Part shown: piece by piece, positions 1 to 64,000 of the stretch | How positions within the stretch are numbered: position 1 is the first letter of the stretch | Layout: each line of letters begins with the position of its first letter | Assembly: GCA_029263395.1 (NCBI GenBank) | Contig: JAJCXO010000112.1 | Span: 50,993 to 114,992 of the forward strand | Source: Acidobacteriota bacterium | GTDB taxonomy: Bacteria > Acidobacteriota > Thermoanaerobaculia > Multivoradales > J023 | DNA: 64,000 nt | Reading direction: 5' to 3' | The notes under the pieces: generated by a model | Database searches by the model: none | The model's input: only the letters and a program-made list of their open reading frames with translations | Told to the model about the DNA's origin: nothing | Position numbers and translations under genes: made by a program

Positions 1-1
1 G

Positions 2-1273
2 CCGATCCACACCGTCGCCTTTGGCACCACAGAAGGTGAAAGTCGGCTGATCTACGAACCCGATGACGTCCTCAACAATATCGACGAAAAGCGCATCGCA
101 CGGGAGTATCACACCCGCCGTGTCGACACCGAGCTGCAGACCATCGCGGACCAAACGGGTGGTCAATCGCTGATTGTCGAAGACGGCGCATGGGTACAAG
201 ATCTGGTGCCAACCCTATTGGCCTCCGAGCCGACGGTAGTCGACATCGAAGGCCAAGACAAAGAGGATCTCTCGGTCTATCCCCTGCTCGGGTTTCTGCT
301 CGGCTTCCTGGTCGAGACCCTGATCTTCTGGCGTCGCCGAGGAGCCAACACTAGCAACAATCGACCCCGCATGGCGGTCTCGCCAACCGTCGCCAGCCTC
401 TTGATCGCCAGCCTCTTGCTCTACGGTTGCCAACTCGTCGACGCTCCGGCTCGCAGCCTGCCGATGCGTATCCTCAACGCGGTTTACCACAACGATCTCG
501 GCGTCGGGTTGTTGGAGGCCGGTCAGCACGCAGACGCCGAAGCTCGCTTCGAGAAAAGCATGAGCTACCGAATACGCCGCCACATCCCGCTGTACAACCT
601 GGGCAAAAGCAGCGCTGAGCAAGAGGAGTTTGCCGTCGCCCACGATTTCTTCCAAGAAGCGATGCTGGAGGAGCCACGGTTGGTCGAGGCTCACTACAAC
701 GACGGTCACGCGCTCTACCAATGGGGCGAACAAGAGATCGACCGCGAAGAGTGTCGCTTCGAACGCGGCCGGCAGCTTTGGAGTCAGGCGATCCAACGGT
801 TTCAGGACGTCATCGAACTTGCCGGAGCCAACAGCAAGTTGGGAGTACGCTCCCAGGAAAGCGCAGCGCATATCGAGGCTCTCCTCGTTGAGCTCGATGC
901 GCTCGAAGCTGCTGACTGCCAGCCGCCGCCACCTCAAGATCCGACACCGGAAGGCGAAGGCGGCGGCGGAAGCAGCGAAAGCGAAGGTGAGGGTGGAAGC
1001 GAAGGTGAAGGTGGGGGCGAAGGCGAAGGTGAAGGCGGGGGCGAAGGTGAAGGTGAAGGTGAAGGTGAAGGTGAAGGTCAGGGTGACGGATCCCCTGAGA
1101 ATGGCTCAAGCGGTGGAGGTGGCTTGAGCGAAGACGAGACCGAGCAGATTCGCGCCGCCCTGGAGCGAATTCAACAGGAAGCGTCCTCTGCATCGGGTTA
1201 TCGGCAGAGCGCACATCAACAGATCAATGAGGAAACGGTCGGCGAGGCGAAGGGCCGAGAGTTGTGGTGGTAA
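2..1273 (+). CDS. VWA-TPR protein, fused BatB/BatC-like (5' partial)
   Basis: The reading frame is open from the left edge, so the start lies outside the window. The first ~65 residues resemble the end of a von Willebrand A domain (IHTVAFGTTEGE, then LQTIADQTGGQSL), as in BatA/BatB aerotolerance proteins. Two hydrophobic segments follow (near 280-325 and 375-430), then tetratricopeptide-like helices (NDLGVGLLEAGQHADAEARF, YNLGKSS). Next comes a Gly/Glu tract of repeated GEGEGE and a C-terminal helix ending in WW. In other bacteria BatB (VWA) and BatC (TPR) are separate neighbouring genes; here they appear fused. The likely role is envelope stress or a MoxR-linked chaperone complex at the inner membrane. 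An internal GTG at 206 would remove the VWA part and is not a likely start. Confidence 0.75.
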   Translation, partial: PIHTVAFGTTEGESRLIYEPDDVLNNIDEKRIAREYHTRRVDTELQTIADQTGGQSLIVEDGAWVQDLVPTLLASEPTVVDIEGQDKEDLSVYPLLGFLLGFLVETLIFWRRRGANTSNNRPRMAVSPTVASLLIASLLLYGCQLVDAPARSLPMRILNAVYHNDLGVGLLEAGQHADAEARFEKSMSYRIRRHIPLYNLGKSSAEQEEFAVAHDFFQEAMLEEPRLVEAHYNDGHALYQWGEQEIDREECRFERGRQLWSQAIQRFQDVIELAGANSKLGVRSQESAAHIEALLVELDALEAADCQPPPPQDPTPEGEGGGGSSESEGEGGSEGEGGGEGEGEGGGEGEGEGEGEGEGQGDGSPENGSSGGGGLSEDETEQIRAALERIQQEASSASGYRQSAHQQINEETVGEAKGRELWW

Positions 1274-1308
1274 GTCCCCAATCGTTCATCTGATATCTTC
1301 CCGCCATC

Positions 1309-2544
1309 ATGGATGATGCAGCCAAGACCCTAGTCGCCTCGCCCGAGGGGGTCCTCGCGATCCTCGTTGCCGTCTGCGCTTTCTGGTTCTACATTGAGCA
1401 GAAGACCCAATGGAAGCTCTTCCAGTTTCTACCGCCGTTGATCTTCATCTACATGACGCCGGTGGTGTTGAACAACACCGGCGTGATTCCAGGAGACTCG
1501 CCGGTCTACGGCGTCCTGGGCGACTTCGCGCTGCCGGCCTTGATCTGCCTGTTGCTGTTGGCAGTCGACGTCGGCGCAGCGGTGCGTATCATGGGCAAAG
1601 GTGTACTGGTGATGCTGCTTGGCACTCTCGGCATCATGGTCGGCGGTATGGTGTCCTACTTCATCGTTCACCGCTGGCTGGCGCCCGACGCCTGGACTGG
1701 CTTTGGCGCCCTCGCCGGTAGTTGGATCGGAGGCACCGGCAATATGGCAGCCGTGGCCGAAGGCATCGGCACCTCCCCTGAGCAATACGGGTTGGCAGTG
1801 CTGGCGGACAACGTGATTTATGTCGTCTGGCTACCGATCTTGCTGGCGTCGAAGAACTTCGCCGAACGCTTCAACCGGTGGGCGCGGGTCGACGAAAACC
1901 GCCTCGCAGAAATGGAAGCTGCGGCAGATCTCGAAGTCAGGACCAAGCATCCCCCAAAAATGCGCGACTACCTCTATCTTGGAGTACTGGCCTGTGGCGT
2001 CACCTGGATCGCGGCCGCCAGCGCTCCGTGGGTAGCAACCCAAAGCGTCGCTGGGATAACAGCAATCGCACCACTCTGGTTGCTGGAGATCGTGAAACCG
2101 ATCCTGACCGTCAGTGTGTTCAAGATCCTGATTATCACCACCATAGGCATCGCATTGTCTTTGACCAAGGCCCGCGACTTGCCCGGCTCCCACGAGCTGG
2201 CAATGGCGATCGTCTACGTTTTCGTCGCCGGGATGGGAGCACGAGCTTCCCTCGCTGGCCTCGACCAGGCTCCGGCGTTCTTGTTGGGCGCCTTTATCTG
2301 GATCTTCATCCACGGCGCATTCTGTCTCTTCGGCGCTTATATTTTCAAAGTCGATATCCACACCGTCGCCATCGCTTCGGCCGCCAATGTTGGCGGCGCA
2401 GCCTCCGCCCCAGTGGTCGCTGCAGCACATCGTGAAAAACTGGTGCCGGTGTCGATCCTGATGGCCCTAATCGGTTACGCCGTCGGCACCTACGCTGCGA
2501 CGATGACCGCCGCCATGTGCCATTGGGTGGGCGGCGGCGGTTGA
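1309..2544 (+). CDS. DUF819 family integral membrane protein
   Basis: This 411-residue protein has about ten hydrophobic segments throughout. The pattern GSWIGGTGNMAAVAEGI, followed by a long conserved loop and a second NVGGAASAPVVAAAH motif near the C-terminus, is typical of the DUF819 (YjcL-like) family, which has a two-repeat, transporter-like fold. The substrate is not known. The start ATG lies 36 bases after the preceding stop, with no clear ribosome binding site. The protein is full length for the family. Confidence 0.85.
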   Translation: MDDAAKTLVASPEGVLAILVAVCAFWFYIEQKTQWKLFQFLPPLIFIYMTPVVLNNTGVIPGDSPVYGVLGDFALPALICLLLLAVDVGAAVRIMGKGVLVMLLGTLGIMVGGMVSYFIVHRWLAPDAWTGFGALAGSWIGGTGNMAAVAEGIGTSPEQYGLAVLADNVIYVVWLPILLASKNFAERFNRWARVDENRLAEMEAAADLEVRTKHPPKMRDYLYLGVLACGVTWIAAASAPWVATQSVAGITAIAPLWLLEIVKPILTVSVFKILIITTIGIALSLTKARDLPGSHELAMAIVYVFVAGMGARASLAGLDQAPAFLLGAFIWIFIHGAFCLFGAYIFKVDIHTVAIASAANVGGAASAPVVAAAHREKLVPVSILMALIGYAVGTYAATMTAAMCHWVGGGG

Positions 2545-2563
2545 TTCGACGAATGGTTTGATA

Positions 2564-2767
2564 TCAGCCGCCACTATGCAACTCGTACCAGTGGTGGATC
2601 GCGATAAAGGCGATCCCCACGGCGAGTAGCACAGCGTGCATCCATTCGAAGTCGCGTGCTAGGAGACAACCGACCATCGTTGCGGCGCAGGTTGGAGGCC
2701 CTAGCTTGCCGAGCAACTCGATCCAGAAACGCGGATGGTTGGCCATGGGTTCGATGTTATCAACCAT
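2564..2767 (-). CDS. Small hypothetical membrane protein
   Basis: A 67-residue reading frame with two hydrophobic stretches (LGPPTCAATMVGCLLA and AVLLAVGIAFIAIHHWYE) converges on the DUF819 gene. The methionine at codon 8 (start at 2746, MANHPRFW) is an equally plausible start. No function can be assigned. Support comes from membrane-like composition and a lack of competing reading frames. Confidence 0.45.
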   Translation of the reverse strand: MVDNIEPMANHPRFWIELLGKLGPPTCAATMVGCLLARDFEWMHAVLLAVGIAFIAIHHWYELHSGG

Positions 2768-2817
2768 CGAATCTCTTGGTACCGATCCGCTCGGTAGAAG
2801 TCGATTCTCGTCTCAGT

Positions 2818-2897
2818 TGTCTCACGGCGATCTGAGACATCTCAGGCAATCTCACCCCTCAGGGCCTCGGAAACCCTAGAAACATAGGGTTTTCCGG
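2818..2897. repeat. Two inverted repeats in the leader of the secreted-protein gene
   Basis: A perfect 7-bp dyad TGTCTCA-N8-TGAGACA lies at 2818-2839, followed by partial repeats of TCTCA. A second dyad has arms GGAAACCCTA (2869-2878) and TAGGGTTTTCC (2885-2895), with one extra T and a 6-base loop. Both lie 95-170 bases upstream of the ATG at 2990 and could be operators or a transcribed leader structure. Confidence 0.5.
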
Positions 2898-2989
2898 CTC
2901 CCCACAGGCCTGGGCGCTGGCATGAAGGTTGCGATGACCAAGACCAGATCCTCACATCTGCAACCTCATCCACCGGGGAAAGGGACATC

Positions 2990-4390
2990 ATGATTTATCT
3001 CAAACCCGAGCTTACCCTGCTTGCTGTTCTCGCGTTAGTTACCACTACTCCGGCCCTCGCTGGCCCCGTCGTCGTACCGACCGCCGAAGGCCAGATCGGC
3101 GAAATGCCCGGCGCCGGGGACCAGCTCTTCGGCCCAAGCTTCGAGTCGATCCGTGGCCAGCGTGGCGAGCTGATCCTCGGTTCTATCAGCGCCTTCGGCG
3201 GCGCAACGCCACCGCCGCCCGAGTTCCAATTCTTAACGGACCGTATCCACGGAACCCCGAATCCGACGCCGGTAGGTTCGATCACTTCCCTGTTCGAATA
3301 CCTCGAGAAATTGGGGCCCAGCTCGAGCTACGCGCGCCTATCCGATGACATGGGCGACTATGTCGTCTTTAGCTTCGCGATTGATGGCGGCTCAGTAGAT
3401 TCAATCACTGTGCGCATCGCGGGCTACGACGAGACGGGTACCCCCCTCTTCCAAGGACCTATCGCCGAGGATATTCCAACCTTCACCTTGATCCCAGATC
3501 CCCGATTCGCCAAGACTGGTGTCGCTGTTGACAACCAAGGACGCGCAACAGTCGCCTATACCGAGCTCAGCATGGCGGGCTTGCCACGGGTCAGAGCGAC
3601 GCGAGCCGATGCGGTGGCCGGAACGATCATTGATCCCGACTTCATCATCAACGACAACATCCGCGGCAACCCGGATGTCGCTTTGCTCGATCCCGCCGGC
3701 AACCGCCTGATCATCGCTACCGAAGAACTCACTGCCGGCCCAGGCATCAAAGGCAACATCGTGGATTTCTCGGGCGGAACTCCTGTTGTTCTCCCCGAGT
3801 TCACGGTCAACAACACGGCTGCCGCTTTCGGCGACGTCAGCCCCGCCGTCGCAGCCGACCCGACAACCGGCACTTTCACCGTCGCCTGGGAACATGTGAC
3901 CACCACTCAAGGTGATCCGATCGACGTACGCGCGCGTCGTTTCGACTCGATGGGCAACCCGGTCGCCGACGACTTCCGAGTCAACACGACGACCGCCAAC
4001 GCCCAAGCACAGCCCTCGGTCGCCTACGGGCCCGATAATCTGTCGGCGATCGCCTGGGCTGGGGATTCGACCATGCCGATGGGCGTCAACGACCTCGATA
4101 TCTTTCTACAAGTCTTCGATCCGTCCGGCAACCCGATCGGTGGTGAAGTTAAAGTCAACACCTTCGACACCAACACCCAAGACCGACCGGCGGTTCGGTT
4201 CCTTCCTGATCGAGACGCTTCCGGTCGACCGCAGGTTGCGGTGGTGTGGCGCGACGTCGGGAATTCCGGCGGCTTCAATCCCCGCGGCACCGGCACCAGT
4301 TACCGCTGCTTCTCGATCAACGGCTTCGACCAAGTTGATCCAATCTTCGCTGACGGGTTCGAGTCTGGCGACACCAGCTCGTGGCAATGA
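2990..4390 (+). CDS. Secreted protein with C-terminal FADGFESGDTSSW tail
   Basis: A 466-residue protein with a clear signal peptide (MIYLKPELTLLAVLALVTTTPALA). The rest is rich in beta-type segments with repeated patterns such as DPTTGTFTVAWEH, DDFRVNTTTANAQAQPSVA and GGEVKVNTFDTNTQDRPAV, suggesting a repeat beta-propeller or beta-sandwich. It ends in DPIFADGFESGDTSSWQ. Endings of the form F-ADGFESGD-S-W recur on unrelated secreted proteins of some bacteria and may be a sorting or maturation tag. That reading is from memory, not tested here. Ribosome binding site GGGGAAAGGG precedes the ATG. No enzymatic motif was recognised. Confidence 0.75.
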   Translation: MIYLKPELTLLAVLALVTTTPALAGPVVVPTAEGQIGEMPGAGDQLFGPSFESIRGQRGELILGSISAFGGATPPPPEFQFLTDRIHGTPNPTPVGSITSLFEYLEKLGPSSSYARLSDDMGDYVVFSFAIDGGSVDSITVRIAGYDETGTPLFQGPIAEDIPTFTLIPDPRFAKTGVAVDNQGRATVAYTELSMAGLPRVRATRADAVAGTIIDPDFIINDNIRGNPDVALLDPAGNRLIIATEELTAGPGIKGNIVDFSGGTPVVLPEFTVNNTAAAFGDVSPAVAADPTTGTFTVAWEHVTTTQGDPIDVRARRFDSMGNPVADDFRVNTTTANAQAQPSVAYGPDNLSAIAWAGDSTMPMGVNDLDIFLQVFDPSGNPIGGEVKVNTFDTNTQDRPAVRFLPDRDASGRPQVAVVWRDVGNSGGFNPRGTGTSYRCFSINGFDQVDPIFADGFESGDTSSWQ

Positions 4391-4428
4391 TCAATTCTCA
4401 GCCACCGATTTCAACTAGCGGTCTGTTA

Positions 4429-4458
4429 GCCTTGGTCATTCCTGAACCCAACCAAGGC
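4429..4458. repeat. Inverted repeat GCCTTGGT-N14-ACCAAGGC
   Basis: Perfect 8-bp arms lie between the secreted-protein gene and the M14 peptidase gene. There is no T-run after the right arm, so it may be a factor-assisted terminator or an operator. Confidence 0.4.
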
Positions 4459-4526
4459 GCCGATTGAATACGAGCTTCTCTCAAGCGACGGTGTCTGCGG
4501 TGCTTTCGCTGTCCTGGAGAACGCAC

Positions 4527-7463
4527 ATGAACGTAGCTAGTTCCCGGCCCGTTTTGCCTTGTTCGGCTCGAGGAGGGAGATCTCGCGGAGCGAGCAAGCA
4601 GCGAGCGTGTTTGAGCTTCGCAAGCTTGAGCCTCTCGTATCCGTTGGCATCACGAGGGCTCAGGCATTTCACAAGAGATCCGGCGAGTTCGGAGCTGCGG
4701 CACAGCCCACGAGACCGACCGACCTCTCGATGCCTTCTAGCTAGCCGATGCCTCATAGCTCTAGCTTTGATCCTTGGGTGGCCCTTGGCAGCAGGGGCCC
4801 AGCCGATCCCGGCTCCGGAGTCGGTGCTCGATGCGCCGGTAGGTGAAGACTTTTTTCTTGCCACTTACGAAGAGTCGATCAACTACTTCCAAAAACTGGC
4901 GGCGGCTAGCGACCGTGTTGAATTACGGCAGATCGGCAAGAGCTCCTTCGGACGTGACTGGTACTTGGCGATCATCTCCTCGCCAGCCAATCTTGCCGAC
5001 CTCGACAATATCCAAGCCACCTCCCAGCGTCTTGCGCACCCTGAAGGCCTGAGCGACGAAGACGCCCGACGCTTGGCGCGTGAGGGCAAGGCCATCATCC
5101 ACATCGACGGCGGTCTGCACGCCACCGAGGTAGCTCACGCCCAACATACCATTCAGCTCGCCTACAACCTGGCAACCGCCGATGGCGATCCCGAGATCCA
5201 AGCGATCCTCGACAACGTGGTGTTGCTGTTGTGGCCATCGATCAACCCCGATGGCCAGACAATTGTCGCGGACTGGTACCGCAAGAACTTGGGCGGCCCC
5301 TACGAAGTCTCCCCCTTGCCAAGGCTTTACCAGAAGTACATTGGTCACGATAACAATCGCGACGGCTACATGCTCAACACGCATGAGTCACGAGTCGCCA
5401 CCCGAGTGGTCCGTGAGTGGGAGCCGCAGATCCTCTACAACCATCACCAGACCTCCCCCTTCCCCAGCCGCATCTGGATTCCACCGTTCGCCGAGCCAAT
5501 CTCAGAATTTGTCCACCCATTGATGTGGCGCACGGTCAATTTGGTAGGGATGTCGATGGCTCAAGCGCTGGAAGAGCGAGGACAGAAGGGCGCGGTGCAC
5601 ATGGGCACCGGCTTCGACAACTGGTACCCCGGCTTCCTCGACCACGCCAACAACTTTCACAACGTCGCTGCCTTCCTCACCGAAACTGGCCTCTACCGCT
5701 ACGCCACACCCCACTTCTACACTATCGAGGACTTTCCAGAATCGTCCCGCGACCTAAGACCACAGTCGCTTTATGCCAGCCCATGGGAAGGCGGCTGGTG
5801 GCGATTGCGAGATGCGGTCGACTACATGCTGACCGCGTCGATCTCGGTGCTCGATGTCGGTGCGAAGTACAAGAACGACCTGCTGTACAACCGCTACCAG
5901 GCTGGCCGAGACGTTATCGCGTCCTACCGAGACAATCCGCCATTCGCCTACTTTGTACCCCGAGAACAACGCGACCCGGTGGCAGCAGTTGAGCTGTTGC
6001 GGCGCCTAGCGTTCAACGGTATCGAGATCTCACAGCTTACCCGGCAAGTAGCCTTCGAAGGCCAGACCTACCCCCAAGGGACTTGGGCGATTGTGATGGA
6101 TCAGCCCTTCGCCAACTTTGCCCGGCAGCTGTTCGCGGTTCAGACTTACCCCGATCTCCGACAGTATCCAGAGGGCCCCCCGGATCAACCCTACGACGTT
6201 GCCGGCTGGACACTGCAGTACCAGATGGACGTCCATGTTGTCGCCGCCACGTCACCGTTGGATGACGAGTTCCGCGACGCGCTCGAACCTCTGAACGGGT
6301 CGGCCCTGGCCTGGGATTCGGACACCATAGATGCCACGCTGTTCGATAGCCCACGCGGTGTCGGATATGACAGTCACGATGTTGCCACCGCTATCACTCC
6401 ACCGGCCGGCCAGGCCAGGGGCTCCGGACCTGCGCTTATTCTAGACATGGCACAGAACAACAGCTATCGGGCTATGAACCAAGCCTGGAAGACCGGTGCC
6501 AAGGTGTCTTTTATCCCTGGGAAGGCCGGCGAAGAGAACCAAAGCAGCACCAGCGGCCACTACGCCATTACCGGCCTGAACGAAGCCGACAACCGTGCCA
6601 TGGTGCAGGACCTCGCCCTGCAAGCCAAGCGCTCTGGTGCTGACGGCCCTCGAATAAAGCAACCCCGTATCGGCCTCTACAAACCCTGGGACCCGAGCAT
6701 CGACGAAGGCTGGACTCGCTGGCTGCTGGAGCGTTACGACTTCGACTTCACCAACCTGACTAACGCGGAGGTTCTCGCCGGCAATCTCAGGAACCATTTC
6801 GATGTGCTCTTGATCGCTGACATCGCAACCGATGACATGCTGGAAGGTTTTCCCAAGGGCAGCGTTCCACCGCGCTACGTCGGCGGCTTGAAGGGCGCTG
6901 GCGTCCGCGCCCTCGATGCCTTCGTTCGTGCCGGGGGCACTCTCGTGACCCTCAACCGCAGCGCTTTGTTCGCTATCGAACACTTGCACTTGCCAGTAAA
7001 GAACGTGGTCGCGGATCTCGACCCAACCGACTTCTTCATGGGCGGCTCGATCCTGGAGATGATCGTCGACCCATCCCACCCAGTAATGACCGGCATGCCG
7101 GAACGCGCCAAGATTTTCGTGTCCCGCAGCCCGGTCTTCACCACCACAGAAGGTTTCGAAGGTGCCGTGCTGGCCAAGTATGCCGAAGCTGGGTCGCCGC
7201 TGCTCTCCGGCTACCTACTGGGAGAGCAACACCTCCAGGGTTACGCCAGCGCTCTCGACGTCCGCCACGGCAAAGGTCATGTGATCCTGCTCGGCATGCG
7301 TCCCCAGTGGCGAGGTCAGCCCTTCGGTACCTTCCGGATCCTCTTCAACGCCGCGTTCTACACGTCGCGACTGGCGGAGTTTGTCGACCAGGAATCGGCA
7401 TTCTGGTCTGCGCCCGCTATCGCGTCGGAAGCACCAGCTGCCCTAGACAGCCACGACGACTAG
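4527..7463 (+). CDS. Secreted M14 family zinc carboxypeptidase-like protein
   Basis: The zinc site of M14 peptidases is visible: HATE (His and Glu ligands, about residues 198 and 201 from this start), YNHHQTS (third ligand, ~306) and the catalytic Glu in AFLTETGLY (~386). INPDGQ and HDNNRDGY are typical of the family. The C-terminal third resembles a glutamine-amidotransferase-like/ThuA-like domain. A hydrophobic segment (CLIALALILGWPLAAGAQ) ending in AQ is the likely export signal, but it sits ~75 residues from the start behind an Arg/Ser-rich stretch. ATG 4527 has GGAG 7 bases upstream. An in-frame ATG at 4464 lacks a ribosome binding site. The true start may lie closer to the signal peptide. 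Confidence 0.88.
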   Translation: MNVASSRPVLPCSARGGRSRGASKQRACLSFASLSLSYPLASRGLRHFTRDPASSELRHSPRDRPTSRCLLASRCLIALALILGWPLAAGAQPIPAPESVLDAPVGEDFFLATYEESINYFQKLAAASDRVELRQIGKSSFGRDWYLAIISSPANLADLDNIQATSQRLAHPEGLSDEDARRLAREGKAIIHIDGGLHATEVAHAQHTIQLAYNLATADGDPEIQAILDNVVLLLWPSINPDGQTIVADWYRKNLGGPYEVSPLPRLYQKYIGHDNNRDGYMLNTHESRVATRVVREWEPQILYNHHQTSPFPSRIWIPPFAEPISEFVHPLMWRTVNLVGMSMAQALEERGQKGAVHMGTGFDNWYPGFLDHANNFHNVAAFLTETGLYRYATPHFYTIEDFPESSRDLRPQSLYASPWEGGWWRLRDAVDYMLTASISVLDVGAKYKNDLLYNRYQAGRDVIASYRDNPPFAYFVPREQRDPVAAVELLRRLAFNGIEISQLTRQVAFEGQTYPQGTWAIVMDQPFANFARQLFAVQTYPDLRQYPEGPPDQPYDVAGWTLQYQMDVHVVAATSPLDDEFRDALEPLNGSALAWDSDTIDATLFDSPRGVGYDSHDVATAITPPAGQARGSGPALILDMAQNNSYRAMNQAWKTGAKVSFIPGKAGEENQSSTSGHYAITGLNEADNRAMVQDLALQAKRSGADGPRIKQPRIGLYKPWDPSIDEGWTRWLLERYDFDFTNLTNAEVLAGNLRNHFDVLLIADIATDDMLEGFPKGSVPPRYVGGLKGAGVRALDAFVRAGGTLVTLNRSALFAIEHLHLPVKNVVADLDPTDFFMGGSILEMIVDPSHPVMTGMPERAKIFVSRSPVFTTTEGFEGAVLAKYAEAGSPLLSGYLLGEQHLQGYASALDVRHGKGHVILLGMRPQWRGQPFGTFRILFNAAFYTSRLAEFVDQESAFWSAPAIASEAPAALDSHDD

Positions 7464-7684
7464 GTAGATCCCGTCTAGAAACGCCGATTGCCCCCTATGG
7501 ACTGCGTGGCCTGGGCGGCCCCCTGGCTGCGTAACTCGTATCGGCGCCTAAATGTCCGCCAACCCTCTTGGTTACAATAGTTTGGAGAGCTAGGAACTGT
7601 CTTCTTGCTCATCATACTCGCTGCGTGCTCGCTCCACAGGGGGCTCCCTGAGAGGCGAGAAACAGGTTTCTGGATGCAAAGACA

Positions 7685-8467
7685 TTACCGAGGTGCTGCC
7701 ATACGCCGTCGCTTTAGCACACGGCTAGCGACGCCGACCAACAGAATACCCAACACCACCAGGCCTCCAGCGCCCAGCGTCGGCACGTCGATCGCGGTGA
7801 TAAAACTCGAGCGCCCCCGGACCATCATCGAGCGATGATTTCGGAATATCGGATCGATGGTCTCGAATACGCTTGTCCATTCGCCCTCCGATCGATCATC
7901 TCGGAAAAAGACTTCAACTGGCTCGGTACTCTCAGAATGGTCTGCACAGACGAAAAAGAATTGATCGAGCGATGCATCCCAACGCACGCCGATATACGAC
8001 GGGCCGACAGGAATCCTGACTCCGATGACGTCGACTTCCGTAAACGTCTCGGCGATCCCCATCGGCTCGACCATCGCATCCGCCGGCACTATGGCATAGG
8101 GACTTGAGGCTGGCATACCGCCGACATCGTCGTAGAACACCACTTCGAAATCGATGAGGGTGTCATTGTCGTTCGTCCGAATCCAACAGACACACACCGA
8201 TTCGAGGTTGCGAGTCAGGAACAGCGAGGTCGAAAAGCGCTGCACGAACTCACCCTCGATGACACTCGGCACCCAGCCGTATCCGGTTTCGGCAGTGCCA
8301 TCGTCGAGTACCACGTAGCCATCTTCGACGGTTCCATTGCAGGCGTCCTCCCCCTGAGCCTCCGCCCGCTGGGAAGTGGGAGCCATCGGCTGAGCCAAGA
8401 GCGCAACGCTTGGCACCAGCAACAGAAGGGGCATCAGAGCATAAAGGCGTCGTAGCTCGGAGGTCAT
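7685..8467 (-). CDS. Secreted protein with IPTL-CTERM-like anchor
   Basis: The 260-residue protein begins with a signal peptide (MTSELRRLYALMPLLLLVP). It ends in VPTLGAGG, a hydrophobic helix and KRRRMAAPR. This resembles the IPTL-CTERM type of C-terminal sorting signal (IPTL motif, transmembrane segment, basic tail). The middle is cysteine-poor and beta-rich (VEDGYVVLDDGTAETGYGW, VCVCWIRTNDNDTLIDFEV) with no recognised catalytic motif. The start at 8467 is preceded by AAGGA at good spacing, so the longer frame from 8524 is less likely. It converges on the M14 peptidase gene. Confidence 0.7.
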   Translation of the reverse strand: MTSELRRLYALMPLLLLVPSVALLAQPMAPTSQRAEAQGEDACNGTVEDGYVVLDDGTAETGYGWVPSVIEGEFVQRFSTSLFLTRNLESVCVCWIRTNDNDTLIDFEVVFYDDVGGMPASSPYAIVPADAMVEPMGIAETFTEVDVIGVRIPVGPSYIGVRWDASLDQFFFVCADHSESTEPVEVFFRDDRSEGEWTSVFETIDPIFRNHRSMMVRGRSSFITAIDVPTLGAGGLVVLGILLVGVASRVLKRRRMAAPR

Positions 8468-8732
8468 AAGCGTCCTTTGTGTTTGCATGTTGAACGGACT
8501 CTGCTCAGAGTCAACTACCGTCATAGAACTTCGCTGCCCACAGAAATCGCCGACGCAGCGCCCATGCTGACACAGGAACTCCTCTGAGGACTATCGCTGT
8601 CGTTGCTTGCCGGCGCTGTGGGCTGCGCGGGGCCAAAAACAACTTTCTTGGTGCCAACTCAAAGATCGGAGAGACCTTTTACGTCTTATGTAGATCGAGA
8701 CCTTTCAACATGAACCCAGAAGGAGACCTGCC

Positions 8733-9140
8733 ATGTGGAAACGTTCCCGATCAGCCCGCTCTGCCAAACTCACAACCCGTCTTCACGTCCGATGCGATTG
8801 GATCAGGCACCTGTTGCACTCAGTCGAGTGTCGGTTCATCGGTTCCCGTACCGAGCTCGAGGCTCACCAGGCGCTGGAGATCGCTGGTGACCAGGCCGAG
8901 GTCCGCCCGAGCGATCTTTGCCATCTGAATCGAATTGGCGATCTGCTGGCCAGAGCTGGACGGATCGAGCCCGGTATCGCCTTGTTCGAGCGCGTCGCTC
9001 GTGCTTATGCCGAAGATGGTTTTTGGGCCAAAGCGATCGCTATCTACCACAAGATCCTTCGCTACGATCCAACTCGCGCCGATATCGAGAGTCACCTAGC
9101 GTGTCTCTATCAGCGGAGCGGCCTACCGATCCGGTCGTAA
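8733..9140 (+). CDS. Small TPR protein
   Basis: A 135-residue protein starting after AGGAGACCTGCC. Residues ~65-130 form two to three tetratricopeptide-like helical hairpins (RIGDLLARAGRIEPGIALF, YAEDGFWAKAIAIYHKILRY, DPTRADIESHLACLYQRSG). This matches TPR modules that are longer in related proteins, so the gene may be a short paralogue or a truncation. The N-terminus is Arg-rich. It ends 8 bases from the converging RND-OMF gene. It is probably a protein-interaction module; no partner can be named. Confidence 0.65.
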   Translation: MWKRSRSARSAKLTTRLHVRCDWIRHLLHSVECRFIGSRTELEAHQALEIAGDQAEVRPSDLCHLNRIGDLLARAGRIEPGIALFERVARAYAEDGFWAKAIAIYHKILRYDPTRADIESHLACLYQRSGLPIRS

Positions 9141-9147
9141 GCAGAGA

Positions 9148-12100
9148 TCAGAGGAGCTCGACCGCGCCAACTCCATCGGCCTCGTTACCCATAGCGAGGC
9201 CAAGCTCGAACCAAGCGCGCAGGATATCGATCTGTGCCAAGTCGCTCTCAGTCCGCTGGCGCCTGAGAGCTGCTTGCGCATCGAGGAGGTCGTTGGTGGT
9301 TGCACGACCGAATCGATTGCGCTCGCGTTCGACGCGCAACGTTTCCGACGCCAACTCGACACCACGACGCCGCACGCGTGCGGTTGCGTTGGCAGACTCG
9401 AGTCGGGACAAGGCGCCCCGGACCTCTAACTCAATCATCTGGCGAAGCTCTGCCAGGTCCGCAGCGAGAGCCTCCTTTTCAGCCTCGAGAGCGGCGATAC
9501 GAGGCGCACGGGTACCGGCGGCAAAAGGGCTCCAGCGGACGCCAACGCCGCCTTCGAATAACTCCTCGGGGCGGAACGGATCGCTATCCGATGTCACCCA
9601 ACTGGCTCGCGCCGAGAGTTTGGGGAGTCGTTCGGCACGCACCGCCCCAGCCCTCAACTCGAGCGACCGAACACGAGCGGTCAACGCAGCAATATCGGGC
9701 CGGCTGACTAGGGCCCGCTCGATCAACACACTCGCAGCCGACGACCCAGAGCTCTCGACATACGCCGCGATGGTCTTGGATTCCAAGCTGCTGAGATCTT
9801 GAGTATCACCCTGTCTGGGTTCGACGGGACCTTCATAGCCAACGGTTCGGCCGAGATCGTAGAGTGCGACATTTCGCCGGTTCTGCAACACATGTTGATC
9901 GAGCATCGCCGACTCGAGATCCAAACGTACCTTGAGAGACTCAGCTTCAAGAGTTTTGCCGGCTTCGACCCGTTCTTCGACTTCTACCAGACTAGCTTCG
10001 AGGCTGGCGATGAAAGCATTTGTGGATCGTAGGTTGGCGTCGAGTGCAAGGACCTGCAGAAAACTGTAAGCAGCCTCGATAGCGAGTTGCTGTCTGATCC
10101 GCAGCGCTTGCTGTGCAGCCGCGGCGGCATCCGAGCGAGCGGCCTTGGAACGGTAGAACAACTGTGCAGGATCGAGCAGTGGCTGAACAACCTCGAGTGT
10201 GGTCGCGGTCGAAGTCCGATCACCTAGGACAAGGTCACCCAACGGGGTAGAAAACGCATAATCGCGGTCACGGCGAGCGATATCGAGCGCCACACCTATG
10301 GTCGGCAAGATCGCGACTCGACGCTCCGCCCAGGCGCCTTGCGTGGCAGCTTCGGTACGACGTTCCGCTGCCGTCAACCTCGGTCGTTTCACTGCGCGGG
10401 CGACCGCTTCATCGAGTGTCAAAAGGAGTGGCTCGGCAGTCGGCAATGGCCGTTCCGCCACAGCACCAATCAAGGGATTGTCGACCGGTCGAGCCTCACT
10501 TGGTGGGGCCATGAAGCAGGCCACAACAACCGCTGCAGCGCCTGCGGTTGCCTTACGGCTACCAAACACACCCCAAAAGGGACCGACACGAGGTGTGAAG
10601 AGCACCTTGTAGAGGGCCGGAATCACCAGCAGTGTCAACGAGGTCGAAGCGATCAGCCCAGAAATCATGGCCCAGGCTAGGGGTGGCCAGAGGGTCGTTC
10701 CGGAAAACGCCAACGGCAGCAACCCGGCGACAGTGGTGACCATCGTCAAGACGATCGGCCGGGTACGCCGAGCAACGGCTTCGATCAGGGCCTCCTCCAA
10801 CGTTAAGCCCTCAGCACGCAACGACTCGATCACATCGAGCAGTACGATGGCATTGTTGACGACGATGCCGACCAACGAAACGACGCCTAACATCGACATG
10901 AAACCGAACGCCTGACCGCTCAGCAGCAAACCCGGAACAACCCCGGTGGCAGCCAAGGGCACGGTCACCAAGACGATACCCACCCGTCGGAAAGAGTTGA
11001 ATTCAGCCAGCAGGAAAAACAGCAGCAGCAGCAGCCCTAAGGGCATCGCTCCGAAGATGGCTGCGTTGGCTGAGCCAGATTCCTCGCGCTCGCCGCCAAG
11101 CTCCAAGCGAACCCCAGGAGGCAAGTCGAGCTTGGCGAGCCGCGGTTCGAGTTCGGCGAGTACTTGATTCGACGTCACTCCCTCCGCCAACTGAGACATG
11201 ACCTTGACCGACCGGCTGCGTTCGAAATGAGAAATCGCAGCCGGTCGCCACTCGACCCGCAACCTCGCCAGTTGCGACAAAGGCACCGGTTGGCCGCCGG
11301 GCGCTGTCATATCGATAGTTGCTAGATCTGCAACCGGAAACTCTTGGCCCGCCGAAGAACGCACCACGATTGGTATCGGATCTTCGCCGACGCGATACTG
11401 TCCAATCTCAGCTCCCAAAGTGCGCCCTCGCAGTGCGGTCGCAACGTCCGAGCGCTCAAATCCGAGGCGACTAGCTGCTGCATCGTCAATATCGAACACC
11501 ACCGTTGGGACCCCGAGCCCAAGGTCGTGTCGGGTATCACGGGTGGCAGGAATCTGCCTCAACTGGGCGAGCACATCGTTAGCCGCCGTCTCCAGGTCTT
11601 CGAGATCTGCACCCATGACGCGAACTTCGATCGGCGCCTCGATCGGTGGTCCCTGCTCTAGCCGCCGTGCTACGACTTCAGCTTCGGGCAACTCGCTTCG
11701 TGCGTAACGACGCACCCACACAATCAACCGTTCGACCGCTGCCAAGCTGGAAACCTCAGCGAGCAACTGAGCTCGATGTGGACTGTTGGGTTGGCTGAGT
11801 AGGTTGTAGTAGAACTTGGGCGCCGCCCGACCGACGAAAGACGCCACCGACTCGACCTCGGGATGGGCCGACAGGGCGGCTTCGAAGCGTCGCGTCACGG
11901 CATCGGTCTCTTCCAGGTGGGTGCCCTCGGGCATCTCGAGGCTAGCGATAACCAGCGTCCGGTCTGCGGCTGGAAAGAACTGTTGGTCGAGCCGACCAGC
12001 GGCCACGAGTGTCAACAGCAGCAATACTGCAGCTCCGGTCAGCACCCAGCGCGGTCGACGCACCGCTATCGACGACACAAAGTTCGCGACCCGAAGGGTG

Positions 12101-13593
12101 AATCCAGTCTCGGAGGTCCGCATTGCGCCAGGGCGCAGCAGGAACTCCGCCAGCACCGGCGTCACTAGCACAGCAAACAGATAGCTCGCTGACAGCGTGA
12201 GCATGATCAGGATCGGGATCGAGCGGGTGAAGTCCGCGGTCCCTCCCTTGGACACCAACATCGGTACAAACGCCGCCAGGGTCGTGCCGGTGGCTGTGCC
12301 GAGAGGCAACGCTAGTTCACGCACCGACTCGATCGCCGCCTGTCGAATCTTCAGACCTCGATCCAAGCGCCATTGGATGTTCTCTGAGACGACGATGGCA
12401 TTGTCGACCAACATACCGAGGGCGATGACCAGTGCCGCGATGGAGATCTGATGCAGAATTCCACCCGTCGCAGCAAAGATGGCGATCGCCCCAAACGTCA
12501 CGAGCGGCACCACTACCGCAACCAACAACCCAAGCCTTGGGCCCATGGCATAAAACAGTACGCCCGCGACGATCAGAATGCCGAGCCTCAACGACCACGT
12601 CAGATCCTTCAGACGGCTTTCGACCTGATCGGGCTGAAACACAACCTCTTCGATCCGTAGCGGCTCGAGCAGCGGCTGCATTTCGGCCACTCGCTCACGC
12701 ACTTGACGACCATATTCGATGCGGTCCAGGTTATCCTTGGGGATCACACCCAGGCCCACTGCTGGTTCGCCCTTCCAATACATGCGCTCGGCAGCGGGCT
12801 CGGCCGGCCCCTGCCGCACTCGCGCCAACTCCCGTAGCTCGACAGTATTGCCGGAGGGTAGCAGCACAGACGTTGATCGGATTTCTTCCAGCGACGCGAA
12901 GTCCGTGTGGGGACGCAGGTTGGCACTTTTGGCACCGAGATGGATCAGCCCTCCGGGCTGAATCGAACTGCGCTTGGCCAGGGTGCTCCCGAGCACCTGC
13001 GGATCGACCCCGAGCCGGCGGGCAACCGCATCGTCGTATTCGATCGTAATCTGCTCCCCGGGATCAGCCACAATCTTGACTTGCTTGACGGAATCGAGAG
13101 TCAGTAACTCACGCTTCATCCGCTCAGCACCGCGTGCGAGAACCAAAGGATCAACCGATCCGATCACCGCCAAAACCACCGCCTCCTGTGAGACGAGGTC
13201 ATCATCGACCCGCGGTTCGCCTACGCCGTCCGGGAACTCTGTTCGGGCTTGTGCCACAGCGTCTCTAACCTCGTCCCATGCCGCCTCGGTATCGTAGATC
13301 TGATCGAGCAATTCCACCCTGATTACCGCAACGCCGGCACGAGCGGTGGATGCGACGTCCGCAACTTCCTCGACTTCTGCTAGGGCCTCCTCCAGCGGCT
13401 CGACTACCAACCGCTCGACCGTCTCCGCATCAGCACCTGGGAAGACCGTCAACACCAAGCCATTGCGACGTGGGAACTTAGGATCTTCCTCCCGCGGCAT
13501 CGTCAACCAGGAGAACACTCCGGCCAACGCCAATAACAACGCGGTAGCGACGACGAGTCGGCGGCGCTCCAGAATTGCAGGCAGCACGTTCAT
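9148..13593 (-). CDS. RND efflux permease fused to TolC-type outer-membrane factor
   Basis: One uninterrupted 1481-residue frame. Residues ~1-1008 are a complete RND permease: N-terminal transmembrane helix, FPGADAETVERLVVEPLEEAL porter repeat, ALGMLVDNAIVVSENI in helix 4, second porter half, and MLGVVSLVGIVVNNAIVLLD. Residues ~1015-1035 (ATAGAAAVVVACFM, then SEA) look like an internal signal peptide. Residues ~1045-1481 are an outer-membrane factor with two duplicated coiled-coil halves (TLDEAVARAV, LVSRPDIAALTARV, NDLLDAQAALRR). Helix 4 carries Asp-Asn where many multidrug pumps have Asp-Asp. The ATG overlaps the stop of the adaptor gene (ATGA). It probably exports drugs or lipophilic compounds driven by protons. 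Confidence 0.9.
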   Translation of the reverse strand: MNVLPAILERRRLVVATALLLALAGVFSWLTMPREEDPKFPRRNGLVLTVFPGADAETVERLVVEPLEEALAEVEEVADVASTARAGVAVIRVELLDQIYDTEAAWDEVRDAVAQARTEFPDGVGEPRVDDDLVSQEAVVLAVIGSVDPLVLARGAERMKRELLTLDSVKQVKIVADPGEQITIEYDDAVARRLGVDPQVLGSTLAKRSSIQPGGLIHLGAKSANLRPHTDFASLEEIRSTSVLLPSGNTVELRELARVRQGPAEPAAERMYWKGEPAVGLGVIPKDNLDRIEYGRQVRERVAEMQPLLEPLRIEEVVFQPDQVESRLKDLTWSLRLGILIVAGVLFYAMGPRLGLLVAVVVPLVTFGAIAIFAATGGILHQISIAALVIALGMLVDNAIVVSENIQWRLDRGLKIRQAAIESVRELALPLGTATGTTLAAFVPMLVSKGGTADFTRSIPILIMLTLSASYLFAVLVTPVLAEFLLRPGAMRTSETGFTLRVANFVSSIAVRRPRWVLTGAAVLLLLTLVAAGRLDQQFFPAADRTLVIASLEMPEGTHLEETDAVTRRFEAALSAHPEVESVASFVGRAAPKFYYNLLSQPNSPHRAQLLAEVSSLAAVERLIVWVRRYARSELPEAEVVARRLEQGPPIEAPIEVRVMGADLEDLETAANDVLAQLRQIPATRDTRHDLGLGVPTVVFDIDDAAASRLGFERSDVATALRGRTLGAEIGQYRVGEDPIPIVVRSSAGQEFPVADLATIDMTAPGGQPVPLSQLARLRVEWRPAAISHFERSRSVKVMSQLAEGVTSNQVLAELEPRLAKLDLPPGVRLELGGEREESGSANAAIFGAMPLGLLLLLFFLLAEFNSFRRVGIVLVTVPLAATGVVPGLLLSGQAFGFMSMLGVVSLVGIVVNNAIVLLDVIESLRAEGLTLEEALIEAVARRTRPIVLTMVTTVAGLLPLAFSGTTLWPPLAWAMISGLIASTSLTLLVIPALYKVLFTPRVGPFWGVFGSRKATAGAAAVVVACFMAPPSEARPVDNPLIGAVAERPLPTAEPLLLTLDEAVARAVKRPRLTAAERRTEAATQGAWAERRVAILPTIGVALDIARRDRDYAFSTPLGDLVLGDRTSTATTLEVVQPLLDPAQLFYRSKAARSDAAAAAQQALRIRQQLAIEAAYSFLQVLALDANLRSTNAFIASLEASLVEVEERVEAGKTLEAESLKVRLDLESAMLDQHVLQNRRNVALYDLGRTVGYEGPVEPRQGDTQDLSSLESKTIAAYVESSGSSAASVLIERALVSRPDIAALTARVRSLELRAGAVRAERLPKLSARASWVTSDSDPFRPEELFEGGVGVRWSPFAAGTRAPRIAALEAEKEALAADLAELRQMIELEVRGALSRLESANATARVRRRGVELASETLRVERERNRFGRATTNDLLDAQAALRRQRTESDLAQIDILRAWFELGLAMGNEADGVGAVELL

Positions 13594-14720
13594 GGCGTAA
13601 CCGTCTCCACTTCGACCCGTTCACCCTCGAGCAGCCCACGTTGCCCACCGACTACGACCCAATCTCCGACTTCGAGGTCGCCCCGTACGATGACTCGATC
13701 ACCGATCAACGAGGCTACATCCACCGCCAGTTTTTCCACCCGGGCCGTCACATTGGGCGCAGTACCTGGGATCGTGTCGGCGATCCGGAAGACCACCGGG
13801 TGCCGGCCACCGGGATTGACAACAGCCTCGACGGGCAACGTCAATGCGTGGTCGGTTTCCAACCTCAAAACCAGCTCCGCGGTTGCACCCACCAACATCT
13901 GATCGGCGGCCTCGATCCCGGCAACAATCGGAAACAGCCGACCTGCCCCTGCGGAGGTCCGACCGACCGACTTGATGACTCCAGCTATCGCACTTCGACC
14001 CAAGGCCGGCAAGATCACCTCGACTTCATCGCCGATCGCGATCCGAGGCACTACCGCTTCCGGAACTTCAACTTCCAACTCAACCTCGCCGGCTCCGGAC
14101 AACACCACCACCGGTGCTCCGACCCGCGCATACTCGCCGGGCTCGAACAGCACCTCTGTCACAGTCCCCGCAAAGGGTGCCGTCAGCCGAGTTGCGGCCA
14201 AACGGCGTTCAGCTTCTGACCATCGCGCACGAGCTGCTCCTTCGGCGGCCACCAAGGCTTCGACTGCAGCTGAGCTCTGTTCGAGCTCTTCATGGGTTGC
14301 GGCTTTGGCGGCGACCAACTGCCCTGCTCGAGCGTGATCGCGCTCACTTTGTGCACGCCGTGCCGCCAATTCAGCGGAAACACCGCGAGCCGACTCCAGC
14401 GCGTTCCCGAGCTCAGACGAATCTATCCGTGCCAACAGCTGGCCTGGCTCGACCTGATCTCCGATCTCTACTGGACGAGTCACGAGACGTCCGCCTGTGG
14501 TGAACGACAGACGGGCTCGACGCGTTGCTCGCGTCGTTCCCGAAAACCGCAGCTCACGGCTCTCCTTAGTGGCCTCCACACCACCAACTTTGACCCGCTT
14601 CAGTATTTCGGTGGACGGCTCGCTGGCAATGGCTGGCGAGCGTTCGGCGTCAGCCGAGAGATAAACGGCCGCGCCCAACATCAACACAACGATCCAGAGG
14701 CTTCGCGATCGCCTGATCAT
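13590..14720 (-). CDS. RND periplasmic adaptor (membrane fusion protein)
   Basis: A 376-residue HlyD/AcrA-type adaptor with an N-terminal signal anchor (MIRRSRSLWIVVLMLGAAVYL). It has a lipoyl half-motif (VEIGDQVEPGQLLARIDSSEL), a coiled-coil hairpin rich in Ala/Glu/Arg (~residues 95-160), the second lipoyl half (RLTAPFAGTVTEVLFEPGEYA) and a beta-barrel domain. GGAGAG precedes the ATG at 14720, so the 22 extra codons upstream are unlikely to be translated. Its TGA overlaps the pump's ATG by four bases, showing translational coupling. With the fused pump this gives a full tripartite system in two polypeptides. Confidence 0.88.
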   Translation of the reverse strand: MIRRSRSLWIVVLMLGAAVYLSADAERSPAIASEPSTEILKRVKVGGVEATKESRELRFSGTTRATRRARLSFTTGGRLVTRPVEIGDQVEPGQLLARIDSSELGNALESARGVSAELAARRAQSERDHARAGQLVAAKAATHEELEQSSAAVEALVAAEGAARARWSEAERRLAATRLTAPFAGTVTEVLFEPGEYARVGAPVVVLSGAGEVELEVEVPEAVVPRIAIGDEVEVILPALGRSAIAGVIKSVGRTSAGAGRLFPIVAGIEAADQMLVGATAELVLRLETDHALTLPVEAVVNPGGRHPVVFRIADTIPGTAPNVTARVEKLAVDVASLIGDRVIVRGDLEVGDWVVVGGQRGLLEGERVEVETVTP

Positions 14721-14790
14721 GATTCTCTCCAAGTTCGCAACTAGCACTAGCAGGGTATTTAGGGATCCAGATTCGAACGCTGGCATCTAT

Positions 14791-14810
14791 TAACTGGCTG
14801 ACCGGTCAAC
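14791..14810. promoter_or_regulatory. Putative TetR operator upstream of the efflux genes
   Basis: TAACTGGCTGACCGGTCAAC lies 71 bases upstream of the adaptor start and contains the dyad GACCGGTC. Of its 20 bases 17 match the site at 15635-15654 upstream of tetR. The sequence type resembles operators of TetR-family efflux repressors. Confidence 0.6.
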
Positions 14811-14873
14811 TCGTGAGGTGTAAGTTACGTCTTCGACCTTGGCAAGGTTTCGGATAAGGCTTCGACGGAACCG

Positions 14874-15527
14874 TCAATCGGGTTGTTTGTCGCGGGGACG
14901 GACGCCGTCGAGGAAAATCTTCACCACGTCGTCGAGGTAACGTTCTTCCAGCGCGTCGACGTCGGCTTCGGGGCCCAACATCTGGCAAAGCAAGGGCTTC
15001 GACTGAAACCAGTGCATCGCCATGGCAAGGAATGACTTGATGATCGAGATCGGTTCGAGATCTGCCCGTAACTCTCCCTTGTCCTGGGCTTCTCGGACGC
15101 GCTCGATACCAAGCTCGAACAACTCGTCCTCCTGCGTCTTGCAGGCATCATCGCCCTCTTCCACAAACCGCCATGACATGAACCGCACTGCGTGAGGATC
15201 TTGTTGCAGAAAACGGAAGTAGCCCACCAATGAGTCCCGCAGCATCTCGGCCGTGCCTTGTGAGGACGCCAACATTGTTCGCTGCGCTTCGTAGTACTGA
15301 CCGAAGTGGCGCCGCTTCACCTCGTCCCAAAGATCATCTTTAGAACCGAAATGATGGTGGATCAGACTCTTGGTCACACCAGCTTGGCGTGCGATGCGAC
15401 TGGTCGGCGTATCGGCTGGGCCAAGTTTGAGGAATAATTCCTCCGCAGCCTCGAGAATCGCTGCACGAGTAGCCTCGGGATCACGACGACGACGAACGTC
15501 TGGAGAAGTGGCTGGGTTGGTGGTCAT
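14874..15527 (-). CDS. TetR family transcriptional repressor
   Basis: A 217-residue regulator. The N-terminal helix-turn-helix is typical: RAAILEAAEELFLKLG, TPTSRIARQAGVTKSLIHHHF, GSKDDLWDEV. The C-terminal ligand-binding domain is all helical. It lies directly upstream of, and on the same strand as, the adaptor and pump genes. Similar dyad sites lie before itself and before the adaptor, so it most likely represses both units and is released by a pump substrate. Confidence 0.9.
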   Translation of the reverse strand: MTTNPATSPDVRRRRDPEATRAAILEAAEELFLKLGPADTPTSRIARQAGVTKSLIHHHFGSKDDLWDEVKRRHFGQYYEAQRTMLASSQGTAEMLRDSLVGYFRFLQQDPHAVRFMSWRFVEEGDDACKTQEDELFELGIERVREAQDKGELRADLEPISIIKSFLAMAMHWFQSKPLLCQMLGPEADVDALEERYLDDVVKIFLDGVRPRDKQPD

Positions 15528-15634
15528 CGAGGATCTTTCGCCAATGCACTCAAGTTACAAACCGTCTAATCGCAAGCCGACTAGTCCCAGACCGTCCGAT
15601 CGCTGGTTCGTCGATTATCGTTTGCGAAGAACCC

Positions 15635-15654
15635 TAACTGGCCGGCCGGTCAAT
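15635..15654. promoter_or_regulatory. Putative TetR operator upstream of tetR
   Basis: TAACTGGCCGGCCGGTCAAT is centred on GGCCGGCC and nearly identical to the site at 14791-14810. It lies about 108 bases upstream of tetR, in the divergent region shared with the STAND ATPase gene at 15781. Confidence 0.6.
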
Positions 15655-15780
15655 AGCGTATCCAGCATCATCTGCCTCGTCAAGTAGTCGATGCACCTTG
15701 CCGATCTTCCAGGGTAAGTTACACTGGGCGGATTCAAACGCTCGGGTATCTAAATCTCCAGGTGGGTCTAGATTGAAATT

Positions 15781-18309
15781 ATGGCGATGGATGCGATGCC
15801 TCCGGCAGCAATAGAATTTCCGGAGGGCAGGAAGCAAGAGCTCGAAGTCTTGCTCGATCGCTGGCAGCTGACTCTCGACGATGTCGGGCAGGTTGTTTTG
15901 CTGAACGCGGAAGCTGGGCTCGGTAAAAGCCGCCTGGTCAAGATTTTGGCAACACGGACGGCCAACACGCCGCGTGCCTTCCTAACCTGTCGTTGCACCG
16001 AACACCAGCAACACACAGCGTTTGCTCCCTTGCGCGAGCTCCTGCGACGTCTCGAAGACGACAAGGCCGCAATCGAGCAAAAGAACCCGGGCGACCCGGC
16101 AGAAGAGCATCTGCGTGCAACGCTAACCGCACGGCTGAAAACTCTTCTGGCCCCCAGCAAGCCGCGACTCACATCGACTCTCAATCTCAATCCAGAGGGC
16201 CAAGCGAAGAAGACGCTCGAGGCCCTCGTCGGGCTATTCTTGGAAAGCGCCAAGCGTCACCCGTTGCTTCTCGTCGTCGAGGATCTCGAATGGATCGATC
16301 CGTCGACTCTCGAGCTGCTGTCGCTGCTCATTCATCGGCGTCCCCGGGTCAGCTTGATGGTCGTACTGACTTTCGGACCGACGTTCGATCCTCCGTGGGG
16401 TCCACGAGGCCACCTGAAGAGCCTAGAGCTTGGTCGCGTCTCGCGCCTAGAAAGCGAACGCCTACTCGATCACCTGACTCGTGATCGCCCCCTGAGCTCG
16501 GCACAGCGACATGAGATCATCGCTGCCGCCGACGGTGTACCACTCTACATCGAAGAGTTGGTGCATCTCGCCAATACCTTCGACTCGGCCCTCGAGACGG
16601 AGGATTCCCCTCGAGCCCTCGAACTCCCTCGCACCCTCGAACACTGGCTCGTGGCAAGGCTCGAACGGCTCGGCCCGGCTCGAGACGTCGCTCAGGTGGC
16701 TGCGGTTCTCGGGGAAGTGGTGAACTACGAGCTGTTGCGGGCGATCTCTACCCTTGACGAGTCAGACCTGAAGACCGCGTTGAGACGTCTGGAGGCAGCA
16801 GACATTCTCCTACCAAAGCCAGGTCCCCGTGCCGAGCTGGTTTTTAAGCATGTCTTGATTCGTGAAGCGATCCTCGCCAGCCAGCACACACAACAGCGTC
16901 GCAAAACGCACCGCCTGGCGGCAGACACTCTGAAAGACACGTTCCCCGAATGGGTGAGTCTTCAGCCCGAGCTACTCGCCTATCACTATGAAGCAGCCGA
17001 CATGGCGCTCGAAGCGGCCGTTGCTTGGTGTAGAGCTGCTGAACAGGCGGTCCGGCAAGCAGCAAACCTCGAAGCAGCCGCCAGAGCTCGCCAAGGCCTG
17101 CAACTGCTGAGCTCACTGGATGTCGACGAGAACCGGAACGCCCAGGAGATTGCCCTCCGTATCGCCCTCGGAGCCGCGATCGGCACCGCCAAGGGTTATG
17201 CAACACTCGAAGCACAAGCTTCCTACGACCGCGCGGTAGAACTCGCCTGGCAAACTCCCAGGTCTTCCGACCTGGCCCTGGCCATGCGAGAGCTAGTCAG
17301 CTATTACATCTCGAGGGGCCACATTCGAACCGCCCGCCAGATCGCCGAACGAGCCCTCTGGCACCTGGACGGCGCCGACCTCGCAAACGAAACAACAACT
17401 GCGCACCGTAATCTCGGATTCGCCCAAATGCTCGAAGGTGACCTCGAAGGTGCCCGGATCAGCCTCGAAACGAGCCTCGCCGTTCGCCCCGAGCCTGGCG
17501 CACCCGATGGCTCGACATCCCAATCGATCCCTCCGAATGTGATCATCGCCCGAGCTGAGGCACTCAGTCACCTGGCGCTCACCCAGTGGTTTCTCGGCTA
17601 CCCCGACCAAGCACTCGAACACTGTGCCGATGCGCTAACGCTAGCTCGCCGCTCCAACGACCCTTTCTGTCGTGTCTTCGCGACCTATCGCGCCAGTAAT
17701 CTTCACGTACTCAGGCGAGAACCGACTGCAACCCGGGAGCTTGCCCACGAACTCGTCGAGCTGGCCAACCGCCATGGGTTTCTGTTCTTCATCGCGGCAG
17801 GTATGTTCCTCGAAGGGCAAGCCCTGACCGCCCAAGGACGCGCCGCAGAAGGCCTGCAGATGATGTCGGGTGGTCTCGACGGCGTATGGGCCTCTGGCAT
17901 GGAGGTCGGGCGACCGCGTAACCTTGCTCTGCTAGCCGAAGCTTGCGGTCGATCAGAACTCATCGAACAAGGATTGTCATTGATCAAAGAGGGACTGGCG
18001 GCTGCCGAGATTACTGGTGAGGGTCATTACGAACCAGAACTCCATCGTATCCGAGGCGAGCTTCTTTACTTTGCAGAAGAACCCTACGAAGAGGTCGAAG
18101 AAAGCCTGCTTAGAGCCCGTGATTTGGCACGCAAGCAAGGGGCTCGATCCCTCGAGCTGCGGGCATCCATCAGTTTGAGTCGGCTATGGCAAGCGAGCAA
18201 CAGAGCACACGCAGTAGAGTCTCTGACTGAGATCTACCAGAGTTTCAATGAAGGGTTGAAAACGGCAGATCTCGAAGAAGCGCACGAGCTACTCGATCAA
18301 CTCACCTGA
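15781..18309 (+). CDS. STAND-type ATPase with TPR-like C-terminus
   Basis: An 842-residue protein of the AAA_16/MalT-like signalling ATPase type. Walker A is NAEAGLGKSR (Lys ~49) and Walker B is LLLVVEDLEWID (~163-172). These are followed by the winged-helix-like region (LPRTLEHWLVARLERL) and a long helical, TPR-like C-terminal half (~400-842). Relatives usually carry an N-terminal kinase, adenylate cyclase or SARP domain, or a C-terminal LuxR domain; none is present here, so the effector must be another protein. The N-terminus begins only ~20 residues before the ATPase domain. It diverges from tetR. Ligand and partner are unknown. Confidence 0.8.
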   Translation: MAMDAMPPAAIEFPEGRKQELEVLLDRWQLTLDDVGQVVLLNAEAGLGKSRLVKILATRTANTPRAFLTCRCTEHQQHTAFAPLRELLRRLEDDKAAIEQKNPGDPAEEHLRATLTARLKTLLAPSKPRLTSTLNLNPEGQAKKTLEALVGLFLESAKRHPLLLVVEDLEWIDPSTLELLSLLIHRRPRVSLMVVLTFGPTFDPPWGPRGHLKSLELGRVSRLESERLLDHLTRDRPLSSAQRHEIIAAADGVPLYIEELVHLANTFDSALETEDSPRALELPRTLEHWLVARLERLGPARDVAQVAAVLGEVVNYELLRAISTLDESDLKTALRRLEAADILLPKPGPRAELVFKHVLIREAILASQHTQQRRKTHRLAADTLKDTFPEWVSLQPELLAYHYEAADMALEAAVAWCRAAEQAVRQAANLEAAARARQGLQLLSSLDVDENRNAQEIALRIALGAAIGTAKGYATLEAQASYDRAVELAWQTPRSSDLALAMRELVSYYISRGHIRTARQIAERALWHLDGADLANETTTAHRNLGFAQMLEGDLEGARISLETSLAVRPEPGAPDGSTSQSIPPNVIIARAEALSHLALTQWFLGYPDQALEHCADALTLARRSNDPFCRVFATYRASNLHVLRREPTATRELAHELVELANRHGFLFFIAAGMFLEGQALTAQGRAAEGLQMMSGGLDGVWASGMEVGRPRNLALLAEACGRSELIEQGLSLIKEGLAAAEITGEGHYEPELHRIRGELLYFAEEPYEEVEESLLRARDLARKQGARSLELRASISLSRLWQASNRAHAVESLTEIYQSFNEGLKTADLEEAHELLDQLT

Positions 18310-18312
18310 CGA

Positions 18313-19809
18313 TCACGGGAGCGCGTACTTGGCACGAATGTCGCTCGGTTTGTTGCCGTTCGATCCCGCCAGCTCGAGCTCGGTTTGAATAGGCTCGTAA
18401 CGGAAGCCTTGAGCAAGGCCAAGAAATCCCAGCCCGTTCTGCAGATCGTCACCATAGTCGAAGCCATCAACTTGCACATGATCGTTGGTCGTCAATCCAA
18501 TCGCAGTGGGATCAATGTCCAGCACATTGGCTTTCCTCGAACCGCCGGTTCCGATTCCCTCGTATAGACTCCCCTGATCGTCGATATTCGGGTAAGCGGG
18601 ACCGTTCGAATAAACCGCGGTTTGTTCGAAGCGAAAGTGCTGATAGTTCGGAATATTGGTTCCTAGATAACTTCGGAAAAAGAACGCCAAAGCGTAGTGA
18701 TCGGCCATCGCGGAGACGTTGGCAGCGCCGGTGTCGATTGCAAAGTCGGGAATGGTCTTGGTGCACGCGCTCGCTCCGGACGGTTTACCGAAGCTCGCCC
18801 ATCCATGCCCTTTTTGGGCGCTCACCAGTAGCCGGGCTCGGTAGCCTGATTGCAGCAGCTCGTCAAAGAAATTGATCGTACCCTTCGCCGACGGCGCGTC
18901 GGGATCGTAGAAAATCTTGTTGTTGTAGACTGGGGAAAGATCGTCAAGGAGGCCAGTGACAACCACTGTTGGCACGTCACTATGCGACGCTAGAACCGGT
19001 TCACCAGTGTCATGAGTGCCGAATCCGACGATAGCTCCGACAACTTGAATGTTGGCTGCCGGGTAAGCGTGCGTGTGCACGGTGCGGGAAACCAGCGAGC
19101 CTCCAGCACTATTGCCGGCCGCCACATATACCGGTGCGGATTTCCCGTGGTCCACGAAAACTTTTGAAACTGCTTGGCCACTGAACCAACGTCCATGCCC
19201 GTTGGAGTTGGTGTTGTAGTGCTGCCACGCCTGCTGGGCGTCCGCGAGTGCCATATCGGTTGCGGTCACGAAACGCTGCGCTTCGAGCGGCGAAATCTCA
19301 GCCTCGCCTCCTGGCGATCCGCTGCCGTCTCCCCACCAACCTCGTCGGTAGCCGATGATCAAACCATGAAAGCCCTGCTGTAGCCATTCCTCGATGTGGT
19401 ACGGAGGGCAAACGCCGTTGGCTGACCCATTCTGGTAGCCACCGCCGTGATAAAAAATCACGGTCGCCTTGTTCATGTTGGTGTCTTTCTTTTGAGGCGC
19501 ATAATAATCGTAGAACAAAACTTGCGAATCGCCGAGGGCATTGAGCTTTACCGAGTCTGTTGCGCTACCGAACGCCGGTATCTGTCGATACGAGCCATCC
19601 GGCTGTTGGATCATCAACGTGGACTCCGCTGTACTGACAGAGCTGTAGTAAAAACGTGCTGTCAAGAAGGTGCTGCCATCGTCCAGCCCCCCAGAGCCAG
19701 GCTGTCCGACACTGCCGGCGGCCCAGACATCACCTGTCGCCAGCAAGGCCAGAAGTGCCGCCAGAGCTCCGCCACCGAAAGCGGTTCGAATCAAGTTGGT
19801 CTGCTTCAT
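18313..19809 (-). CDS. Secreted alpha/beta-hydrolase, HSL-type esterase
   Basis: The 498-residue precursor has a signal peptide ending near DVWA-AG (~30). Hallmarks of the hormone-sensitive-lipase family are visible: oxyanion motif YHGGGY (His ~121), nucleophile motif GNSAGG (Ser ~234), an acidic residue in LLDDLSP (~289) and His in KGHGW (~335). It is likely a periplasmic or secreted carboxylesterase; the substrate is unknown. The C-terminal ~150 residues beyond the hydrolase core have no recognised domain. The second of two closely spaced ATGs (19809) has GAGG at correct spacing, while at the first (19815) it directly abuts the codon. Confidence 0.8.
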   Translation of the reverse strand: MKQTNLIRTAFGGGALAALLALLATGDVWAAGSVGQPGSGGLDDGSTFLTARFYYSSVSTAESTLMIQQPDGSYRQIPAFGSATDSVKLNALGDSQVLFYDYYAPQKKDTNMNKATVIFYHGGGYQNGSANGVCPPYHIEEWLQQGFHGLIIGYRRGWWGDGSGSPGGEAEISPLEAQRFVTATDMALADAQQAWQHYNTNSNGHGRWFSGQAVSKVFVDHGKSAPVYVAAGNSAGGSLVSRTVHTHAYPAANIQVVGAIVGFGTHDTGEPVLASHSDVPTVVVTGLLDDLSPVYNNKIFYDPDAPSAKGTINFFDELLQSGYRARLLVSAQKGHGWASFGKPSGASACTKTIPDFAIDTGAANVSAMADHYALAFFFRSYLGTNIPNYQHFRFEQTAVYSNGPAYPNIDDQGSLYEGIGTGGSRKANVLDIDPTAIGLTTNDHVQVDGFDYGDDLQNGLGFLGLAQGFRYEPIQTELELAGSNGNKPSDIRAKYALP

Positions 19810-20019
19810 TTTCATCCTCGGGTTTCTGTTGGCTAGACTGGAGTCCTCTGAGACTTGGATACGCCAGCTCGAAGCGGAAGGTTCTTGACGTTCATCGCCT
19901 GCTTGATCGTGTCCTCTGTCCTTGCCGTTTCGAGGTACCTGCCCTGATACACTGGAGTCTGGCTAAACTGCACCGCCAATCCAGCAATAGCCGTGCCCCA
20001 CCTGTCCAGGAATCCCCAC

Positions 20020-21456
20020 GTGGAACTTCAAGACATCCATTTGCTAGTCGTTGACGACAACGAGAGCAATCGCGACATCATCTCGCGGCAGCTGATACGC
20101 CGTGGCTACAACGTCGTCTTGGCAGAAAATGGAGAACAGGCCCTTGCTACTGTCGGGAGTCGAAAGATCGACCTCATCATCCTCGACATCATGATGCCAG
20201 GGATCGACGGCCTCGAAGTTTTGCGTCGACTGCGCCAGAAACATAGCGCTGCGGAGTTGCCGATCATCATGGCGAGTGCCAAGTCGGACAGCCCAGACAT
20301 CGTCAAGTCTGCACAGCTGGGAGCCAACGACCATGTTGGTAAACCGCTCGATTTTGCGATCGTCTTGGCCAAGGTCCAGGCGCTACTCCTGCTCAAGGCA
20401 TCAGCTGGTAGCCCACCTTCTTCAGACGGCGAACCGAGCCTTGGGGAACTGAGGCCCGGCGTCCTGATGGCTGGCAACAAATACCGGCTGGACGAAAAAA
20501 TTGGTACCGGCACATTCGGGGCAGTGTACAAGGCACGGCATCTCGAGCTCGAGCTCGATGTCGCGATCAAGGTACTGCAACCCAGCGTGACCTCCAACGA
20601 CAATTCGCTGCAGCGGTTTCGCCAGGAGGGTGTTGCCGCGTGCCGCGTGCAGCACCCCAACGCAGTCACCATTTACGATGGCGGTGTAACAGAGGCAGGT
20701 GTTGCGTTCCTGGTCATGGAGCTGCTGCTGGGCGAGTCCCTGGCTCAAGTCCTCGAAGTTTCACAACGCCTGTCACCGCAACGGGCCAAGGAGATCCTGC
20801 AGCCAGTTTGCAACGTCTTGGCCGAGGCCCACGCCCAGGATCTGGTGCATCGCGACATCAAGCCCGAGAACATTTTCCTGCATCGGACGAACCGTGGCGA
20901 AGTCATCAAGGTGCTGGACTTCGGAATCGCTAAACTGGTCGGCGAGGCAGCGATTCGAGACAACCTGACCGCTGAGGGCTGGATCCTGGGAACCCCTGCC
21001 TACATCGCTCCCGAGCGTCTGTCGAGCCGCGGTTACGACGGGAAATCCGATGTTTATAGCCTGGGCATCATGCTGTTCGAGTTGCTGACCGGCAAACGGC
21101 CTTTCAACGCACCCAAGGACGATCCTATGGCGCTGATCACACTCCATGTCTACGAAGAGCCAGCGACCCTGCGTAGCATCTGTCCCGATCTGGCGCCAGA
21201 ACTCGAAGAGCCGATCGCTCAGGCACTGAGCAAAGATCCAGCGGATCGCCCCGATGCCCTGGCCTTCGCTCAAGCCTTTGCTCGCAGCATCGAGAACTGC
21301 GCTCCGACGTCAGAAAGTGATCGTCACCTGACCGGCAATGGCACCCGGGAAAGTGAACAGCTGACCACCAAGACGCTGTCGATCCGGGGTGCTGAGCGCC
21401 ACAGCAAGCCACGCTTGCTAGGAAATCTGCTAAAGAAGCTGACAGGCGCAGACTAG
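20020..21456 (+). CDS. Receiver domain-Ser/Thr protein kinase fusion
   Basis: Residues ~5-120 are a response-regulator receiver (VVDDNESNRD acidic pocket, phospho-acceptor Asp ~56 in LIILDIMMPG, Lys in VGKPLD). Residues ~150-410 are a complete Hanks-type kinase: GTGTFGAVYKA, VAIKVL, HRDIKPENIFL, DFGIAK, GTPAYIAPE. The short C-terminal tail has no transmembrane helix or PASTA domain, so it is cytosolic. The domain order suggests that a histidine kinase controls Ser/Thr phosphorylation. GTG 20020 has AGGA upstream at 9 bases; GTG 19993 would add nine residues. Confidence 0.88.
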   Translation: MELQDIHLLVVDDNESNRDIISRQLIRRGYNVVLAENGEQALATVGSRKIDLIILDIMMPGIDGLEVLRRLRQKHSAAELPIIMASAKSDSPDIVKSAQLGANDHVGKPLDFAIVLAKVQALLLLKASAGSPPSSDGEPSLGELRPGVLMAGNKYRLDEKIGTGTFGAVYKARHLELELDVAIKVLQPSVTSNDNSLQRFRQEGVAACRVQHPNAVTIYDGGVTEAGVAFLVMELLLGESLAQVLEVSQRLSPQRAKEILQPVCNVLAEAHAQDLVHRDIKPENIFLHRTNRGEVIKVLDFGIAKLVGEAAIRDNLTAEGWILGTPAYIAPERLSSRGYDGKSDVYSLGIMLFELLTGKRPFNAPKDDPMALITLHVYEEPATLRSICPDLAPELEEPIAQALSKDPADRPDALAFAQAFARSIENCAPTSESDRHLTGNGTRESEQLTTKTLSIRGAERHSKPRLLGNLLKKLTGAD

Positions 21457-21532
21457 GACAAATCTAGTCCAGGAACGCATCGAGCGCTCGGTCGCTCCAC
21501 GGAGCCTCCCTTCCACAGCCGAGAAGGCTATT

Positions 21533-23254
21533 CTAGTGACTGCTGTCGGGGACAACTTCTAGTTTCGGCGGCATATCTCCTGGCATCCCCGGCTGAACAA
21601 TCTCCCGGCCCTCCCGCTCTTTGGCTTCGCGCACGATTTCACGCACATCGGCTAGTAGCTGCTTAGCGTCGAAGACGATACCGTCCTTGATGGTGAACTT
21701 CACACCGCCGACGCGAACCGGCACATTGTCTTCGTTCAGTCGGATCGCTCCGGTGCCATAGAGCACTTTGAGATTGGCCAACGGGTTCTCTTCGACGACC
21801 ACCAAGTCGGCTAGTTTGCCCGGTTCGACACTGCCGATCTCGGCGGCTCTCCCCAATGCCTCGGCACCCTTGAGGGTGGCAGCACGGATCACCTCGATGG
21901 GATGGAAGCCGGCTTCACGCAGCAGTTCGAGCTCGCGAATGTAGTCGAAACCATACAGTTTGTAGATGAATCCAGAGTCTGAACCGGTCGCAACCCGGCC
22001 GCCACGGTTCTTGTAGTCGTTCAGAAAACGCATCCAAATCCGGTAGTTCTGCTTCCAGGCAACTTCATCTTCGGTTGACCAATCGAACCAATAGGAACCG
22101 TGGGCTTTACGGTGTGGCCGGTAGAAGTCCCAGAGGGATGGCAACGTGTGCTCCTCATGCCACTCGGCGCGACGCGCCCGCATCAGATCGCGGCTCGCTT
22201 CATAGATCGTAAGGGTCGGCACGATCGTAAAATCGAGACCGATCAACTCTTCTATTACCGCGTTCCATTTATCGCTTCCCGGCGCCGCCGCCTGACGCCA
22301 AAGACGACCAGCCTGCCCAAACCGGTGCTGCTCGTCGTTGTAGTTGTAGTCGAGCGGGTAGTCCTGAATCGTTCGGTCCTCGAACAGCGCTTCCGGTAAG
22401 CCGTACCAATGTTCCATCGTCGTCAAGCCCCAGCGTGCGGTGGTCAGCACATTAACCCGTGCAACGTCGACTTGGGCATGATGGCAGGCAGTACGCAGTC
22501 CCTTTTCGTTAGCGGTTTCGATTGCGGCATGCATGATGTCGGGTCGATAGCCGAAGAACTTGAGTCCATCAGCGCCCCTCGCTGCAACCCCCGAGACCCA
22601 GTCACGCGCCTGTTGAGGAGTTGTGAAGGGGTCGTCACGATCCGAACCAAACGCAAGATAAGCCTCGATCCGCGGGGCGGTAATCTCATTGGCTCGACTC
22701 TTCGCCTTGTGCTCGAGGCAAAAGTCGAGGCCATCACCACAGTAGGGGTCACGAATGGTCGTAATCCCGTGGCCCATCCACAGCTTGAAGACATACTCCG
22801 CCGGGGTCCCTTGGTGTTTGCCACCGATGTGACCATGCATGTCGACAAAACCTGGCAAGACATACATCCCCGAGACATCGATCTCCCGCCCGGCCTCGCT
22901 CGCCTTCGGTCGATCCCCGGGATCGATCGCCACGCCAGGATTGCCGACGCTCCTGATCGCAACGATGCGATTGTTCTCAACCACGATGTCCACCGGCCCA
23001 ATCGGCGGCGAGCCGGTACCATTGATCAACGTCCCACCACGCAAGATGAGGCGATCGTAAGGCCCATCTCCTTCTGCTCTGGGGGGAGCTGGCAAAATGG
23101 TCTCGGGCTCGGGCGAGACAGCATCTGCCGGGGCAGTGCCCGGCGAGACAGTGTCCGACGAGACAGTCTCTGGAAGAACGGCCTCTTGCGCCGATGCCAT
23201 GGCTACGCTGAACGCACAGAATATTGCCAGGTGGCAGAGTCGAATCCACGGCAT
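21533..23254 (-). CDS. Secreted amidohydrolase family protein
   Basis: The 573-residue precursor has a signal peptide (MPWIRLCHLAIFCAFSVAMASAQ). A Ser/Thr/Val-rich linker of degenerate repeats (ETVSSDTVS, GTAPADAVS) follows. The metal-dependent TIM-barrel hydrolase core has LPGFVDMHGHIGG (HxH metal ligands), TACHHAQVD, MEHWYG and ATGSDSG (Asp), and ends with the small beta-sandwich domain (GKLADLVVVEENPL). It belongs to the imidazolonepropionase-like/prolidase-like group; the substrate is not predictable. GGAGGA lies upstream of the 23254 ATG, so the 21 extra upstream codons were left out. Confidence 0.85.
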   Translation of the reverse strand: MPWIRLCHLAIFCAFSVAMASAQEAVLPETVSSDTVSPGTAPADAVSPEPETILPAPPRAEGDGPYDRLILRGGTLINGTGSPPIGPVDIVVENNRIVAIRSVGNPGVAIDPGDRPKASEAGREIDVSGMYVLPGFVDMHGHIGGKHQGTPAEYVFKLWMGHGITTIRDPYCGDGLDFCLEHKAKSRANEITAPRIEAYLAFGSDRDDPFTTPQQARDWVSGVAARGADGLKFFGYRPDIMHAAIETANEKGLRTACHHAQVDVARVNVLTTARWGLTTMEHWYGLPEALFEDRTIQDYPLDYNYNDEQHRFGQAGRLWRQAAAPGSDKWNAVIEELIGLDFTIVPTLTIYEASRDLMRARRAEWHEEHTLPSLWDFYRPHRKAHGSYWFDWSTEDEVAWKQNYRIWMRFLNDYKNRGGRVATGSDSGFIYKLYGFDYIRELELLREAGFHPIEVIRAATLKGAEALGRAAEIGSVEPGKLADLVVVEENPLANLKVLYGTGAIRLNEDNVPVRVGGVKFTIKDGIVFDAKQLLADVREIVREAKEREGREIVQPGMPGDMPPKLEVVPDSSH

Positions 23255-23366
23255 TGTCGGAGTCCTCCGGGTCGGGATGTTCTGGTCAGGCGGTGTCGGG
23301 CTGTGTGGGAGGCGCAAAGTCTAACAGGCCAGCTCAGATAGGCCGACTCGGTATACCATCCCGTGT

Positions 23367-24533
23367 ATGACTCTGCAATTGATCGCAACATGTGGCCTCG
23401 GCCTCGAGGAACTCGTAGCACGAGAGCTCGCCGAACTCGGCGTTGCTGAAATCCAGCCTCAACGAGGCGCGGTGACTTTTCAAGGTAGCTGGCAGGACTG
23501 CTGGCGAGCCAACTGGCGCCTACGCACCGCCAATCGGGTACTGATGGAGCTTGGCCAGTGGCCCGGCGACGACGGCGACGCCCTAGCGGCTGGCGCCCGG
23601 GCATTGATTGGCAAACGCCGCGTTTATGGCCGCGGCGGGCCTGACGTTGGAGCCCTGCTCACTCCTGAGCGCACTTTCTCGATCCGTGCGACCACCAGCG
23701 CCTCCCGGATCCACGATGTCAGATGGGCAGCCCTCAAGGTCAAAGACGGTTTGGTAGACGGCCAACGGGACCGCTATCGTCGCCGTTCTTCGATCGACCG
23801 CGACCGACCGGATCTTCCCTTGCGAGTGCGACTAAATCGGGATCGTGCAACCCTGACCCTCGACACTTCCGGCGATCCCCTGGATCGACGGGGATATCGA
23901 GTCGTGACGTCCCAGGCACCCATGCGCGAGCAGCTCGCAGCAGCCTGCGTCTTGGCGGCGGACTGGAACGGACATGGACCGGTGGTGGATCCGATGTGCG
24001 GATCCGGCACTCTCTTGGCCGAAGCAGCGATGGTCGCCATGGGACGGGCGCCAGGAGCGTTGCGGGTAACTCGCTCAGCCTCGACCGGCTGGGCCTTCGA
24101 ACGCTTTCCGAGCTTCGACGCCGACGCATTCACCCGCATTCGCCAGGAGCCGATCCCGGCCCCCGGTCCGGATGTCGAGCTATTCGGCGTAGATCAGTCC
24201 CAGCAAGCCATCCATGCCAGCCTAGCCAATCTGGAACGCGCCGGCTTCGTTGATCGAGCGACGCTGGCCCCCGGAGATGCGTTTAAATTCGTGCCCCCGG
24301 CTGGTCCCGGTCTCTTCGTGGTCAATCCTGCCTACGGTGAGCGTCTCACCGAAGAACCGTTACAGTGGAAACGCCTCGGTGACTTGCTCAAGCAACACTA
24401 CAAGGGTTGGCGAGCAGTGGTACTCGCTGGCGGCGAGACCCTCGGTAAACCGATCGGCCTCAAGCCCAAACGCCGCATCCCAGTCAAGAACGGGCCACTT
24501 GAGGCGCGCATCTTGATTTTCGACATGTACTGA
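23367..24533 (+). CDS. THUMP-domain 23S rRNA guanine-N2 methyltransferase-like
   Basis: The 388-residue protein has an N-terminal ferredoxin-like plus THUMP region (GLGLEELVARELAELG, FSIRATTSASRIHDVRWAALKVKD). A Rossmann methyltransferase follows with the SAM site DPMCGSGTLLAEAA and LFGVDQSQQAI. This is the RlmL/YpsC-type layout, which makes m2G in 23S rRNA. The usual catalytic NPPYGER motif reads NPAYGERL, so Pro is replaced by Ala, a variation to check. It diverges from the amidohydrolase gene and is followed after 24 bases by an unknown gene on the same strand. Confidence 0.85.
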   Translation: MTLQLIATCGLGLEELVARELAELGVAEIQPQRGAVTFQGSWQDCWRANWRLRTANRVLMELGQWPGDDGDALAAGARALIGKRRVYGRGGPDVGALLTPERTFSIRATTSASRIHDVRWAALKVKDGLVDGQRDRYRRRSSIDRDRPDLPLRVRLNRDRATLTLDTSGDPLDRRGYRVVTSQAPMREQLAAACVLAADWNGHGPVVDPMCGSGTLLAEAAMVAMGRAPGALRVTRSASTGWAFERFPSFDADAFTRIRQEPIPAPGPDVELFGVDQSQQAIHASLANLERAGFVDRATLAPGDAFKFVPPAGPGLFVVNPAYGERLTEEPLQWKRLGDLLKQHYKGWRAVVLAGGETLGKPIGLKPKRRIPVKNGPLEARILIFDMY

Positions 24534-24557
24534 TCGACAACACGATACAATCTCTGA

Positions 24558-25613
24558 ATGCAGACGATTAGGAAGGGGTTTCCGGAGCTTGCGTCGCGCC
24601 TGCATTTGCTCATCACGCAGGTCGAAAGCGCCGACGTGCGGGTACCCGAAGATAGCGCCTTGATTAGTTTGGCAACCGATCTGGTGCCAAAAGTCACCCA
24701 TCTGCTGCGGGACGGAGTTCAGCTACTGGTCGATACCGAAGCCTTCTATCAGCCGACCTCAGGCCCAGCCTCGAACGATCCGCTCGACTCCCTGAGTCAA
24801 ATCGGCCTGCAGATCTCCACCGAGTTTGCGGCCCGCGATCTCAACGACATGGTGTTCTTCGCCCGCTCCGACCTCAGGAGCTCGCTCGAAGGTTTGATCG
24901 CTTCCGCCACCAACCGGCATGATCAGATGACACTGGCTTCCAATTGTGAAGGAGGTCTGCGACGCCTGCGTAAAGCGCTGATTTCGGTCGAATCATCGAT
25001 TTTCGAATTCGAGGGCAAGAAAGCCCCGGAACGTCACTGGTTCGACGTCGAGGTCTCACTCCAGATCCGGAAGCTTTATTGGAACCTGCGACGTGAGACC
25101 AGCAACCAGGACGGAGCTGTGGATCGATCGCTGGAAGCGCGGCTACGGCGTGTTCTCTACCGCATCTTGGCGTTCCGTGAACTCAGTGTCTACCCCTTCT
25201 TACGGGTTGACGACCGAGTCAACATGCGACAGCTCATGAAGAGAATACTGGATTGGCTCAACAGCAACGAACGTGACCCAGCGGTGGCACGACGGTTGTG
25301 GCAGGACTTGTCGAATTTCGCCGAGGTCCTGGTTCAGGTTTCACACCGGCAAGAGTTGCAGGATCACGATCTACGGCTCATCGCCAGGACCTATCGCACT
25401 CTCTTCCCGTTCGGTACCAAACGAAAGGCGGTTCCGGACGACTTGATAGTCGAACTGCAATCGGTGCTCGGGCTCGACGACGAACTCGATCGGCTGATCA
25501 CCAAGCGAGTCGTTAGCCCGGTCTCGGCATGGCGCCGACCACTCAAGCGCCTGCAAGAACAGCTCAGTCGGACCGGCGTGCTGACCGACACGCCGGACAT
25601 GTGGCCGCGCTGA
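24558..25613 (+). CDS. Hypothetical helical protein
   Basis: I do not recognise this 351-residue protein. It has no signal peptide or membrane segment. It is predicted almost entirely helical with many charged residues and repeated Leu/Ile heptads (LASRLHLLITQVE, GGLRRLRKALISVE, LIVELQSVLGLDDELDRLI). Conserved-looking patches are KKAPERHWFDVEVSLQIRKL and RVLYRILAFRELSVYPFLRV. Its position 24 bases after the methyltransferase gene suggests co-transcription. It could be a scaffold or regulatory protein. Confidence 0.6.
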   Translation: MQTIRKGFPELASRLHLLITQVESADVRVPEDSALISLATDLVPKVTHLLRDGVQLLVDTEAFYQPTSGPASNDPLDSLSQIGLQISTEFAARDLNDMVFFARSDLRSSLEGLIASATNRHDQMTLASNCEGGLRRLRKALISVESSIFEFEGKKAPERHWFDVEVSLQIRKLYWNLRRETSNQDGAVDRSLEARLRRVLYRILAFRELSVYPFLRVDDRVNMRQLMKRILDWLNSNERDPAVARRLWQDLSNFAEVLVQVSHRQELQDHDLRLIARTYRTLFPFGTKRKAVPDDLIVELQSVLGLDDELDRLITKRVVSPVSAWRRPLKRLQEQLSRTGVLTDTPDMWPR

Positions 25614-25648
25614 AGCTCACATCTAGAAAACCGGCTGATGCCCAGCAA

Positions 25649-26035
25649 TCACTCAGACGTTTCGTAGATCTTCACCAAGAACTCGAGCAGCTTGGCTCGA
25701 TCCTCCAGTGGCCAGGAGTCGAAGCGAACACCTCCAGCTACCCCTTTGTGGTACTGAACAGTTGCCGGCAAACGAGATAACTCTTGATCCTCCAGCTTGA
25801 AGCTGAGAAGAACCTCGGTGCCCACCAGTAGCTCTGGCGGCAACACCAACCCCAGGCCACGGGAGCTAATATCGATCGCATCAACCACCCAGGGTTGCGA
25901 AGCGATACTCGGGGCGTCGATAGCGACGAGCAAACCATGCACCGCTGCCCGCCGCGAACGGCGAATCCGCGGCGGCTTTTCCGCTTCCTCGACTTGCGTC
26001 AATCTCTGAGCTGGTCCGTCTTCAACCGCCATCAC
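25649..26035 (-). CDS. PilZ domain protein (c-di-GMP receptor)
   Basis: The 128-residue protein consists almost only of a PilZ domain. Both c-di-GMP-binding motifs are visible: the Arg-rich RxxxR patch (RIRRSRRAAV) and the (D/N)xSxxG motif (AIDISSRGLGLVLP). They are followed by beta-strands (TEVLLSFKLEDQELSRLPATVQYH) and a C-terminal helix. It probably acts as a stand-alone c-di-GMP effector on a partner not identifiable here. It converges on the hypothetical gene and lies alone on its strand. Confidence 0.85.
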   Translation of the reverse strand: MMAVEDGPAQRLTQVEEAEKPPRIRRSRRAAVHGLLVAIDAPSIASQPWVVDAIDISSRGLGLVLPPELLVGTEVLLSFKLEDQELSRLPATVQYHKGVAGGVRFDSWPLEDRAKLLEFLVKIYETSE

Positions 26036-26249
26036 ATCGTCCCCTCGTCTTGCCCTGCTAGATACCGTCCTCCGTGCGCTGATAGATGACTAGAAGGCGA
26101 TGGTAACCCAGCTTTCAGCTCGGAGTCGAATTCCTCGAATTCTGGCCAACAACAGCACTTCTATCGGTACTAGCGGGTGGCTACAGATAGATCGATGCTA
26201 AACTTTCGCAACTTCGAAAAAATCGCCGCTTCCGTCGAAGGGAGGTCCC

Positions 26250-27365
26250 ATGTCGCACGCACCACTGACACTCGGTATCGAGGAAGAGTACCAGATCATC
26301 GATCCCGAGACTCGGGAACTCAAATCCTACATCCAGGAATTCCTCGAACAAGGGCAGCTGGTTTTACACGACCAGATCAAGCAGGAGTTTCTACAATCTC
26401 AGGTGGAAGTCGGCAGCACCATCTGCCAGAACATCCAAGAGGTTCGGGAAGAGGTTGTCCGGTTACGCAGCTCGATTCACAAGCTGGCGGCCTCCAACGG
26501 ATTGCGAGTGGCAGCAGCCAGTACACATCCGTTCTCGGCCTGGTTGGCCCAGGACATTTCGATCGGTGAACGGTATACGAAGCTGCGCACCGACATGGCC
26601 GAACTCGCTCGCCGGATGTTGATCTTCGGCATGCACGTCCACGTTGGTATCGATGACAAGGAATTGATGATCGACGTCATGAACCAGGCTCGATACTTCC
26701 TGCCACATCTGCTTGCTCTTACTACCAGCTCTCCTTTCTGGGTCGGGCGAGATACCGGGCTCAAGTCGTATCGCACAGTGATCTTCGAAAGCTTGCCGCG
26801 TACTGGCCTGCCGCCTAGTCTCAAATCCTGGGCCGACTACAACGAATTTGTCGACACCCTGGTCGAGACCCACTGCATCGACGAGCCCACAAAAATTTGG
26901 TGGGACGTACGGCCGCATCCCAAGTTCCCGACCATCGAGTTCCGGGTGTGTGACATCTGCACCAAAATCGACGAAGCGGTCTGTATCGCGGCCCTGGTCC
27001 AAGCCATCGTCGCCAAACTGATCAAGCTGCGGCTCAACAATCAGTCGTGGCGTAAATATCGCCATCATCTAATCAACGAAAACAAGTGGCGCGCGGTTCG
27101 TTATGGCGTCCAGGGTCAGTTGATCGACTTCGGACGACGGATCGAGGTACCGATGAAAACCCTCGCTCACGAGATGCTCGAGTTCGTCGACGATGTGGTG
27201 GATGACCTCGGCAGCCGTAGCGAAGTCGAATACGTCAACACCATCCTGACCGGTGGTACGAGTGCCGATCGTCAGCTCGAGGTCTTCCGCAAGAGTGGCG
27301 GCGACTTCAAGGCGGTCGTTGACCACTTAGTGGCAGAAACCCAAGAAGGGTGCATTCTCGACTAG
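26250..27365 (+). CDS. Carboxylate-amine ligase, YbdK/GCS2 family
   Basis: The 371-residue protein belongs to glutamate-cysteine ligase family 2. It has the N-terminal LGIEEEYQIID, QSQVEVGS, and the core FGMHVHVGIDD and WWDVRPHPKFPTIEFRVCD motifs that bind ATP, magnesium and substrate. Family members form an amide bond between a carboxylate and an amine using ATP. Some have weak glutamate-cysteine ligase activity; the real substrates are mostly unknown. GGAGG precedes the ATG at ideal spacing. The length matches the family. It may be co-transcribed with the TAXI gene 54 bases downstream. Confidence 0.9.
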   Translation: MSHAPLTLGIEEEYQIIDPETRELKSYIQEFLEQGQLVLHDQIKQEFLQSQVEVGSTICQNIQEVREEVVRLRSSIHKLAASNGLRVAAASTHPFSAWLAQDISIGERYTKLRTDMAELARRMLIFGMHVHVGIDDKELMIDVMNQARYFLPHLLALTTSSPFWVGRDTGLKSYRTVIFESLPRTGLPPSLKSWADYNEFVDTLVETHCIDEPTKIWWDVRPHPKFPTIEFRVCDICTKIDEAVCIAALVQAIVAKLIKLRLNNQSWRKYRHHLINENKWRAVRYGVQGQLIDFGRRIEVPMKTLAHEMLEFVDDVVDDLGSRSEVEYVNTILTGGTSADRQLEVFRKSGGDFKAVVDHLVAETQEGCILD

Positions 27366-27419
27366 ATTGCGGGCCTACCTGAAGCAACTACTGCAACGGG
27401 ATGGCCGACGGAGGACCTG

Positions 27420-28796
27420 GTGACCGAATCTCCTCGGCTACGCCGCCCTGATCGCAAAAGTAAAACCGAGGCCTTCAAGGTCTGGGGGCCGCTGCTGGCA
27501 GTTGCCGCGATCGGTTTCGGAATCGCTATCGCCAAGTTGGAGCCACCGCCACCGCGAGTGCTCACCATTGCGGCCGGTGCTCCGGGTGGCGCCTACCACA
27601 CATATGCCGAGCGCTACCGAGAGATACTGGCCCGTGACGGTTTTGAGCTCCAGGTCCTCACTACCGGCGGTTCTATCGACAACCTACAACACCTGCGAGA
27701 GGGCACCGCCTCCCTCGCCATTTTGCAGGGCGGTATCCGTAGCCAGGACGAAGGCTCTGACTCAACGACTGAGCTCGAATCCATCGCCAGCATTTTCTTC
27801 GAGCCAGTCTGGGTATTCCACCGCGCCGGCCGACCACTCGAGTTGTTGAGCGACTTGGCGGGCCGGAGCATTGCGGTCGGCCCCCCCGGCAGCGGCATCC
27901 GAGTACTGGCTACCCAGTTGCTGGCCGACAATGGGATCGACCAGACCAATACTGAGCTACACGCCCTGTCCTCGCTGGAGGCTGCAGCGGCACTCGGAGA
28001 CGGCTCGATTGACGCCGCAATTTTTGTCACCTCAACCGAGGCGTCGTACATCGAACAGTTGATCCGGCACGACGACATCGAACTCTTCTCGGTCCGCCGA
28101 TCACTCGCCTATCGTAAGAACCACCCCTTCCTGTCGCCCGTTCTACTCGGCCAAGGCGTGCTCGATATCAACAACGATCTACCCCGCAATGACGTGACGC
28201 TGGTCGCTGCTGCCGCCAGTCTGGTGGCGAGCAGCGAACTCCATCACGCTCTTGTGCCACTGCTGTTGGCTGCCCTTCACGAAGTCCATGGCGGCACCGA
28301 CTTACTCCAGTCATCCCAGAGCTTCCCGGCCGTCGACTATGTCGAATTCCCACTCAAAGCTGAAGCCGAGCACTATCTGATCAACGGCCCGTCATTCCTA
28401 CATCGATATCTCAGCTTCCGGGTCGCCACGGTGATCGATCGCTTGAAGATTCTGCTCCTGCCATTGATCACCCTCCTCATTCCTGTATTCAAAACCGCAC
28501 CGCCAATTTATCGCTGGCGGATCCGATCCAAAATCTATCGCTGGTACGAAGATCTGCGCTGGGCTGATGAAGTCCTTCATCGGCCGGCGACCACAGAGGA
28601 GCTCGCCACCCACCGCGAAGCGGTCCGCCAGCTCGAACGTGAAGTTGCCCAGGTTTCGGTGCCGCTCTCTTACATGGATGAGTACTACAGCCTGCGAGTC
28701 CATCTACAGCTGATTCGATCCAAGCTGGAGCAGCGCGAACCGGTCGACGCTCAAACTATGGAATCCGACCTTCCCGCCACGGACTCTGAGGCCTAA
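27420..28796 (+). CDS. TAXI family solute-binding protein, membrane-tethered
   Basis: The 458-residue protein has an N-terminal membrane segment (WGPLLAVAAIGFGIAIAKL) followed by a TAXI-type binding domain: AGAPGGAYHTYAERY, VLTTGGSIDNLQHL, VGPPGSGIRVLATQLL. After the domain there is a second hydrophobic segment (IDRLKILLLPLITLLIPVF) and a charged cytosolic tail (~375-458). TAXI proteins usually feed TRAP transporters, but no TRAP permease is nearby. The double anchoring and tail suggest a sensor or tethered receptor role. GTG start with GGAGG upstream. Confidence 0.8.
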   Translation: MTESPRLRRPDRKSKTEAFKVWGPLLAVAAIGFGIAIAKLEPPPPRVLTIAAGAPGGAYHTYAERYREILARDGFELQVLTTGGSIDNLQHLREGTASLAILQGGIRSQDEGSDSTTELESIASIFFEPVWVFHRAGRPLELLSDLAGRSIAVGPPGSGIRVLATQLLADNGIDQTNTELHALSSLEAAAALGDGSIDAAIFVTSTEASYIEQLIRHDDIELFSVRRSLAYRKNHPFLSPVLLGQGVLDINNDLPRNDVTLVAAAASLVASSELHHALVPLLLAALHEVHGGTDLLQSSQSFPAVDYVEFPLKAEAEHYLINGPSFLHRYLSFRVATVIDRLKILLLPLITLLIPVFKTAPPIYRWRIRSKIYRWYEDLRWADEVLHRPATTEELATHREAVRQLEREVAQVSVPLSYMDEYYSLRVHLQLIRSKLEQREPVDAQTMESDLPATDSEA

Positions 28797-28806
28797 AGTA
28801 AAGCAG

Positions 28807-29670
28807 ATGCCCCAGCCCCGCCAACTCGACCTTTTTCGAACCATCGGCAGCCCGCCCGCCGAACAGCCAGCCCGCCAACCGGCGCGACCCAAACCACCGA
28901 CAGGCGAATCGCCAGCCCTGACCCTGGCCCCGCCCGCCAAACAGGTCGCACCCCAGCCATCGAATACCCCAAGTTCCCGCGAGGAGCTCGTCTCGAGGCT
29001 GCGCGCTTTCTTGCCGATCAGTTCGATTGTTCTGACCAACAACCGCACCTCGATCATCTCGGCGCAACACCATCGCGACGGGTTCGACCTGCGTATTCAT
29101 CGCTGCTTTGCAAACGCCCCCGACAATATCCTGGCCGCCGTCGCCACCTTCCTGCAGAGTCCGAAACGCAGCTCGATACGCCGTGACGCGCTGACAGAAA
29201 TACGCCACTTCTTTCAGCAGCACCGTCCACAAACATCGCCACCGCAAACGCGACGAAGCCGCGTACTGCAGCCAATCGGAGCAACGCTCGACCTCAGGGC
29301 TCTACGCGACGAGATCAACCACCGCTATTTCGACAACCAGCTGTCGGTACATATCACCTGGGGTCGAGCCATCACTCGACGCCGACGCCACCGCAGCTGC
29401 GGGTTTTCTGTTCGACTCGGCACCTATACTGAAAACGACCAGTTAGTGCGCATTCACCGGTGTCTCGATAGCGGCAAGGTGCCACGTTACGTAGTTGAAG
29501 CTGTGGTGTACCACGAGATGCTCCATGCCGCGGTACCGCCGGTCGTCAAGAACGGCCGACGCCAGGTTCACACATCGGAGTTTCGGCGGCGGGAGCGTCT
29601 ATTTCGCCACCATCTCAAGGCGGAGCGCTGGATCGATCGCAACCTTGGTCGGCTGATCGGAGCTCGCTAG
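28807..29670 (+). CDS. SprT-like zinc metalloprotease-fold protein
   Basis: A 287-residue protein. The first ~60 residues are Pro/Ala-rich and probably disordered (SPPAEQPARQPARPKPPTG). Residues ~165-285 form a SprT-like domain with the zinc motif VVYHEMLHAAVPP (HExxH) and the downstream His in VHTSEFRRRERLF. SprT/Spartan relatives act on DNA-protein crosslinks, but bacterial SprT-like proteins are largely uncharacterised. It lies 10 bases after the TAXI gene on the same strand. The Arg-rich tail (RRRERLFRHHLKAERWIDR) fits nucleic-acid binding. Confidence 0.82.
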   Translation: MPQPRQLDLFRTIGSPPAEQPARQPARPKPPTGESPALTLAPPAKQVAPQPSNTPSSREELVSRLRAFLPISSIVLTNNRTSIISAQHHRDGFDLRIHRCFANAPDNILAAVATFLQSPKRSSIRRDALTEIRHFFQQHRPQTSPPQTRRSRVLQPIGATLDLRALRDEINHRYFDNQLSVHITWGRAITRRRRHRSCGFSVRLGTYTENDQLVRIHRCLDSGKVPRYVVEAVVYHEMLHAAVPPVVKNGRRQVHTSEFRRRERLFRHHLKAERWIDRNLGRLIGAR

Positions 29671-29679
29671 CAAACCCAG

Positions 29680-29934
29680 TCAAGAGTCAACGTCGCGACA
29701 CGGTTCGAGACGCAAGATGAGCCATCCGACGGGCCCCAGAACAACACCGAGCAAAGCTCCCTGCCAGGTTCTTCGTCTAGTTTCTCCAACGATGGATCCA
29801 ACAACAAATCCCATTGCCGCGAAGACCAACAACATGGCTGGAGGCAACCCCATGAAGACATCCCGAGTGATAACAGCACCCACCAGGAAGCCGACCGTGC
29901 CAGCCGCAAACAGCATCATTTCGGACCATTCCAT
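29680..29934 (-). CDS. Small membrane protein, paralogue of 46598-46852
   Basis: An 84-residue protein with three hydrophobic segments. It has Gly-rich helix motifs (GTVGFLVGAVITRDVFMGLP, GFVVGSIVGE) and ends in LGPVGWLILRLE. It is clearly homologous over its full length to the small protein at 46598-46852. AAGGAG precedes the ATG. Function is unknown. The gene is preceded by two exact adjacent copies of a 23-bp repeat. Confidence 0.75.
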   Translation of the reverse strand: MEWSEMMLFAAGTVGFLVGAVITRDVFMGLPPAMLLVFAAMGFVVGSIVGETRRRTWQGALLGVVLGPVGWLILRLEPCRDVDS

Positions 29935-29944
29935 GATCGACTCC

Positions 29945-29990
29945 TTTCTATTGGCCTCACTTTAAGGTTTCTATTGGCCTCACTTTAAGG
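29945..29990. repeat. Exact 23-bp tandem duplication
   Basis: TTTCTATTGGCCTCACTTT plus AAGG occurs twice without a spacer (29945-29967, 29968-29990). It lies directly upstream of the small membrane protein gene (minus strand) and likely overlaps its promoter or leader. Confidence 0.9.
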
Positions 29991-30003
29991 CGACCTCGAG
30001 TCA

Positions 30004-30107
30004 GTGAGCGCCGACCCGACGGAGGGTCGACGCAACTCCGAAGGAGGGCTCACCCCCACCCCAACGGGTAGCATCCCTAGTCGGCTAGGCAGCCCAACGG
30101 AGCGTTG
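30004..30107. other. Hairpin-rich leader before the phosphoribosyltransferase gene
   Basis: Nested and consecutive dyads are visible. An outer stem GTGAGC/GCTCAC (30004-30009 with 30048-30053) encloses CGACCC/GGGTCG (30012-30017 with 30024-30029). They are followed by ACCC-CAAC-GGGT (30058-30069), CTAG-TCGG-CTAG (30077-30088) and CAACG-GAG-CGTTG (30095-30107). The density suggests a structured RNA leader, but no known riboswitch class was recognised. Confidence 0.35.
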
Positions 30108-30187
30108 CCGCACCGGGTGTCCTTCGTCATCATCGTTCGATGAGCCTGGCGTGCACCCACCACGATCGTCCGTCGGAGCGCTAGCAA

Positions 30188-30841
30188 ATGACCGACGAGC
30201 GATTTCTCGACCGCCAAAGTGCTGGGCGTCGACTCGCGAAGTCTCTGTTGAAGCTGAAACACAAGGAACCCATCGTGCTCGGTATCCCGCGTGGCGGCAT
30301 CGTCGTCGCGGCGGAGATTGCCAAGGCCTTGGTAGCTGACTTCGGAATTGTGGTGACCCGCAAACTCGAGGCCCCCTACCAACCCGAGCTCAATCTAGGA
30401 GCGGTGACAGCTGACGGCAATACCTATATCAACCAAGTTGTTGCGGACGAAGTCGGCGCCAATCAGCAATATTTGATGAGCGAACAACGGCGGCAAGCGG
30501 AGATCGCTAGACAACATCAACAACATCTCGCTGGTTCAACCAGTCCATCACTGCAGGGCCGTGAAGTAATCGTTGTCGATGACGGCCTGGTGACCGGAGC
30601 GACTGCAATCGCGGCTGCCCGCTTCGCCAAAACAGCTGGTGCTGAACGCGTCCTCGTGGCCATACCCGTCGGCCCGCCAGATGCACTCGATAAACTCCGC
30701 TCCGAAACCGACCTCGTCATCTGCCTGCAGGAAGCCACTAGTTTCCTCTCCGTCGCCCGTTATTACGACACCTTTCCACCGGTTGATGATTCGACCATCA
30801 GACAGTTGCTGCAAGTCCACCAGACCGCAACCATCACCTGA
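30188..30841 (+). CDS. Phosphoribosyltransferase-fold protein
   Basis: The 217-residue protein has a type I PRTase fold: N-terminal flavodoxin-like strand IVLGIPRGGIVVAAEIA, hood segment, and the PRPP-binding loop VIVVDDGLVTGATA. The family includes proteins annotated as predicted phosphoribosyltransferases (COG1926), often found beside universal stress proteins and dormancy or low-oxygen genes. The substrate base is unknown. A GGAG-like site lies 9 bases before the ATG. The hybrid kinase gene starts 43 bases downstream on the same strand. Confidence 0.85.
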   Translation: MTDERFLDRQSAGRRLAKSLLKLKHKEPIVLGIPRGGIVVAAEIAKALVADFGIVVTRKLEAPYQPELNLGAVTADGNTYINQVVADEVGANQQYLMSEQRRQAEIARQHQQHLAGSTSPSLQGREVIVVDDGLVTGATAIAAARFAKTAGAERVLVAIPVGPPDALDKLRSETDLVICLQEATSFLSVARYYDTFPPVDDSTIRQLLQVHQTATIT

Positions 30842-30884
30842 TACGCTGACGACATCATACATCCCGGGCACAGAGGGAGATCAG

Positions 30885-32477
30885 ATGCCGACAGGTTGTC
30901 CTTTGGGAAACTCCGAGCCGGCAGCGCCGTCGGAGCCATCAGCGCAGGAATCAGAGGCCCGTTACCGATCGATTCTAGAATCTGCCGTCGATGGCATCAT
31001 CACCATCGACGAAGTGGGGACCGTCGACTCCGTCAACCCAGCGGCAGAACGTATGTTCGGTTATGCCGCCGAAGAGCTCATCGGCGGCAACATCAAGATC
31101 TTGATGCCACCTCCCTACCGGGAAGAGCACGACGGATACCTCGCCAAATACGTTGACACCGGCGACAAGAAGATCATCGGTATTGGTCGCGAAGTGATCG
31201 GGCAGCGCAAGAATGGCTCGACGTTCCCACTTGATCTCGCGGTGAGCGAGGTCTTCTTCTCCGACAGACGATCCTTCGTCGGCATCCTGCGCGACATTAC
31301 CGAGCGCAACAGCCTCAAGCAACAGCTGCTGCAGGCACAAAAGATGGAGGCGATCGGTCGTCTTGCCGGCGGAGTGGCCCACGACTTCAACACTCTGCTG
31401 GGCTCGATCATGGGTTACAGCGAAATGGTGCTCGACGAACTCGCAGCCGAAGATCCCCTACAGAGAAAGATTCAGCAGATCCATCGTGGCGCCGAACGTG
31501 GCGCTACCCTTACTCGCCAGCTCCTGGCCTTCAGTCGCCGCCAGGTATTACGCCCCGAGCTGCTGGACCTCAACGCGGTGTTGGTAGAGATGGAAGACAT
31601 GCTGCGGCGCTTGACCACGGAAGACATCGAGCTTGTGCTCGACCTCGATCCCCAACTCGGTCGAGTGAAAGTTGATGGCGGTCAGATCGAACAGGTTGTT
31701 ATGAATCTGATTGTCAACGCCGCCGACGCCTTGCCCCAAGGCGGTCGCATCACGGTCAAAACCGTCAACATCGACATCGATGCCGGACATACCGAGCGCG
31801 GCACGGTTCTGGTTTCAGGCCGCTACGCCATGTTGATGGTGGACGACAACGGCCATGGCATGAATGAAGACATCAGAATCCGGGTCTTCGAACCGTTCTT
31901 CACCACCAAGGAGCCAGGCAAAGGCACCGGGCTAGGATTGTCGACGGTCTACGGAATCGTGCGACAGAGCGGTGGCGGCGTCTCGATCGAGAGCCGAATC
32001 GACGAGGGGACACGGGTCAAGGTCTATCTTCTGCGGAGCGACGAGATCCCGGTGGCCGAAGACGAGCAGGAATCGGCGAGAGAGCTCCCTGGGCAGGGCT
32101 CAGAAACCATCCTATTAGTGGAAGATGATGCCATGTTCTTGGAGCTGACCACCGAAGTGCTCGAGAACCAGGGTTACACTGTGCTCCCCGCCGAGATGCC
32201 AACACAGGCCCTCGAACTCAGCCGGCAACATCTCGGCCCCATCCATCTCGTGATTACCGATATGGTAATGCCCGAGATGACCGGCAGCGAATTGGCTCAC
32301 AGCCTAGCAGGGGAGCGCCCGGACCTCCGCGTCCTTTTGATGTCCGGCTACAGTGATGACATCCTCGAAGAGCGTGGTGCGGCGGACAACGATCGTGCTT
32401 TCTTACAAAAGCCTTTCAGTACCAAAGAACTCGCCCTGGCTGTCCGTCGACTGCTCGACGGCCTCGATAGCCGATAG
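30885..32477 (+). CDS. Hybrid histidine kinase, FixL-like PAS-HisKA-HATPase-REC
   Basis: A 530-residue soluble kinase. The PAS domain (~25-140) carries the FixL-type block [18 protein letters not shown]...[12 protein letters not shown], with a His (~82) at the place of the haem ligand. HisKA has [12 protein letters not shown] (His ~166). The ATPase domain has [18 protein letters not shown] and [11 protein letters not shown]. The C-terminal receiver has Asp ~459 ([11 protein letters not shown]). No membrane segment is present, so it probably senses oxygen or another gas inside the cell. There is no DNA-binding domain; the output partner is unknown. GGGAGA precedes ATG 30885. A close paralogue lies at 51598-53556. 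Confidence 0.88.
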
Positions 32478-32723
32478 AGCCTATCTCCCACACGGTGGCG
32501 GCCATCACGCCGTCCCGGTGCAGTGTGGCCACGCAAGGCCGAAGCCACCCCGAGAGACGGCCCGAGCGACCAACAACCTACCCGACGACATCTCTCGAGC
32601 TATCCATTGGATCGTTGCCGGAGATCCTACCGACGGTGGAAACTTCGCAAACGGAAGCCATAGCTGGTGTTCCACGAACAGATCTTCCGACTTGCCTCGA
32701 AGGCCATCCATCAGATTCTGATC

Positions 32724-33665
32724 ATGCGATCGAAAATCGAAAAGATCTTGATCCCGACCGACTTCTCGGCTTGCGCCGATGTCGCGTTGGCTCAAGCCAC
32801 CGCCCTAGCCAGATTATTCCAAGCAGAACTTCATGTTCTCCACGTCCTGACATCTCAGAAGGACGACCCGTATAGCCTTGCCTACAGGCTACCTGACTGG
32901 CAGACCTTGCTCCACAGCCAGCAGGAGCGCTGTGCAGAAAAAATGATGGCGTTGCTCGGCGGCATGGAATCCGATGGGCTCGAGATCGAGAAACACTTTC
33001 CGTTGGCCTCTGCTCCGGCACCTGCAATTCTCGAATTTGCCTCCCAGCAGAGCATCGACCTAATCGTCATGGGTACTCATGGTCGACGGGGGTTTCGTCG
33101 GTTCCTGGCCGGCAGTGTCGCCGAGGAAGTGGTTCGCCTGGCCCCTTGTCCGGTGCTGACCGTCGGCGAGACGACAACACCCCTGAGGCACGACTGGCCT
33201 GGTCGTATCACGGTCCCGATCGATTTTTCTGGACCGTCCAGAATCGCCCTGCGTGCCGCCAAGGAACTAGCCGCCGGCAACCCAGCCAAGAAGGATACCA
33301 CTCTCGATCTGGTCTACGTGTTCGAGCAACAGGTCGACCTCAACCCAGTCAATCCTCTCGACGGATGGACTGCCGAGGTGTCCTTCCCACAGATCGCTCG
33401 CCAGGTCGAGGAAGCCATCGCCAAATTCAACAGAGAGACCGGTGGCCCAGAAACGCACTGCAACATCGAAGTCCTTGAAGGTCGGGCGGCGGAAACCATT
33501 GCGCAGCACGCCAAAGCCTCCGAGGCTGACTTGATCATGATTGCAACTCGCGGCCTGACCGGAGTCCAGCATTTTCTGCTGGGTAGCGTCGCTGAACGAG
33601 TGCTACGTGTGGCTTCTTGCCCAGTGTTGACCCTCCGGGGCGCCGACACAACCACCGACCCTTAA
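32724..33665 (+). CDS. Tandem universal stress protein (two UspA domains)
   Basis: The 313-residue protein has two UspA domains, each with the ATP-binding signature: GTHGRRGFRRFLAGSVAEEVV (first, ~residues 114-134) and ATRGLTGVQHFLLGSVAERVL (second, ~273-293). Each domain starts with a conserved beta-strand (KILIPTDFSA; ITVPIDFSG). Such proteins bind ATP and support survival in starvation or hypoxia. An in-frame codon at 32667 would extend the N-terminus, but the domain begins right after ATG 32724. Its neighbours (CBS protein, FixL-like kinase) fit a stress regulon. Confidence 0.9.
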   Translation: MRSKIEKILIPTDFSACADVALAQATALARLFQAELHVLHVLTSQKDDPYSLAYRLPDWQTLLHSQQERCAEKMMALLGGMESDGLEIEKHFPLASAPAPAILEFASQQSIDLIVMGTHGRRGFRRFLAGSVAEEVVRLAPCPVLTVGETTTPLRHDWPGRITVPIDFSGPSRIALRAAKELAAGNPAKKDTTLDLVYVFEQQVDLNPVNPLDGWTAEVSFPQIARQVEEAIAKFNRETGGPETHCNIEVLEGRAAETIAQHAKASEADLIMIATRGLTGVQHFLLGSVAERVLRVASCPVLTLRGADTTTDP

Positions 33666-33856
33666 TCTGCCACAACTGGGCAGTCGCTCCAGATCCGTGC
33701 CCACCCAGCAATGTTCTGGCGCCACCCGTCGAGGTGTCGCGACGATATAGCTGAACAGTTTACGCTCTTGATCCGTTGCCTACGATCCGGTCGAGCAGCC
33801 CTGGTCTACGAATCGGTCGGCGCTCGAGTCACATTGATGTTGCTCAAGAGGAGAGT

Positions 33857-34324
33857 ATGATGAAGGTCAAAGACATCATGACCCAAGGCGTTCTGACATG
33901 TCATCTGGACGACGACTTGGCGGTAGCGGCCAAGCTGATGTGGGACGGCGACTGCGGAGTTGTTCCGGTGATGGAAAACGGCAGGCTCCGTGGCCTGCTC
34001 ACCGATCGTGATATCTGTATGGGAGTGACCACGCAGGGGCGCGCACCCAATGAGATCAGCGTCCGCCAAGTGATGACACTCGATCCGCTCTCATGCCTTC
34101 CCGATAGTGACCTGACGAGCGCCTTGGATCTGATGCGGACCCATCGTGTCAGAAGGCTGCCGGTCATCGGTCGTGACGGCGAGCTGGAAGGAATCTTGTC
34201 GATCAACGACATCATTCTCGAAGCCAAAGCGTCACGCAGCAAATCCGGTGGCCCCTCCTACAAAGACGTGATCACCTCCTTACAAGAGATTAGCCGGCAC
34301 CGCGAAGTTCCGGCGGTCGTCTGA
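33857..34324 (+). CDS. Two-CBS-domain protein
   Basis: A ~155-residue protein made of a Bateman pair: KVKDIMTQGVLTCHLDDDLAVAA...GVVPVMENGRLRGLLTDRDI and SVRQVMTLDPLSCLPDSDL...VRRLPVIGRDGELEGILSINDI. It probably binds adenosine nucleotides as an energy sensor. Two consecutive ATGs (33857 and 33860) follow AGAGGAG; the second has better spacing. A TTG at 33776 would add an unsupported extension. It lies between the stress protein and the primase-like gene on the same strand. Confidence 0.88.
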   Translation: MMKVKDIMTQGVLTCHLDDDLAVAAKLMWDGDCGVVPVMENGRLRGLLTDRDICMGVTTQGRAPNEISVRQVMTLDPLSCLPDSDLTSALDLMRTHRVRRLPVIGRDGELEGILSINDIILEAKASRSKSGGPSYKDVITSLQEISRHREVPAVV

Positions 34325-34569
34325 GGCTCGTCATGGCAACACTTATCCGACAAGACCCCATCCGACAAGACCGCGCAGAGCCGTCGACGGAGAATGGCTG
34401 CCGGCAGCAAGCGCCGAACGAGCAGAAGGTTACAGATGGGCGAACACCAGCGGTCGACAGTCGAGGGCCAGTGAGAGCGCCTGATCAAACCTACGAAGAG
34501 GTGTTTTCACTGTACATCGAATTGCTCTGAACGGAGATTCCCAGAGCTGCCGAAAGTGGGCACCTGCTG

Positions 34570-36027
34570 ATGGAGGATCTGATGGAAAAGATCGACCTCG
34601 GGCCTGCCTGGCGCCATTATTGTTGCCGCCCACAAGTGCGGCAACGACTCCTGGAGTACCTCGGCGGCCGGACGCTCGAAGACGCGACATGCTTCTACGT
34701 CACCTCCGGTGCACCGACCATGACGGAGGGATTTCACCCCTTGCCAGTCACTGAGCTCTGGAACCTCCTCACATGCCATCAGGAAGCAGCCCGCTCATTG
34801 TGGGATCGGCAGTCTTTACTGGTTCACCTAGATGTCGAGCACGTCCACTTCGAGCGGCCATGGGCGAGTTACCTGGACTCTGACCATTGTCACGACATAC
34901 AGAAACCGCTGGTGGCGGCGATCCACCAAATCCTCGGCACCCATGGCATCAATCCGCTTCACCTCCTCACCGGCCGCGGGCACCATTTTGTGTGGCGCAT
35001 CCGGCGCGGTTGCGAGGTCTTTGATCGCCTGGCGCGGCTAGGGCGACCACCCCCGTCCCTGACACAGCTCTATACCGAGCCACAGCGCCCGGTGGATCAA
35101 CCAGTGGATCCTGAGCTCGGGAAAGCCTTCGCCGGGCTCGGTCGCGTCATGGAGTTCCTCGGTCATCGCTTGCTACGAGCCGCCGCCGCGGACACTCCGG
35201 TTCCCCTACAGTTGACGGCGGTAGAGGCCGGCCCAGTGGCGGGAGAGCGAGAGATCGTCTCGATCGATATCTCAGAGTATGGAGATCCTCTGCATACGCG
35301 CATGATCCGGCTGCCGTTCAGCGCCTATCTCAAAGCCCATCGAATGCGGCCGGCGATCTCGCCCGAGGACCGCTCCGCCTTGCCCCTGATGGTGACGATC
35401 CCCCTGGGGAGTATCGACGAGACTCAGGGGCTTCGGCTGATGCGGGATCTGCAAGGCGCTGCGGAGCTGGCGCGTTCGGTCCAAGTCGCAATCCCGGACG
35501 CCTCGCGGGGTATGTTTAGCCTACTCGCCGACTACGAAACCTCGGCGCTGGCCCGATTCCACCACGAGTACGACAATTTCGAAGCTTCCAGCAGCTCGCC
35601 TCCGGCTGCCCTGCCGCCATGCGCCCAACGGCTTCTCGACTACCCCAACGACTTGTTGCTCAAGCCCGCCGGAATTCAACACCTGGTGCGGGTGTTGCTG
35701 GCCCTGGGTTGGCATCCACGCCAAATCGCCGAGCTCATCGATTCAAAATACCGCCAGGATCACGGCTGGGTGCAAGATCTTCATTTTCACGAGACCTCCT
35801 GCCGGGCTGAATTCTATACCCGTCTTTTTGCCGGCCTCTTCGCGACCGGACGCGACGATCTAGTGGACTTCAATTGCCGCTCGGCTCAGGAAAAACGCTA
35901 CTGTGAAACCGATCCTTGCGGGCAATCTCTAGACCCGTTCAGGGACTCTCTCATGGCGAGGAGAAAACATGGGCGATTGGCCAGTTGGCCTGTCAACGGG
36001 TTGTTTCTACAACACCAGCATCTTTGA
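34570..36027 (+). CDS. Archaeo-eukaryotic primase-like protein
   Basis: The 485-residue protein matches the AEP primase layout by motif. Motif I is LLVHLDVEHVHFE (D88, E90). Motif II is LLTGRGHHFVWRI (H138, H139), and motif III is VSIDISEYGDPLHTRMIRLP (D233, R244, R247). These correspond to the metal-binding DxD/E, the sxH nucleotide contact and the third acidic residue followed by R-x-L/P. A helical C-terminal region carries Cys411, Cys436, Cys445 and Cys450, possibly a zinc or Fe-S site. No helicase domain is attached. ATG 34582 has a better ribosome binding site (GGAGG) than 34570. The last 59 bases overlap the next gene. The assignment is from motif reading only. Confidence 0.6.
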   Translation: MEDLMEKIDLGPAWRHYCCRPQVRQRLLEYLGGRTLEDATCFYVTSGAPTMTEGFHPLPVTELWNLLTCHQEAARSLWDRQSLLVHLDVEHVHFERPWASYLDSDHCHDIQKPLVAAIHQILGTHGINPLHLLTGRGHHFVWRIRRGCEVFDRLARLGRPPPSLTQLYTEPQRPVDQPVDPELGKAFAGLGRVMEFLGHRLLRAAAADTPVPLQLTAVEAGPVAGEREIVSIDISEYGDPLHTRMIRLPFSAYLKAHRMRPAISPEDRSALPLMVTIPLGSIDETQGLRLMRDLQGAAELARSVQVAIPDASRGMFSLLADYETSALARFHHEYDNFEASSSSPPAALPPCAQRLLDYPNDLLLKPAGIQHLVRVLLALGWHPRQIAELIDSKYRQDHGWVQDLHFHETSCRAEFYTRLFAGLFATGRDDLVDFNCRSAQEKRYCETDPCGQSLDPFRDSLMARRKHGRLASWPVNGLFLQHQHL

Positions 36028-36817
36028 CTGTCTGGAGCAGATCCGCGACGCCGGTTTCGGTCTGGTGGAGATCTGCTCGTTTCCGGCACATCTCGACTAT
36101 CGCGACCCGACCGCAGTCGAACGCGCCGCGCAGCTTCTGCGAGAGCTCAGCCTGGAGCCCTACTCGTTCCACGCACCGTTCGCCGAACATATCGAGATCA
36201 CCGCTCTCGATCCCGCGCAGCGTCAGCACGCGACCCAAGAGATCCTGCGCGCGGCCGAAGCGGCGGCGATCCTGGGTGTGCGCTACTTCGTTATCCATCC
36301 GGGACCAGAGAAAGGCGGGTTGCCGGATCACCAGCGTTTCGAACGCATGGCCAACGCTGCCTCGGTGCTCAACGAGATCTCCCGGCGGTGTCGCGAGATG
36401 GGGATCGCGCTGGTCCTGGAGAACATGTTACCCCACCTCTTCTCGGGCCATGTGCGAGACCTGCTGTGGCTGCTCGGAGCTCTGGAAACGACCGATGTTG
36501 GGGTCTGCCTCGATACCGGTCATGCGTTCCTTTCTGGAGACCTCCATCGCGTGGCTCACAAGCTCTCGGGGCACCTGTGGATGGTCCACGCCAGCGACAA
36601 CAACGGCCACTTCGACGATCACCTGCCGCCAGGAGAGGGCTCCGTGCCGTGGGCACAAGTGCTCGCTCAGCTCTCGAGAATCGGTTTTTCTGGAGCTCTC
36701 ATCTTGGAGATTGCTGGCAATCCAGATATCCGTGGGACCCTCGAACGAGCCCAGCGCTCGCGACTTTATCTCCGCCAACTCCGACACCATCCGCACAATT
36801 CCCACGCAAAAGCCTAG
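35969..36817 (+). CDS. Xylose-isomerase/AP-endonuclease-2-fold TIM barrel protein
   Basis: The 282-residue TIM barrel has the metal-site motifs of the AP_endonuc_2 superfamily: HAPFAEHIEI, VIHPGPEKGG, LVLENMLPHLFSG (Glu), VCLDTGHAFLSGD (Asp, His), MVHASDNNGHFDDHLPPGEGSVPW and LILEIAG (Glu). Family members are sugar isomerases/epimerases or, as in Nfo, endonuclease IV; it lacks any obvious Nfo-specific region. GAGGAG lies 6 bases before the ATG, inside the primase-like gene, so the two are probably translated together. A nucleotide- or DNA-repair role is possible, but a sugar enzyme is equally likely. Confidence 0.8.
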   Translation: MGDWPVGLSTGCFYNTSIFDCLEQIRDAGFGLVEICSFPAHLDYRDPTAVERAAQLLRELSLEPYSFHAPFAEHIEITALDPAQRQHATQEILRAAEAAAILGVRYFVIHPGPEKGGLPDHQRFERMANAASVLNEISRRCREMGIALVLENMLPHLFSGHVRDLLWLLGALETTDVGVCLDTGHAFLSGDLHRVAHKLSGHLWMVHASDNNGHFDDHLPPGEGSVPWAQVLAQLSRIGFSGALILEIAGNPDIRGTLERAQRSRLYLRQLRHHPHNSHAKA

Positions 36818-37031
36818 CTCCGACTCGAGGGCAGTCTTGAAAGTGACCTCAACTTGAACCCTGAAGCGCGTGCCAAGGGCTGCAAGATCGCCATCGAAAC
36901 TCCCCATTCATCTTGCAAGGGCTTCTCGAGCGGGTGGTGGGTGATCGCTGGACCGCCACCCGCTCCCGGACCTCACAGCCAATTCGGACTACTAGACAGC
37001 TCGGCCGACTGCAACCGAGCGGTGTGCACAG

Positions 37032-37112
37032 GCTGCTCAAACGAGGCGCTTCCGCACCCGGGTGTTGACGAGTTGCTCAAACGAACAACGTCTTCGCACC
37101 CAGACTTAGAGA
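37032..37112. repeat. Two imperfect ~41-bp tandem units
   Basis: Two adjacent segments share TGCTCAAACGA near their start and TCGCACCC or CCGCACCC in the middle (from about 37033 and 37074). They lie between the TIM-barrel gene and the convergent nucleotidyltransferase gene and extend slightly past its stop. No function is evident. Confidence 0.4.
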
Positions 37113-38176
37113 AATTGACCAAGGGTGCTTTTGGTACACATTTTGGGGCTTCGGCAGGTGAGGTCAGCAGCTCCACCGTCACGATCAGCGGCGACCGATA
37201 GAACGTAAGTCCCCGCCTCACCTCGTTTCTGACGGGCACCCAACGTGTCGGCTCGCGGACTCGCCGCGATTGCCAGACGATATTGTTGGACCCGCTCCGG
37301 CGTCCCGAGGTCGCACCAACCGCACGGCAGGACCGTCAGCACATCTAGAGAATCGACCGCTGGCGTCAGCAGATCATGGGAGAAGTCGCAGCTCGGCAAT
37401 GTGGCGTAGAGCGCAGAGAGTGAGCCGGACTTGCCCTCGTTACGGTAGTGCGAGAAAGCTGCCCACAGCTCCGGCACAGTGCGCTGATATAAAGCGAGCA
37501 GCGCCATCATGTCTGCGACCAGCATGAAACTGCTGATCAGAGCCCCTTGACCGAGCAGGCGACGGGCTGCCCGGTAGGTGGGTTTTTCGACAAAGCCTCG
37601 GATCGCCCGCAGCGGCGCACTGCTGGCGACTGGCGTGATCCAGCCATAACCCGCATCCGCGACCTTCCCAGGCATGCCGAGCAACACCAACCGCTCCGGT
37701 CGAGCCTCGACTGCTGCAAACGCCTCCTCCAATGCAGTCAACAAGGTCCACTCGTCCATGACCCCATGATCCGACGGCAGAATCGCAACTCTGGCATTCG
37801 GATCGTGATCAGCAATATGCAGAAGGGGCAGGAGGATGCCTGCCGCCGTGCCACAGTTACGCGGTTGCGCCACGATGTTCTCCGGCAGGAGCGCCCTTTG
37901 CAGCATTGGCGACCACCATTGGCGATGCTGCTCGGCGACCACCGCTGCAATCCGCTCGAGCGGAACCAACCGGCCAGCGCGAGTCAGCGTCCGCTCGAGC
38001 ATGGTGGTATCGCCATCCGGCGACCAAAACTGCTTGGGCACCGGCCTGCCCGACGCGCTGCAGGCGATCGAGCGCAACCGTTGTCCGTCGCCGGCCGCCA
38101 GCACAACGGCCCAACGGCGGGCATGTAGTGGCAGGGAAAGCTCCCCACCGCGGGGCAAGTCTTTAGGTTTGGTCAT
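37106..38176 (-). CDS. Mannose-1-phosphate guanylyltransferase-like nucleotidyltransferase
   Basis: The 356-residue protein has the nucleotidyltransferase signature WAVVLAAGDGQRLRS followed by PKQFW (binding GTP or another NTP). It also has VAQPRNCGTAAGILLPLL, VAILPSDHGVMD (metal-binding Asp) and GYGWITPV and GFVEKP (sugar site). The family makes GDP-mannose or similar sugar nucleotides. The usual WNSG/S segment reads ISSFM, and there is no C-terminal isomerase domain. The start at 38176 has GGAG 8 bases upstream. It is transcribed against the stress genes on both sides. Confidence 0.8.
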   Translation of the reverse strand: MTKPKDLPRGGELSLPLHARRWAVVLAAGDGQRLRSIACSASGRPVPKQFWSPDGDTTMLERTLTRAGRLVPLERIAAVVAEQHRQWWSPMLQRALLPENIVAQPRNCGTAAGILLPLLHIADHDPNARVAILPSDHGVMDEWTLLTALEEAFAAVEARPERLVLLGMPGKVADAGYGWITPVASSAPLRAIRGFVEKPTYRAARRLLGQGALISSFMLVADMMALLALYQRTVPELWAAFSHYRNEGKSGSLSALYATLPSCDFSHDLLTPAVDSLDVLTVLPCGWCDLGTPERVQQYRLAIAASPRADTLGARQKRGEAGTYVLSVAADRDGGAADLTCRSPKMCTKSTLGQFL

Positions 38177-38433
38177 CACGTATCTCCAGGCTGATTCGTC
38201 GGGCCTTCTAAGATACGACTTCTTCAACATGTAAGAAACGCCCTACAAGGTGGCGAGCGGGCACGCCTCGGAGCGGGCTTTCTCTCACTGTTGCCGAGGT
38301 GCCCCAGCTTCCAGGGTAGTGGGTTCGCCAGCCTCAGGCGCGCTCGACAAGGATGATGGGCACATTCATACTGGGCAGTCTCCTCGACGGCTCATCCGCC
38401 TTGGACCGATGGCAATATAGGAACTCTTGAACT

Positions 38434-40308
38434 ATGCAAAAAGCCAACTGGCAGGAACGTTTCGCCGACAAGGTTGTCACTGCCGAACGCGCCGCCGCCG
38501 TCGTCTCCACCGGCCACCGGGTTTTTGTTGGTTCGGGGGCCGGTGAGCCTCAGACCCTAGTCGAAGCCCTGTCGGCCAAAGAGGGGCTCAACGATACGGA
38601 GATCATCCACCTCCTGACCCTCGGCGTCGCTACCTATACCGAGCCGCGGCTCGGTAACCGCTTTCGCCACAACGCCTATTTCATCGGCCCGAATGTTCGG
38701 CAAGCGGTGAACGAGGGACGTGCGGACTACACACCCATCTTTCTCTCCGAGATCCCCCGTCTCTTCCGTTCGGGACGGGTTGTGATCAATGTCGCAATGA
38801 TCGAGGTCAGTCCTCCCGATGACCATGGCTACTGCAGCTTTGGCGTGTCTACCGACATCGTCAAGGCCGCCGCCGAGTCGGCCCATATAGTGGTCGCGGA
38901 GGTCAACGAACAGATGCCGAGGGCGCTCGGAGACTGCTTCATCCACGCCCGCGATATTCATTTTATGGTACCGAGCAACCGCCCGATCCTCGAGGCGGTT
39001 CAAGGCGAGCCGGACGAGCTGGCCAGGAAAATTGCACGCCATATCGCCAACCTGGTGGTCGACGGCGCGACCCTACAGCTCGGTATCGGCACCATCCCGG
39101 ATGCGGTCCTTCACTACCTGAACGACTTCAAGAACTTGGGCGTACATACTGAGATGTTCTCGGATGGCATCATCCCGTTGGTTGAACGGGGGATCATCGA
39201 CAACTCACGGAAGACTCTACACCGTGGCAAAATTATCTCTAGCTTCGTAATAGGCTCACGGAAGCTCTATGACTTTATCGACAACAATCCGTTGGTCGAA
39301 TTCCACCCAACCGAATACGTCAACGATCCCTTCATCATCGCGCAGAACGACAAGATGATCTCGATCAACTCGGCGATTGAGGTCGATCTGACCGGCCAAG
39401 TCTGCTCCGATTCCCTGGGCACGATGTTCTACAGCGGGATCGGCGGGCAGGTGGACTTCGTCCGCGGCACGGCCAGGTCCAAAGGCGGACGGCCGATCAT
39501 TGCACTGCCCTCCACGGCCGACAACGGCACCATCTCGCGCATCGTCCCGACCCTGAAACCGGGCGCCGGAGTTGTGACGAGCCGCGGCGACGTCCACTAC
39601 GTGGTCACCGAGTACGGGTCCGCCTACCTCCACGGCAAAAGTGTCCGCGAGCGAGCTATGGCACTGATCAATGTTGCCCATCCAAGGTTCAGGCCGTGGT
39701 TGATGGCGGAGGCTAAAAACCGGAAGGTGGTCTACGTCGACCAGATCGAGATGTCGATCCGTCCGTCGGTCTACCCGGAAGAGCTGGAGCGATGGCTGGA
39801 GCTCAAGGACACCTCCCGTGTCTTTCTGCGCCCCTTGAAACTCACCGACGAGCCGCTGATCCGGGATCTGTTCTACCAACTCTCGCCGGAATCGATCCAA
39901 TACCGTTTTTTCCAGATGCTCAAGGCGCTACCGCACAAGAAGCTCCAGGAGTTCCTGCGCGTCGACTACGAGGCCGACATGGCCCTGGTGGTGTTGACCA
40001 ACTCGACCGACGAAGATGCCCGATTGATCGCCATCGCCCATTATCTGAAGGATCCCCGCAGCAATTTTGCGGAGGCTGCATTCCTGGTCCGCGACGACTG
40101 GCAAGGCAAGGGAGTAGGGACCCAGCTGATGAAGGGGCTGGTCGAAGCCGCCCAGCGCCAACGCATCGCCGGCTTCACAGCCGACGTCTTGGCCAACAAC
40201 AAGAGCATGTTACGGGTCTTCCACCAACACGGCCTGCCGGTAGAGAGCCGGCTCGAGGGTAATGTCTACTCCCTCAAGATTCCGTTTGCCCAGCGCGACG
40301 TGGGCTAG
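38434..40308 (+). CDS. Acyl-CoA hydrolase/CoA-transferase fused to GNAT acetyltransferase
   Basis: A 624-residue protein. Residues ~1-440 form a two-subdomain acetyl-CoA hydrolase/4-hydroxybutyrate CoA-transferase fold (STGHRVFVGSGAGEPQTL; QLGIGTIPDAVL; HTEMFSDGIIPLVERG; SINSAIEVDLTGQVCSDS; TEYGSAYLHGKSVRERA). Residues ~450-615 are a GNAT domain with the acetyl-CoA loop RDDWQGKGVGTQLM. This fusion is recurrent in bacteria near universal stress proteins, where the GNAT part may acetylate lysines in response to acyl-CoA levels. The last 35 bases overlap the converging ATPase gene. Confidence 0.88.
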   Translation: MQKANWQERFADKVVTAERAAAVVSTGHRVFVGSGAGEPQTLVEALSAKEGLNDTEIIHLLTLGVATYTEPRLGNRFRHNAYFIGPNVRQAVNEGRADYTPIFLSEIPRLFRSGRVVINVAMIEVSPPDDHGYCSFGVSTDIVKAAAESAHIVVAEVNEQMPRALGDCFIHARDIHFMVPSNRPILEAVQGEPDELARKIARHIANLVVDGATLQLGIGTIPDAVLHYLNDFKNLGVHTEMFSDGIIPLVERGIIDNSRKTLHRGKIISSFVIGSRKLYDFIDNNPLVEFHPTEYVNDPFIIAQNDKMISINSAIEVDLTGQVCSDSLGTMFYSGIGGQVDFVRGTARSKGGRPIIALPSTADNGTISRIVPTLKPGAGVVTSRGDVHYVVTEYGSAYLHGKSVRERAMALINVAHPRFRPWLMAEAKNRKVVYVDQIEMSIRPSVYPEELERWLELKDTSRVFLRPLKLTDEPLIRDLFYQLSPESIQYRFFQMLKALPHKKLQEFLRVDYEADMALVVLTNSTDEDARLIAIAHYLKDPRSNFAEAAFLVRDDWQGKGVGTQLMKGLVEAAQRQRIAGFTADVLANNKSMLRVFHQHGLPVESRLEGNVYSLKIPFAQRDVG

Positions 40309-43099
40309 CGCTCCGGCGCCACCACTTCTGCGCTTCTATCGCTAGCAGGGTAATGGTGCTGAGCCCCAGGCACAGCACCAAGTCGCGGGCAGCGAGGGGG
40401 CGGGTGCCGAGGGTGGTCTGGAGGAACGGCACATAGAGCGCCGCCATTTGCAGGCCAAAGGTGAGGCCAACGGCGGCCAACAGTGACGGGTTGCCAAACC
40501 CGTGACGACTGAAGAGAGGTTCTCGATTCGCCCGCAAGGCCAAGGCATTACCCATCTGAGATAGGGTAAGAATGGTGAAGATCACCGTCTGCCAGTCTTC
40601 ATGGCTCGGAGTCTCCGCATGCCAGTAGAAGCCGCCCGCGACCACGGTCACCACCGCGCCGAGCAACCCTATCCATACGATGTCGCGGCCCAAGCCACGA
40701 TCAAAGATACCCTCGTTCGGCGGGTTTGGGGCGCGCCGCATGGTGTCGGTCTCCGACGGCTCGACGCTCAACGCCAAGCCGGGAAGGCCATCGGTCACCA
40801 GGTTGATCCACAGAATCTGGAGCGGCAGCAGCGGCAAGGGCATGCCGAGGAAAGGCCCTAGGAGCATGACCCCGATCTCGGCCGCGTTACTCGCCAGGGT
40901 GTACTTGATGAACTTGCGAATGTTGTCGTAGGCGGTCCGGCCCTCCTCGACCGCATCGACGATGGTCGCGAAGCGATCGTCCAGCAATACCATCTCGGCC
41001 GCTTCCTTGGCGACGTCTGTGCCGGTGATCCCCATCGCCAAACCAATGTCCGCCTGGCGCAAGGCAGGCGCATCGTTGACCCCATCACCGGTCATCGCCA
41101 CGATATGACCACGGGCCTGCAATGCACGTACGATACGCAGTTTGTGCTCGGGCGCCACCCGGGCAAAAACCGCCACTTCGTCGACCTTGGCTGCCAACTC
41201 TTGATCTGTCAGGTGCTCCAGCTCGGTGCCAGTAGCCAACCCCGCGCTATCAGTGATTCCGAGCTGGTGGGCAATAGCGAGGGCGGTCACTGGGTGATCG
41301 CCGGTGATCATGACCGGTCGAATACCGGCGCTGCGGCAACGATCAACCGCCCTGCGAGCACCCTTCCTCAGAGGATCGCGCAGACCCGCCATACCGACGA
41401 AGATCAACTCCTGTTCGAGGTCGGCGACCGAGTCCCCCGTTGGCGCCGCCACTGCCCGAAAGCCGAAGCCGAGCACCCGCATACCGTCTGTCGCCAGTCG
41501 ATCGTGGGCGGCTTCTAAACGCGCTTGCCAGGCGGCGTCGAGAGGCACGGCCCGATCTCCGACCCAGATACGATCTGCGACCGCCAACAACGCATCCGCA
41601 CCACCCTTGCTCAGCGCCACGTGGCCTTGACCGGCGACGGCACCCAACCAGAGGCTGTCGACACCCTCGGAGTCGACGCGGTGGACGGTGGTCATCCGCT
41701 TGCGTTCGGCGTCGAAGGGAGCCTCGGCCACCCGCGGCATCCGCTGCTCGAGAGCTGCCTTGTCGAGCCCGTAGCGGGCTGCCCCCACCACCAATGCCAC
41801 TTCGGTCGGATCACCGAGGAACGATTCGTCCGACTCTCGCAAAGCCTTGCCGGCGGCATCTTTGCTGAAGCTGGCGTCGTTACCCAAGGTTGCATCGTTA
41901 CCCAGGGTTGCATCATTACCCAGGGTTGCATCATTACAGAGTGTTGCAATGTCGAACAGAAGCTGGACCGACGGTTCGGCCAGCGTCTTCGACGCGATGT
42001 CATCGTCGCTCAAATCGACCCGGCCGGCAGCCGTTTCGAGTGCCGTCATGGTCATCTGATTGCGTGTCAGTGTGCCGGTCTTGTCGCTGCAGATCACTGT
42101 CACGGAGCCCAGGGTCTCAACCGCCGGCAAACGCCGGATCAACGCTCGTCGCGCCAGCATCCGGCGGGACCCGAGGGCCAGCACCACAGTCGCCACCGCT
42201 GGCAAGCCCTCCGGCACCGCCGCCACCGCCAAGCTGAGCGCGGTCATGAAGAGCAGCTGCAAAGCCTCGCCGCGCAGCCAACCCAACAGCACCACCAGCG
42301 CGACGATAGCCAGGGCCGCCAGCGCCAAGCTTCGACTGAAACCTGCCAGGCGACGCTGCAGAGGTGTCGGCTCGCGCTCGACCTGCTGGAGAAGGCCAGC
42401 GATGTTGCCGAGTTCGGTCGTCATGCCCGTCGCCGTCACCACCGCCAGGCCATGGCCGTGGGTCACAGCGGTGCCGACAAATACCATGTTGGCTCGGTCG
42501 CCAAGCGGCAGCTCGCCTACCGGCAACGCAGCAGGATCCTTGCTGACCGCCTCGGACTCGCCAGTGAGCGCCGACTCCAGGACCTGCAGATCGGCCGTCT
42601 CGATCAGACGAGCATCCGCTGGCACACGATCTCCGGTCTCGAGGACAATGACGTCACCACGGACCAGGTCGCGGGCTGGCGTCAACGCCAGTCTCCCGTC
42701 GCGCCGCACCTTGGCCGAGGGTACCTCGAGCTGGCGCAACGCCGCCATCGCCCCCTCGGCCCGGTAGTCCTGGGTCAGGCCGAGGATCGCATTGAGAACG
42801 ACGATGATCATAATAGCGGTAGCGTCTCGCGGCTCGCCCAAGAACCATGAGACGGCCGAGGCCAAAACCAGCAACGTCACCAGTGGGCTGCGAAACTGGT
42901 CCCAAAGAATCGCGGCGAGGCTACGTCCCGGCACTTCGACCAGGTCATTCGGGCCCTCCCTCGCCTGTCGTGCCGAGACCTCGGCTGGTGACAAACCAGC
43001 GTCGAGATTGGTCACCAGTCGCCGCAGCACCTCGGCCAATTCCAGCCGGTGCCAGGCCGTCACCACGCCATCTTGTTGCAGGCTGTTCACGACATGCAT
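40274..43099 (-). CDS. P2-type Ca/Mn cation-transporting ATPase with LGNDAT repeats
   Basis: The 941-residue pump has the A-domain TGES (~179-182), helix 4 VPEGLP (~296-301), the phosphorylation site CSDKTGTLT (Asp ~339), [11 protein letters not shown] and the helix 6 motif [10 protein letters not shown]. These are typical of Ca2+ or Mn2+ pumps of the SERCA type. In the nucleotide-binding domain the conserved segment LCNDA is extended into a run of NDATLG hexads (~388-412) coded by four 18-bp tandem units. The ATG lies 11 bases from a GTTTAC-N5-GTAAAC dyad and has no strong ribosome binding site. Confidence 0.9.
41878..41949 (-). repeat. Four 18-bp in-frame tandem units inside the ATPase gene
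   Basis: Units of the type CGTTACCCAGGGTTGCAT occur at 41878, 41896, 41914 and (diverged) 41932. They encode repeats of the conserved CNDATL segment of the nucleotide-binding domain without breaking the frame. Confidence 0.9.
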
Positions 43100-43109
43100 G
43101 ATTTCAACA

Positions 43110-43126
43110 GTTTACCGTCCGTAAAC
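43110..43126. promoter_or_regulatory. Perfect dyad upstream of the ATPase gene
   Basis: GTTTAC-CGTCC-GTAAAC is a perfect 6-bp inverted repeat immediately upstream of the ATPase start codon (43099, minus strand). A repressor site or translation-control hairpin is possible. Confidence 0.45.
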
Positions 43127-43170
43127 CACCTCGACAGATGGGCGACACCGATCTCGCGATCATTCTCGGA

Positions 43171-44157
43171 TCAATCGCGAGCGACAATCCGAGCTCCTAT
43201 GTGGATGCGATCACTCGGATGGGAGATCACCCTATCCCCGACGTGCAGTCCGTCGACAATCTCACCAACCAAACGATTGCGACGCCCTATCCGGACATGG
43301 CGAAGCTCGGCGCGCCTCCGTTGTTCGACGAACACCGCCCAATCCCGACCGTCTCTGAACAGAGCCGTAAGCGGAACGGTCAAGGCATAGTCACTCTCCC
43401 ACATGACAATGCGGGCCTCAACCTGGTAACCGTGACCAAGCCGTTGCCACAGCTCCCGCCGACTGGTGATGTCGATGATCACGTTGACTCTCTGCTCCTC
43501 GATGCCGAGCGCCGAAATTTTGGTATAACCGAACGGCTCGATACGCTGCACCCTACCCTCGATCGACTCGCTCCCACCCCAGCGCTCGATCAAGACCCGC
43601 TGACCAGGTTCAACCCTGACCGCATCGATCGACAGCAGATCCACCACAATCTCGAGCTGGGTCGGATCGCCTATTTGCAACAGCGGCTCGCCTGCCGTGA
43701 CCACCCGCTCACCCGGATCGTGGGCCTCGGCGAACGGCTCGTTGAGGATGACCTCATGGTATCGGTCCGGGTCGGGTAAGCGCCCGGACCGAAGCACCAA
43801 ACGGTTGAGCATCGGTTGCGTGCCGCTGGGAAGTGACACCAGTTGGCCGATAACCGGCTCGTCGAATCTTGCGATGTCGAGGGGGGCGAAACGAACGATT
43901 CGGGGCTCGACCACTTGCACCCCGGGCAAGGTCTCGATCCGTTCGATCAGATGCAGTGGCGCGCGCTCGAGATGGGCAAAAACATCGGCCATCCGAAACC
44001 GCTCGTAATAGGCATTCGCGCTTTCGTAAAGCGCCTCCAGGGTCGACAGCGACATGACCAGCACCGCAACTCCGGCGGCTACAATCGTTGCGATAGCGAC
44101 GACTTGCCCACGCAGGCGCCATAGGTCGCGAACCAATTTACGGTCAAGAACACGCAT
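43171..44157 (-). CDS. Chimera of truncated FtsX/MacB-type permease and HlyD adaptor C-terminus
   Basis: The 328-residue frame starts as an ABC permease of the FtsX/MacB class: MRVLDRKLVRDLWRLRGQVVAIA, one transmembrane helix, then the periplasmic core domain up to VILNEPFAEAH (~residue 145). It then switches abruptly to the second half of a HlyD-type adaptor (GERVVTAGEPLLQIGDPTQLEIVVDLLS...VLIERWGG...LGIEEQRVNVIID...VGDRVISHPSD). In related loci the permease, an ATPase and a HlyD adaptor are separate genes. A deletion that removed most of the permease, the ATPase and the adaptor N-terminus would give this product. It has no partner ATPase and is probably non-functional or repurposed. Confidence 0.75.
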   Translation of the reverse strand: MRVLDRKLVRDLWRLRGQVVAIATIVAAGVAVLVMSLSTLEALYESANAYYERFRMADVFAHLERAPLHLIERIETLPGVQVVEPRIVRFAPLDIARFDEPVIGQLVSLPSGTQPMLNRLVLRSGRLPDPDRYHEVILNEPFAEAHDPGERVVTAGEPLLQIGDPTQLEIVVDLLSIDAVRVEPGQRVLIERWGGSESIEGRVQRIEPFGYTKISALGIEEQRVNVIIDITSRRELWQRLGHGYQVEARIVMWESDYALTVPLTALFRDGRDWAVFVEQRRRAELRHVRIGRRNRLVGEIVDGLHVGDRVISHPSDRIHIGARIVARD

Positions 44158-44314
44158 GTCACAACTCAGCCTCGGATCCAGAGCCGCGAAGTCAACCTCG
44201 ACAAGCGTGACGCAATTGGGCCTGGCTGGCGACAACTGAGCGGGTGGCCTCGGGCAACGCGGTAGGGTGGGGAGCCCGCCTTGTGGTGGATTCATCGGTG
44301 AGGCTCGCCACGGT

Positions 44315-46087
44315 TCACTGACGCAGTGGCCAGAACCATGGCACCAGGACCAGCAAGAGAACCGTCACAACCGCCGTCAAAGGCAAGCCGACTTTGACAA
44401 AATCGCGAAACCGATATTTGCCCGGACCGTAAACGAGGAGGCAGGCAGGCTCGAACGGAGCAATGAACGAGAGCGAGGCCGCCAGGGTAACCAACATGGC
44501 GAGGGACCTGGGGTCGACACCGATCTGATCGGCGGTTGCGACCGCCACCGGCAAGACGACCAAAGCGGCGGCGGCATTGGAGAGCGGTTGCGTCAGCAGC
44601 AAAGTTATGATGATAAACGTTGCGAGGATCGCGTAGGTCCCCAGCGGTTGAACCAACGCGACAATTGTCGAAGCCATCAAGTCGGCACCCCCAGTCTCTT
44701 GCAGCGCAACGCCGAACGACATCATGCCGGCGATCAGCACCAGCAAGCGCCACTCGACAAGGCGGTAGACCTCCGAGGCTGGAACGCACCCCGCCAGCAC
44801 CACTGTCAGCGCAGCAGAGAGCAGTGCGAAGGACAACGGCAACACCCCTGCCGTGCCAAGAATGATCGCCAGTCCCAGCGCTCCGAGCGCGATTGTGCCT
44901 CGTCTCCTGGCAAAGGGCACCCGGGCGATTTCACCCAACAACCATAGCTCACGATTACGTTCGAGCGCTGCCAAACGCTCCTGTGGTCCCTGCAAGAGGA
45001 GCACGTCAGCCGCTTCGAGGGGCAAATCTCGAACTTGAACCGGGTAGGCGTGACCACGGCGGTAGATTGCAATCAACAGCAGCCCGAAAGTCTGCCGGAA
45101 GCGCAGGTCTCGCACGGTCTTGCCAACCAGGCTGGACTGCGGAAGGACGATCGCCTCGCCGAGTCGAAAATCGCCTGCGACCAAATCCTCACCCCTCGAC
45201 GACGCCGTCGCCTCCAACCGCAGACCCTGCTGCTCCTCCGCCGCCAGCAGGGAACCGGGGCTCGCTTGCACAATCAGAATATCGGCCGCCGCCAGCCGCA
45301 GATGTGGCCCCGGAAACAGCCGCTTCGCGTTGCGCATCACCGACAGCACCGCAATGCCGAGATTCGCCAGCGGCGTCTCGCTCAACCTCGCGCCGGCGAG
45401 CGAAGAGCCCTCCGGAATGACGATCTCTGAAAGGTATTCGTCGATCTCGTATTCCTCGGTCAGCGATACCGGCGCCACATCGGGGATGAGCTTGCGGCCG
45501 ACGAGCAACATGTAGGTGATCCCGGAGACCACCAGAATCAGTCCGACAAACGAGAACTCGAAGAGCGAGATAGGCTTCAACCCCAGCTGTTGGAACAACC
45601 CATTGGCTGCCAGGTTGGTGGAGGTGCCGATCAGCGTGCAGGTTCCACCCAACATCGAGGCGTAGGCGAGCGGCATCAACAGGCGCCTCGCGCTCACCCG
45701 CGCCTTGCGCGCTAGTTCTAACGTGGCGGGCATCAGCACCGCTGTCGCGTTGGTATTGCTGATGACGGCCGAAGCGGCGGCTGAGAGGGCCATCACCGAG
45801 ACCAGGATTCGTGCTTCGGAGTGGCCTGCCAGGCGATGCAGCGCCTGTCCGAGCCAGCCCAAGGCGCCGGTGCGGACCAACGCCCCGGCGAGGACAAAAA
45901 TCGACGCCAGGACAAAAACGACCTCGCTGCCGAAGCTCGCCAGCGCCTGGGTCGGCGTCAAGATCCCGGCCGCTACCAGAGTCACGACCAAGACCAAGGC
46001 GACGATATCGATCGGCAGCCATTCCAGGGTAAAGGTCGCCATCGCCGCGATCAGCAAGGCAAACAACAGCAGGATCTCGAAAGACAT
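44315..46087 (-). CDS. SLC13/DASS-type permease with two RCK_C (TrkA-C) domains
   Basis: The 590-residue protein has two membrane halves of the DASS family, with signatures SNTNATAVLMP (helix hairpin, first half) and LTQPLSNAAAALVVLP (second half). The central cytosolic insert contains two RCK_C domains (~205-290 and ~295-375). Family members carry dicarboxylates, sulfate or other anions with sodium; the RCK_C domains suggest gating by a small ligand. The substrate is unknown, but the sulfur-gene neighbourhood makes an oxidised sulfur anion plausible. It lies upstream of the chimeric gene on the same strand. Confidence 0.88.
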   Translation of the reverse strand: MSFEILLLFALLIAAMATFTLEWLPIDIVALVLVVTLVAAGILTPTQALASFGSEVVFVLASIFVLAGALVRTGALGWLGQALHRLAGHSEARILVSVMALSAAASAVISNTNATAVLMPATLELARKARVSARRLLMPLAYASMLGGTCTLIGTSTNLAANGLFQQLGLKPISLFEFSFVGLILVVSGITYMLLVGRKLIPDVAPVSLTEEYEIDEYLSEIVIPEGSSLAGARLSETPLANLGIAVLSVMRNAKRLFPGPHLRLAAADILIVQASPGSLLAAEEQQGLRLEATASSRGEDLVAGDFRLGEAIVLPQSSLVGKTVRDLRFRQTFGLLLIAIYRRGHAYPVQVRDLPLEAADVLLLQGPQERLAALERNRELWLLGEIARVPFARRRGTIALGALGLAIILGTAGVLPLSFALLSAALTVVLAGCVPASEVYRLVEWRLLVLIAGMMSFGVALQETGGADLMASTIVALVQPLGTYAILATFIIITLLLTQPLSNAAAALVVLPVAVATADQIGVDPRSLAMLVTLAASLSFIAPFEPACLLVYGPGKYRFRDFVKVGLPLTAVVTVLLLVLVPWFWPLRQ

Positions 46088-46209
46088 ACCGAAATAGCCT
46101 ACCCGAAATGCCTGGTCCGTCGCTGCTGCCCAAAAGTGTTGCGATGCACCTACCTGAGCGGGTATTGGAGCGATTTACCGCCCAATTACACATCACCTAT
46201 GAACCCGTG

Positions 46210-46503
46210 GCGTTGATCCTGGTCTCCCCACCGTCCTGAGACCGCGATTGAGCGTTGATCCTGGTCTCCTCACCGTCCCGAAACCGCGATTGAGCGTTGA
46301 TCCTGGTCTCCTCACCGTCCCGAAACCGCGATTGAGCGTTGATCCTGGTCTCTTCACCGTCCCGAGACCGCGATTGAGCGTTGATCCTGGTCTCTTCACT
46401 GTCCCGAGACCCAAATCAACGCTCGACCCTGGTTTTCTGGAGGTTTCGAAACCTGGATTGACGATAAAACGGGGTCTCCTGACCATAGGGACACCTGATC
46501 GAC
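46210..46503. repeat. Tandem array of seven 42-bp units with internal hairpin
   Basis: Five near-identical units begin at 46210, 46252, 46294, 46336 and 46378 (each starting GCGTTGATCCTGG). Two diverged units follow at 46420 and 46462. Each contains GGTCTC-N11-GAGACC or a variant. Unit 6 keeps pairing with GGTTT/AAACC. Units abut without spacers. The array fills most of the 510-base gap between the SLC13 gene (start 46087) and the small membrane protein gene (end 46598). The rest of the gap holds nothing I recognise. Confidence 0.92.
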
Positions 46504-46597
46504 TCTAAAACGGCCAAACTGTCCAGGTTCTCTGCTAAGTCAAGAATTGTGTGGGACTCCGCCGACAGAGACCATGACGCCACCGCCCGTTGACTCT

Positions 46598-46852
46598 TCA
46601 GATTTTCTCAATACGGCGTGACTTGAGTCTTACGATGAGCCAGCCCAAGGGCCCGAGAAGAAGACCGAGAATCGCTCCTTCCAAGGTCCGTCCCTTGGCC
46701 TCTCCCGCAAGCGACCCGACAATGAAACCCATCACTGCGAAGATGATCAACATCGCGGGCGGCAGACCCATCCACAGATCGCCGGTGATGACAACACCGA
46801 CCAAGAACCCGGCCATTCCAGTCGCTAGCACTAGAAGCTCAGTCCATTCCAT
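46598..46852 (-). CDS. Small membrane protein, paralogue of 29680-29934
   Basis: An 84-residue protein with three hydrophobic segments (LVLATGMAGFLVGVVITGDL, LPPAMLIIFAVMGFIVGSLA, AILGLLLGPLGWLIVRL). It aligns end to end with the protein at 29680-29934, sharing MEW, GFLVGVVIT, MGLPPAML and LGPLGWLI. AAAAGGAGG precedes the ATG. The basic C-terminus (RLKSRRIEKI) probably faces the cytosol. No function is known. The paralogues differ most in the loop after GSLAGE. Confidence 0.78.
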   Translation of the reverse strand: MEWTELLVLATGMAGFLVGVVITGDLWMGLPPAMLIIFAVMGFIVGSLAGEAKGRTLEGAILGLLLGPLGWLIVRLKSRRIEKI

Positions 46853-46985
46853 GGCAGACCTCCTTTTACCTAGCTACACCTTAGAGGGCACAAGTCCTCG
46901 GCAAGAACAACAGAAGGGGTAGGACAACGAACGCTACCGGGGGGCTCGCGACCCGCCCCAGCAGGGGCGCGCCGGCCACTACTAC

Positions 46986-48437
46986 TCATACAGGTGCAAT
47001 AGCAGGGGCGCGAGATCCAGTCTCGAGGTTCTCTGGCGCGACGTTGAGGATCTGGTCGTCAACGTAGGCGACGTCGTGGCCGAGGCGCCTGAGCAACGCC
47101 GAGGCAGCCGCAGCGCGCGAGCCGGTACGACAGTACGCCACTTGCCGCTTGCCGCTCTCGACCTCCCCCACCCGAGCCAGCAGCCGAGTGTGAGCGATGC
47201 ACTGAGCTCCCCGCAGGTGGCCGGCTTCGAATTCAGTCATCCGACGGACGTCGAGCAGCCGGGTTGCGGGCTTGCGAGCGAGTTCGATCGCACGTTCGAA
47301 ATCGATCACATCGATCGTGCTCAGTGGCACGATGGAGGCGGCCTGCGCGAGGGTCTCCGGCGTCGCATAGCCGACGACATCGTCGAGCCCGATCCGAACC
47401 AGATCGCGCACTGCCTCGTCGAGGGCGTCGTCGATCACCAGATAGATCGGAACACCGACCTCGACATAGGAGCCGACGATGGTGTTGAATGTGCGGTCCA
47501 TCGGCGCGTAGAAGGAGGACGGCAGGTGCCCGGTCATGAACGCCGACCGATCGACCCGGGTGTCCACCACAGCGATGTCGGTCCGGCCAGCGAGCGCTGC
47601 CAGCTCGGGCGCGGACAAGGCGACGGGGCGCGGCAGCTCGCCCAAGACTTTGGGCCCTTCCTTGTTGTCCTTCTTCATGCGCGCAAAGTAGAGCGGCGGC
47701 TCTGGCTGGCCTTCGAGGATCGCTTTGACAAATGTGTCTTCGCCGCCGTCAGCGGCACCGATCGCGACGTTGAACCGTCGCTCGTAGCCGACAGTGGTGC
47801 CGGGCACTGCGCCAAGCGCCTTGCCGCACGCGCTGCCGGCACCGTGCCCGGGCCAGACTTGCAGGTAGTCGGGAAGCTCGAGGAACTTCTGAACCGAGCC
47901 ATATAAGGTTCGGGCCGAGGGCTCCATCATGCCGACGTGGCCGGCGGCAGATTCCAACAGATCCGGCCGACCGAGATCCGCCACGAACACAAAGTCGCCG
48001 GAGATGATCCCCATCGCTGTGTCCGCGCCGCCCCCCACATCGGTCACCATGAAAGCCAAGTGCTCCGGAGTATGCCCGGGGGTGTGGACGGCTTCGAGCT
48101 CAATTTTTCCGATACGGACGATGTCGCCATCCGTGAGCAGAGTCACATCGTAGGCTGGGTTGTCCGCCCATGCATACTTCCAATCGGCATCCCCCTCATC
48201 GGAGAGATACACCCGGGCGTCGAGCCGTTCCGCCAGCTCGCGCGAGCCCGACAAAAAGTCGGCGTGAATGTGGGTCTCCGTTGTCGCGACGATCTCGAGA
48301 TCCTCTTCGGCCGCAATTGTTATGTAACGGTCAATGTCGCGCTCCGGATCGATGACGATGGCTTCGCCGGTCTGCTGGCAGCCGATCAAATACGCATATT
48401 GGGCGAGCTTGGGATCAAAGATCTGGCGGAAGAACAT
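46986..48437 (-). CDS. Persulfide dioxygenase-like MBL protein with two rhodanese domains
   Basis: The 483-residue protein has a metallo-beta-lactamase-fold persulfide dioxygenase at ~1-250: THIHADFLSG (H56, H58, D60), HTPGHTPEH (H118 region), GDFVFVADLGRPDL and PGHGAGSACG (H198). A first rhodanese domain (~275-365) lacks the catalytic Cys (the loop reads LVIDDALDE). The second (~370-470) has it (Cys436 in VAYCRTGSRA). This class oxidises glutathione persulfide to sulfite using ferrous iron and is part of sulfide detoxification. It is the last of three co-directional genes with the YeeE/YedE pair. Confidence 0.9.
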   Translation of the reverse strand: MFFRQIFDPKLAQYAYLIGCQQTGEAIVIDPERDIDRYITIAAEEDLEIVATTETHIHADFLSGSRELAERLDARVYLSDEGDADWKYAWADNPAYDVTLLTDGDIVRIGKIELEAVHTPGHTPEHLAFMVTDVGGGADTAMGIISGDFVFVADLGRPDLLESAAGHVGMMEPSARTLYGSVQKFLELPDYLQVWPGHGAGSACGKALGAVPGTTVGYERRFNVAIGAADGGEDTFVKAILEGQPEPPLYFARMKKDNKEGPKVLGELPRPVALSAPELAALAGRTDIAVVDTRVDRSAFMTGHLPSSFYAPMDRTFNTIVGSYVEVGVPIYLVIDDALDEAVRDLVRIGLDDVVGYATPETLAQAASIVPLSTIDVIDFERAIELARKPATRLLDVRRMTEFEAGHLRGAQCIAHTRLLARVGEVESGKRQVAYCRTGSRAAAASALLRRLGHDVAYVDDQILNVAPENLETGSRAPAIAPV

Positions 48438-48488
48438 GGCTCGGCTCCTTCTCGGAGGTGCTGTGGTCGGTGCTGTAGCCGCAAGTGA

Positions 48489-48974
48489 TCAGTGAGGTAA
48501 GCGCGGCTGAAGATGGGCATAAATCCAGGTACCGGCCAAGGCGCTGGCCAACACCACAAACATCACGGACACGCCGTTGCCGATCAGGGCGAAGATCGGA
48601 CCGGGACAGGCGCCGGTCAACCCCCAGCCAAGGCCGAACAAGGTTCCCCCCACCGCCACACGGACTCCCGTCCCGAGATCTTTGGGGACGATCGAGATAG
48701 CCTCTCCACGGATCGTTTTGGCACCACTTCTCCGGATCATGAGCAGTGACAACGCGCCGACGGCGACGGCCGAGCCGATCACGCCATACATGTGGAAACC
48801 CTGGAACCGGAACATCTCTTGGATTCGAAACCAAGAAATGACCTCAGCCTTGGTGACCAGGATACCGAATAGGATTCCGACCAAAACATGCGCCCACCAG
48901 CTCAGGTTTTGGGTTGCATCGTCGCCGGATTTCAGCGGACCGACAGCCTGCTCTTCGTGGTCTCGTATCGACAT
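48489..48974 (-). CDS. YeeE/YedE half-transporter (second half)
   Basis: The 161-residue membrane protein has about four helices and the conserved GWGLTGACPGPIFALIG segment, with a cysteine in the proposed sulfur-carrying path of YeeE/YedE (TsuA-type) transporters. AGGAGG precedes ATG 48974. The family imports thiosulfate or sulfur equivalents. Together with the upstream 186-residue protein it would make one full transporter. A 296-codon frame beginning at 49379 includes unrelated out-of-frame sequence and was not used. Confidence 0.85.
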   Translation of the reverse strand: MSIRDHEEQAVGPLKSGDDATQNLSWWAHVLVGILFGILVTKAEVISWFRIQEMFRFQGFHMYGVIGSAVAVGALSLLMIRRSGAKTIRGEAISIVPKDLGTGVRVAVGGTLFGLGWGLTGACPGPIFALIGNGVSVMFVVLASALAGTWIYAHLQPRLPH

Positions 48975-48988
48975 GGGTGTTCTTCCTC

Positions 48989-49549
48989 CTACAAGATCAG
49001 GGGCAGCAAGAGATGGGTCGAGATCAGGCCACCAACGAAGAAGCCGACAACTGCGATCAGCGATGGGAGTTGGGCGTCCGCCAGGCCGAAGATGGCGTGT
49101 CCTGACGTACACCCGCCTGCATAGCGAGCTCCGAAGCCGATCAGGAAACCGCCACCGACCATCAGAAGGAGCCCAGGCGCGGTACCGAGACTCGACCAAC
49201 TGAAGATCTCGCCAGGCACAAGCCCGGAGAGATTGTGCAGTCCGAGATCCGCGAGGTCGGTCTGGGTTGCCGACGAAATGGCGATCGGCTCCGGATTCGC
49301 CAACAGGACGCTTGCAACAACGCCTCCCAACAGAGTGCCGAGGGCCAAGCCGAGATTCCACTTGCCGGTCTTCTTCCAATCGTAGGCGAAGTAGCTGCTA
49401 CGACCCGGGACCAGTGCGGCACAAATATGTTGGTAGCTCGAGGAAATGCCGAAGCTGCGGTTGTCGAGTAACAACAACAGCGGCACCATCAGCCCTATGA
49501 GCGGCCCGGCGATATACCAAGGCCACGGTTGCGACAGCAGATCTAGCAT
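48989..49549 (-). CDS. YeeE/YedE half-transporter (first half)
   Basis: The 186-residue membrane protein with about five helices carries the family motifs SYQHICAAL and GFGARYAGGCTSGHAIFG, whose cysteines match conserved positions of TsuA-like thiosulfate transporters. AAGGAG precedes the ATG. Only 14 bases separate it from the second half, so the two are co-translated and likely form a heterodimer. The gene pair plus persulfide dioxygenase suggests uptake of thiosulfate/sulfane sulfur and its oxidation. Confidence 0.88.
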   Translation of the reverse strand: MLDLLSQPWPWYIAGPLIGLMVPLLLLLDNRSFGISSSYQHICAALVPGRSSYFAYDWKKTGKWNLGLALGTLLGGVVASVLLANPEPIAISSATQTDLADLGLHNLSGLVPGEIFSWSSLGTAPGLLLMVGGGFLIGFGARYAGGCTSGHAIFGLADAQLPSLIAVVGFFVGGLISTHLLLPLIL

Positions 49550-49573
49550 CCCATCGACTCCTTTCTACAAAAC

Positions 49574-49608
49574 TTGCCTGCCGTGCAACGGTCCAGCGCG
49601 GCAGGCAA
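49574..49608. promoter_or_regulatory. Inverted repeat before the YeeE/YedE operon
   Basis: TTGCCTGCC (49574-49582) and GGCAGGCAA (49600-49608) form perfect 9-bp arms 17 bases apart, about 25-60 bases upstream of the first half-transporter gene. It may be an operator or leader hairpin. Confidence 0.4.
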
Positions 49609-49634
49609 CCCTATCCAGCAGCCCTCGAGATTGC

Positions 49635-49649
49635 CCTTGTGGGACAAGG
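49635..49649 (-). terminator. Short hairpin after the haem-binding gene
   Basis: CCTTGT-GGG-ACAAGG lies about 40 bases downstream of the end of the minus-strand haem-binding gene. There is no T-run, so a terminator role is weakly supported. Confidence 0.3.
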
Positions 49650-49690
49650 CCTAGCCGAGCCACAAGATCTCCGAGCTCGCCGGGATCAAA

Positions 49691-50158
49691 TTAGTCTTCA
49701 TCATCCCGAGACCTGGTTGATGATCTCCGGCTGAGGGCCCAAGAGCGAAGTGACGCTCTATCGCTTGCCGAGAGTTCAGCGTCGCGATGTGCGGGCAAAT
49801 AGAACCAGGGAGGCATCTCTCCCTCGACGATCTCTTCCCAGGATTCAGCCAAGAGCTCGATACGATGCTTGGTGTCGTAGCGATTCCAGGTCGAAAAATT
49901 GAGCTCTTCACGGCCTGCGCGAACATCGTGCGCGACCAGCCAAGAGACCGGCGCAACACGACTGTACCAGGGCCAGCGAGTCTCGTTCGAATGGCAGTCG
50001 TAACAGGCGCGGCGCAACACCGACCTGGCTGCCGGGGTCGCGGGAACGTCTTGCTCGACCGGCGGGTTCCTGGTCTCCGTTGGGAACAGCTGAATCAGCG
50101 CGAAAACCAAAAACACTGAGGCGAGCGCGCCAAGCTTACTTCGTGTTGGGATGCTCAT
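49691..50158 (-). CDS. Haem-binding domain protein (single CxxCH)
   Basis: The 155-residue protein has an N-terminal membrane anchor (LGALASVFLVFALIQLF) and a periplasmic domain with one c-type haem motif ACYDCHSN (Cys52, Cys55, His56), followed by RWPWYSRVAPVSWLVAHDV. This combination defines the haem-binding domain family related to cytochrome c, found near electron-transfer and sulfur genes. AGGAGG lies 5 bases before ATG 50158. It follows the DUF6515 gene by 11 bases on the same strand. Confidence 0.88.
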   Translation of the reverse strand: MSIPTRSKLGALASVFLVFALIQLFPTETRNPPVEQDVPATPAARSVLRRACYDCHSNETRWPWYSRVAPVSWLVAHDVRAGREELNFSTWNRYDTKHRIELLAESWEEIVEGEMPPWFYLPAHRDAELSASDRASLRSWALSRRSSTRSRDDED

Positions 50159-50169
50159 GCCCCCTCCTA

Positions 50170-50727
50170 TCACCCTGGCGGCGGCTCGAAATGGATGGCG
50201 ACAATCTCGGTGATCGGGACATGATGGACTTCGCCTTCAACCTCGAATCGTACCGACGTCTTGTTGCCACCCACAAAACGCCCAACCATCGACTCCCCGT
50301 CTAGCATGTAGATCACGTCCGCTCCGGAGGCGTCGACAGGCGGCTCGACGACCACGTATACCCGGTCGTCTGGAAAGTAACGATAGTAGGTGCCGAAGTA
50401 AACGTAGTAGTCGAGACCGCCGACCACAATCGTGCGATGGCCTCTCGGCAACACGCTGATCCGCGCCCCGATCGGCCCGGCGATGATCGAGAACCCTGAC
50501 GTGGCGTTACGATAGAAGACGCCAGCATGGAAGAAGTAGGGTTGTTGCCCAACAATCACCTTGACGTGGCCGGGGGGCAGCTGGTGCACGACCCGTGCGT
50601 GCTGACGCCCAGCCCCCCTGCGAGATTGGCGACCTGGATCAGCGAATGCCGATGGTAGGACCACCAGGGTTGCCCACATTGCCAACCATACGAAGCCGAG
50701 GGTCCGAGTCCAAGATCTGTGTCGCAT
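50170..50727 (-). CDS. DUF6515-like secreted protein
   Basis: The 185-residue protein has a signal peptide (LGFVWLAMWATLVVLPSAFA), a basic linker (RQSRRGAGRQHARVVHQL) and a beta-rich region with repeated Tyr/Phe (YFFHAGVFYRN, YYVYFGTYYRYFPDDRVYVVV). This is typical of the DUF6515 family of small periplasmic proteins of unknown role. It sits between the OB-fold protein and the haem-binding protein in a three-gene minus-strand unit. Confidence 0.75.
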   Translation of the reverse strand: MRHRSWTRTLGFVWLAMWATLVVLPSAFADPGRQSRRGAGRQHARVVHQLPPGHVKVIVGQQPYFFHAGVFYRNATSGFSIIAGPIGARISVLPRGHRTIVVGGLDYYVYFGTYYRYFPDDRVYVVVEPPVDASGADVIYMLDGESMVGRFVGGNKTSVRFEVEGEVHHVPITEIVAIHFEPPPG

Positions 50728-50793
50728 AACGACCTCCTAAGTTCGAAGATGGAGTCCGAAAGGCGGGCCGGTTGCCCGGTCCACCGCGCTCGA

Positions 50794-51246
50794 TCAGGAT
50801 CGGTTCCGTCCGCGGCCTCGGCCGCGCCATTCTGGAAGTCCACCTTCGTCGCGCAAGGTCAACGTCTCGCTGCCGCGGTCGATTTGGCGAGCGATCAAAG
50901 CCTCATCCTCATCTGGCACCGGCGCACCGATGATCGAAATCTCGTCACCCTTGGCGAACTTGAAACCGCTGTCATCCAGGAAGTCCTTGGGCCCGACATG
51001 GATTTCGTAGGTCTTGTCGCCAGTCGCGAGCTGAAGATGGACGCCACGACAGGCTTTACGGCCGCCTCCACAATTCCCCTGGCAATCCTGCTCGGTAATC
51101 TCCTCGATTGTTCCGCTGATGGTTCGCTCAGCAGCTGGGTCGTAGTTGGACGAACCTGACTTACATTTCTGAGCCACCACGGGGGCGGCCAAAACAACGG
51201 TCAGAATTATCGAAGCGAAAAGCATCAAGTTGCGATGTGCAAACAT
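50794..51246 (-). CDS. Secreted OB-fold-like protein
   Basis: The 150-residue precursor has a signal peptide (MFAHRNLMLFASIILTVVLAAPVVAQ, shown only in part: LMLFASIILTVVLAAP). The mature part has strands typical of a small OB-like fold seen in many secreted bacterial proteins: TISGTIEEITEQ, GVHLQLATGDKTYEIHVGP, FAKGDEISIIGAPV, and LTLRDEGGLPEWRG. Four cysteines occur early (KCKSG, QDCQGNCGGGRKAC). GGGAGA precedes ATG 51246; upstream in-frame codons lack one. Function unknown; the GLPEW ending is common in this group. Confidence 0.65.
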   Translation of the reverse strand: MFAHRNLMLFASIILTVVLAAPVVAQKCKSGSSNYDPAAERTISGTIEEITEQDCQGNCGGGRKACRGVHLQLATGDKTYEIHVGPKDFLDDSGFKFAKGDEISIIGAPVPDEDEALIARQIDRGSETLTLRDEGGLPEWRGRGRGRNRS

Positions 51247-51597
51247 GTTTTTTCTCCCTGAAACGGTCGCTCGAGCCCCCAGATCCTGCAGGCGATCGGA
51301 ACACTCGACGACCGAAGTTGTTCCAGGCATCAGGAGCGCCTTGGGGGGCCCTGATGCCAGCCTTGAATGGTCGCTGACCGAGCGTCAACCCACCACACCC
51401 CAAGTGATAGACCGTTCCCCGCTCCGCTGCACGGTAGCCGACCCCGGCCATCCCATCGCACAAGGTGGCTCACTCACGCGACCCATAAAGGAGAAGAATC
51501 CCTAACAGTCCATATATTTGAGTTTTTCTCTGGCTTAATGAGCGCTACTTTGATATCGTTGCATAGAATCCAGTCACAGGTCGCTGCGAGGAGATAC
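51247..51597. other. 351-base divergent intergenic region with a hairpin
   Basis: The region separates the OB-fold gene (minus) from the second hybrid kinase (plus). It contains a 9-bp inverted repeat GGCATCAGG (51326-51334) and CCTGATGCC (51350-51358). No sigma-54 element or 17-bp dyad of the kind seen further right is present. An AAAGGAG at 51487 is not followed by a usable start. Confidence 0.5.
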
Positions 51598-53556
51598 ATG
51601 CCCTGCACCCACAGGCCACGGGGTTCCCGCTTGGTCAAGCGGTCAGCAGTTCGATCAGAAGCCTGCTATCGAGCGCTACTGGAGTGTGCAGCCGATGGGA
51701 TCATTACCATTGACGCTGCCAGCATCATCGAATCGGTAAACCCCGCGGCCGAACGGATGTTCGGCTACCGTGGTGAGGAAGTTGTTGGACACAACGTCAA
51801 GATCCTCATGCCGCAGTCCTACCAGCAAGAGCATGACGGTTACCTCGCGCGTTACCAGGAGACCGGCGAGAACAAAACCATCGGCACCGGACGAGAGGTT
51901 GTTGGCCGCCGCCAGGATGGCTCGGTCTTTCCCCTCAATCTGAGGATCAGCGAAGTGTCTTCGGACGGCTCGAAGTTTTTTGTTGGGGTTCTTCGAGATA
52001 TCACCGAGCGAAAAGAGGCCGAGGAAGCCCTGAGACACGAGCGCGACTTCGCCGAGAGCCTGATCGAAACCGCCCAAGTCATCGTCCTGGCACTTGATAC
52101 CAAGGGCCGTATCGTTCGATACAACCGCTATATGGAAGAGATTTCTGGATACCGTCTGGACGAGGTCCGAAACATGCCTTGGGTTCCCACCTTTGTGCCC
52201 AAGCGCGATCAGGACCGGATCAGCGAAGTTTTCCAGCGAGTTCTGGCCGCCATCCCGACCGCTGCCATCACCAACCCAATCGTCACCCGAGACAACGATG
52301 AACGACTGATCGAGTGGCACAACACGCCTCTTCAGGATGCTACCGGCACGACAACCGGTGTTCTCGCGGTCGGCCAGGACATCACCGAGCGCACTGATCT
52401 CGAGAGCCAGCTTCGCCGAGCTCATAAGATGGACGCCATCGGACGGCTGGCAGGCTGCATAGCCCACGATTTCAATACCTTACTGGGTTCGATCTATGGC
52501 TACAGCGAGTTGGCACTCGACCAACTCCCCATAGGACACAACCTGCGTCGATCGATCGAGCAGATCCACCGCAGCGCGGAACGCGGCGCGGCCCTGACCC
52601 GCCAACTCTTGGCCTTCAGCCGACGCCAAGTGCTCCGACCCCGCCTGATCAGTCTCAACGCAGTTGTCGCCGACATGGGCGACCTGCTGCGCCGCCTGAC
52701 GACCGAAGACATCGAACTGGTCTTCGATCTCGAACCAGCGCTCGGCCAGGCCCGAGTTGATGCCGGACAGTTTGAACAGGTGATCATGAACCTGGTTGTC
52801 AACGCCGCGGACGCGATGCCTCGCGGCGGTCGCCTGGTTATCGAGAGCGCCAACCGCAACATCGACGCTGGTCACCCCGACCGCGGCGCGGTGCTGGCTA
52901 CGGGCCGCTACGTGATGGTTGCGGTCACCGATAATGGCTGTGGCATGGACGCCGAGACCCAGAGCCATGTCTTCGAGCCCTTTTACACCACCAAGGAAAA
53001 AGGCAAAGGCACCGGGCTTGGACTCTCCACGGTTTATGGCATCGTGCGGCAAAGCGGCGGCGGCGTCTCGATCATCAGCGAGCCCAGTCACGGGACGCGG
53101 GTCAAGATCTATTTGTTGCGCAGCGACGAGGCTGCCGAAAATATCTCCTGTCAACCGACCGAAGACGCTCCGGAGCAGGGAAACGAGACCATTCTCCTGG
53201 TTGAAGACGACGAAATGTTTCTGGAGCTCACGACCGAAGTCCTCGAGTCCCAAGGGTATGCCGTGCTCTCGGCCAGTTCACCGAGTCATGCCCTAGCGCT
53301 CAGCCAGGGCCATCCGGATCCGATCCATCTGCTGCTCACCGACATGATGATGCCGGAAATGACCGGCAGCGAGCTCGCCAAACGACTCGCTGTCGACCGT
53401 CCAGGACTTGCGGTGCTGATGATGTCGGGCTACAGCGACGAGGTGCTTGAAGAGCATGGAGCGACCACCATGGATCACGCTTTTATTCATAAACCTTTCA
53501 CTACCCGGGATCTTGCGCGACTGGTTCGCGAAACCCTCGACGAGGCCACTTCTTGA
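51598..53556 (+). CDS. Hybrid histidine kinase, FixL-like PAS-PAS-HisKA-HATPase-REC
   Basis: A 652-residue soluble kinase. The first PAS domain (~25-137) repeats the FixL-like block (ILMPQSYQQEHDGYLARY, GTGREVVGRRQDG) with His ~79 at the haem-ligand position. A second PAS (~150-265) follows. HisKA has [12 protein letters not shown] (His ~290), HATPase has NLVVNAADAMP and TDNGCGM, and the receiver has Asp ~582. From HisKA onward it is very similar to the kinase at 30885, so the pair arose by duplication, with one PAS gained or lost. GGAG lies 5 bases before ATG 51598. It is followed by the sigma-54 activator gene. Confidence 0.88.
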   Translation: MPCTHRPRGSRLVKRSAVRSEACYRALLECAADGIITIDAASIIESVNPAAERMFGYRGEEVVGHNVKILMPQSYQQEHDGYLARYQETGENKTIGTGREVVGRRQDGSVFPLNLRISEVSSDGSKFFVGVLRDITERKEAEEALRHERDFAESLIETAQVIVLALDTKGRIVRYNRYMEEISGYRLDEVRNMPWVPTFVPKRDQDRISEVFQRVLAAIPTAAITNPIVTRDNDERLIEWHNTPLQDATGTTTGVLAVGQDITERTDLESQLRRAHKMDAIGRLAGCIAHDFNTLLGSIYGYSELALDQLPIGHNLRRSIEQIHRSAERGAALTRQLLAFSRRQVLRPRLISLNAVVADMGDLLRRLTTEDIELVFDLEPALGQARVDAGQFEQVIMNLVVNAADAMPRGGRLVIESANRNIDAGHPDRGAVLATGRYVMVAVTDNGCGMDAETQSHVFEPFYTTKEKGKGTGLGLSTVYGIVRQSGGGVSIISEPSHGTRVKIYLLRSDEAAENISCQPTEDAPEQGNETILLVEDDEMFLELTTEVLESQGYAVLSASSPSHALALSQGHPDPIHLLLTDMMMPEMTGSELAKRLAVDRPGLAVLMMSGYSDEVLEEHGATTMDHAFIHKPFTTRDLARLVRETLDEATS

Positions 53557-53558
53557 CG

Positions 53559-53621
53559 TCGCCTGGGGATCCGTCCCGGACCCAGGCGATGAAGCGGCCG
53601 GTTGCGTCGCAAGCGGCTTCA
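53559..53621 (+). terminator. Two consecutive hairpins after the hybrid kinase gene
   Basis: TCGCCTGGG/CCCAGGCGA (53559-53567 with 53581-53589) is followed at once by a second stem whose outer arms are TGAAGC and GCTTCA (53590-53621). There is no clear T-run. They could end or attenuate transcription into the activator gene. Confidence 0.45.
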
Positions 53622-53641
53622 TGATGTATTGAGAGCCATCC

Positions 53642-55039
53642 ATGTCCTCCGAGACGCATAATCCTTCCAGCCCCTGGGACCATCCGGGATCGGCGGCGGT
53701 ACTCGACGGCCTGAGTACAGTCTTCACGTCCCTCGGCCGTGCACTGATCTGCCTGGGGCCGGATTTCCGGGTAGTGCACGTGTCCGAAGGGCTCGACGAA
53801 CTGGTCGGTGGCAAGGTGCCTCGAACCGTGCTCGGCCAACCCGCAGCGGAGATCCTCGGCGATCGGCTCTTTGGCGACCACGGCTTGCTACGCGAGGCGC
53901 TGCTGGCGGGCGAGTTGCAAGAAGGTTGGGGCGCCACGCTGCAGATCGGTGCCGACAACTCGCGCGATGTCTCGATCACCACTGCCCCGATCTCTTTCCA
54001 CAGCTCGGTCTGTGATCCTCGAGTGGCCTACCTGATTGTCCTCCGGCCCCATAAAGACGAGGAGTCAGCCACCCCGCTGGGACCTACCGTGTTCTGCCGC
54101 ATGATCGCCCGAGCCGCTAGCATGCTGCGGATCTTCAGCCTCATCAAACACCTTCGGGAGAGTGACGCCACCGTGCTCGTGACCGGCGAAAGTGGCACTG
54201 GCAAGGAGCTGGTTGCGCGGGCCATACATGACCATTCGCCACGCTCCGCCGGCCCCTTCGTGGCCGTCAACTGCGGTGCTCTGCCCGGCGAGCTTCTGGA
54301 ATCCGAACTCTTCGGCCACGTCCGCGGCGCCTTCACCGGCGCAGTGCGAGACCGAGTCGGCCGCTTCGAGCTGGCCGCTGGTGGCACGCTTTTTCTCGAC
54401 GAAGCGGGGGATCTTCCTCTCCATCTGCAGGTCAAGCTGTTGCGCGTGCTGCAGGAGCGTACCTTCGAACGGGTCGGCGAAAGCCGAACCCGCCAAAGCA
54501 ACGCCCGGATCATCGCCGCTACCCACCTCGACCTGCGACGTGCCATCATTGAGGGCACCTTCCGCGACGACCTCTACTACCGCCTGCGTGTCGTGCCGAT
54601 CGAGATCCCCCCGTTACGCCGTCGGCGGGAGGACATCGAGCCCATCGCCGAACACCTGCTGGAGAAGGTCACCACCCGCCTCGGGCGATCCGTTCGCCTC
54701 GCTCCGGATGTGATTCCGGCGTTCCTGCGCTACGACTGGCCAGGCAATGTCCGCGAACTCGAAAATGCCCTCGAGTTTGCGGTGGCGGTCTGCAGCGGCC
54801 AGACCATTCACTACCGACACCTACCGCCGGAAGTGATTGGCCAGACGACCGACCCCACGTCGCGCACCACCCAGGCTCGCGACACAGTGGAGCCGCTGCC
54901 TGAGCCTATTGACGAGAAGGGGTCTTTGCTCCAAGCCCTAGACGCCCACCACTGGCGCCGCGACGAAACCGCCCAGGCTCTCGGTATCAGTCGCACGACC
55001 CTATGGCGCAAAATGCGCGAGGTTGGTTTGATCGACTGA
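53642..55039 (+). CDS. Sigma-54-dependent activator with PAS-like N-terminal sensor
   Basis: A 465-residue enhancer-binding protein. Residues ~1-140 are a PAS-like sensory domain with a few cysteines (Cys37 and others) and no receiver motif. Residues ~160-395 are the AAA+ core with Walker A GESGTGKE, the sigma-54 contact loop GAFTGA, Walker B GGTLFLDEAG and the arginine finger region RDDLYYRL. The C-terminus is a Fis-type helix-turn-helix (RRDETAQALGISRTTLWRKM). It lies just upstream of the efflux operon. Its domain order recalls FisR-type regulators of sulfide genes. I infer that it controls both sigma-54 promoters in this window. Confidence 0.9.
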   Translation: MSSETHNPSSPWDHPGSAAVLDGLSTVFTSLGRALICLGPDFRVVHVSEGLDELVGGKVPRTVLGQPAAEILGDRLFGDHGLLREALLAGELQEGWGATLQIGADNSRDVSITTAPISFHSSVCDPRVAYLIVLRPHKDEESATPLGPTVFCRMIARAASMLRIFSLIKHLRESDATVLVTGESGTGKELVARAIHDHSPRSAGPFVAVNCGALPGELLESELFGHVRGAFTGAVRDRVGRFELAAGGTLFLDEAGDLPLHLQVKLLRVLQERTFERVGESRTRQSNARIIAATHLDLRRAIIEGTFRDDLYYRLRVVPIEIPPLRRRREDIEPIAEHLLEKVTTRLGRSVRLAPDVIPAFLRYDWPGNVRELENALEFAVAVCSGQTIHYRHLPPEVIGQTTDPTSRTTQARDTVEPLPEPIDEKGSLLQALDAHHWRRDETAQALGISRTTLWRKMREVGLID

Positions 55040-55090
55040 AGCGCACGCTCCACCCGCAGGCCTGAAGCGGCACGGTCACCCTTGCCATCC

Positions 55091-55127
55091 TGAAACGACA
55101 CGTTTCATTTGCAACACCGTGTTGCAA
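55091..55127. promoter_or_regulatory. Two upstream activator dyads before the efflux operon
   Basis: TGAAACGACACGTTTCA (55091-55107) and TTGCAACACCGTGTTGCAA (55109-55127) are perfect dyads with centres 19 bases apart. Both fit TGNAACR-N3-YGTTNCA. They lie ~120 bases before the -24 element, as expected for enhancer-binding sites. Confidence 0.75.
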
Positions 55128-55238
55128 CATCGCGTGACTTCCAAGTCGGATGATTGCTGCCTAGAATCTCGAACTGTCGGCCGCAGACCGGCCTCCGCAG
55201 GGGTTGAACACCGGTTCGCAACCTTGCCGATTCACCGG

Positions 55239-55254
55239 TGGCACGCAATCTGCT
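55239..55254 (+). promoter_or_regulatory. Sigma-54 promoter of the OMF-MFP-RND operon
   Basis: TGGCACGCAATCTGCT carries GG at 55240-55241 and GC at 55252-55253, spaced by 10 bases, matching the -24/-12 pattern. It lies 30 bases before the first start codon. Confidence 0.75.
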
Positions 55255-55282
55255 CTTCTAGTCCTTCGAAAGGAGGACTCCG

Positions 55283-56635
55283 ATGCGGAATGCTGTTGCT
55301 GTTCTCGGTTTGCTGCAGGCGCTGTTCGTGTCCACACCGGGTCTGGCTCAGGTCATGCAGCCGCCTCTGCTCACCCTGGAGCAAGCAATTACCCTGGCGG
55401 AGACGCACAACCGCCGCCTCGAGGCCGCCGACGCACGGCTCGACGTCGCCGAGGCCGGCATCGGCGAGGCTCGATCCCAACGCCGGCCCCGCATCAACCT
55501 GCTGAGCAGCTTGCAACGGTCCAACCACCCGGTCATGGTGTTCAGCAACCTGCTGAGCCAAGCGAGCTTCCAGGCCGAGAACTTCGACCTAGAGACTCTC
55601 AATCACCCCGATCCCCTCAGCAACTGGCAGACGGCGCTGGCGCTCGAGGTGCCTCTATGGAGCGGCGGTCGTCTCATCGGTGGTCTCGAGTCGGCCCGGA
55701 GCAATCGCGATGCCACCGTCGCTGAGCGTGAGCGAGCTCGCCAGCAAGTGGTCCGCGAGGTGACTCATGCCTTTGCCACGGCGGTCCTGGCTGGCCATCA
55801 GCTCGAAGTGGCCCAAGACGCCCTCCAGTCGGCCGCAGCGCATGTCGCACTCACCCGCGACCTGTGGCAGGGAGGACTAGCGGTGGAGTCCGACGTACTG
55901 CGGGCGCAAGTGCGCGAAAGCGAGGTCCGTGAACTGTTGATCCGCGCTGAGAGCGGCGTTGACTTGTCCCACGCCGCCTTGAATCTCGTGCTGGGACGCG
56001 ACCTGGCGACCGCTTTTACCCTGCCCGAGAAGCTCGCGCAGCAAGGTCAGGCCAGCCGCCCTGAAATTGCGACGTTGACCGACCGAATCCACAGCGCTCA
56101 CCAGCGCCGGCCCGACCTGCAAGCAGCCGAGCAGCGTTCAGCCGCCGCCGAAGCCTTGATCAAGGTGGCGCGGGCGGGAAAACGGCCGCAGGTTGGCCTG
56201 CAGGCCAACTATGAAAGTAATGCTGACAGTTTCTTCGGTCGTGATGGCGACCATTGGTCGGTCGGAGTCGGCTTCAGCCTGCCACTATTCGACGGCTCAG
56301 GCACCCGGGCACGGGTGGCGGGCGCCCGTGCCCGCGCTCATGAAGCCGACGTTCAGGTCGAAATGTTGCGGCAAGAGGTTGGCCTCGAAATCCGGCGCGC
56401 AGAGCTGGAGTTACGCGCCGCACACCAGCGACTGGAACAAGCCGCAACCGGCGCCGCCCTGGCACGACGCAGCCTCATGATGGTCGAGGATCGCTACAAG
56501 GAAGGCCTCACGACCCTGCCTGAGCTCCTCGACACCGAAACCGCCCTCACCGAATCCCGGCTACGCGAAGTGGCGGCACAACGCGACGTCTTGATCGCTC
56601 GCGTCGACCTCGAGCTGGCGACCGGCGAACTTTGA
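55283..56635 (+). CDS. TolC family outer-membrane factor
   Basis: The 450-residue protein has a signal peptide (AVLGLLQALFVSTPGLAQ). The duplicated TolC fold follows: TLEQAITLAETHNRRLEAAD, GEARSQRRPRINL, SLQRSNHPVMVFSNLLSQ, LWSGGRLIGGLESAR, then the second copy (RPDLQAAEQRSAAAEALIKV, LPLFDGSGTRARV, LPELLDTETALTE). It would form the trimeric outer-membrane channel of the efflux system whose adaptor and pump follow. AAAGGAGG precedes the ATG. First gene of the sigma-54-controlled operon. Confidence 0.9.
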   Translation: MRNAVAVLGLLQALFVSTPGLAQVMQPPLLTLEQAITLAETHNRRLEAADARLDVAEAGIGEARSQRRPRINLLSSLQRSNHPVMVFSNLLSQASFQAENFDLETLNHPDPLSNWQTALALEVPLWSGGRLIGGLESARSNRDATVAERERARQQVVREVTHAFATAVLAGHQLEVAQDALQSAAAHVALTRDLWQGGLAVESDVLRAQVRESEVRELLIRAESGVDLSHAALNLVLGRDLATAFTLPEKLAQQGQASRPEIATLTDRIHSAHQRRPDLQAAEQRSAAAEALIKVARAGKRPQVGLQANYESNADSFFGRDGDHWSVGVGFSLPLFDGSGTRARVAGARARAHEADVQVEMLRQEVGLEIRRAELELRAAHQRLEQAATGAALARRSLMMVEDRYKEGLTTLPELLDTETALTESRLREVAAQRDVLIARVDLELATGEL

Positions 56636-56650
56636 CGGCAGGAGATCACC

Positions 56651-57742
56651 ATGTCTATGCAATACCACGCGATGCACTACAGGGCGTCGTTCCAACTCGC
56701 GGCGATCGCGCTCCTGCTCATCACCGCTTGTGGCAAACAGCCCGCCACCCCAGCAGAGTCGACCCTCGAACCAGTCCTCGTTGAGGTACGGACTGCGGCC
56801 TTCGAAACGGTCCCGCGCTCGACCCGAGCCAGCGGCACGGTCGTGCCTTGGCGGCGGGTCTCCCCGGGGACCAAGATCCTCGGCCGAGTTGCACAAGTGA
56901 CGGTACGAGCAGGCGATCGGGTCGAGCGCGGGGCATTGTTGGCGCGCCTCGAAGGTCGCGATCTGAAAGCCGCGGTGGACCAAGCCGAGGCTGCGGTAAG
57001 GGTCGCCGAGGCGACGCTGGACAATGCCCGATCCCAACATGCCCGCATGATCGGCCTGCACGACCGCGGCTCGGTGACCGACAAGCGGTTCGAGGACGCA
57101 ACCGCCGCCTTCGAAATCGCCGAGGCGGCCCGGGCGCAGGCACTTGCACACTTGGCGGCTGCTCGAGTGACCCTGAGTTATGCCAACATCCGCAGTCCCT
57201 TGTCCGGTTGGGTAGTTGCTCGTCAAGTCGAGGTCGGAGACATGGCGACGCCGGGGGCATCGCTCTTCACCCTGGAAGACTTGTCCCAGGTCAAAGTACT
57301 GGTGCAGGTGCCCGAGGCCGAAGTAGAGGGTCTGGTGGAAGGTACCGTGGCCAGTGTCGAGATCCTTGACCGAAAAGTCGCCGCCACCGTCAATCGAGTG
57401 GTGCCAGCCGGCGACCCGGCGACCCGTACGTTCTCGGTAAAGCTCATCCTCGACAACCCGGACGGCGCTTTCAAATCCGGCATGTTCGCCCGCGTCCGCT
57501 TCGCCCGTGACGAACGCCAAGCGCTGCGCGTCGAGGCATCGGCGCTGGTCACCCGTGGACAGCTAGAAGGATTGTTCGTGGCCAATCAAGACGGTCGCGT
57601 CCGTCTGCGCTGGGTCAAGACGGGCCAGACCTTGGATGGTCGCACCGAGATCCTCTCTGGCTTCGAGGCCGGCGAGCGCTATTTGCCGACTCCGCCGCCA
57701 GGGTTGGTCGATGGCGCTGCCTACCGGGAGTCGGGCCGATGA
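56651..57742 (+). CDS. RND periplasmic adaptor lipoprotein
   Basis: The 363-residue adaptor has a lipoprotein signal with lipobox LITAC, followed by GKQPATPAEST. A lipoyl half (VTVRAGDRVERGALLARLEGRDL), helical hairpin (~105-165), second lipoyl half (NIRSPLSGWVVARQVEVGDM) and beta-barrel (VAATVNRVVPAGDPATRTFSVKLI) follow in order. It links the TolC-type channel to the pump. Its last four bases (ATGA) overlap the pump start. GGAG lies upstream of the ATG. Confidence 0.9.
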   Translation: MSMQYHAMHYRASFQLAAIALLLITACGKQPATPAESTLEPVLVEVRTAAFETVPRSTRASGTVVPWRRVSPGTKILGRVAQVTVRAGDRVERGALLARLEGRDLKAAVDQAEAAVRVAEATLDNARSQHARMIGLHDRGSVTDKRFEDATAAFEIAEAARAQALAHLAAARVTLSYANIRSPLSGWVVARQVEVGDMATPGASLFTLEDLSQVKVLVQVPEAEVEGLVEGTVASVEILDRKVAATVNRVVPAGDPATRTFSVKLILDNPDGAFKSGMFARVRFARDERQALRVEASALVTRGQLEGLFVANQDGRVRLRWVKTGQTLDGRTEILSGFEAGERYLPTPPPGLVDGAAYRESGR

Positions 57743-60700
57743 CCACCACCGACACGCCGCTGGGCCCGGCCGGTCGCATCGGCCGCTTCTTCATCAACTC
57801 CAAGCTCACGCCGCTGCTGGTGATCGCTGCCCTAGGCCTAGGTCTAATCGCCGTCCAGCTTACGCCACGGGAAGAGGAGCCACAGATTATCGTTCCGATC
57901 GTCGATCTCTTCGTCGGTCTGCCAGGAGCCAGTCCGACCGAGGTCGAGAGCCGTGTCACCCGCCCCCTCGAGAAGCGAATGTGGGAGATTCCGGGCGTCG
58001 AGTACGTCTACTCGACCTCGACCCCTGGCGTCGCGATGGTAACGGTGCGTTTTCTGGTCGGAGAGGATCAAGAATGGAGTCTGGTCAAAGTCTACGATCA
58101 GCTAGCCTCCGGCTTGGACGAGATGCCCGCAGGCGCGACCCCACCCTTAGTCAAGCCACGCAGCATCGACGATGTTCCGGTGCTTGCGCTGACCCTCTAC
58201 TTGGCCACCCGGTCCACCGACTACTCGGCCACCCGGTCCACCGACGCGGCGACTGACGGCACCACCCCCAACCGCTACGGCACCTACCAGCTGCGACGCC
58301 TCGCGGCCGAGCTGGCAGGCGAGCTCGCCGCCCTCGACAAGGTTGGCGCGGTGAGAATCATCGGCGGCGAGCGTCGGCAGGTGCGCGTCTTCTTGGACGC
58401 CGAGCGGCTAGCGGCCTCCCGCCTCGACCCGGCGGCGATTGCCACCGCCCTCAACAGTCAGAACTCCACGATGCCGGCGGGCAGCTTCGAACAGCGCAAC
58501 CGCGAGGTGTTGGTGGAGACCGGCTCCTTTCTGCGCGATGCTCGTGAGGTTGCCGACCTGGTGGTTGGAGTGAGCAGTGGGCGACCCGTCTACCTGCGCG
58601 ATGTCGCACAGGTGGTTGACGGGGCGGAGCCAGCGACCAACCACGTCTTTTTCCGTCATGGCGCCAGCAGCACCGATACCGCGGAAGCGAGGGTTGGGGC
58701 CCCGGCGATGAGCCCCGCGGTCACCGTGTCGGTCACTAAACGTCCGGGGGCGGACGCCCACCGCGTCGTCGCGGACGCCCTGGCCAGGGTCGAGAGCCTG
58801 CGCGGTCGACTCCTACCCCCCGAGATCGAGGTCGCGGTGACTCGCGACTACGGTGCCACCGCCAAAGAGAAGGCTGACGAGTTGCTGCTCCATCTCCTTG
58901 TAGCCATCCTCTCGGTTTCGGTACTCATTGGTTTTGCTCTCGGATGGCGCGGCGCTCTGGTGGTCTTCATCTCGGTACCGGTGTCCTTCGCTCTGACCCT
59001 CTTTGTCTACTACCTCTTCGGCTACACCCTCAATCGGGTGACCCTATTTGCGCTCATCTTCGTCACCGGGATCGTGGTCGACGACTCGATCATTGTGGTC
59101 GAGAACATCGTGCGCCACCTCGCACAACGCAAGCAGCCGCCGCTACAGGCAGCGATTGCGGCGGTGAACGAAGTTGGCAACCCCACCATTCTCGCCACCT
59201 TGACAGTGATCGCCGCGGTGCTGCCGATGGCCTTCGTGCGCGGGCTGATGGGCCCCTACATGCTGCCGATGCCAGTCGGCGCGGCACTAGCGATGACCTT
59301 CTCGCTGTTCGTGGCATTAATCGCCGCACCCTGGTTCGGCTACCGACTACTGCGCAGCCACCCCAGTGGACACCACGAGAGCGAAGACAGTGACGATCCC
59401 GAGGCCGGTCGCCTCTACCGTCTCTACCGCTGGACGCTCGTTCCCCTGTTGATCCACCCGCGCCGTCGGTGGGGCTTTCTGATGGCGATCTTCGCCCTGC
59501 TCATTGGTGCCATCGCGCTGCTGCCGGCAGGCCTGGTGAGCGTCAAGATGCTGCCCTTCGACAACAAGAGCGAGATTCAGGTAGTTATCGACATGCCCGA
59601 AGGCACCACCCTCGAGTCGACCTCGCGGGTGGCGCGGGAGATCGCCGACTACCTGGCGGAGATGCCAGTCGTCACCGATATCCAACTGTACGCTGGCACC
59701 GCCGCACCGATCAACTTCAATGGCCTGGTGCGTCACTACGACCTGCGCGCCGGCTCCCACGTCGCCGACCTGCAAGTCAACCTGCGGCACAAGGACGATC
59801 GTGACGAGCAAAGCCACGCTATCGCCACCCGCATCCGCCCAGGAGTGCAGTTGATCGCGGCGCGCCACGGCGCCGCCGTCAAGGTGGTGGAAGTGCCGCC
59901 AGGGCCGCCAGTTCTCTCGACGCTCGTCGCCGAAGTTTACGGCCCAAACGAAGAAGCCCGCATCGCCCTCGCTCGGCAGATCCGGGACATCTTCACCACC
60001 ACGGACGGGGTGGTGGACGTCGACTGGCTGGTCGAGGCGCCGCAGCCTAAGCTCGTCTTCACCGTCGACCGCGAGAAGGCGGCGTTGCATGGTATCCCCG
60101 CGGTCCACGTGGCACGCACCCTGCGCCTGGCCACGGGCGGTGAGAACGCGGGCGTACTGCATGCCTCCGACGAAGTGGAGCCGGTGGCCATCCGCCTCGA
60201 GCTGCCGCGGGTGATGCGGTCCTCAGTCGCCGACCTCTCGGCGTTGCGCCTGGCATCAATGGCCGGTGCCCTGGTGCCGTTGTCGGAGCTCGTCCAGGTG
60301 GAAGAAACAACCCGCGAAGCGAGTCGTTTTCGCAAGAACCTCAAACCGGTGGTCTACGTCACCGCCGACGTTGCCACAACCAGCGAGGGCGGCGATGTTT
60401 CCGGCGGACGTGAAAGCCCGGTCTACGCCATTCAGGATATGGCTGAACGCATTGCCGAACTCGAGGTGCCTGGCGGCGGCACGGTGGAACAATTCTACCG
60501 TGACGAGCCTTGGTCAACGGAGCGCCCGGCGATGAAATGGGATGGCGAGTGGCACATCACCTACGAGGTTTTTCGCGATCTCGGCGCCGCCTTCGGGGTC
60601 GTGCTGATCCTCATCTACCTCTTGATCGTCGGCTGGTTCGGCTCCTTCAAGGTACCGCTCACCATGATGACTGCCATCCCTCTCGGCCTGGTCGGCGTGC

Positions 60701-61107
60701 TGCCCGGCCACTGGCTATTCGGCGCCTTCTTCACCGCCACCTCGATGATCGGCTTCATCGCCCTGGCCGGCATCATGGTCCGCAACTCGGTGTTGTTGAT
60801 CGACTTCGTCAACCTCTCCCTCGAGCGCGGCAGAACCCTCGGCGAAGCGGTTGTCGAAGCCGGGGCCGTGCGCTTCCGGCCGATCCTGCTGACTGCCGGC
60901 ACCGTTGTCATCGGCGCTGTCGTCATCCTCTTCGATCCGATCTTCCAGGGCCTCGCCATCGCCCTGATGAGTGGCGCCTTCGCCTCTACCGCCCTCACCC
61001 TTGTGGTTGTGCCCCTGGTCCATTTCATGGCTGAGAAGCGGCATCACCCACAGCCACTACCCGCTGCCTGGACCGATAAGCCCAAAGCAGCCCAAAACGA
61101 CACCTGA
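57739..61107 (+). CDS. RND family efflux permease
   Basis: The 1122-residue pump has twelve transmembrane segments in two repeats and porter loops with the usual GASPTEVESRVTRPLEKRM. Helix 4 has the proton-relay pair in TGIVVDDSIIVVENI; the second half has the corresponding helix FIALAGIMVRNSVLLIDF. It is longer than average because of loop insertions, including a duplicated STDYSATRSTD segment (~155-170) coded by two 24-bp direct repeats. The family exports drugs, detergents or metals; the sequence resembles the multidrug more than the CzcA metal group. Confidence 0.9.
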   Translation: MTTTDTPLGPAGRIGRFFINSKLTPLLVIAALGLGLIAVQLTPREEEPQIIVPIVDLFVGLPGASPTEVESRVTRPLEKRMWEIPGVEYVYSTSTPGVAMVTVRFLVGEDQEWSLVKVYDQLASGLDEMPAGATPPLVKPRSIDDVPVLALTLYLATRSTDYSATRSTDAATDGTTPNRYGTYQLRRLAAELAGELAALDKVGAVRIIGGERRQVRVFLDAERLAASRLDPAAIATALNSQNSTMPAGSFEQRNREVLVETGSFLRDAREVADLVVGVSSGRPVYLRDVAQVVDGAEPATNHVFFRHGASSTDTAEARVGAPAMSPAVTVSVTKRPGADAHRVVADALARVESLRGRLLPPEIEVAVTRDYGATAKEKADELLLHLLVAILSVSVLIGFALGWRGALVVFISVPVSFALTLFVYYLFGYTLNRVTLFALIFVTGIVVDDSIIVVENIVRHLAQRKQPPLQAAIAAVNEVGNPTILATLTVIAAVLPMAFVRGLMGPYMLPMPVGAALAMTFSLFVALIAAPWFGYRLLRSHPSGHHESEDSDDPEAGRLYRLYRWTLVPLLIHPRRRWGFLMAIFALLIGAIALLPAGLVSVKMLPFDNKSEIQVVIDMPEGTTLESTSRVAREIADYLAEMPVVTDIQLYAGTAAPINFNGLVRHYDLRAGSHVADLQVNLRHKDDRDEQSHAIATRIRPGVQLIAARHGAAVKVVEVPPGPPVLSTLVAEVYGPNEEARIALARQIRDIFTTTDGVVDVDWLVEAPQPKLVFTVDREKAALHGIPAVHVARTLRLATGGENAGVLHASDEVEPVAIRLELPRVMRSSVADLSALRLASMAGALVPLSELVQVEETTREASRFRKNLKPVVYVTADVATTSEGGDVSGGRESPVYAIQDMAERIAELEVPGGGTVEQFYRDEPWSTERPAMKWDGEWHITYEVFRDLGAAFGVVLILIYLLIVGWFGSFKVPLTMMTAIPLGLVGVLPGHWLFGAFFTATSMIGFIALAGIMVRNSVLLIDFVNLSLERGRTLGEAVVEAGAVRFRPILLTAGTVVIGAVVILFDPIFQGLAIALMSGAFASTALTLVVVPLVHFMAEKRHHPQPLPAAWTDKPKAAQNDT
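58197..58244 (+). repeat. 24-bp in-frame direct duplication in the RND gene
   Basis: Two adjacent 24-bp units (58197-58220, 58221-58244) differ at one base (position 6) and share GGCCACCCGGTCCACCGA. They add eight residues without changing the frame. Confidence 0.9.
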
Positions 61108-61114
61108 TCGCCAC

Positions 61115-61164
61115 TGAAACCTCCTGTTCCAACCTGGAACGTGATGTTTCAACGGGGTGTTCCA
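61115..61164. promoter_or_regulatory. Upstream activator dyads before the SQR operon
   Basis: TGAAACCTCCTGTTCCA (61115-61131) and TGGAACGTGATGTTTCA (61135-61151) fit the same 17-bp dyad as the sites at 55091-55127, with centres 20 bases apart. A weaker third copy, TTCAACGGGGTGTTCCA, overlaps at 61148-61164. Confidence 0.7.
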
Positions 61165-61213
61165 AGCACTTGGCAATGCACGTCTAAACATTGAAAAACA
61201 AGTAGCTTCCACC

Positions 61214-61229
61214 TGGCACGCACCTTGCT
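61214..61229 (+). promoter_or_regulatory. Sigma-54 promoter of the SQR operon
   Basis: TGGCACGCACCTTGCT matches the sigma-54 consensus very well (GG at 61215-61216, GC at 61227-61228, spacing 10). It lies 30 bases before the first start codon. Confidence 0.85.
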
Positions 61230-61258
61230 ATCTAGTCTGTTAAAAGGAGGAAACGGAC

Positions 61259-62506
61259 ATGAAGAACATCGTCATACTTGGAGCTGGGACCGCCGGCACG
61301 ATGGTGGCGAATCATCTGCGGGGCAAGCTCCCCTCAGGTTGGGCGCTGAAGATCGTGGACCCGGATCCCCTCCACCTCTATCAACCCGGCCTACTCTTCC
61401 TGCCCTTCGGGGACGAAAAGCAAGAGCGACTGCTGCGCCCCCGTGGCCACACTCTGCGGAGTGGCGTCGAGTGGAGCCAGCAAGCAGTCGAGACCGTTGA
61501 TGTCGAGGCTCGCCAAGTGGTGCTCGAAGACAGTGAACGCTTGAGCTACGACATCCTGGTCTTGGCCAGCGGTTCACAAATCCGCCCCGAGGAAACCGAG
61601 GGACTGCTCGGTGACCATTGGCACAACTCCGCCCACGACTTCTACACCCTGGACGGAGCGAACGCGCTGCGGCGGGCGCTGGCGGACTTCGACGACGGCC
61701 GCTTGGTGGTCAACGTTGTCGAGATGCCAATCAAGTGCCCGGTGGCGCCGCTCGAGTTTCTCTTCCTGGCCGACGACTACTTCACCCGCCGCGGCATCCG
61801 TGACCGCGTCGAGCTGGTCTACGCCACCCCGTTGGACGGCGCCTTCACCAAGCCGGTCGCCTCCGCCGCACTGGGTTATCTGCTAGAACAGAAGGGTATT
61901 CAGGTCGAGAGCGAGTTCAACACCGGCGAGGTCGACGGTGAAGCGCGGCTGCTGCGCTCCTGGGACGAACGCGAGGTGCCCTACGACCTTTTGGTGTCGA
62001 TCCCCACCCACGGTGGAGCACCTTTCATCGCCGCCTCCGGCCTCGGCAACGAGCTCGACTTTGTGCCCACCGAGCACCACAGCTTATTGGCCAAGGCACA
62101 CGATCGGATCTTTGTCCTCGGCGACGCGACCGATCTGCCGAGCTCCAAGGCGGGCTCCGTGGCCCACTTTCAGAGCGGGGTCGTAGCCAACAACGTGCTG
62201 CGGACGATCGCCGGCAAGAGCCTAGTGGAAGGGTTTGACGGCCATTCCAATTGCTTCATCGAGAGTGGTGGCGGCAAGGCCCTGTTGATCGACTTCAACT
62301 ACGACGTCGAACCGCTGCCCGGCCACTACCCGGTTCCCGGGCTCGGCCCGTTCAACTTGCTGGCCGAGAGTCGAGTGAACCATTGGGGCAAGCTCGCTTT
62401 CCGCTGGATTTACTGGAACGCGCTCTTACCCGCCTTGCCATTGCCGCTGCCGAGTCGGATGTCGATGGCCGGCAAACGTCGGCCGCCGGAATCGGTCGCC
62501 GCCTGA
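61259..62506 (+). CDS. Sulfide:quinone oxidoreductase-like flavoprotein
   Basis: The 415-residue FAD protein begins with the dinucleotide-binding motif NIVILGAGTAGTMVANHL. It has the second-fold motif LVLASGSQIRP and the FAD-contact segment RIFVLGDATDLPSSKAG. Cys160 (in PIKCPVAPLEF) and Cys332 (in HSNCFIESGG) match the two conserved SQR cysteines that form the redox site; a third N-terminal cysteine is absent. The C-terminus is hydrophobic and amphipathic (WIYWNALLPALPLPLPSRM), fitting membrane attachment near quinone. The product would be sulfane sulfur passed on to DsrC/DsrE-type carriers encoded next. Confidence 0.88.
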   Translation: MKNIVILGAGTAGTMVANHLRGKLPSGWALKIVDPDPLHLYQPGLLFLPFGDEKQERLLRPRGHTLRSGVEWSQQAVETVDVEARQVVLEDSERLSYDILVLASGSQIRPEETEGLLGDHWHNSAHDFYTLDGANALRRALADFDDGRLVVNVVEMPIKCPVAPLEFLFLADDYFTRRGIRDRVELVYATPLDGAFTKPVASAALGYLLEQKGIQVESEFNTGEVDGEARLLRSWDEREVPYDLLVSIPTHGGAPFIAASGLGNELDFVPTEHHSLLAKAHDRIFVLGDATDLPSSKAGSVAHFQSGVVANNVLRTIAGKSLVEGFDGHSNCFIESGGGKALLIDFNYDVEPLPGHYPVPGLGPFNLLAESRVNHWGKLAFRWIYWNALLPALPLPLPSRMSMAGKRRPPESVAA

Positions 62507-62558
62507 AGTTTGAAACTCTCTGAAACACCCAAACCCATACGACACGAGGAGGTGTGAC

Positions 62559-62876
62559 ATGACCGCATTGGAAGCTGCCGGAAAAACCATCGAGCTCAAT
62601 GGCGAAGGATTCCTTCTAGATGGTGATCAGTGGACTCCGGAACTCGCCGAAGCCCTCGCAGAGTCAGCAGGCATGGGTCCTCTGAGCGACAAGCACTGGC
62701 AGGTGATCACATTCTGCCGTGAGGACGCTGCCCGCGAAGGGCAGTCACCGGGCTTACGCCGGATCTCCAAGCTCTCGGGGGTCTCCATGAAAGAGCTCTA
62801 CAAGTTGTTCCCCAAGGGTCCGGGCAAACTGGCGGCCAGAGTCGCCGGCCTACCCAAGCCACAGGCCTGCATCTGA
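62559..62876 (+). CDS. DsrC/TusE family sulfur carrier, single cysteine
   Basis: A 105-residue protein with the full DsrC/TusE signature: LDGDQWTPELAEALAE, LSDKHWQVITFCRE and the C-terminal arm FPKGPGKLAARVAGLPKPQACI. The penultimate Cys104 is present. The second arm cysteine found in DsrC (11 residues earlier) is Ala93. That makes it TusE- or RspA-like, a sulfur carrier or regulator rather than a DsrAB partner. GAGGAGG precedes the ATG. It follows the SQR gene by 52 bases. Confidence 0.9.
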   Translation: MTALEAAGKTIELNGEGFLLDGDQWTPELAEALAESAGMGPLSDKHWQVITFCREDAAREGQSPGLRRISKLSGVSMKELYKLFPKGPGKLAARVAGLPKPQACI

Positions 62877-62924
62877 GTCCCGATTAGCTGTGTCCTGGAC
62901 GATTCGAATCAAAAGGAGTTCATC

Positions 62925-63452
62925 ATGAACACTGCCACTCTCACTTCCCCGACCGCCGATGTCACAGTGGCACCAGCCGTGCCCAAGCCCGAGCCCATCG
63001 CTAAGATCGCGATTATCTGCTCCAAGGGTACCCTTGACATGGCATACCCCGGTCTAATCCTGGCCAACGCTGCCCGTATGTCGGGCATCGACGCAACACT
63101 CTTCTTCACCTTCTGGGGTCTCGACATCATCTCCGAAGAGACGGTCGACAAACTCCATGTGCCAACCGTAGGCAACCCTTCGATGCACATTCCGACGCTG
63201 GTCGGCGGCTTGCCAGGCATGGAATCCCTGGCCACCACCATGATGAAGAAGCAGATGGAGAAACTGGACATCCCGGATGTCCGCGAGTTGGTCGAGATTC
63301 TCGATGATTCCGGCGCTGAGCTTTATGCCTGCCGCATGGCGATGGACATGTTCAAGCGCACCGAGGACGACCTGCTACCGCAGGTCAAAGACATCATCTC
63401 GGCGATGGATTTCTACGACAAAGCCGCTGGCGCCCAGATCCTGTTTATCTGA
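62925..63452 (+). CDS. DsrE2-like sulfur carrier (DsrE/DsrF/DrsH family)
   Basis: The 175-residue protein has an N-terminal extension followed by a DsrE-fold domain: KIAIICSKGTLDMAYPGLILANAA and FTFWGLDII, a Met-rich loop (MMKKQMEKLDIPDV) and the active cysteine in LYACRMAMDMF (Cys136). This is the DsrE2 group, which in sulfur oxidisers moves sulfur between SQR/rhodanese and TusA or DsrC. AAAGGAG precedes the ATG. Likely a sulfur shuttle partner of the preceding DsrC-like protein. Confidence 0.88.
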   Translation: MNTATLTSPTADVTVAPAVPKPEPIAKIAIICSKGTLDMAYPGLILANAARMSGIDATLFFTFWGLDIISEETVDKLHVPTVGNPSMHIPTLVGGLPGMESLATTMMKKQMEKLDIPDVRELVEILDDSGAELYACRMAMDMFKRTEDDLLPQVKDIISAMDFYDKAAGAQILFI

Positions 63453-63467
63453 GTTAACAGCGCACCA

Positions 63468-63490
63468 GCCGTCGGCGTCGTGCCGACGGC
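63468..63490 (+). terminator. GC-rich hairpin after the DsrE2-like gene
   Basis: GCCGTCGGC-GTCGT-GCCGACGGC is a perfect 9-bp stem with a 5-base loop 16 bases after the stop codon. No strong T-run follows, so it may end or attenuate the operon before the porin gene. Confidence 0.5.
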
Positions 63491-63530
63491 CTCCCGATCT
63501 GTCTATTGAGTCCGCGAAAGGGGAGCCACC

Positions 63531-64000
63531 ATGAAGGCCCAGATGTTCACTCGGCTCGCGATGACGGCAGCACTCTGCACACTCCTCGCGTCTTCGGCTC
63601 TAGAAGCCACCAACGGCATGTATCTCACCGGCTACGGACCCGAAACCGTAGGTCGCGGTGGCGCCAACATCGCGATCTCCGACCGAGTCCTGGCCCTCAA
63701 CTTCAACCCGGCGGGCATCGGCCAGTTGCAGGGCAACCACCTGAGCTACAGCCTGTCGCTCCTGGCTCCAGGGCTCGACGACGAGAACCTGGTCAATCCG
63801 TCGAATGACGCCGAAGATGGTTATTTCCCGCTGCCGGCAGTCGCCTACGTGCGCTCCGGTAACGAGACACCGTGGGCCTGGGGCGTGGGTTTCCTCGCCC
63901 AGGGTGGCATGGGGGCTCGCTTCAAGCAATTCAATACCTTCTTCGGCACCCGTGACGAGACTTTCTCCGAGGTGCGGTTCATGACCCTGTCGCCGACCGT
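63531..64000 (+). CDS. FadL/OmpP1/TodX-type outer-membrane transport protein (3' partial)
   Basis: 156 codons are visible before the window ends. A signal peptide (MKAQMFTRLAMTAALCTLLASSALEA) is followed by NGMYLTGYGPETVGRGGANIAISDR and LALNFNPAGIGQL, the N-terminal hatch signature of the FadL family of long-chain fatty acid and hydrophobic-compound porins. AAAGGGGAG precedes the ATG. It may be co-transcribed with the sulfur operon or start after the hairpin at 63468. Confidence 0.85.
   Translation, partial: MKAQMFTRLAMTAALCTLLASSALEATNGMYLTGYGPETVGRGGANIAISDRVLALNFNPAGIGQLQGNHLSYSLSLLAPGLDDENLVNPSNDAEDGYFPLPAVAYVRSGNETPWAWGVGFLAQGGMGARFKQFNTFFGTRDETFSEVRFMTLSPT

What the first reader, a model, noticed from the sequence alone, without database searches (positions are those of the whole stretch)
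34570..36817. Stand-alone primase-like protein translationally coupled to a TIM-barrel endonuclease/isomerase-fold protein
The first protein shows three ordered motifs like archaeo-eukaryotic primases (LDVE; TGRGHHFVW; IDISEYGDP with R-IRLP) plus four C-terminal cysteines, but no helicase, ligase or plasmid context. The second gene starts 59 bases inside the first, with its own GAGGAG, so the pair is likely co-translated. An AEP protein with an AP-endonuclease-2-fold partner within a stress-gene island could be a DNA damage tolerance or repair module, or a nucleotide-signalling pair. I do not know it as a described system.
Basis: partly seen in the sequence, partly recalled or inferred. Interest (0 to 1): 0.75.

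Follow-up and report, generated by a model that had tools for sequence, protein, structure and literature searches.

The report
Primase–endonuclease repair gene pair
Bacteria from several phyla keep two neighbouring, often overlapping genes side by side, one predicted to encode a primase-type DNA polymerase and the other predicted to encode an endonuclease-IV-like metal enzyme; the pair likely mends small gaps left at damaged DNA bases, and the first protein matched no named family in the libraries searched.

Summary

Best reading: a compact excision/gap-repair module working like mycobacterial Prim-PolC plus EndoIV. B would incise abasic sites or clean 3' ends, and A would fill the gap. A's C-terminal domain may resemble the PriL Fe-S domain (inferred). 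Chemistry is untested. Against: the nine ligands also occur in B-like proteins without A, and B falls below the Nfo and CbiR cut-offs.

The parts
34570..36027 (+). Gene A: AEP-fold protein (485 aa; alternative start 34582, 481 aa), predicted primase-polymerase
34831..34839 (+). Motif I, D88-V-E90 (predicted catalytic metal ligands)
   Evidence: D88 52/53 and E90 51/53; lies in strand 82-93 of the model
34969..34986 (+). Motif II, TGRGHH (T134-H139), predicted nucleotide-phosphate site
   Evidence: G135 and G137 53/53, H139 52/53
35263..35334 (+). Motif III, I232-D233-I-S-E-Y-G-D239 ... R244, R247, K255
   Evidence: D233, D239 and R244 53/53; K255 52/53; R247 49/53
35581..35949 (+). C-terminal helical domain of A, PriL/PriCT-like (inferred)
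   Evidence: weak Pfam matches of single members to PF04104 (PriL), NrS-1 HBD and RepB_primase_C, among unrelated weak matches, all below cut-offs; no strands in the model here
35620..35919 (+). Four cysteines C351, C436, C445, C450 (codons 35620, 35875, 35902, 35917): possible [4Fe-4S] or Zn ligands
   Evidence: pattern C-x83..86-C-x8-C-x3..7-C in 41 of 53 sequences; yeast PriL Cys 336-417-434-474 (PMC2852410 passages)
35958..35963 (+). GAGGAG, likely ribosome-binding site of gene B inside gene A
   Evidence: sequence; 5 nt before ATG at 35969
35969..36027 (+). 59-nt overlap of A and B in different frames (predicted translational coupling)
   Evidence: the same 59 nt in 12 other loci
35969..36817 (+). 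Gene B: EndoIV-like TIM barrel (282 aa), predicted three-metal phosphodiesterase
36170..36709 (+). Nine predicted metal ligands of B: H68 H110 E151 D182 H185 H207 D216 H218 E247
   Evidence: all nine in 73 of 74 B sequences (window plus 73 loci), the exception being a truncated B; aligned to the same residues of a solved EndoIV (5zhz)

Best explanation
Genes A and B overlap by 59 bases and form a conserved two-gene module that likely works in excision/gap repair, in which B is predicted to be an endonuclease-IV-like metal phosphodiesterase that would cut abasic sites or clean blocked 3' ends and A is predicted to be an AEP polymerase that would fill the resulting short gap. Shown: the gene order, the overlap, the conservation of the pair, one natural A-B fusion, conserved motif residues in both, and the predicted folds. 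Inferred: (1) A is an active template-dependent polymerase, as Prim-PolC and LigD-POL are; (2) A's C-terminal cysteine domain is a PriL-like Fe-S or Zn domain that helps bind DNA or the initiating nucleotide, possibly making the enzyme redox-sensitive; (3) B acts on DNA, so that A and B hand over one substrate; (4) a separate cellular ligase seals the nick; (5) the module serves cells under stress or not replicating, as described for mycobacterial Prim-PolC/LigC.
Against: No activity of either protein was found described. B scores far below the Nfo model (36.6 bits, cut-off 129.65) and nearer CbiR (64.2, cut-off 105). By fold it is closest to MJ1311 and the ketose 3-epimerases; EndoIV is not among the 50 rows shown. 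All nine ligands also occur in 16 of 16 stand-alone B-like proteins without A that were checked, some in a sugar-nucleotide-like context by my reading, so the ligands do not prove a DNA substrate. hhalign found no sequence relation between A and 12 LigD-POL sequences. Of 37 A-bearing genomes 15 already hold an Nfo over the cut-off, so B is not simply its replacement. The Ku/LigD/UDG context is one locus of 80. L050 has A but no B found in its genome. The stress-gene control (20 short loci, 64 kb against 1034 kb) is too small to measure enrichment.
Confidence: 0.5

Rival explanations
1. Repriming/damage-tolerance primase: A restarts synthesis past lesions like PrimPol or PriS-PriL, its PriL-like C-terminal domain holding the initiating nucleotide, and B later trims or processes the primer or lesion ends.
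Against: No family other than B recurs next to A in most loci (top 25 neighbour clusters; first downstream ORF of 50 loci). The closest structures are gap-filling rather than repriming AEPs. 12 of 53 lack the full cysteine pattern, and an unrelated family (Terminase_5, 3 of 38 members, E 0.0076) scored as well as PriL (2 of 38, E 0.01).
Confidence: 0.22
2. Nucleotide or small-molecule chemistry: A makes a nucleotidylated or oligonucleotide product and B, like CbiR, hydrolyses its phosphodiester, as a signalling or metabolite-repair pair.
For: B's best NCBIfam score is to CbiR (64.2 bits). Stand-alone B-like proteins in the same phylum lie beside genes that read like a sugar-nucleotide transferase and a small kinase (gene labels are my own reading). 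B fold neighbours are ketose epimerases.
Against: A has conserved AEP motif residues. The one locus where another gene takes B's place has a UDG-family gene there and Ku/LigD nearby. No sensor or effector family recurs with the pair in most loci.
Confidence: 0.13
3. Anti-phage or anti-plasmid module: an AEP plus nuclease that attacks or marks foreign DNA.
For: Patchy distribution (4 of 297 genomes of the phylum) and spread over several phyla look like an accessory module.
Against: No PADLOC match for A, B or the fusion at E <= 1. The recurrent neighbours noticed are stress, regulatory and transport genes; neighbours were not scanned against a defence library. No relatives in the phage, plasmid and viral collections searched.
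Confidence: 0.07
4. A and B are metabolically unrelated neighbours kept together only by overlap or shared regulation; B is a sugar isomerase/epimerase.
Against: Linkage holds in 75 of 79 loci at 38-79% identity of A, with overlaps of 4, 8, 44 and 59 nt; one fusion; A and B distances correlate (r 0.67, 48 pairs with the window's, best of 2000 permutations 0.19; shared ancestry not removed). B keeps H68, H110, D216 and H218; in the alignments these match in EndoIV, MJ1311 and TTHB071, while in the isomerase IolI I read no match at H68, H110 and H218.
Confidence: 0.08

Closest known systems
Prim-PolC / LigC excision-repair complex with EndoIV (mycobacteria; PMC5663958, passages read)
   Different: No ligase gene seen beside A-B (not searched for specifically); the EndoIV of mycobacteria is not gene-coupled to Prim-PolC (recalled); A has an extra C-terminal cysteine domain and no detectable sequence relation to LigD-POL.
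LigD (POL-phosphoesterase-ligase) of bacterial NHEJ
   Different: LigD's phosphoesterase is an unrelated fold (recalled); 18 of 37 A-bearing genomes carry LigD-POL as another gene, the window's own included.
PolpTN2 / PriS-PriL primases (PMC3973330 and PMC5862659, passages read)
   Same: AEP domain followed in one chain by a helical domain with four cysteines.
   Different: No plasmid, phage or viral-contig relatives of A found; similarity to PriL is below the Pfam cut-off; 12 of 53 sequences lack the full cysteine set.
Endonuclease IV (Nfo)
   Same: TIM barrel, all nine metal ligands in aligned positions.
   Different: 36.6 bits against a cut-off of 129.65; DNA-recognition loops not examined.
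CbiR cobamide phosphodiesterase (PMC7733943, passages read) and MJ1311 (PDB 3wqo)
   Different: Below the CbiR cut-off of 105; linked to an AEP; cobamide-gene linkage not tested.

Membership tests
Archaeo-eukaryotic primase (AEP) superfamily | AEP (RRM-like) catalytic core fold | tested here: met
Archaeo-eukaryotic primase (AEP) superfamily | Motifs I (DxD/E), II (sxH), III (hD) in order | tested here: met
   D88/E90, H139, D233 kept in 52, 51, 52 and 53 of 53; motif definitions recalled, assignment by order and strand position, not by residue-level superposition
Archaeo-eukaryotic primase (AEP) superfamily | Polymerase or primase activity | not testable with these tools
   needs purified protein
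LigD-POL / Prim-PolC family | Match to PF21686 or sequence-profile relation | tested here: not met
   no Pfam match for A; hhalign probability 0.2% against 12 LigD-POL sequences
LigD-POL / Prim-PolC family | Adjacent ATP-dependent ligase | tested here: inconclusive
   no family but B recurs beside A in most loci, and a partial LigD-POL gene lies near A in one locus, L023; no ligase-specific search of the neighbourhoods was run
PriL C-terminal Fe-S domain | Curated profile match (PF04104) | tested here: not met
   1 of 48, 2 of 53 and 2 of 38 members, best E 0.01; the row seen has 15.4 bits against a cut-off of 22.4
PriL C-terminal Fe-S domain | Four conserved cysteines of suitable spacing | tested here: inconclusive
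   41 of 53 carry C-x83..86-C-x8-C-x3..7-C; 12 do not; yeast spacing is x80, x16, x39
PriL C-terminal Fe-S domain | Bound [4Fe-4S] cluster | not testable with these tools
   needs spectroscopy of purified protein
Endonuclease IV (Nfo) | TIM barrel with nine trinuclear metal ligands | tested here: met
   73 of 74 B sequences; alignment to 5zhz
Endonuclease IV (Nfo) | TIGR00587 score over cut-off | tested here: not met
   36.6 against 129.65 bits
Endonuclease IV (Nfo) | AP-endonuclease activity | not testable with these tools
   needs assay
CbiR | NF041277 score over cut-off | tested here: not met
   64.2 against 105 bits
CbiR | Linkage to cobamide genes | not tested
   neighbour clusters were listed but not scanned for cobamide families
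Known anti-phage defence system | Match to a PADLOC model | tested here: not met
   0 families for A, B and the fusion at E <= 1

The most novel reading that the evidence does not exclude
A self-contained, horizontally spread bacterial repair machine: a PriS-PriL-like primase-polymerase in one chain, with its own Fe-S redox switch, locked by gene overlap (and once by fusion) to a dedicated EndoIV-type nuclease, so that one co-translated complex cuts at abasic sites, cleans the end and refills the gap with ribo- or deoxynucleotides when replication is stopped. It would be a third class of bacterial AEP repair system beside LigD and LigC/Prim-PolC.
Probability: 0.33. Interest if true: 0.85.

Novelty: new variant of a known kind. 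Interest (0 to 1): 0.72.

Why it matters
Chromosomal bacterial AEPs with a known cellular role are few (LigD, Prim-PolC, CAPP; recalled). Here is a large family without a name in the libraries searched (1386 database relatives among 7998 scored; genome records of eight phyla with the pair) whose one near-constant partner is an EndoIV-like enzyme. If the pair repairs DNA, many environmental bacteria carry an unrecognised excision-repair pathway. If the C-terminal domain binds Fe-S, it would also bring a PriL-type redox module into bacterial chromosomes. The prediction is directly testable with two small proteins.

Tried and rejected
Sequence-level link of A to known AEPs: Pfam, NCBIfam and PHROGs gave nothing for A. 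PDB profile search with A1 gave 0 hits at E <= 10, and with A alone only two unrelated DARPin hits. The C-terminal domain alone (A4) gave only two unrelated lipoprotein hits at E 1.6. hhalign against 12 LigD-POL sequences gave nothing. The AEP claim for A therefore rests on predicted structure plus motifs.

The PriL reading comes from weak profile hits, helical content and cysteine spacing only; ten families hit members of A4 weakly, three of them primase helical domains, but Terminase_5 hit more members at a better E-value, and of ten members looked at singly one hit PriL. I could not obtain archaeal PriL sequences for a profile comparison (own genome has none; recalled accession not held).

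'B replaces Nfo': rejected as a general rule. 15 of 37 A-bearing genomes have an Nfo over the cut-off; 22, the window's own included, have none over it; MAG incompleteness is not controlled.

'Nine ligands prove AP endonuclease': rejected. The same nine are in 16 of 16 stand-alone B-like proteins checked.

'Pair is part of NHEJ': rejected. Ku is in 15 of 36 A-bearing genomes searched through loci and in the window's own, but near A in one of 80 loci (one query).

Mobile origin: no match in phages, plasmids or IMG/VR. A paper on DNA maintenance proteins (PMC11377751) had nothing on primases in the passages sought.

Rows dropped before counts: 80 of 121 candidate loci were kept by the tool. A1 used 47 of the 120 listed homologues plus the window; A2 used 34 of 120 plus the window. 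A3 used 52 of the 80 loci plus the window. A4 used 38 of those 53, leaving out C-termini without the usual pattern among others. The overlap count uses 73 of 80 loci, the broken L037 and the fused L057 among them. The distance comparison uses 48 pairs. Ku, LigD and Nfo were sought in 36 of the 80 locus genomes (LigD and Nfo also in the window's own). EndoIV is not among the 50 rows shown for B's fold list.

Full report
What is there. Gene A (34570-36027, 485 aa) and gene B (35969-36817, 282 aa) lie on the + strand and overlap by 59 nt in different frames. B has its own GAGGAG 5 nt before its ATG. The identical public protein is 481 aa (P0001), so its start is inferred four codons later. A has one match in its genome of 10.7 Mb.

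A's C-terminal domain. Residues about 338-460 hold helices and no strands in the model. Single members of the family give weak, sub-threshold hits to three primase helical domains (PriL PF04104, NrS-1 HBD, RepB_primase_C) among seven other families, one of which (Terminase_5) hit more members at a better E-value. The one PriL hit I could place, in L061 (E 0.012, 15.4 bits, cut-off 22.4), covers residues 17-75 of the fragment, which include the first cysteine at 25. In 41 of 53 sequences the cysteines follow C-x83..86-C-x8-C-x3..7-C; 12 lack it, several with a different C-terminus. Yeast PriL uses Cys 336, 417, 434 and 474, and archaeal PriL lacks most of the C-terminal subdomain (PMC2852410, passages). 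Kazlauskas et al. argue that PriCT domains are homologous to PriL Fe-S_N and exclusive to mobile-element AEPs (PMC5862659, passages). A PriL-like Fe-S or Zn domain in A is therefore an inference, not a result.

The pair is conserved. In genome contigs 121 stretches encode a relative of A and the best 80 were kept. B is found by tblastn in 77 of 80, on the same strand and next to A. Of the 77, two are remnants (L018, L037); in the other 75 at least 251 of 282 residues match. L047 ends at a contig edge inside A; L023 and L050 have no B there and none was found elsewhere in their genomes. So B follows A in 75 of 79 informative loci. By record titles these come from eight phyla: Acidobacteriota, Planctomycetota, Verrucomicrobiota, Fibrobacterota, Desulfobacterota ('Deltaproteobacteria' counted here), Omnitrophota, Gemmatimonadota and Latescibacterota; A was also seen in Hydrogenedentota (L047) and UBP9 (L050). 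In the 73 measurable loci the overlap is 4 nt in 37, 59 nt in 12, 8 nt in 9 and 44 nt in 3, the closest relative L002 among the last. L057 (Planctomycetaceae MAG) encodes A and B as one 749-aa ORF, whose residues 480-729 match PF01261. In 297 genomes of the window's phylum A occurs in 4 (one copy with an in-frame TGA, one found as two pieces), each with B beside it. A B-like protein occurs in 35, but the four A-bearing genomes hold the four best scores (519, 330, 188, 174 bits; next 165). No relative of A was found in IMG/VR, phage or plasmid records. The patchy distribution suggests horizontal spread (inference).

Context. In the window the pair follows a CBS-domain protein, a universal stress protein and a sensor kinase-regulator. 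Among 80 loci USP and Hsp20 relatives occur in 12 each and P-type ATPases in 11, against 0 of 20 short control loci that cover only 64 kb, too little to claim enrichment. No third gene recurs directly downstream: among 50 first downstream ORFs the largest group has 3 members. In L023 (Desulfobacteraceae MAG) the next gene after A is a UDG-superfamily protein (PF03167, E 3e-9) whose longest reading frame overlaps A's end by 23 nt. On A's other side lie Ku (TIGR02772, 242.6 bits), a second Ku gene and a LigD-POL gene cut by the contig end (the contig is identified with L023 by its coordinates). That is one locus, but of the loci without B it is the only one where I saw another gene of known family in B's place, and that family is one of DNA repair.

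How it most likely works. In mycobacteria Prim-PolC fills 1-3 nt gaps with ribonucleotides, LigC seals, and EndoIV was the best gap-processing enzyme in a reconstituted repair reaction; expression peaks in early stationary phase (PMC5663958, passages). A and B look like the polymerase and end-processing steps of such a path, made as one co-translated unit. I put this at 0.5. Repriming (0.22), small-molecule chemistry as for CbiR (0.13; PMC7733943, passages), unrelated neighbours (0.08) and phage defence (0.07) remain.

Novelty. Eight paper searches in an open-access library found no description of the pair in their listings or in the passages read; most subscription papers are outside it. Because the parts are known kinds and the combination and the A family appear new, I rate it a new variant of a known kind.

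Noticed in passing
L023:3804-4850 (-), 6350-7096 (+), 2996-3817 (-), about 2-454 (+): In a Desulfobacteraceae MAG gene A sits between a Ku/Ku/LigD-POL cluster and a UDG-superfamily gene that takes B's place; no B was found elsewhere in that genome, which has an Nfo over the cut-off.
   Followed up: partly
   Followed up: no
L041:10262-11122, L081:10261-11109: A helix-hairpin-helix, PolX-like protein (label by my reading) starts about 47 nt after B in two Verrucomicrobiota loci.
   Followed up: partly
G000 (whole genome): The window's own genome has no Nfo over the NCBIfam cut-off; its only nfo-type match is gene B. It does hold Ku and LigD-POL on contig C196.
   Followed up: partly
window 38434-40308: Acetyl-CoA hydrolase/transferase fused to a GNAT acetyltransferase domain, next to a reading frame at 40274-43099 that I read as a P-type ATPase (not scanned).
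   Followed up: no
window 28807-29670: SprT-like metalloprotease-type protein, weak Pfam match below cut-off (23.9 against 25.6 bits), another possible DNA-damage link in the neighbourhood.
   Followed up: no
L037:9409-9576: B is cut off after about 56 residues, followed by ORFs that read as unrelated to B; the A frame is open.
   Followed up: no
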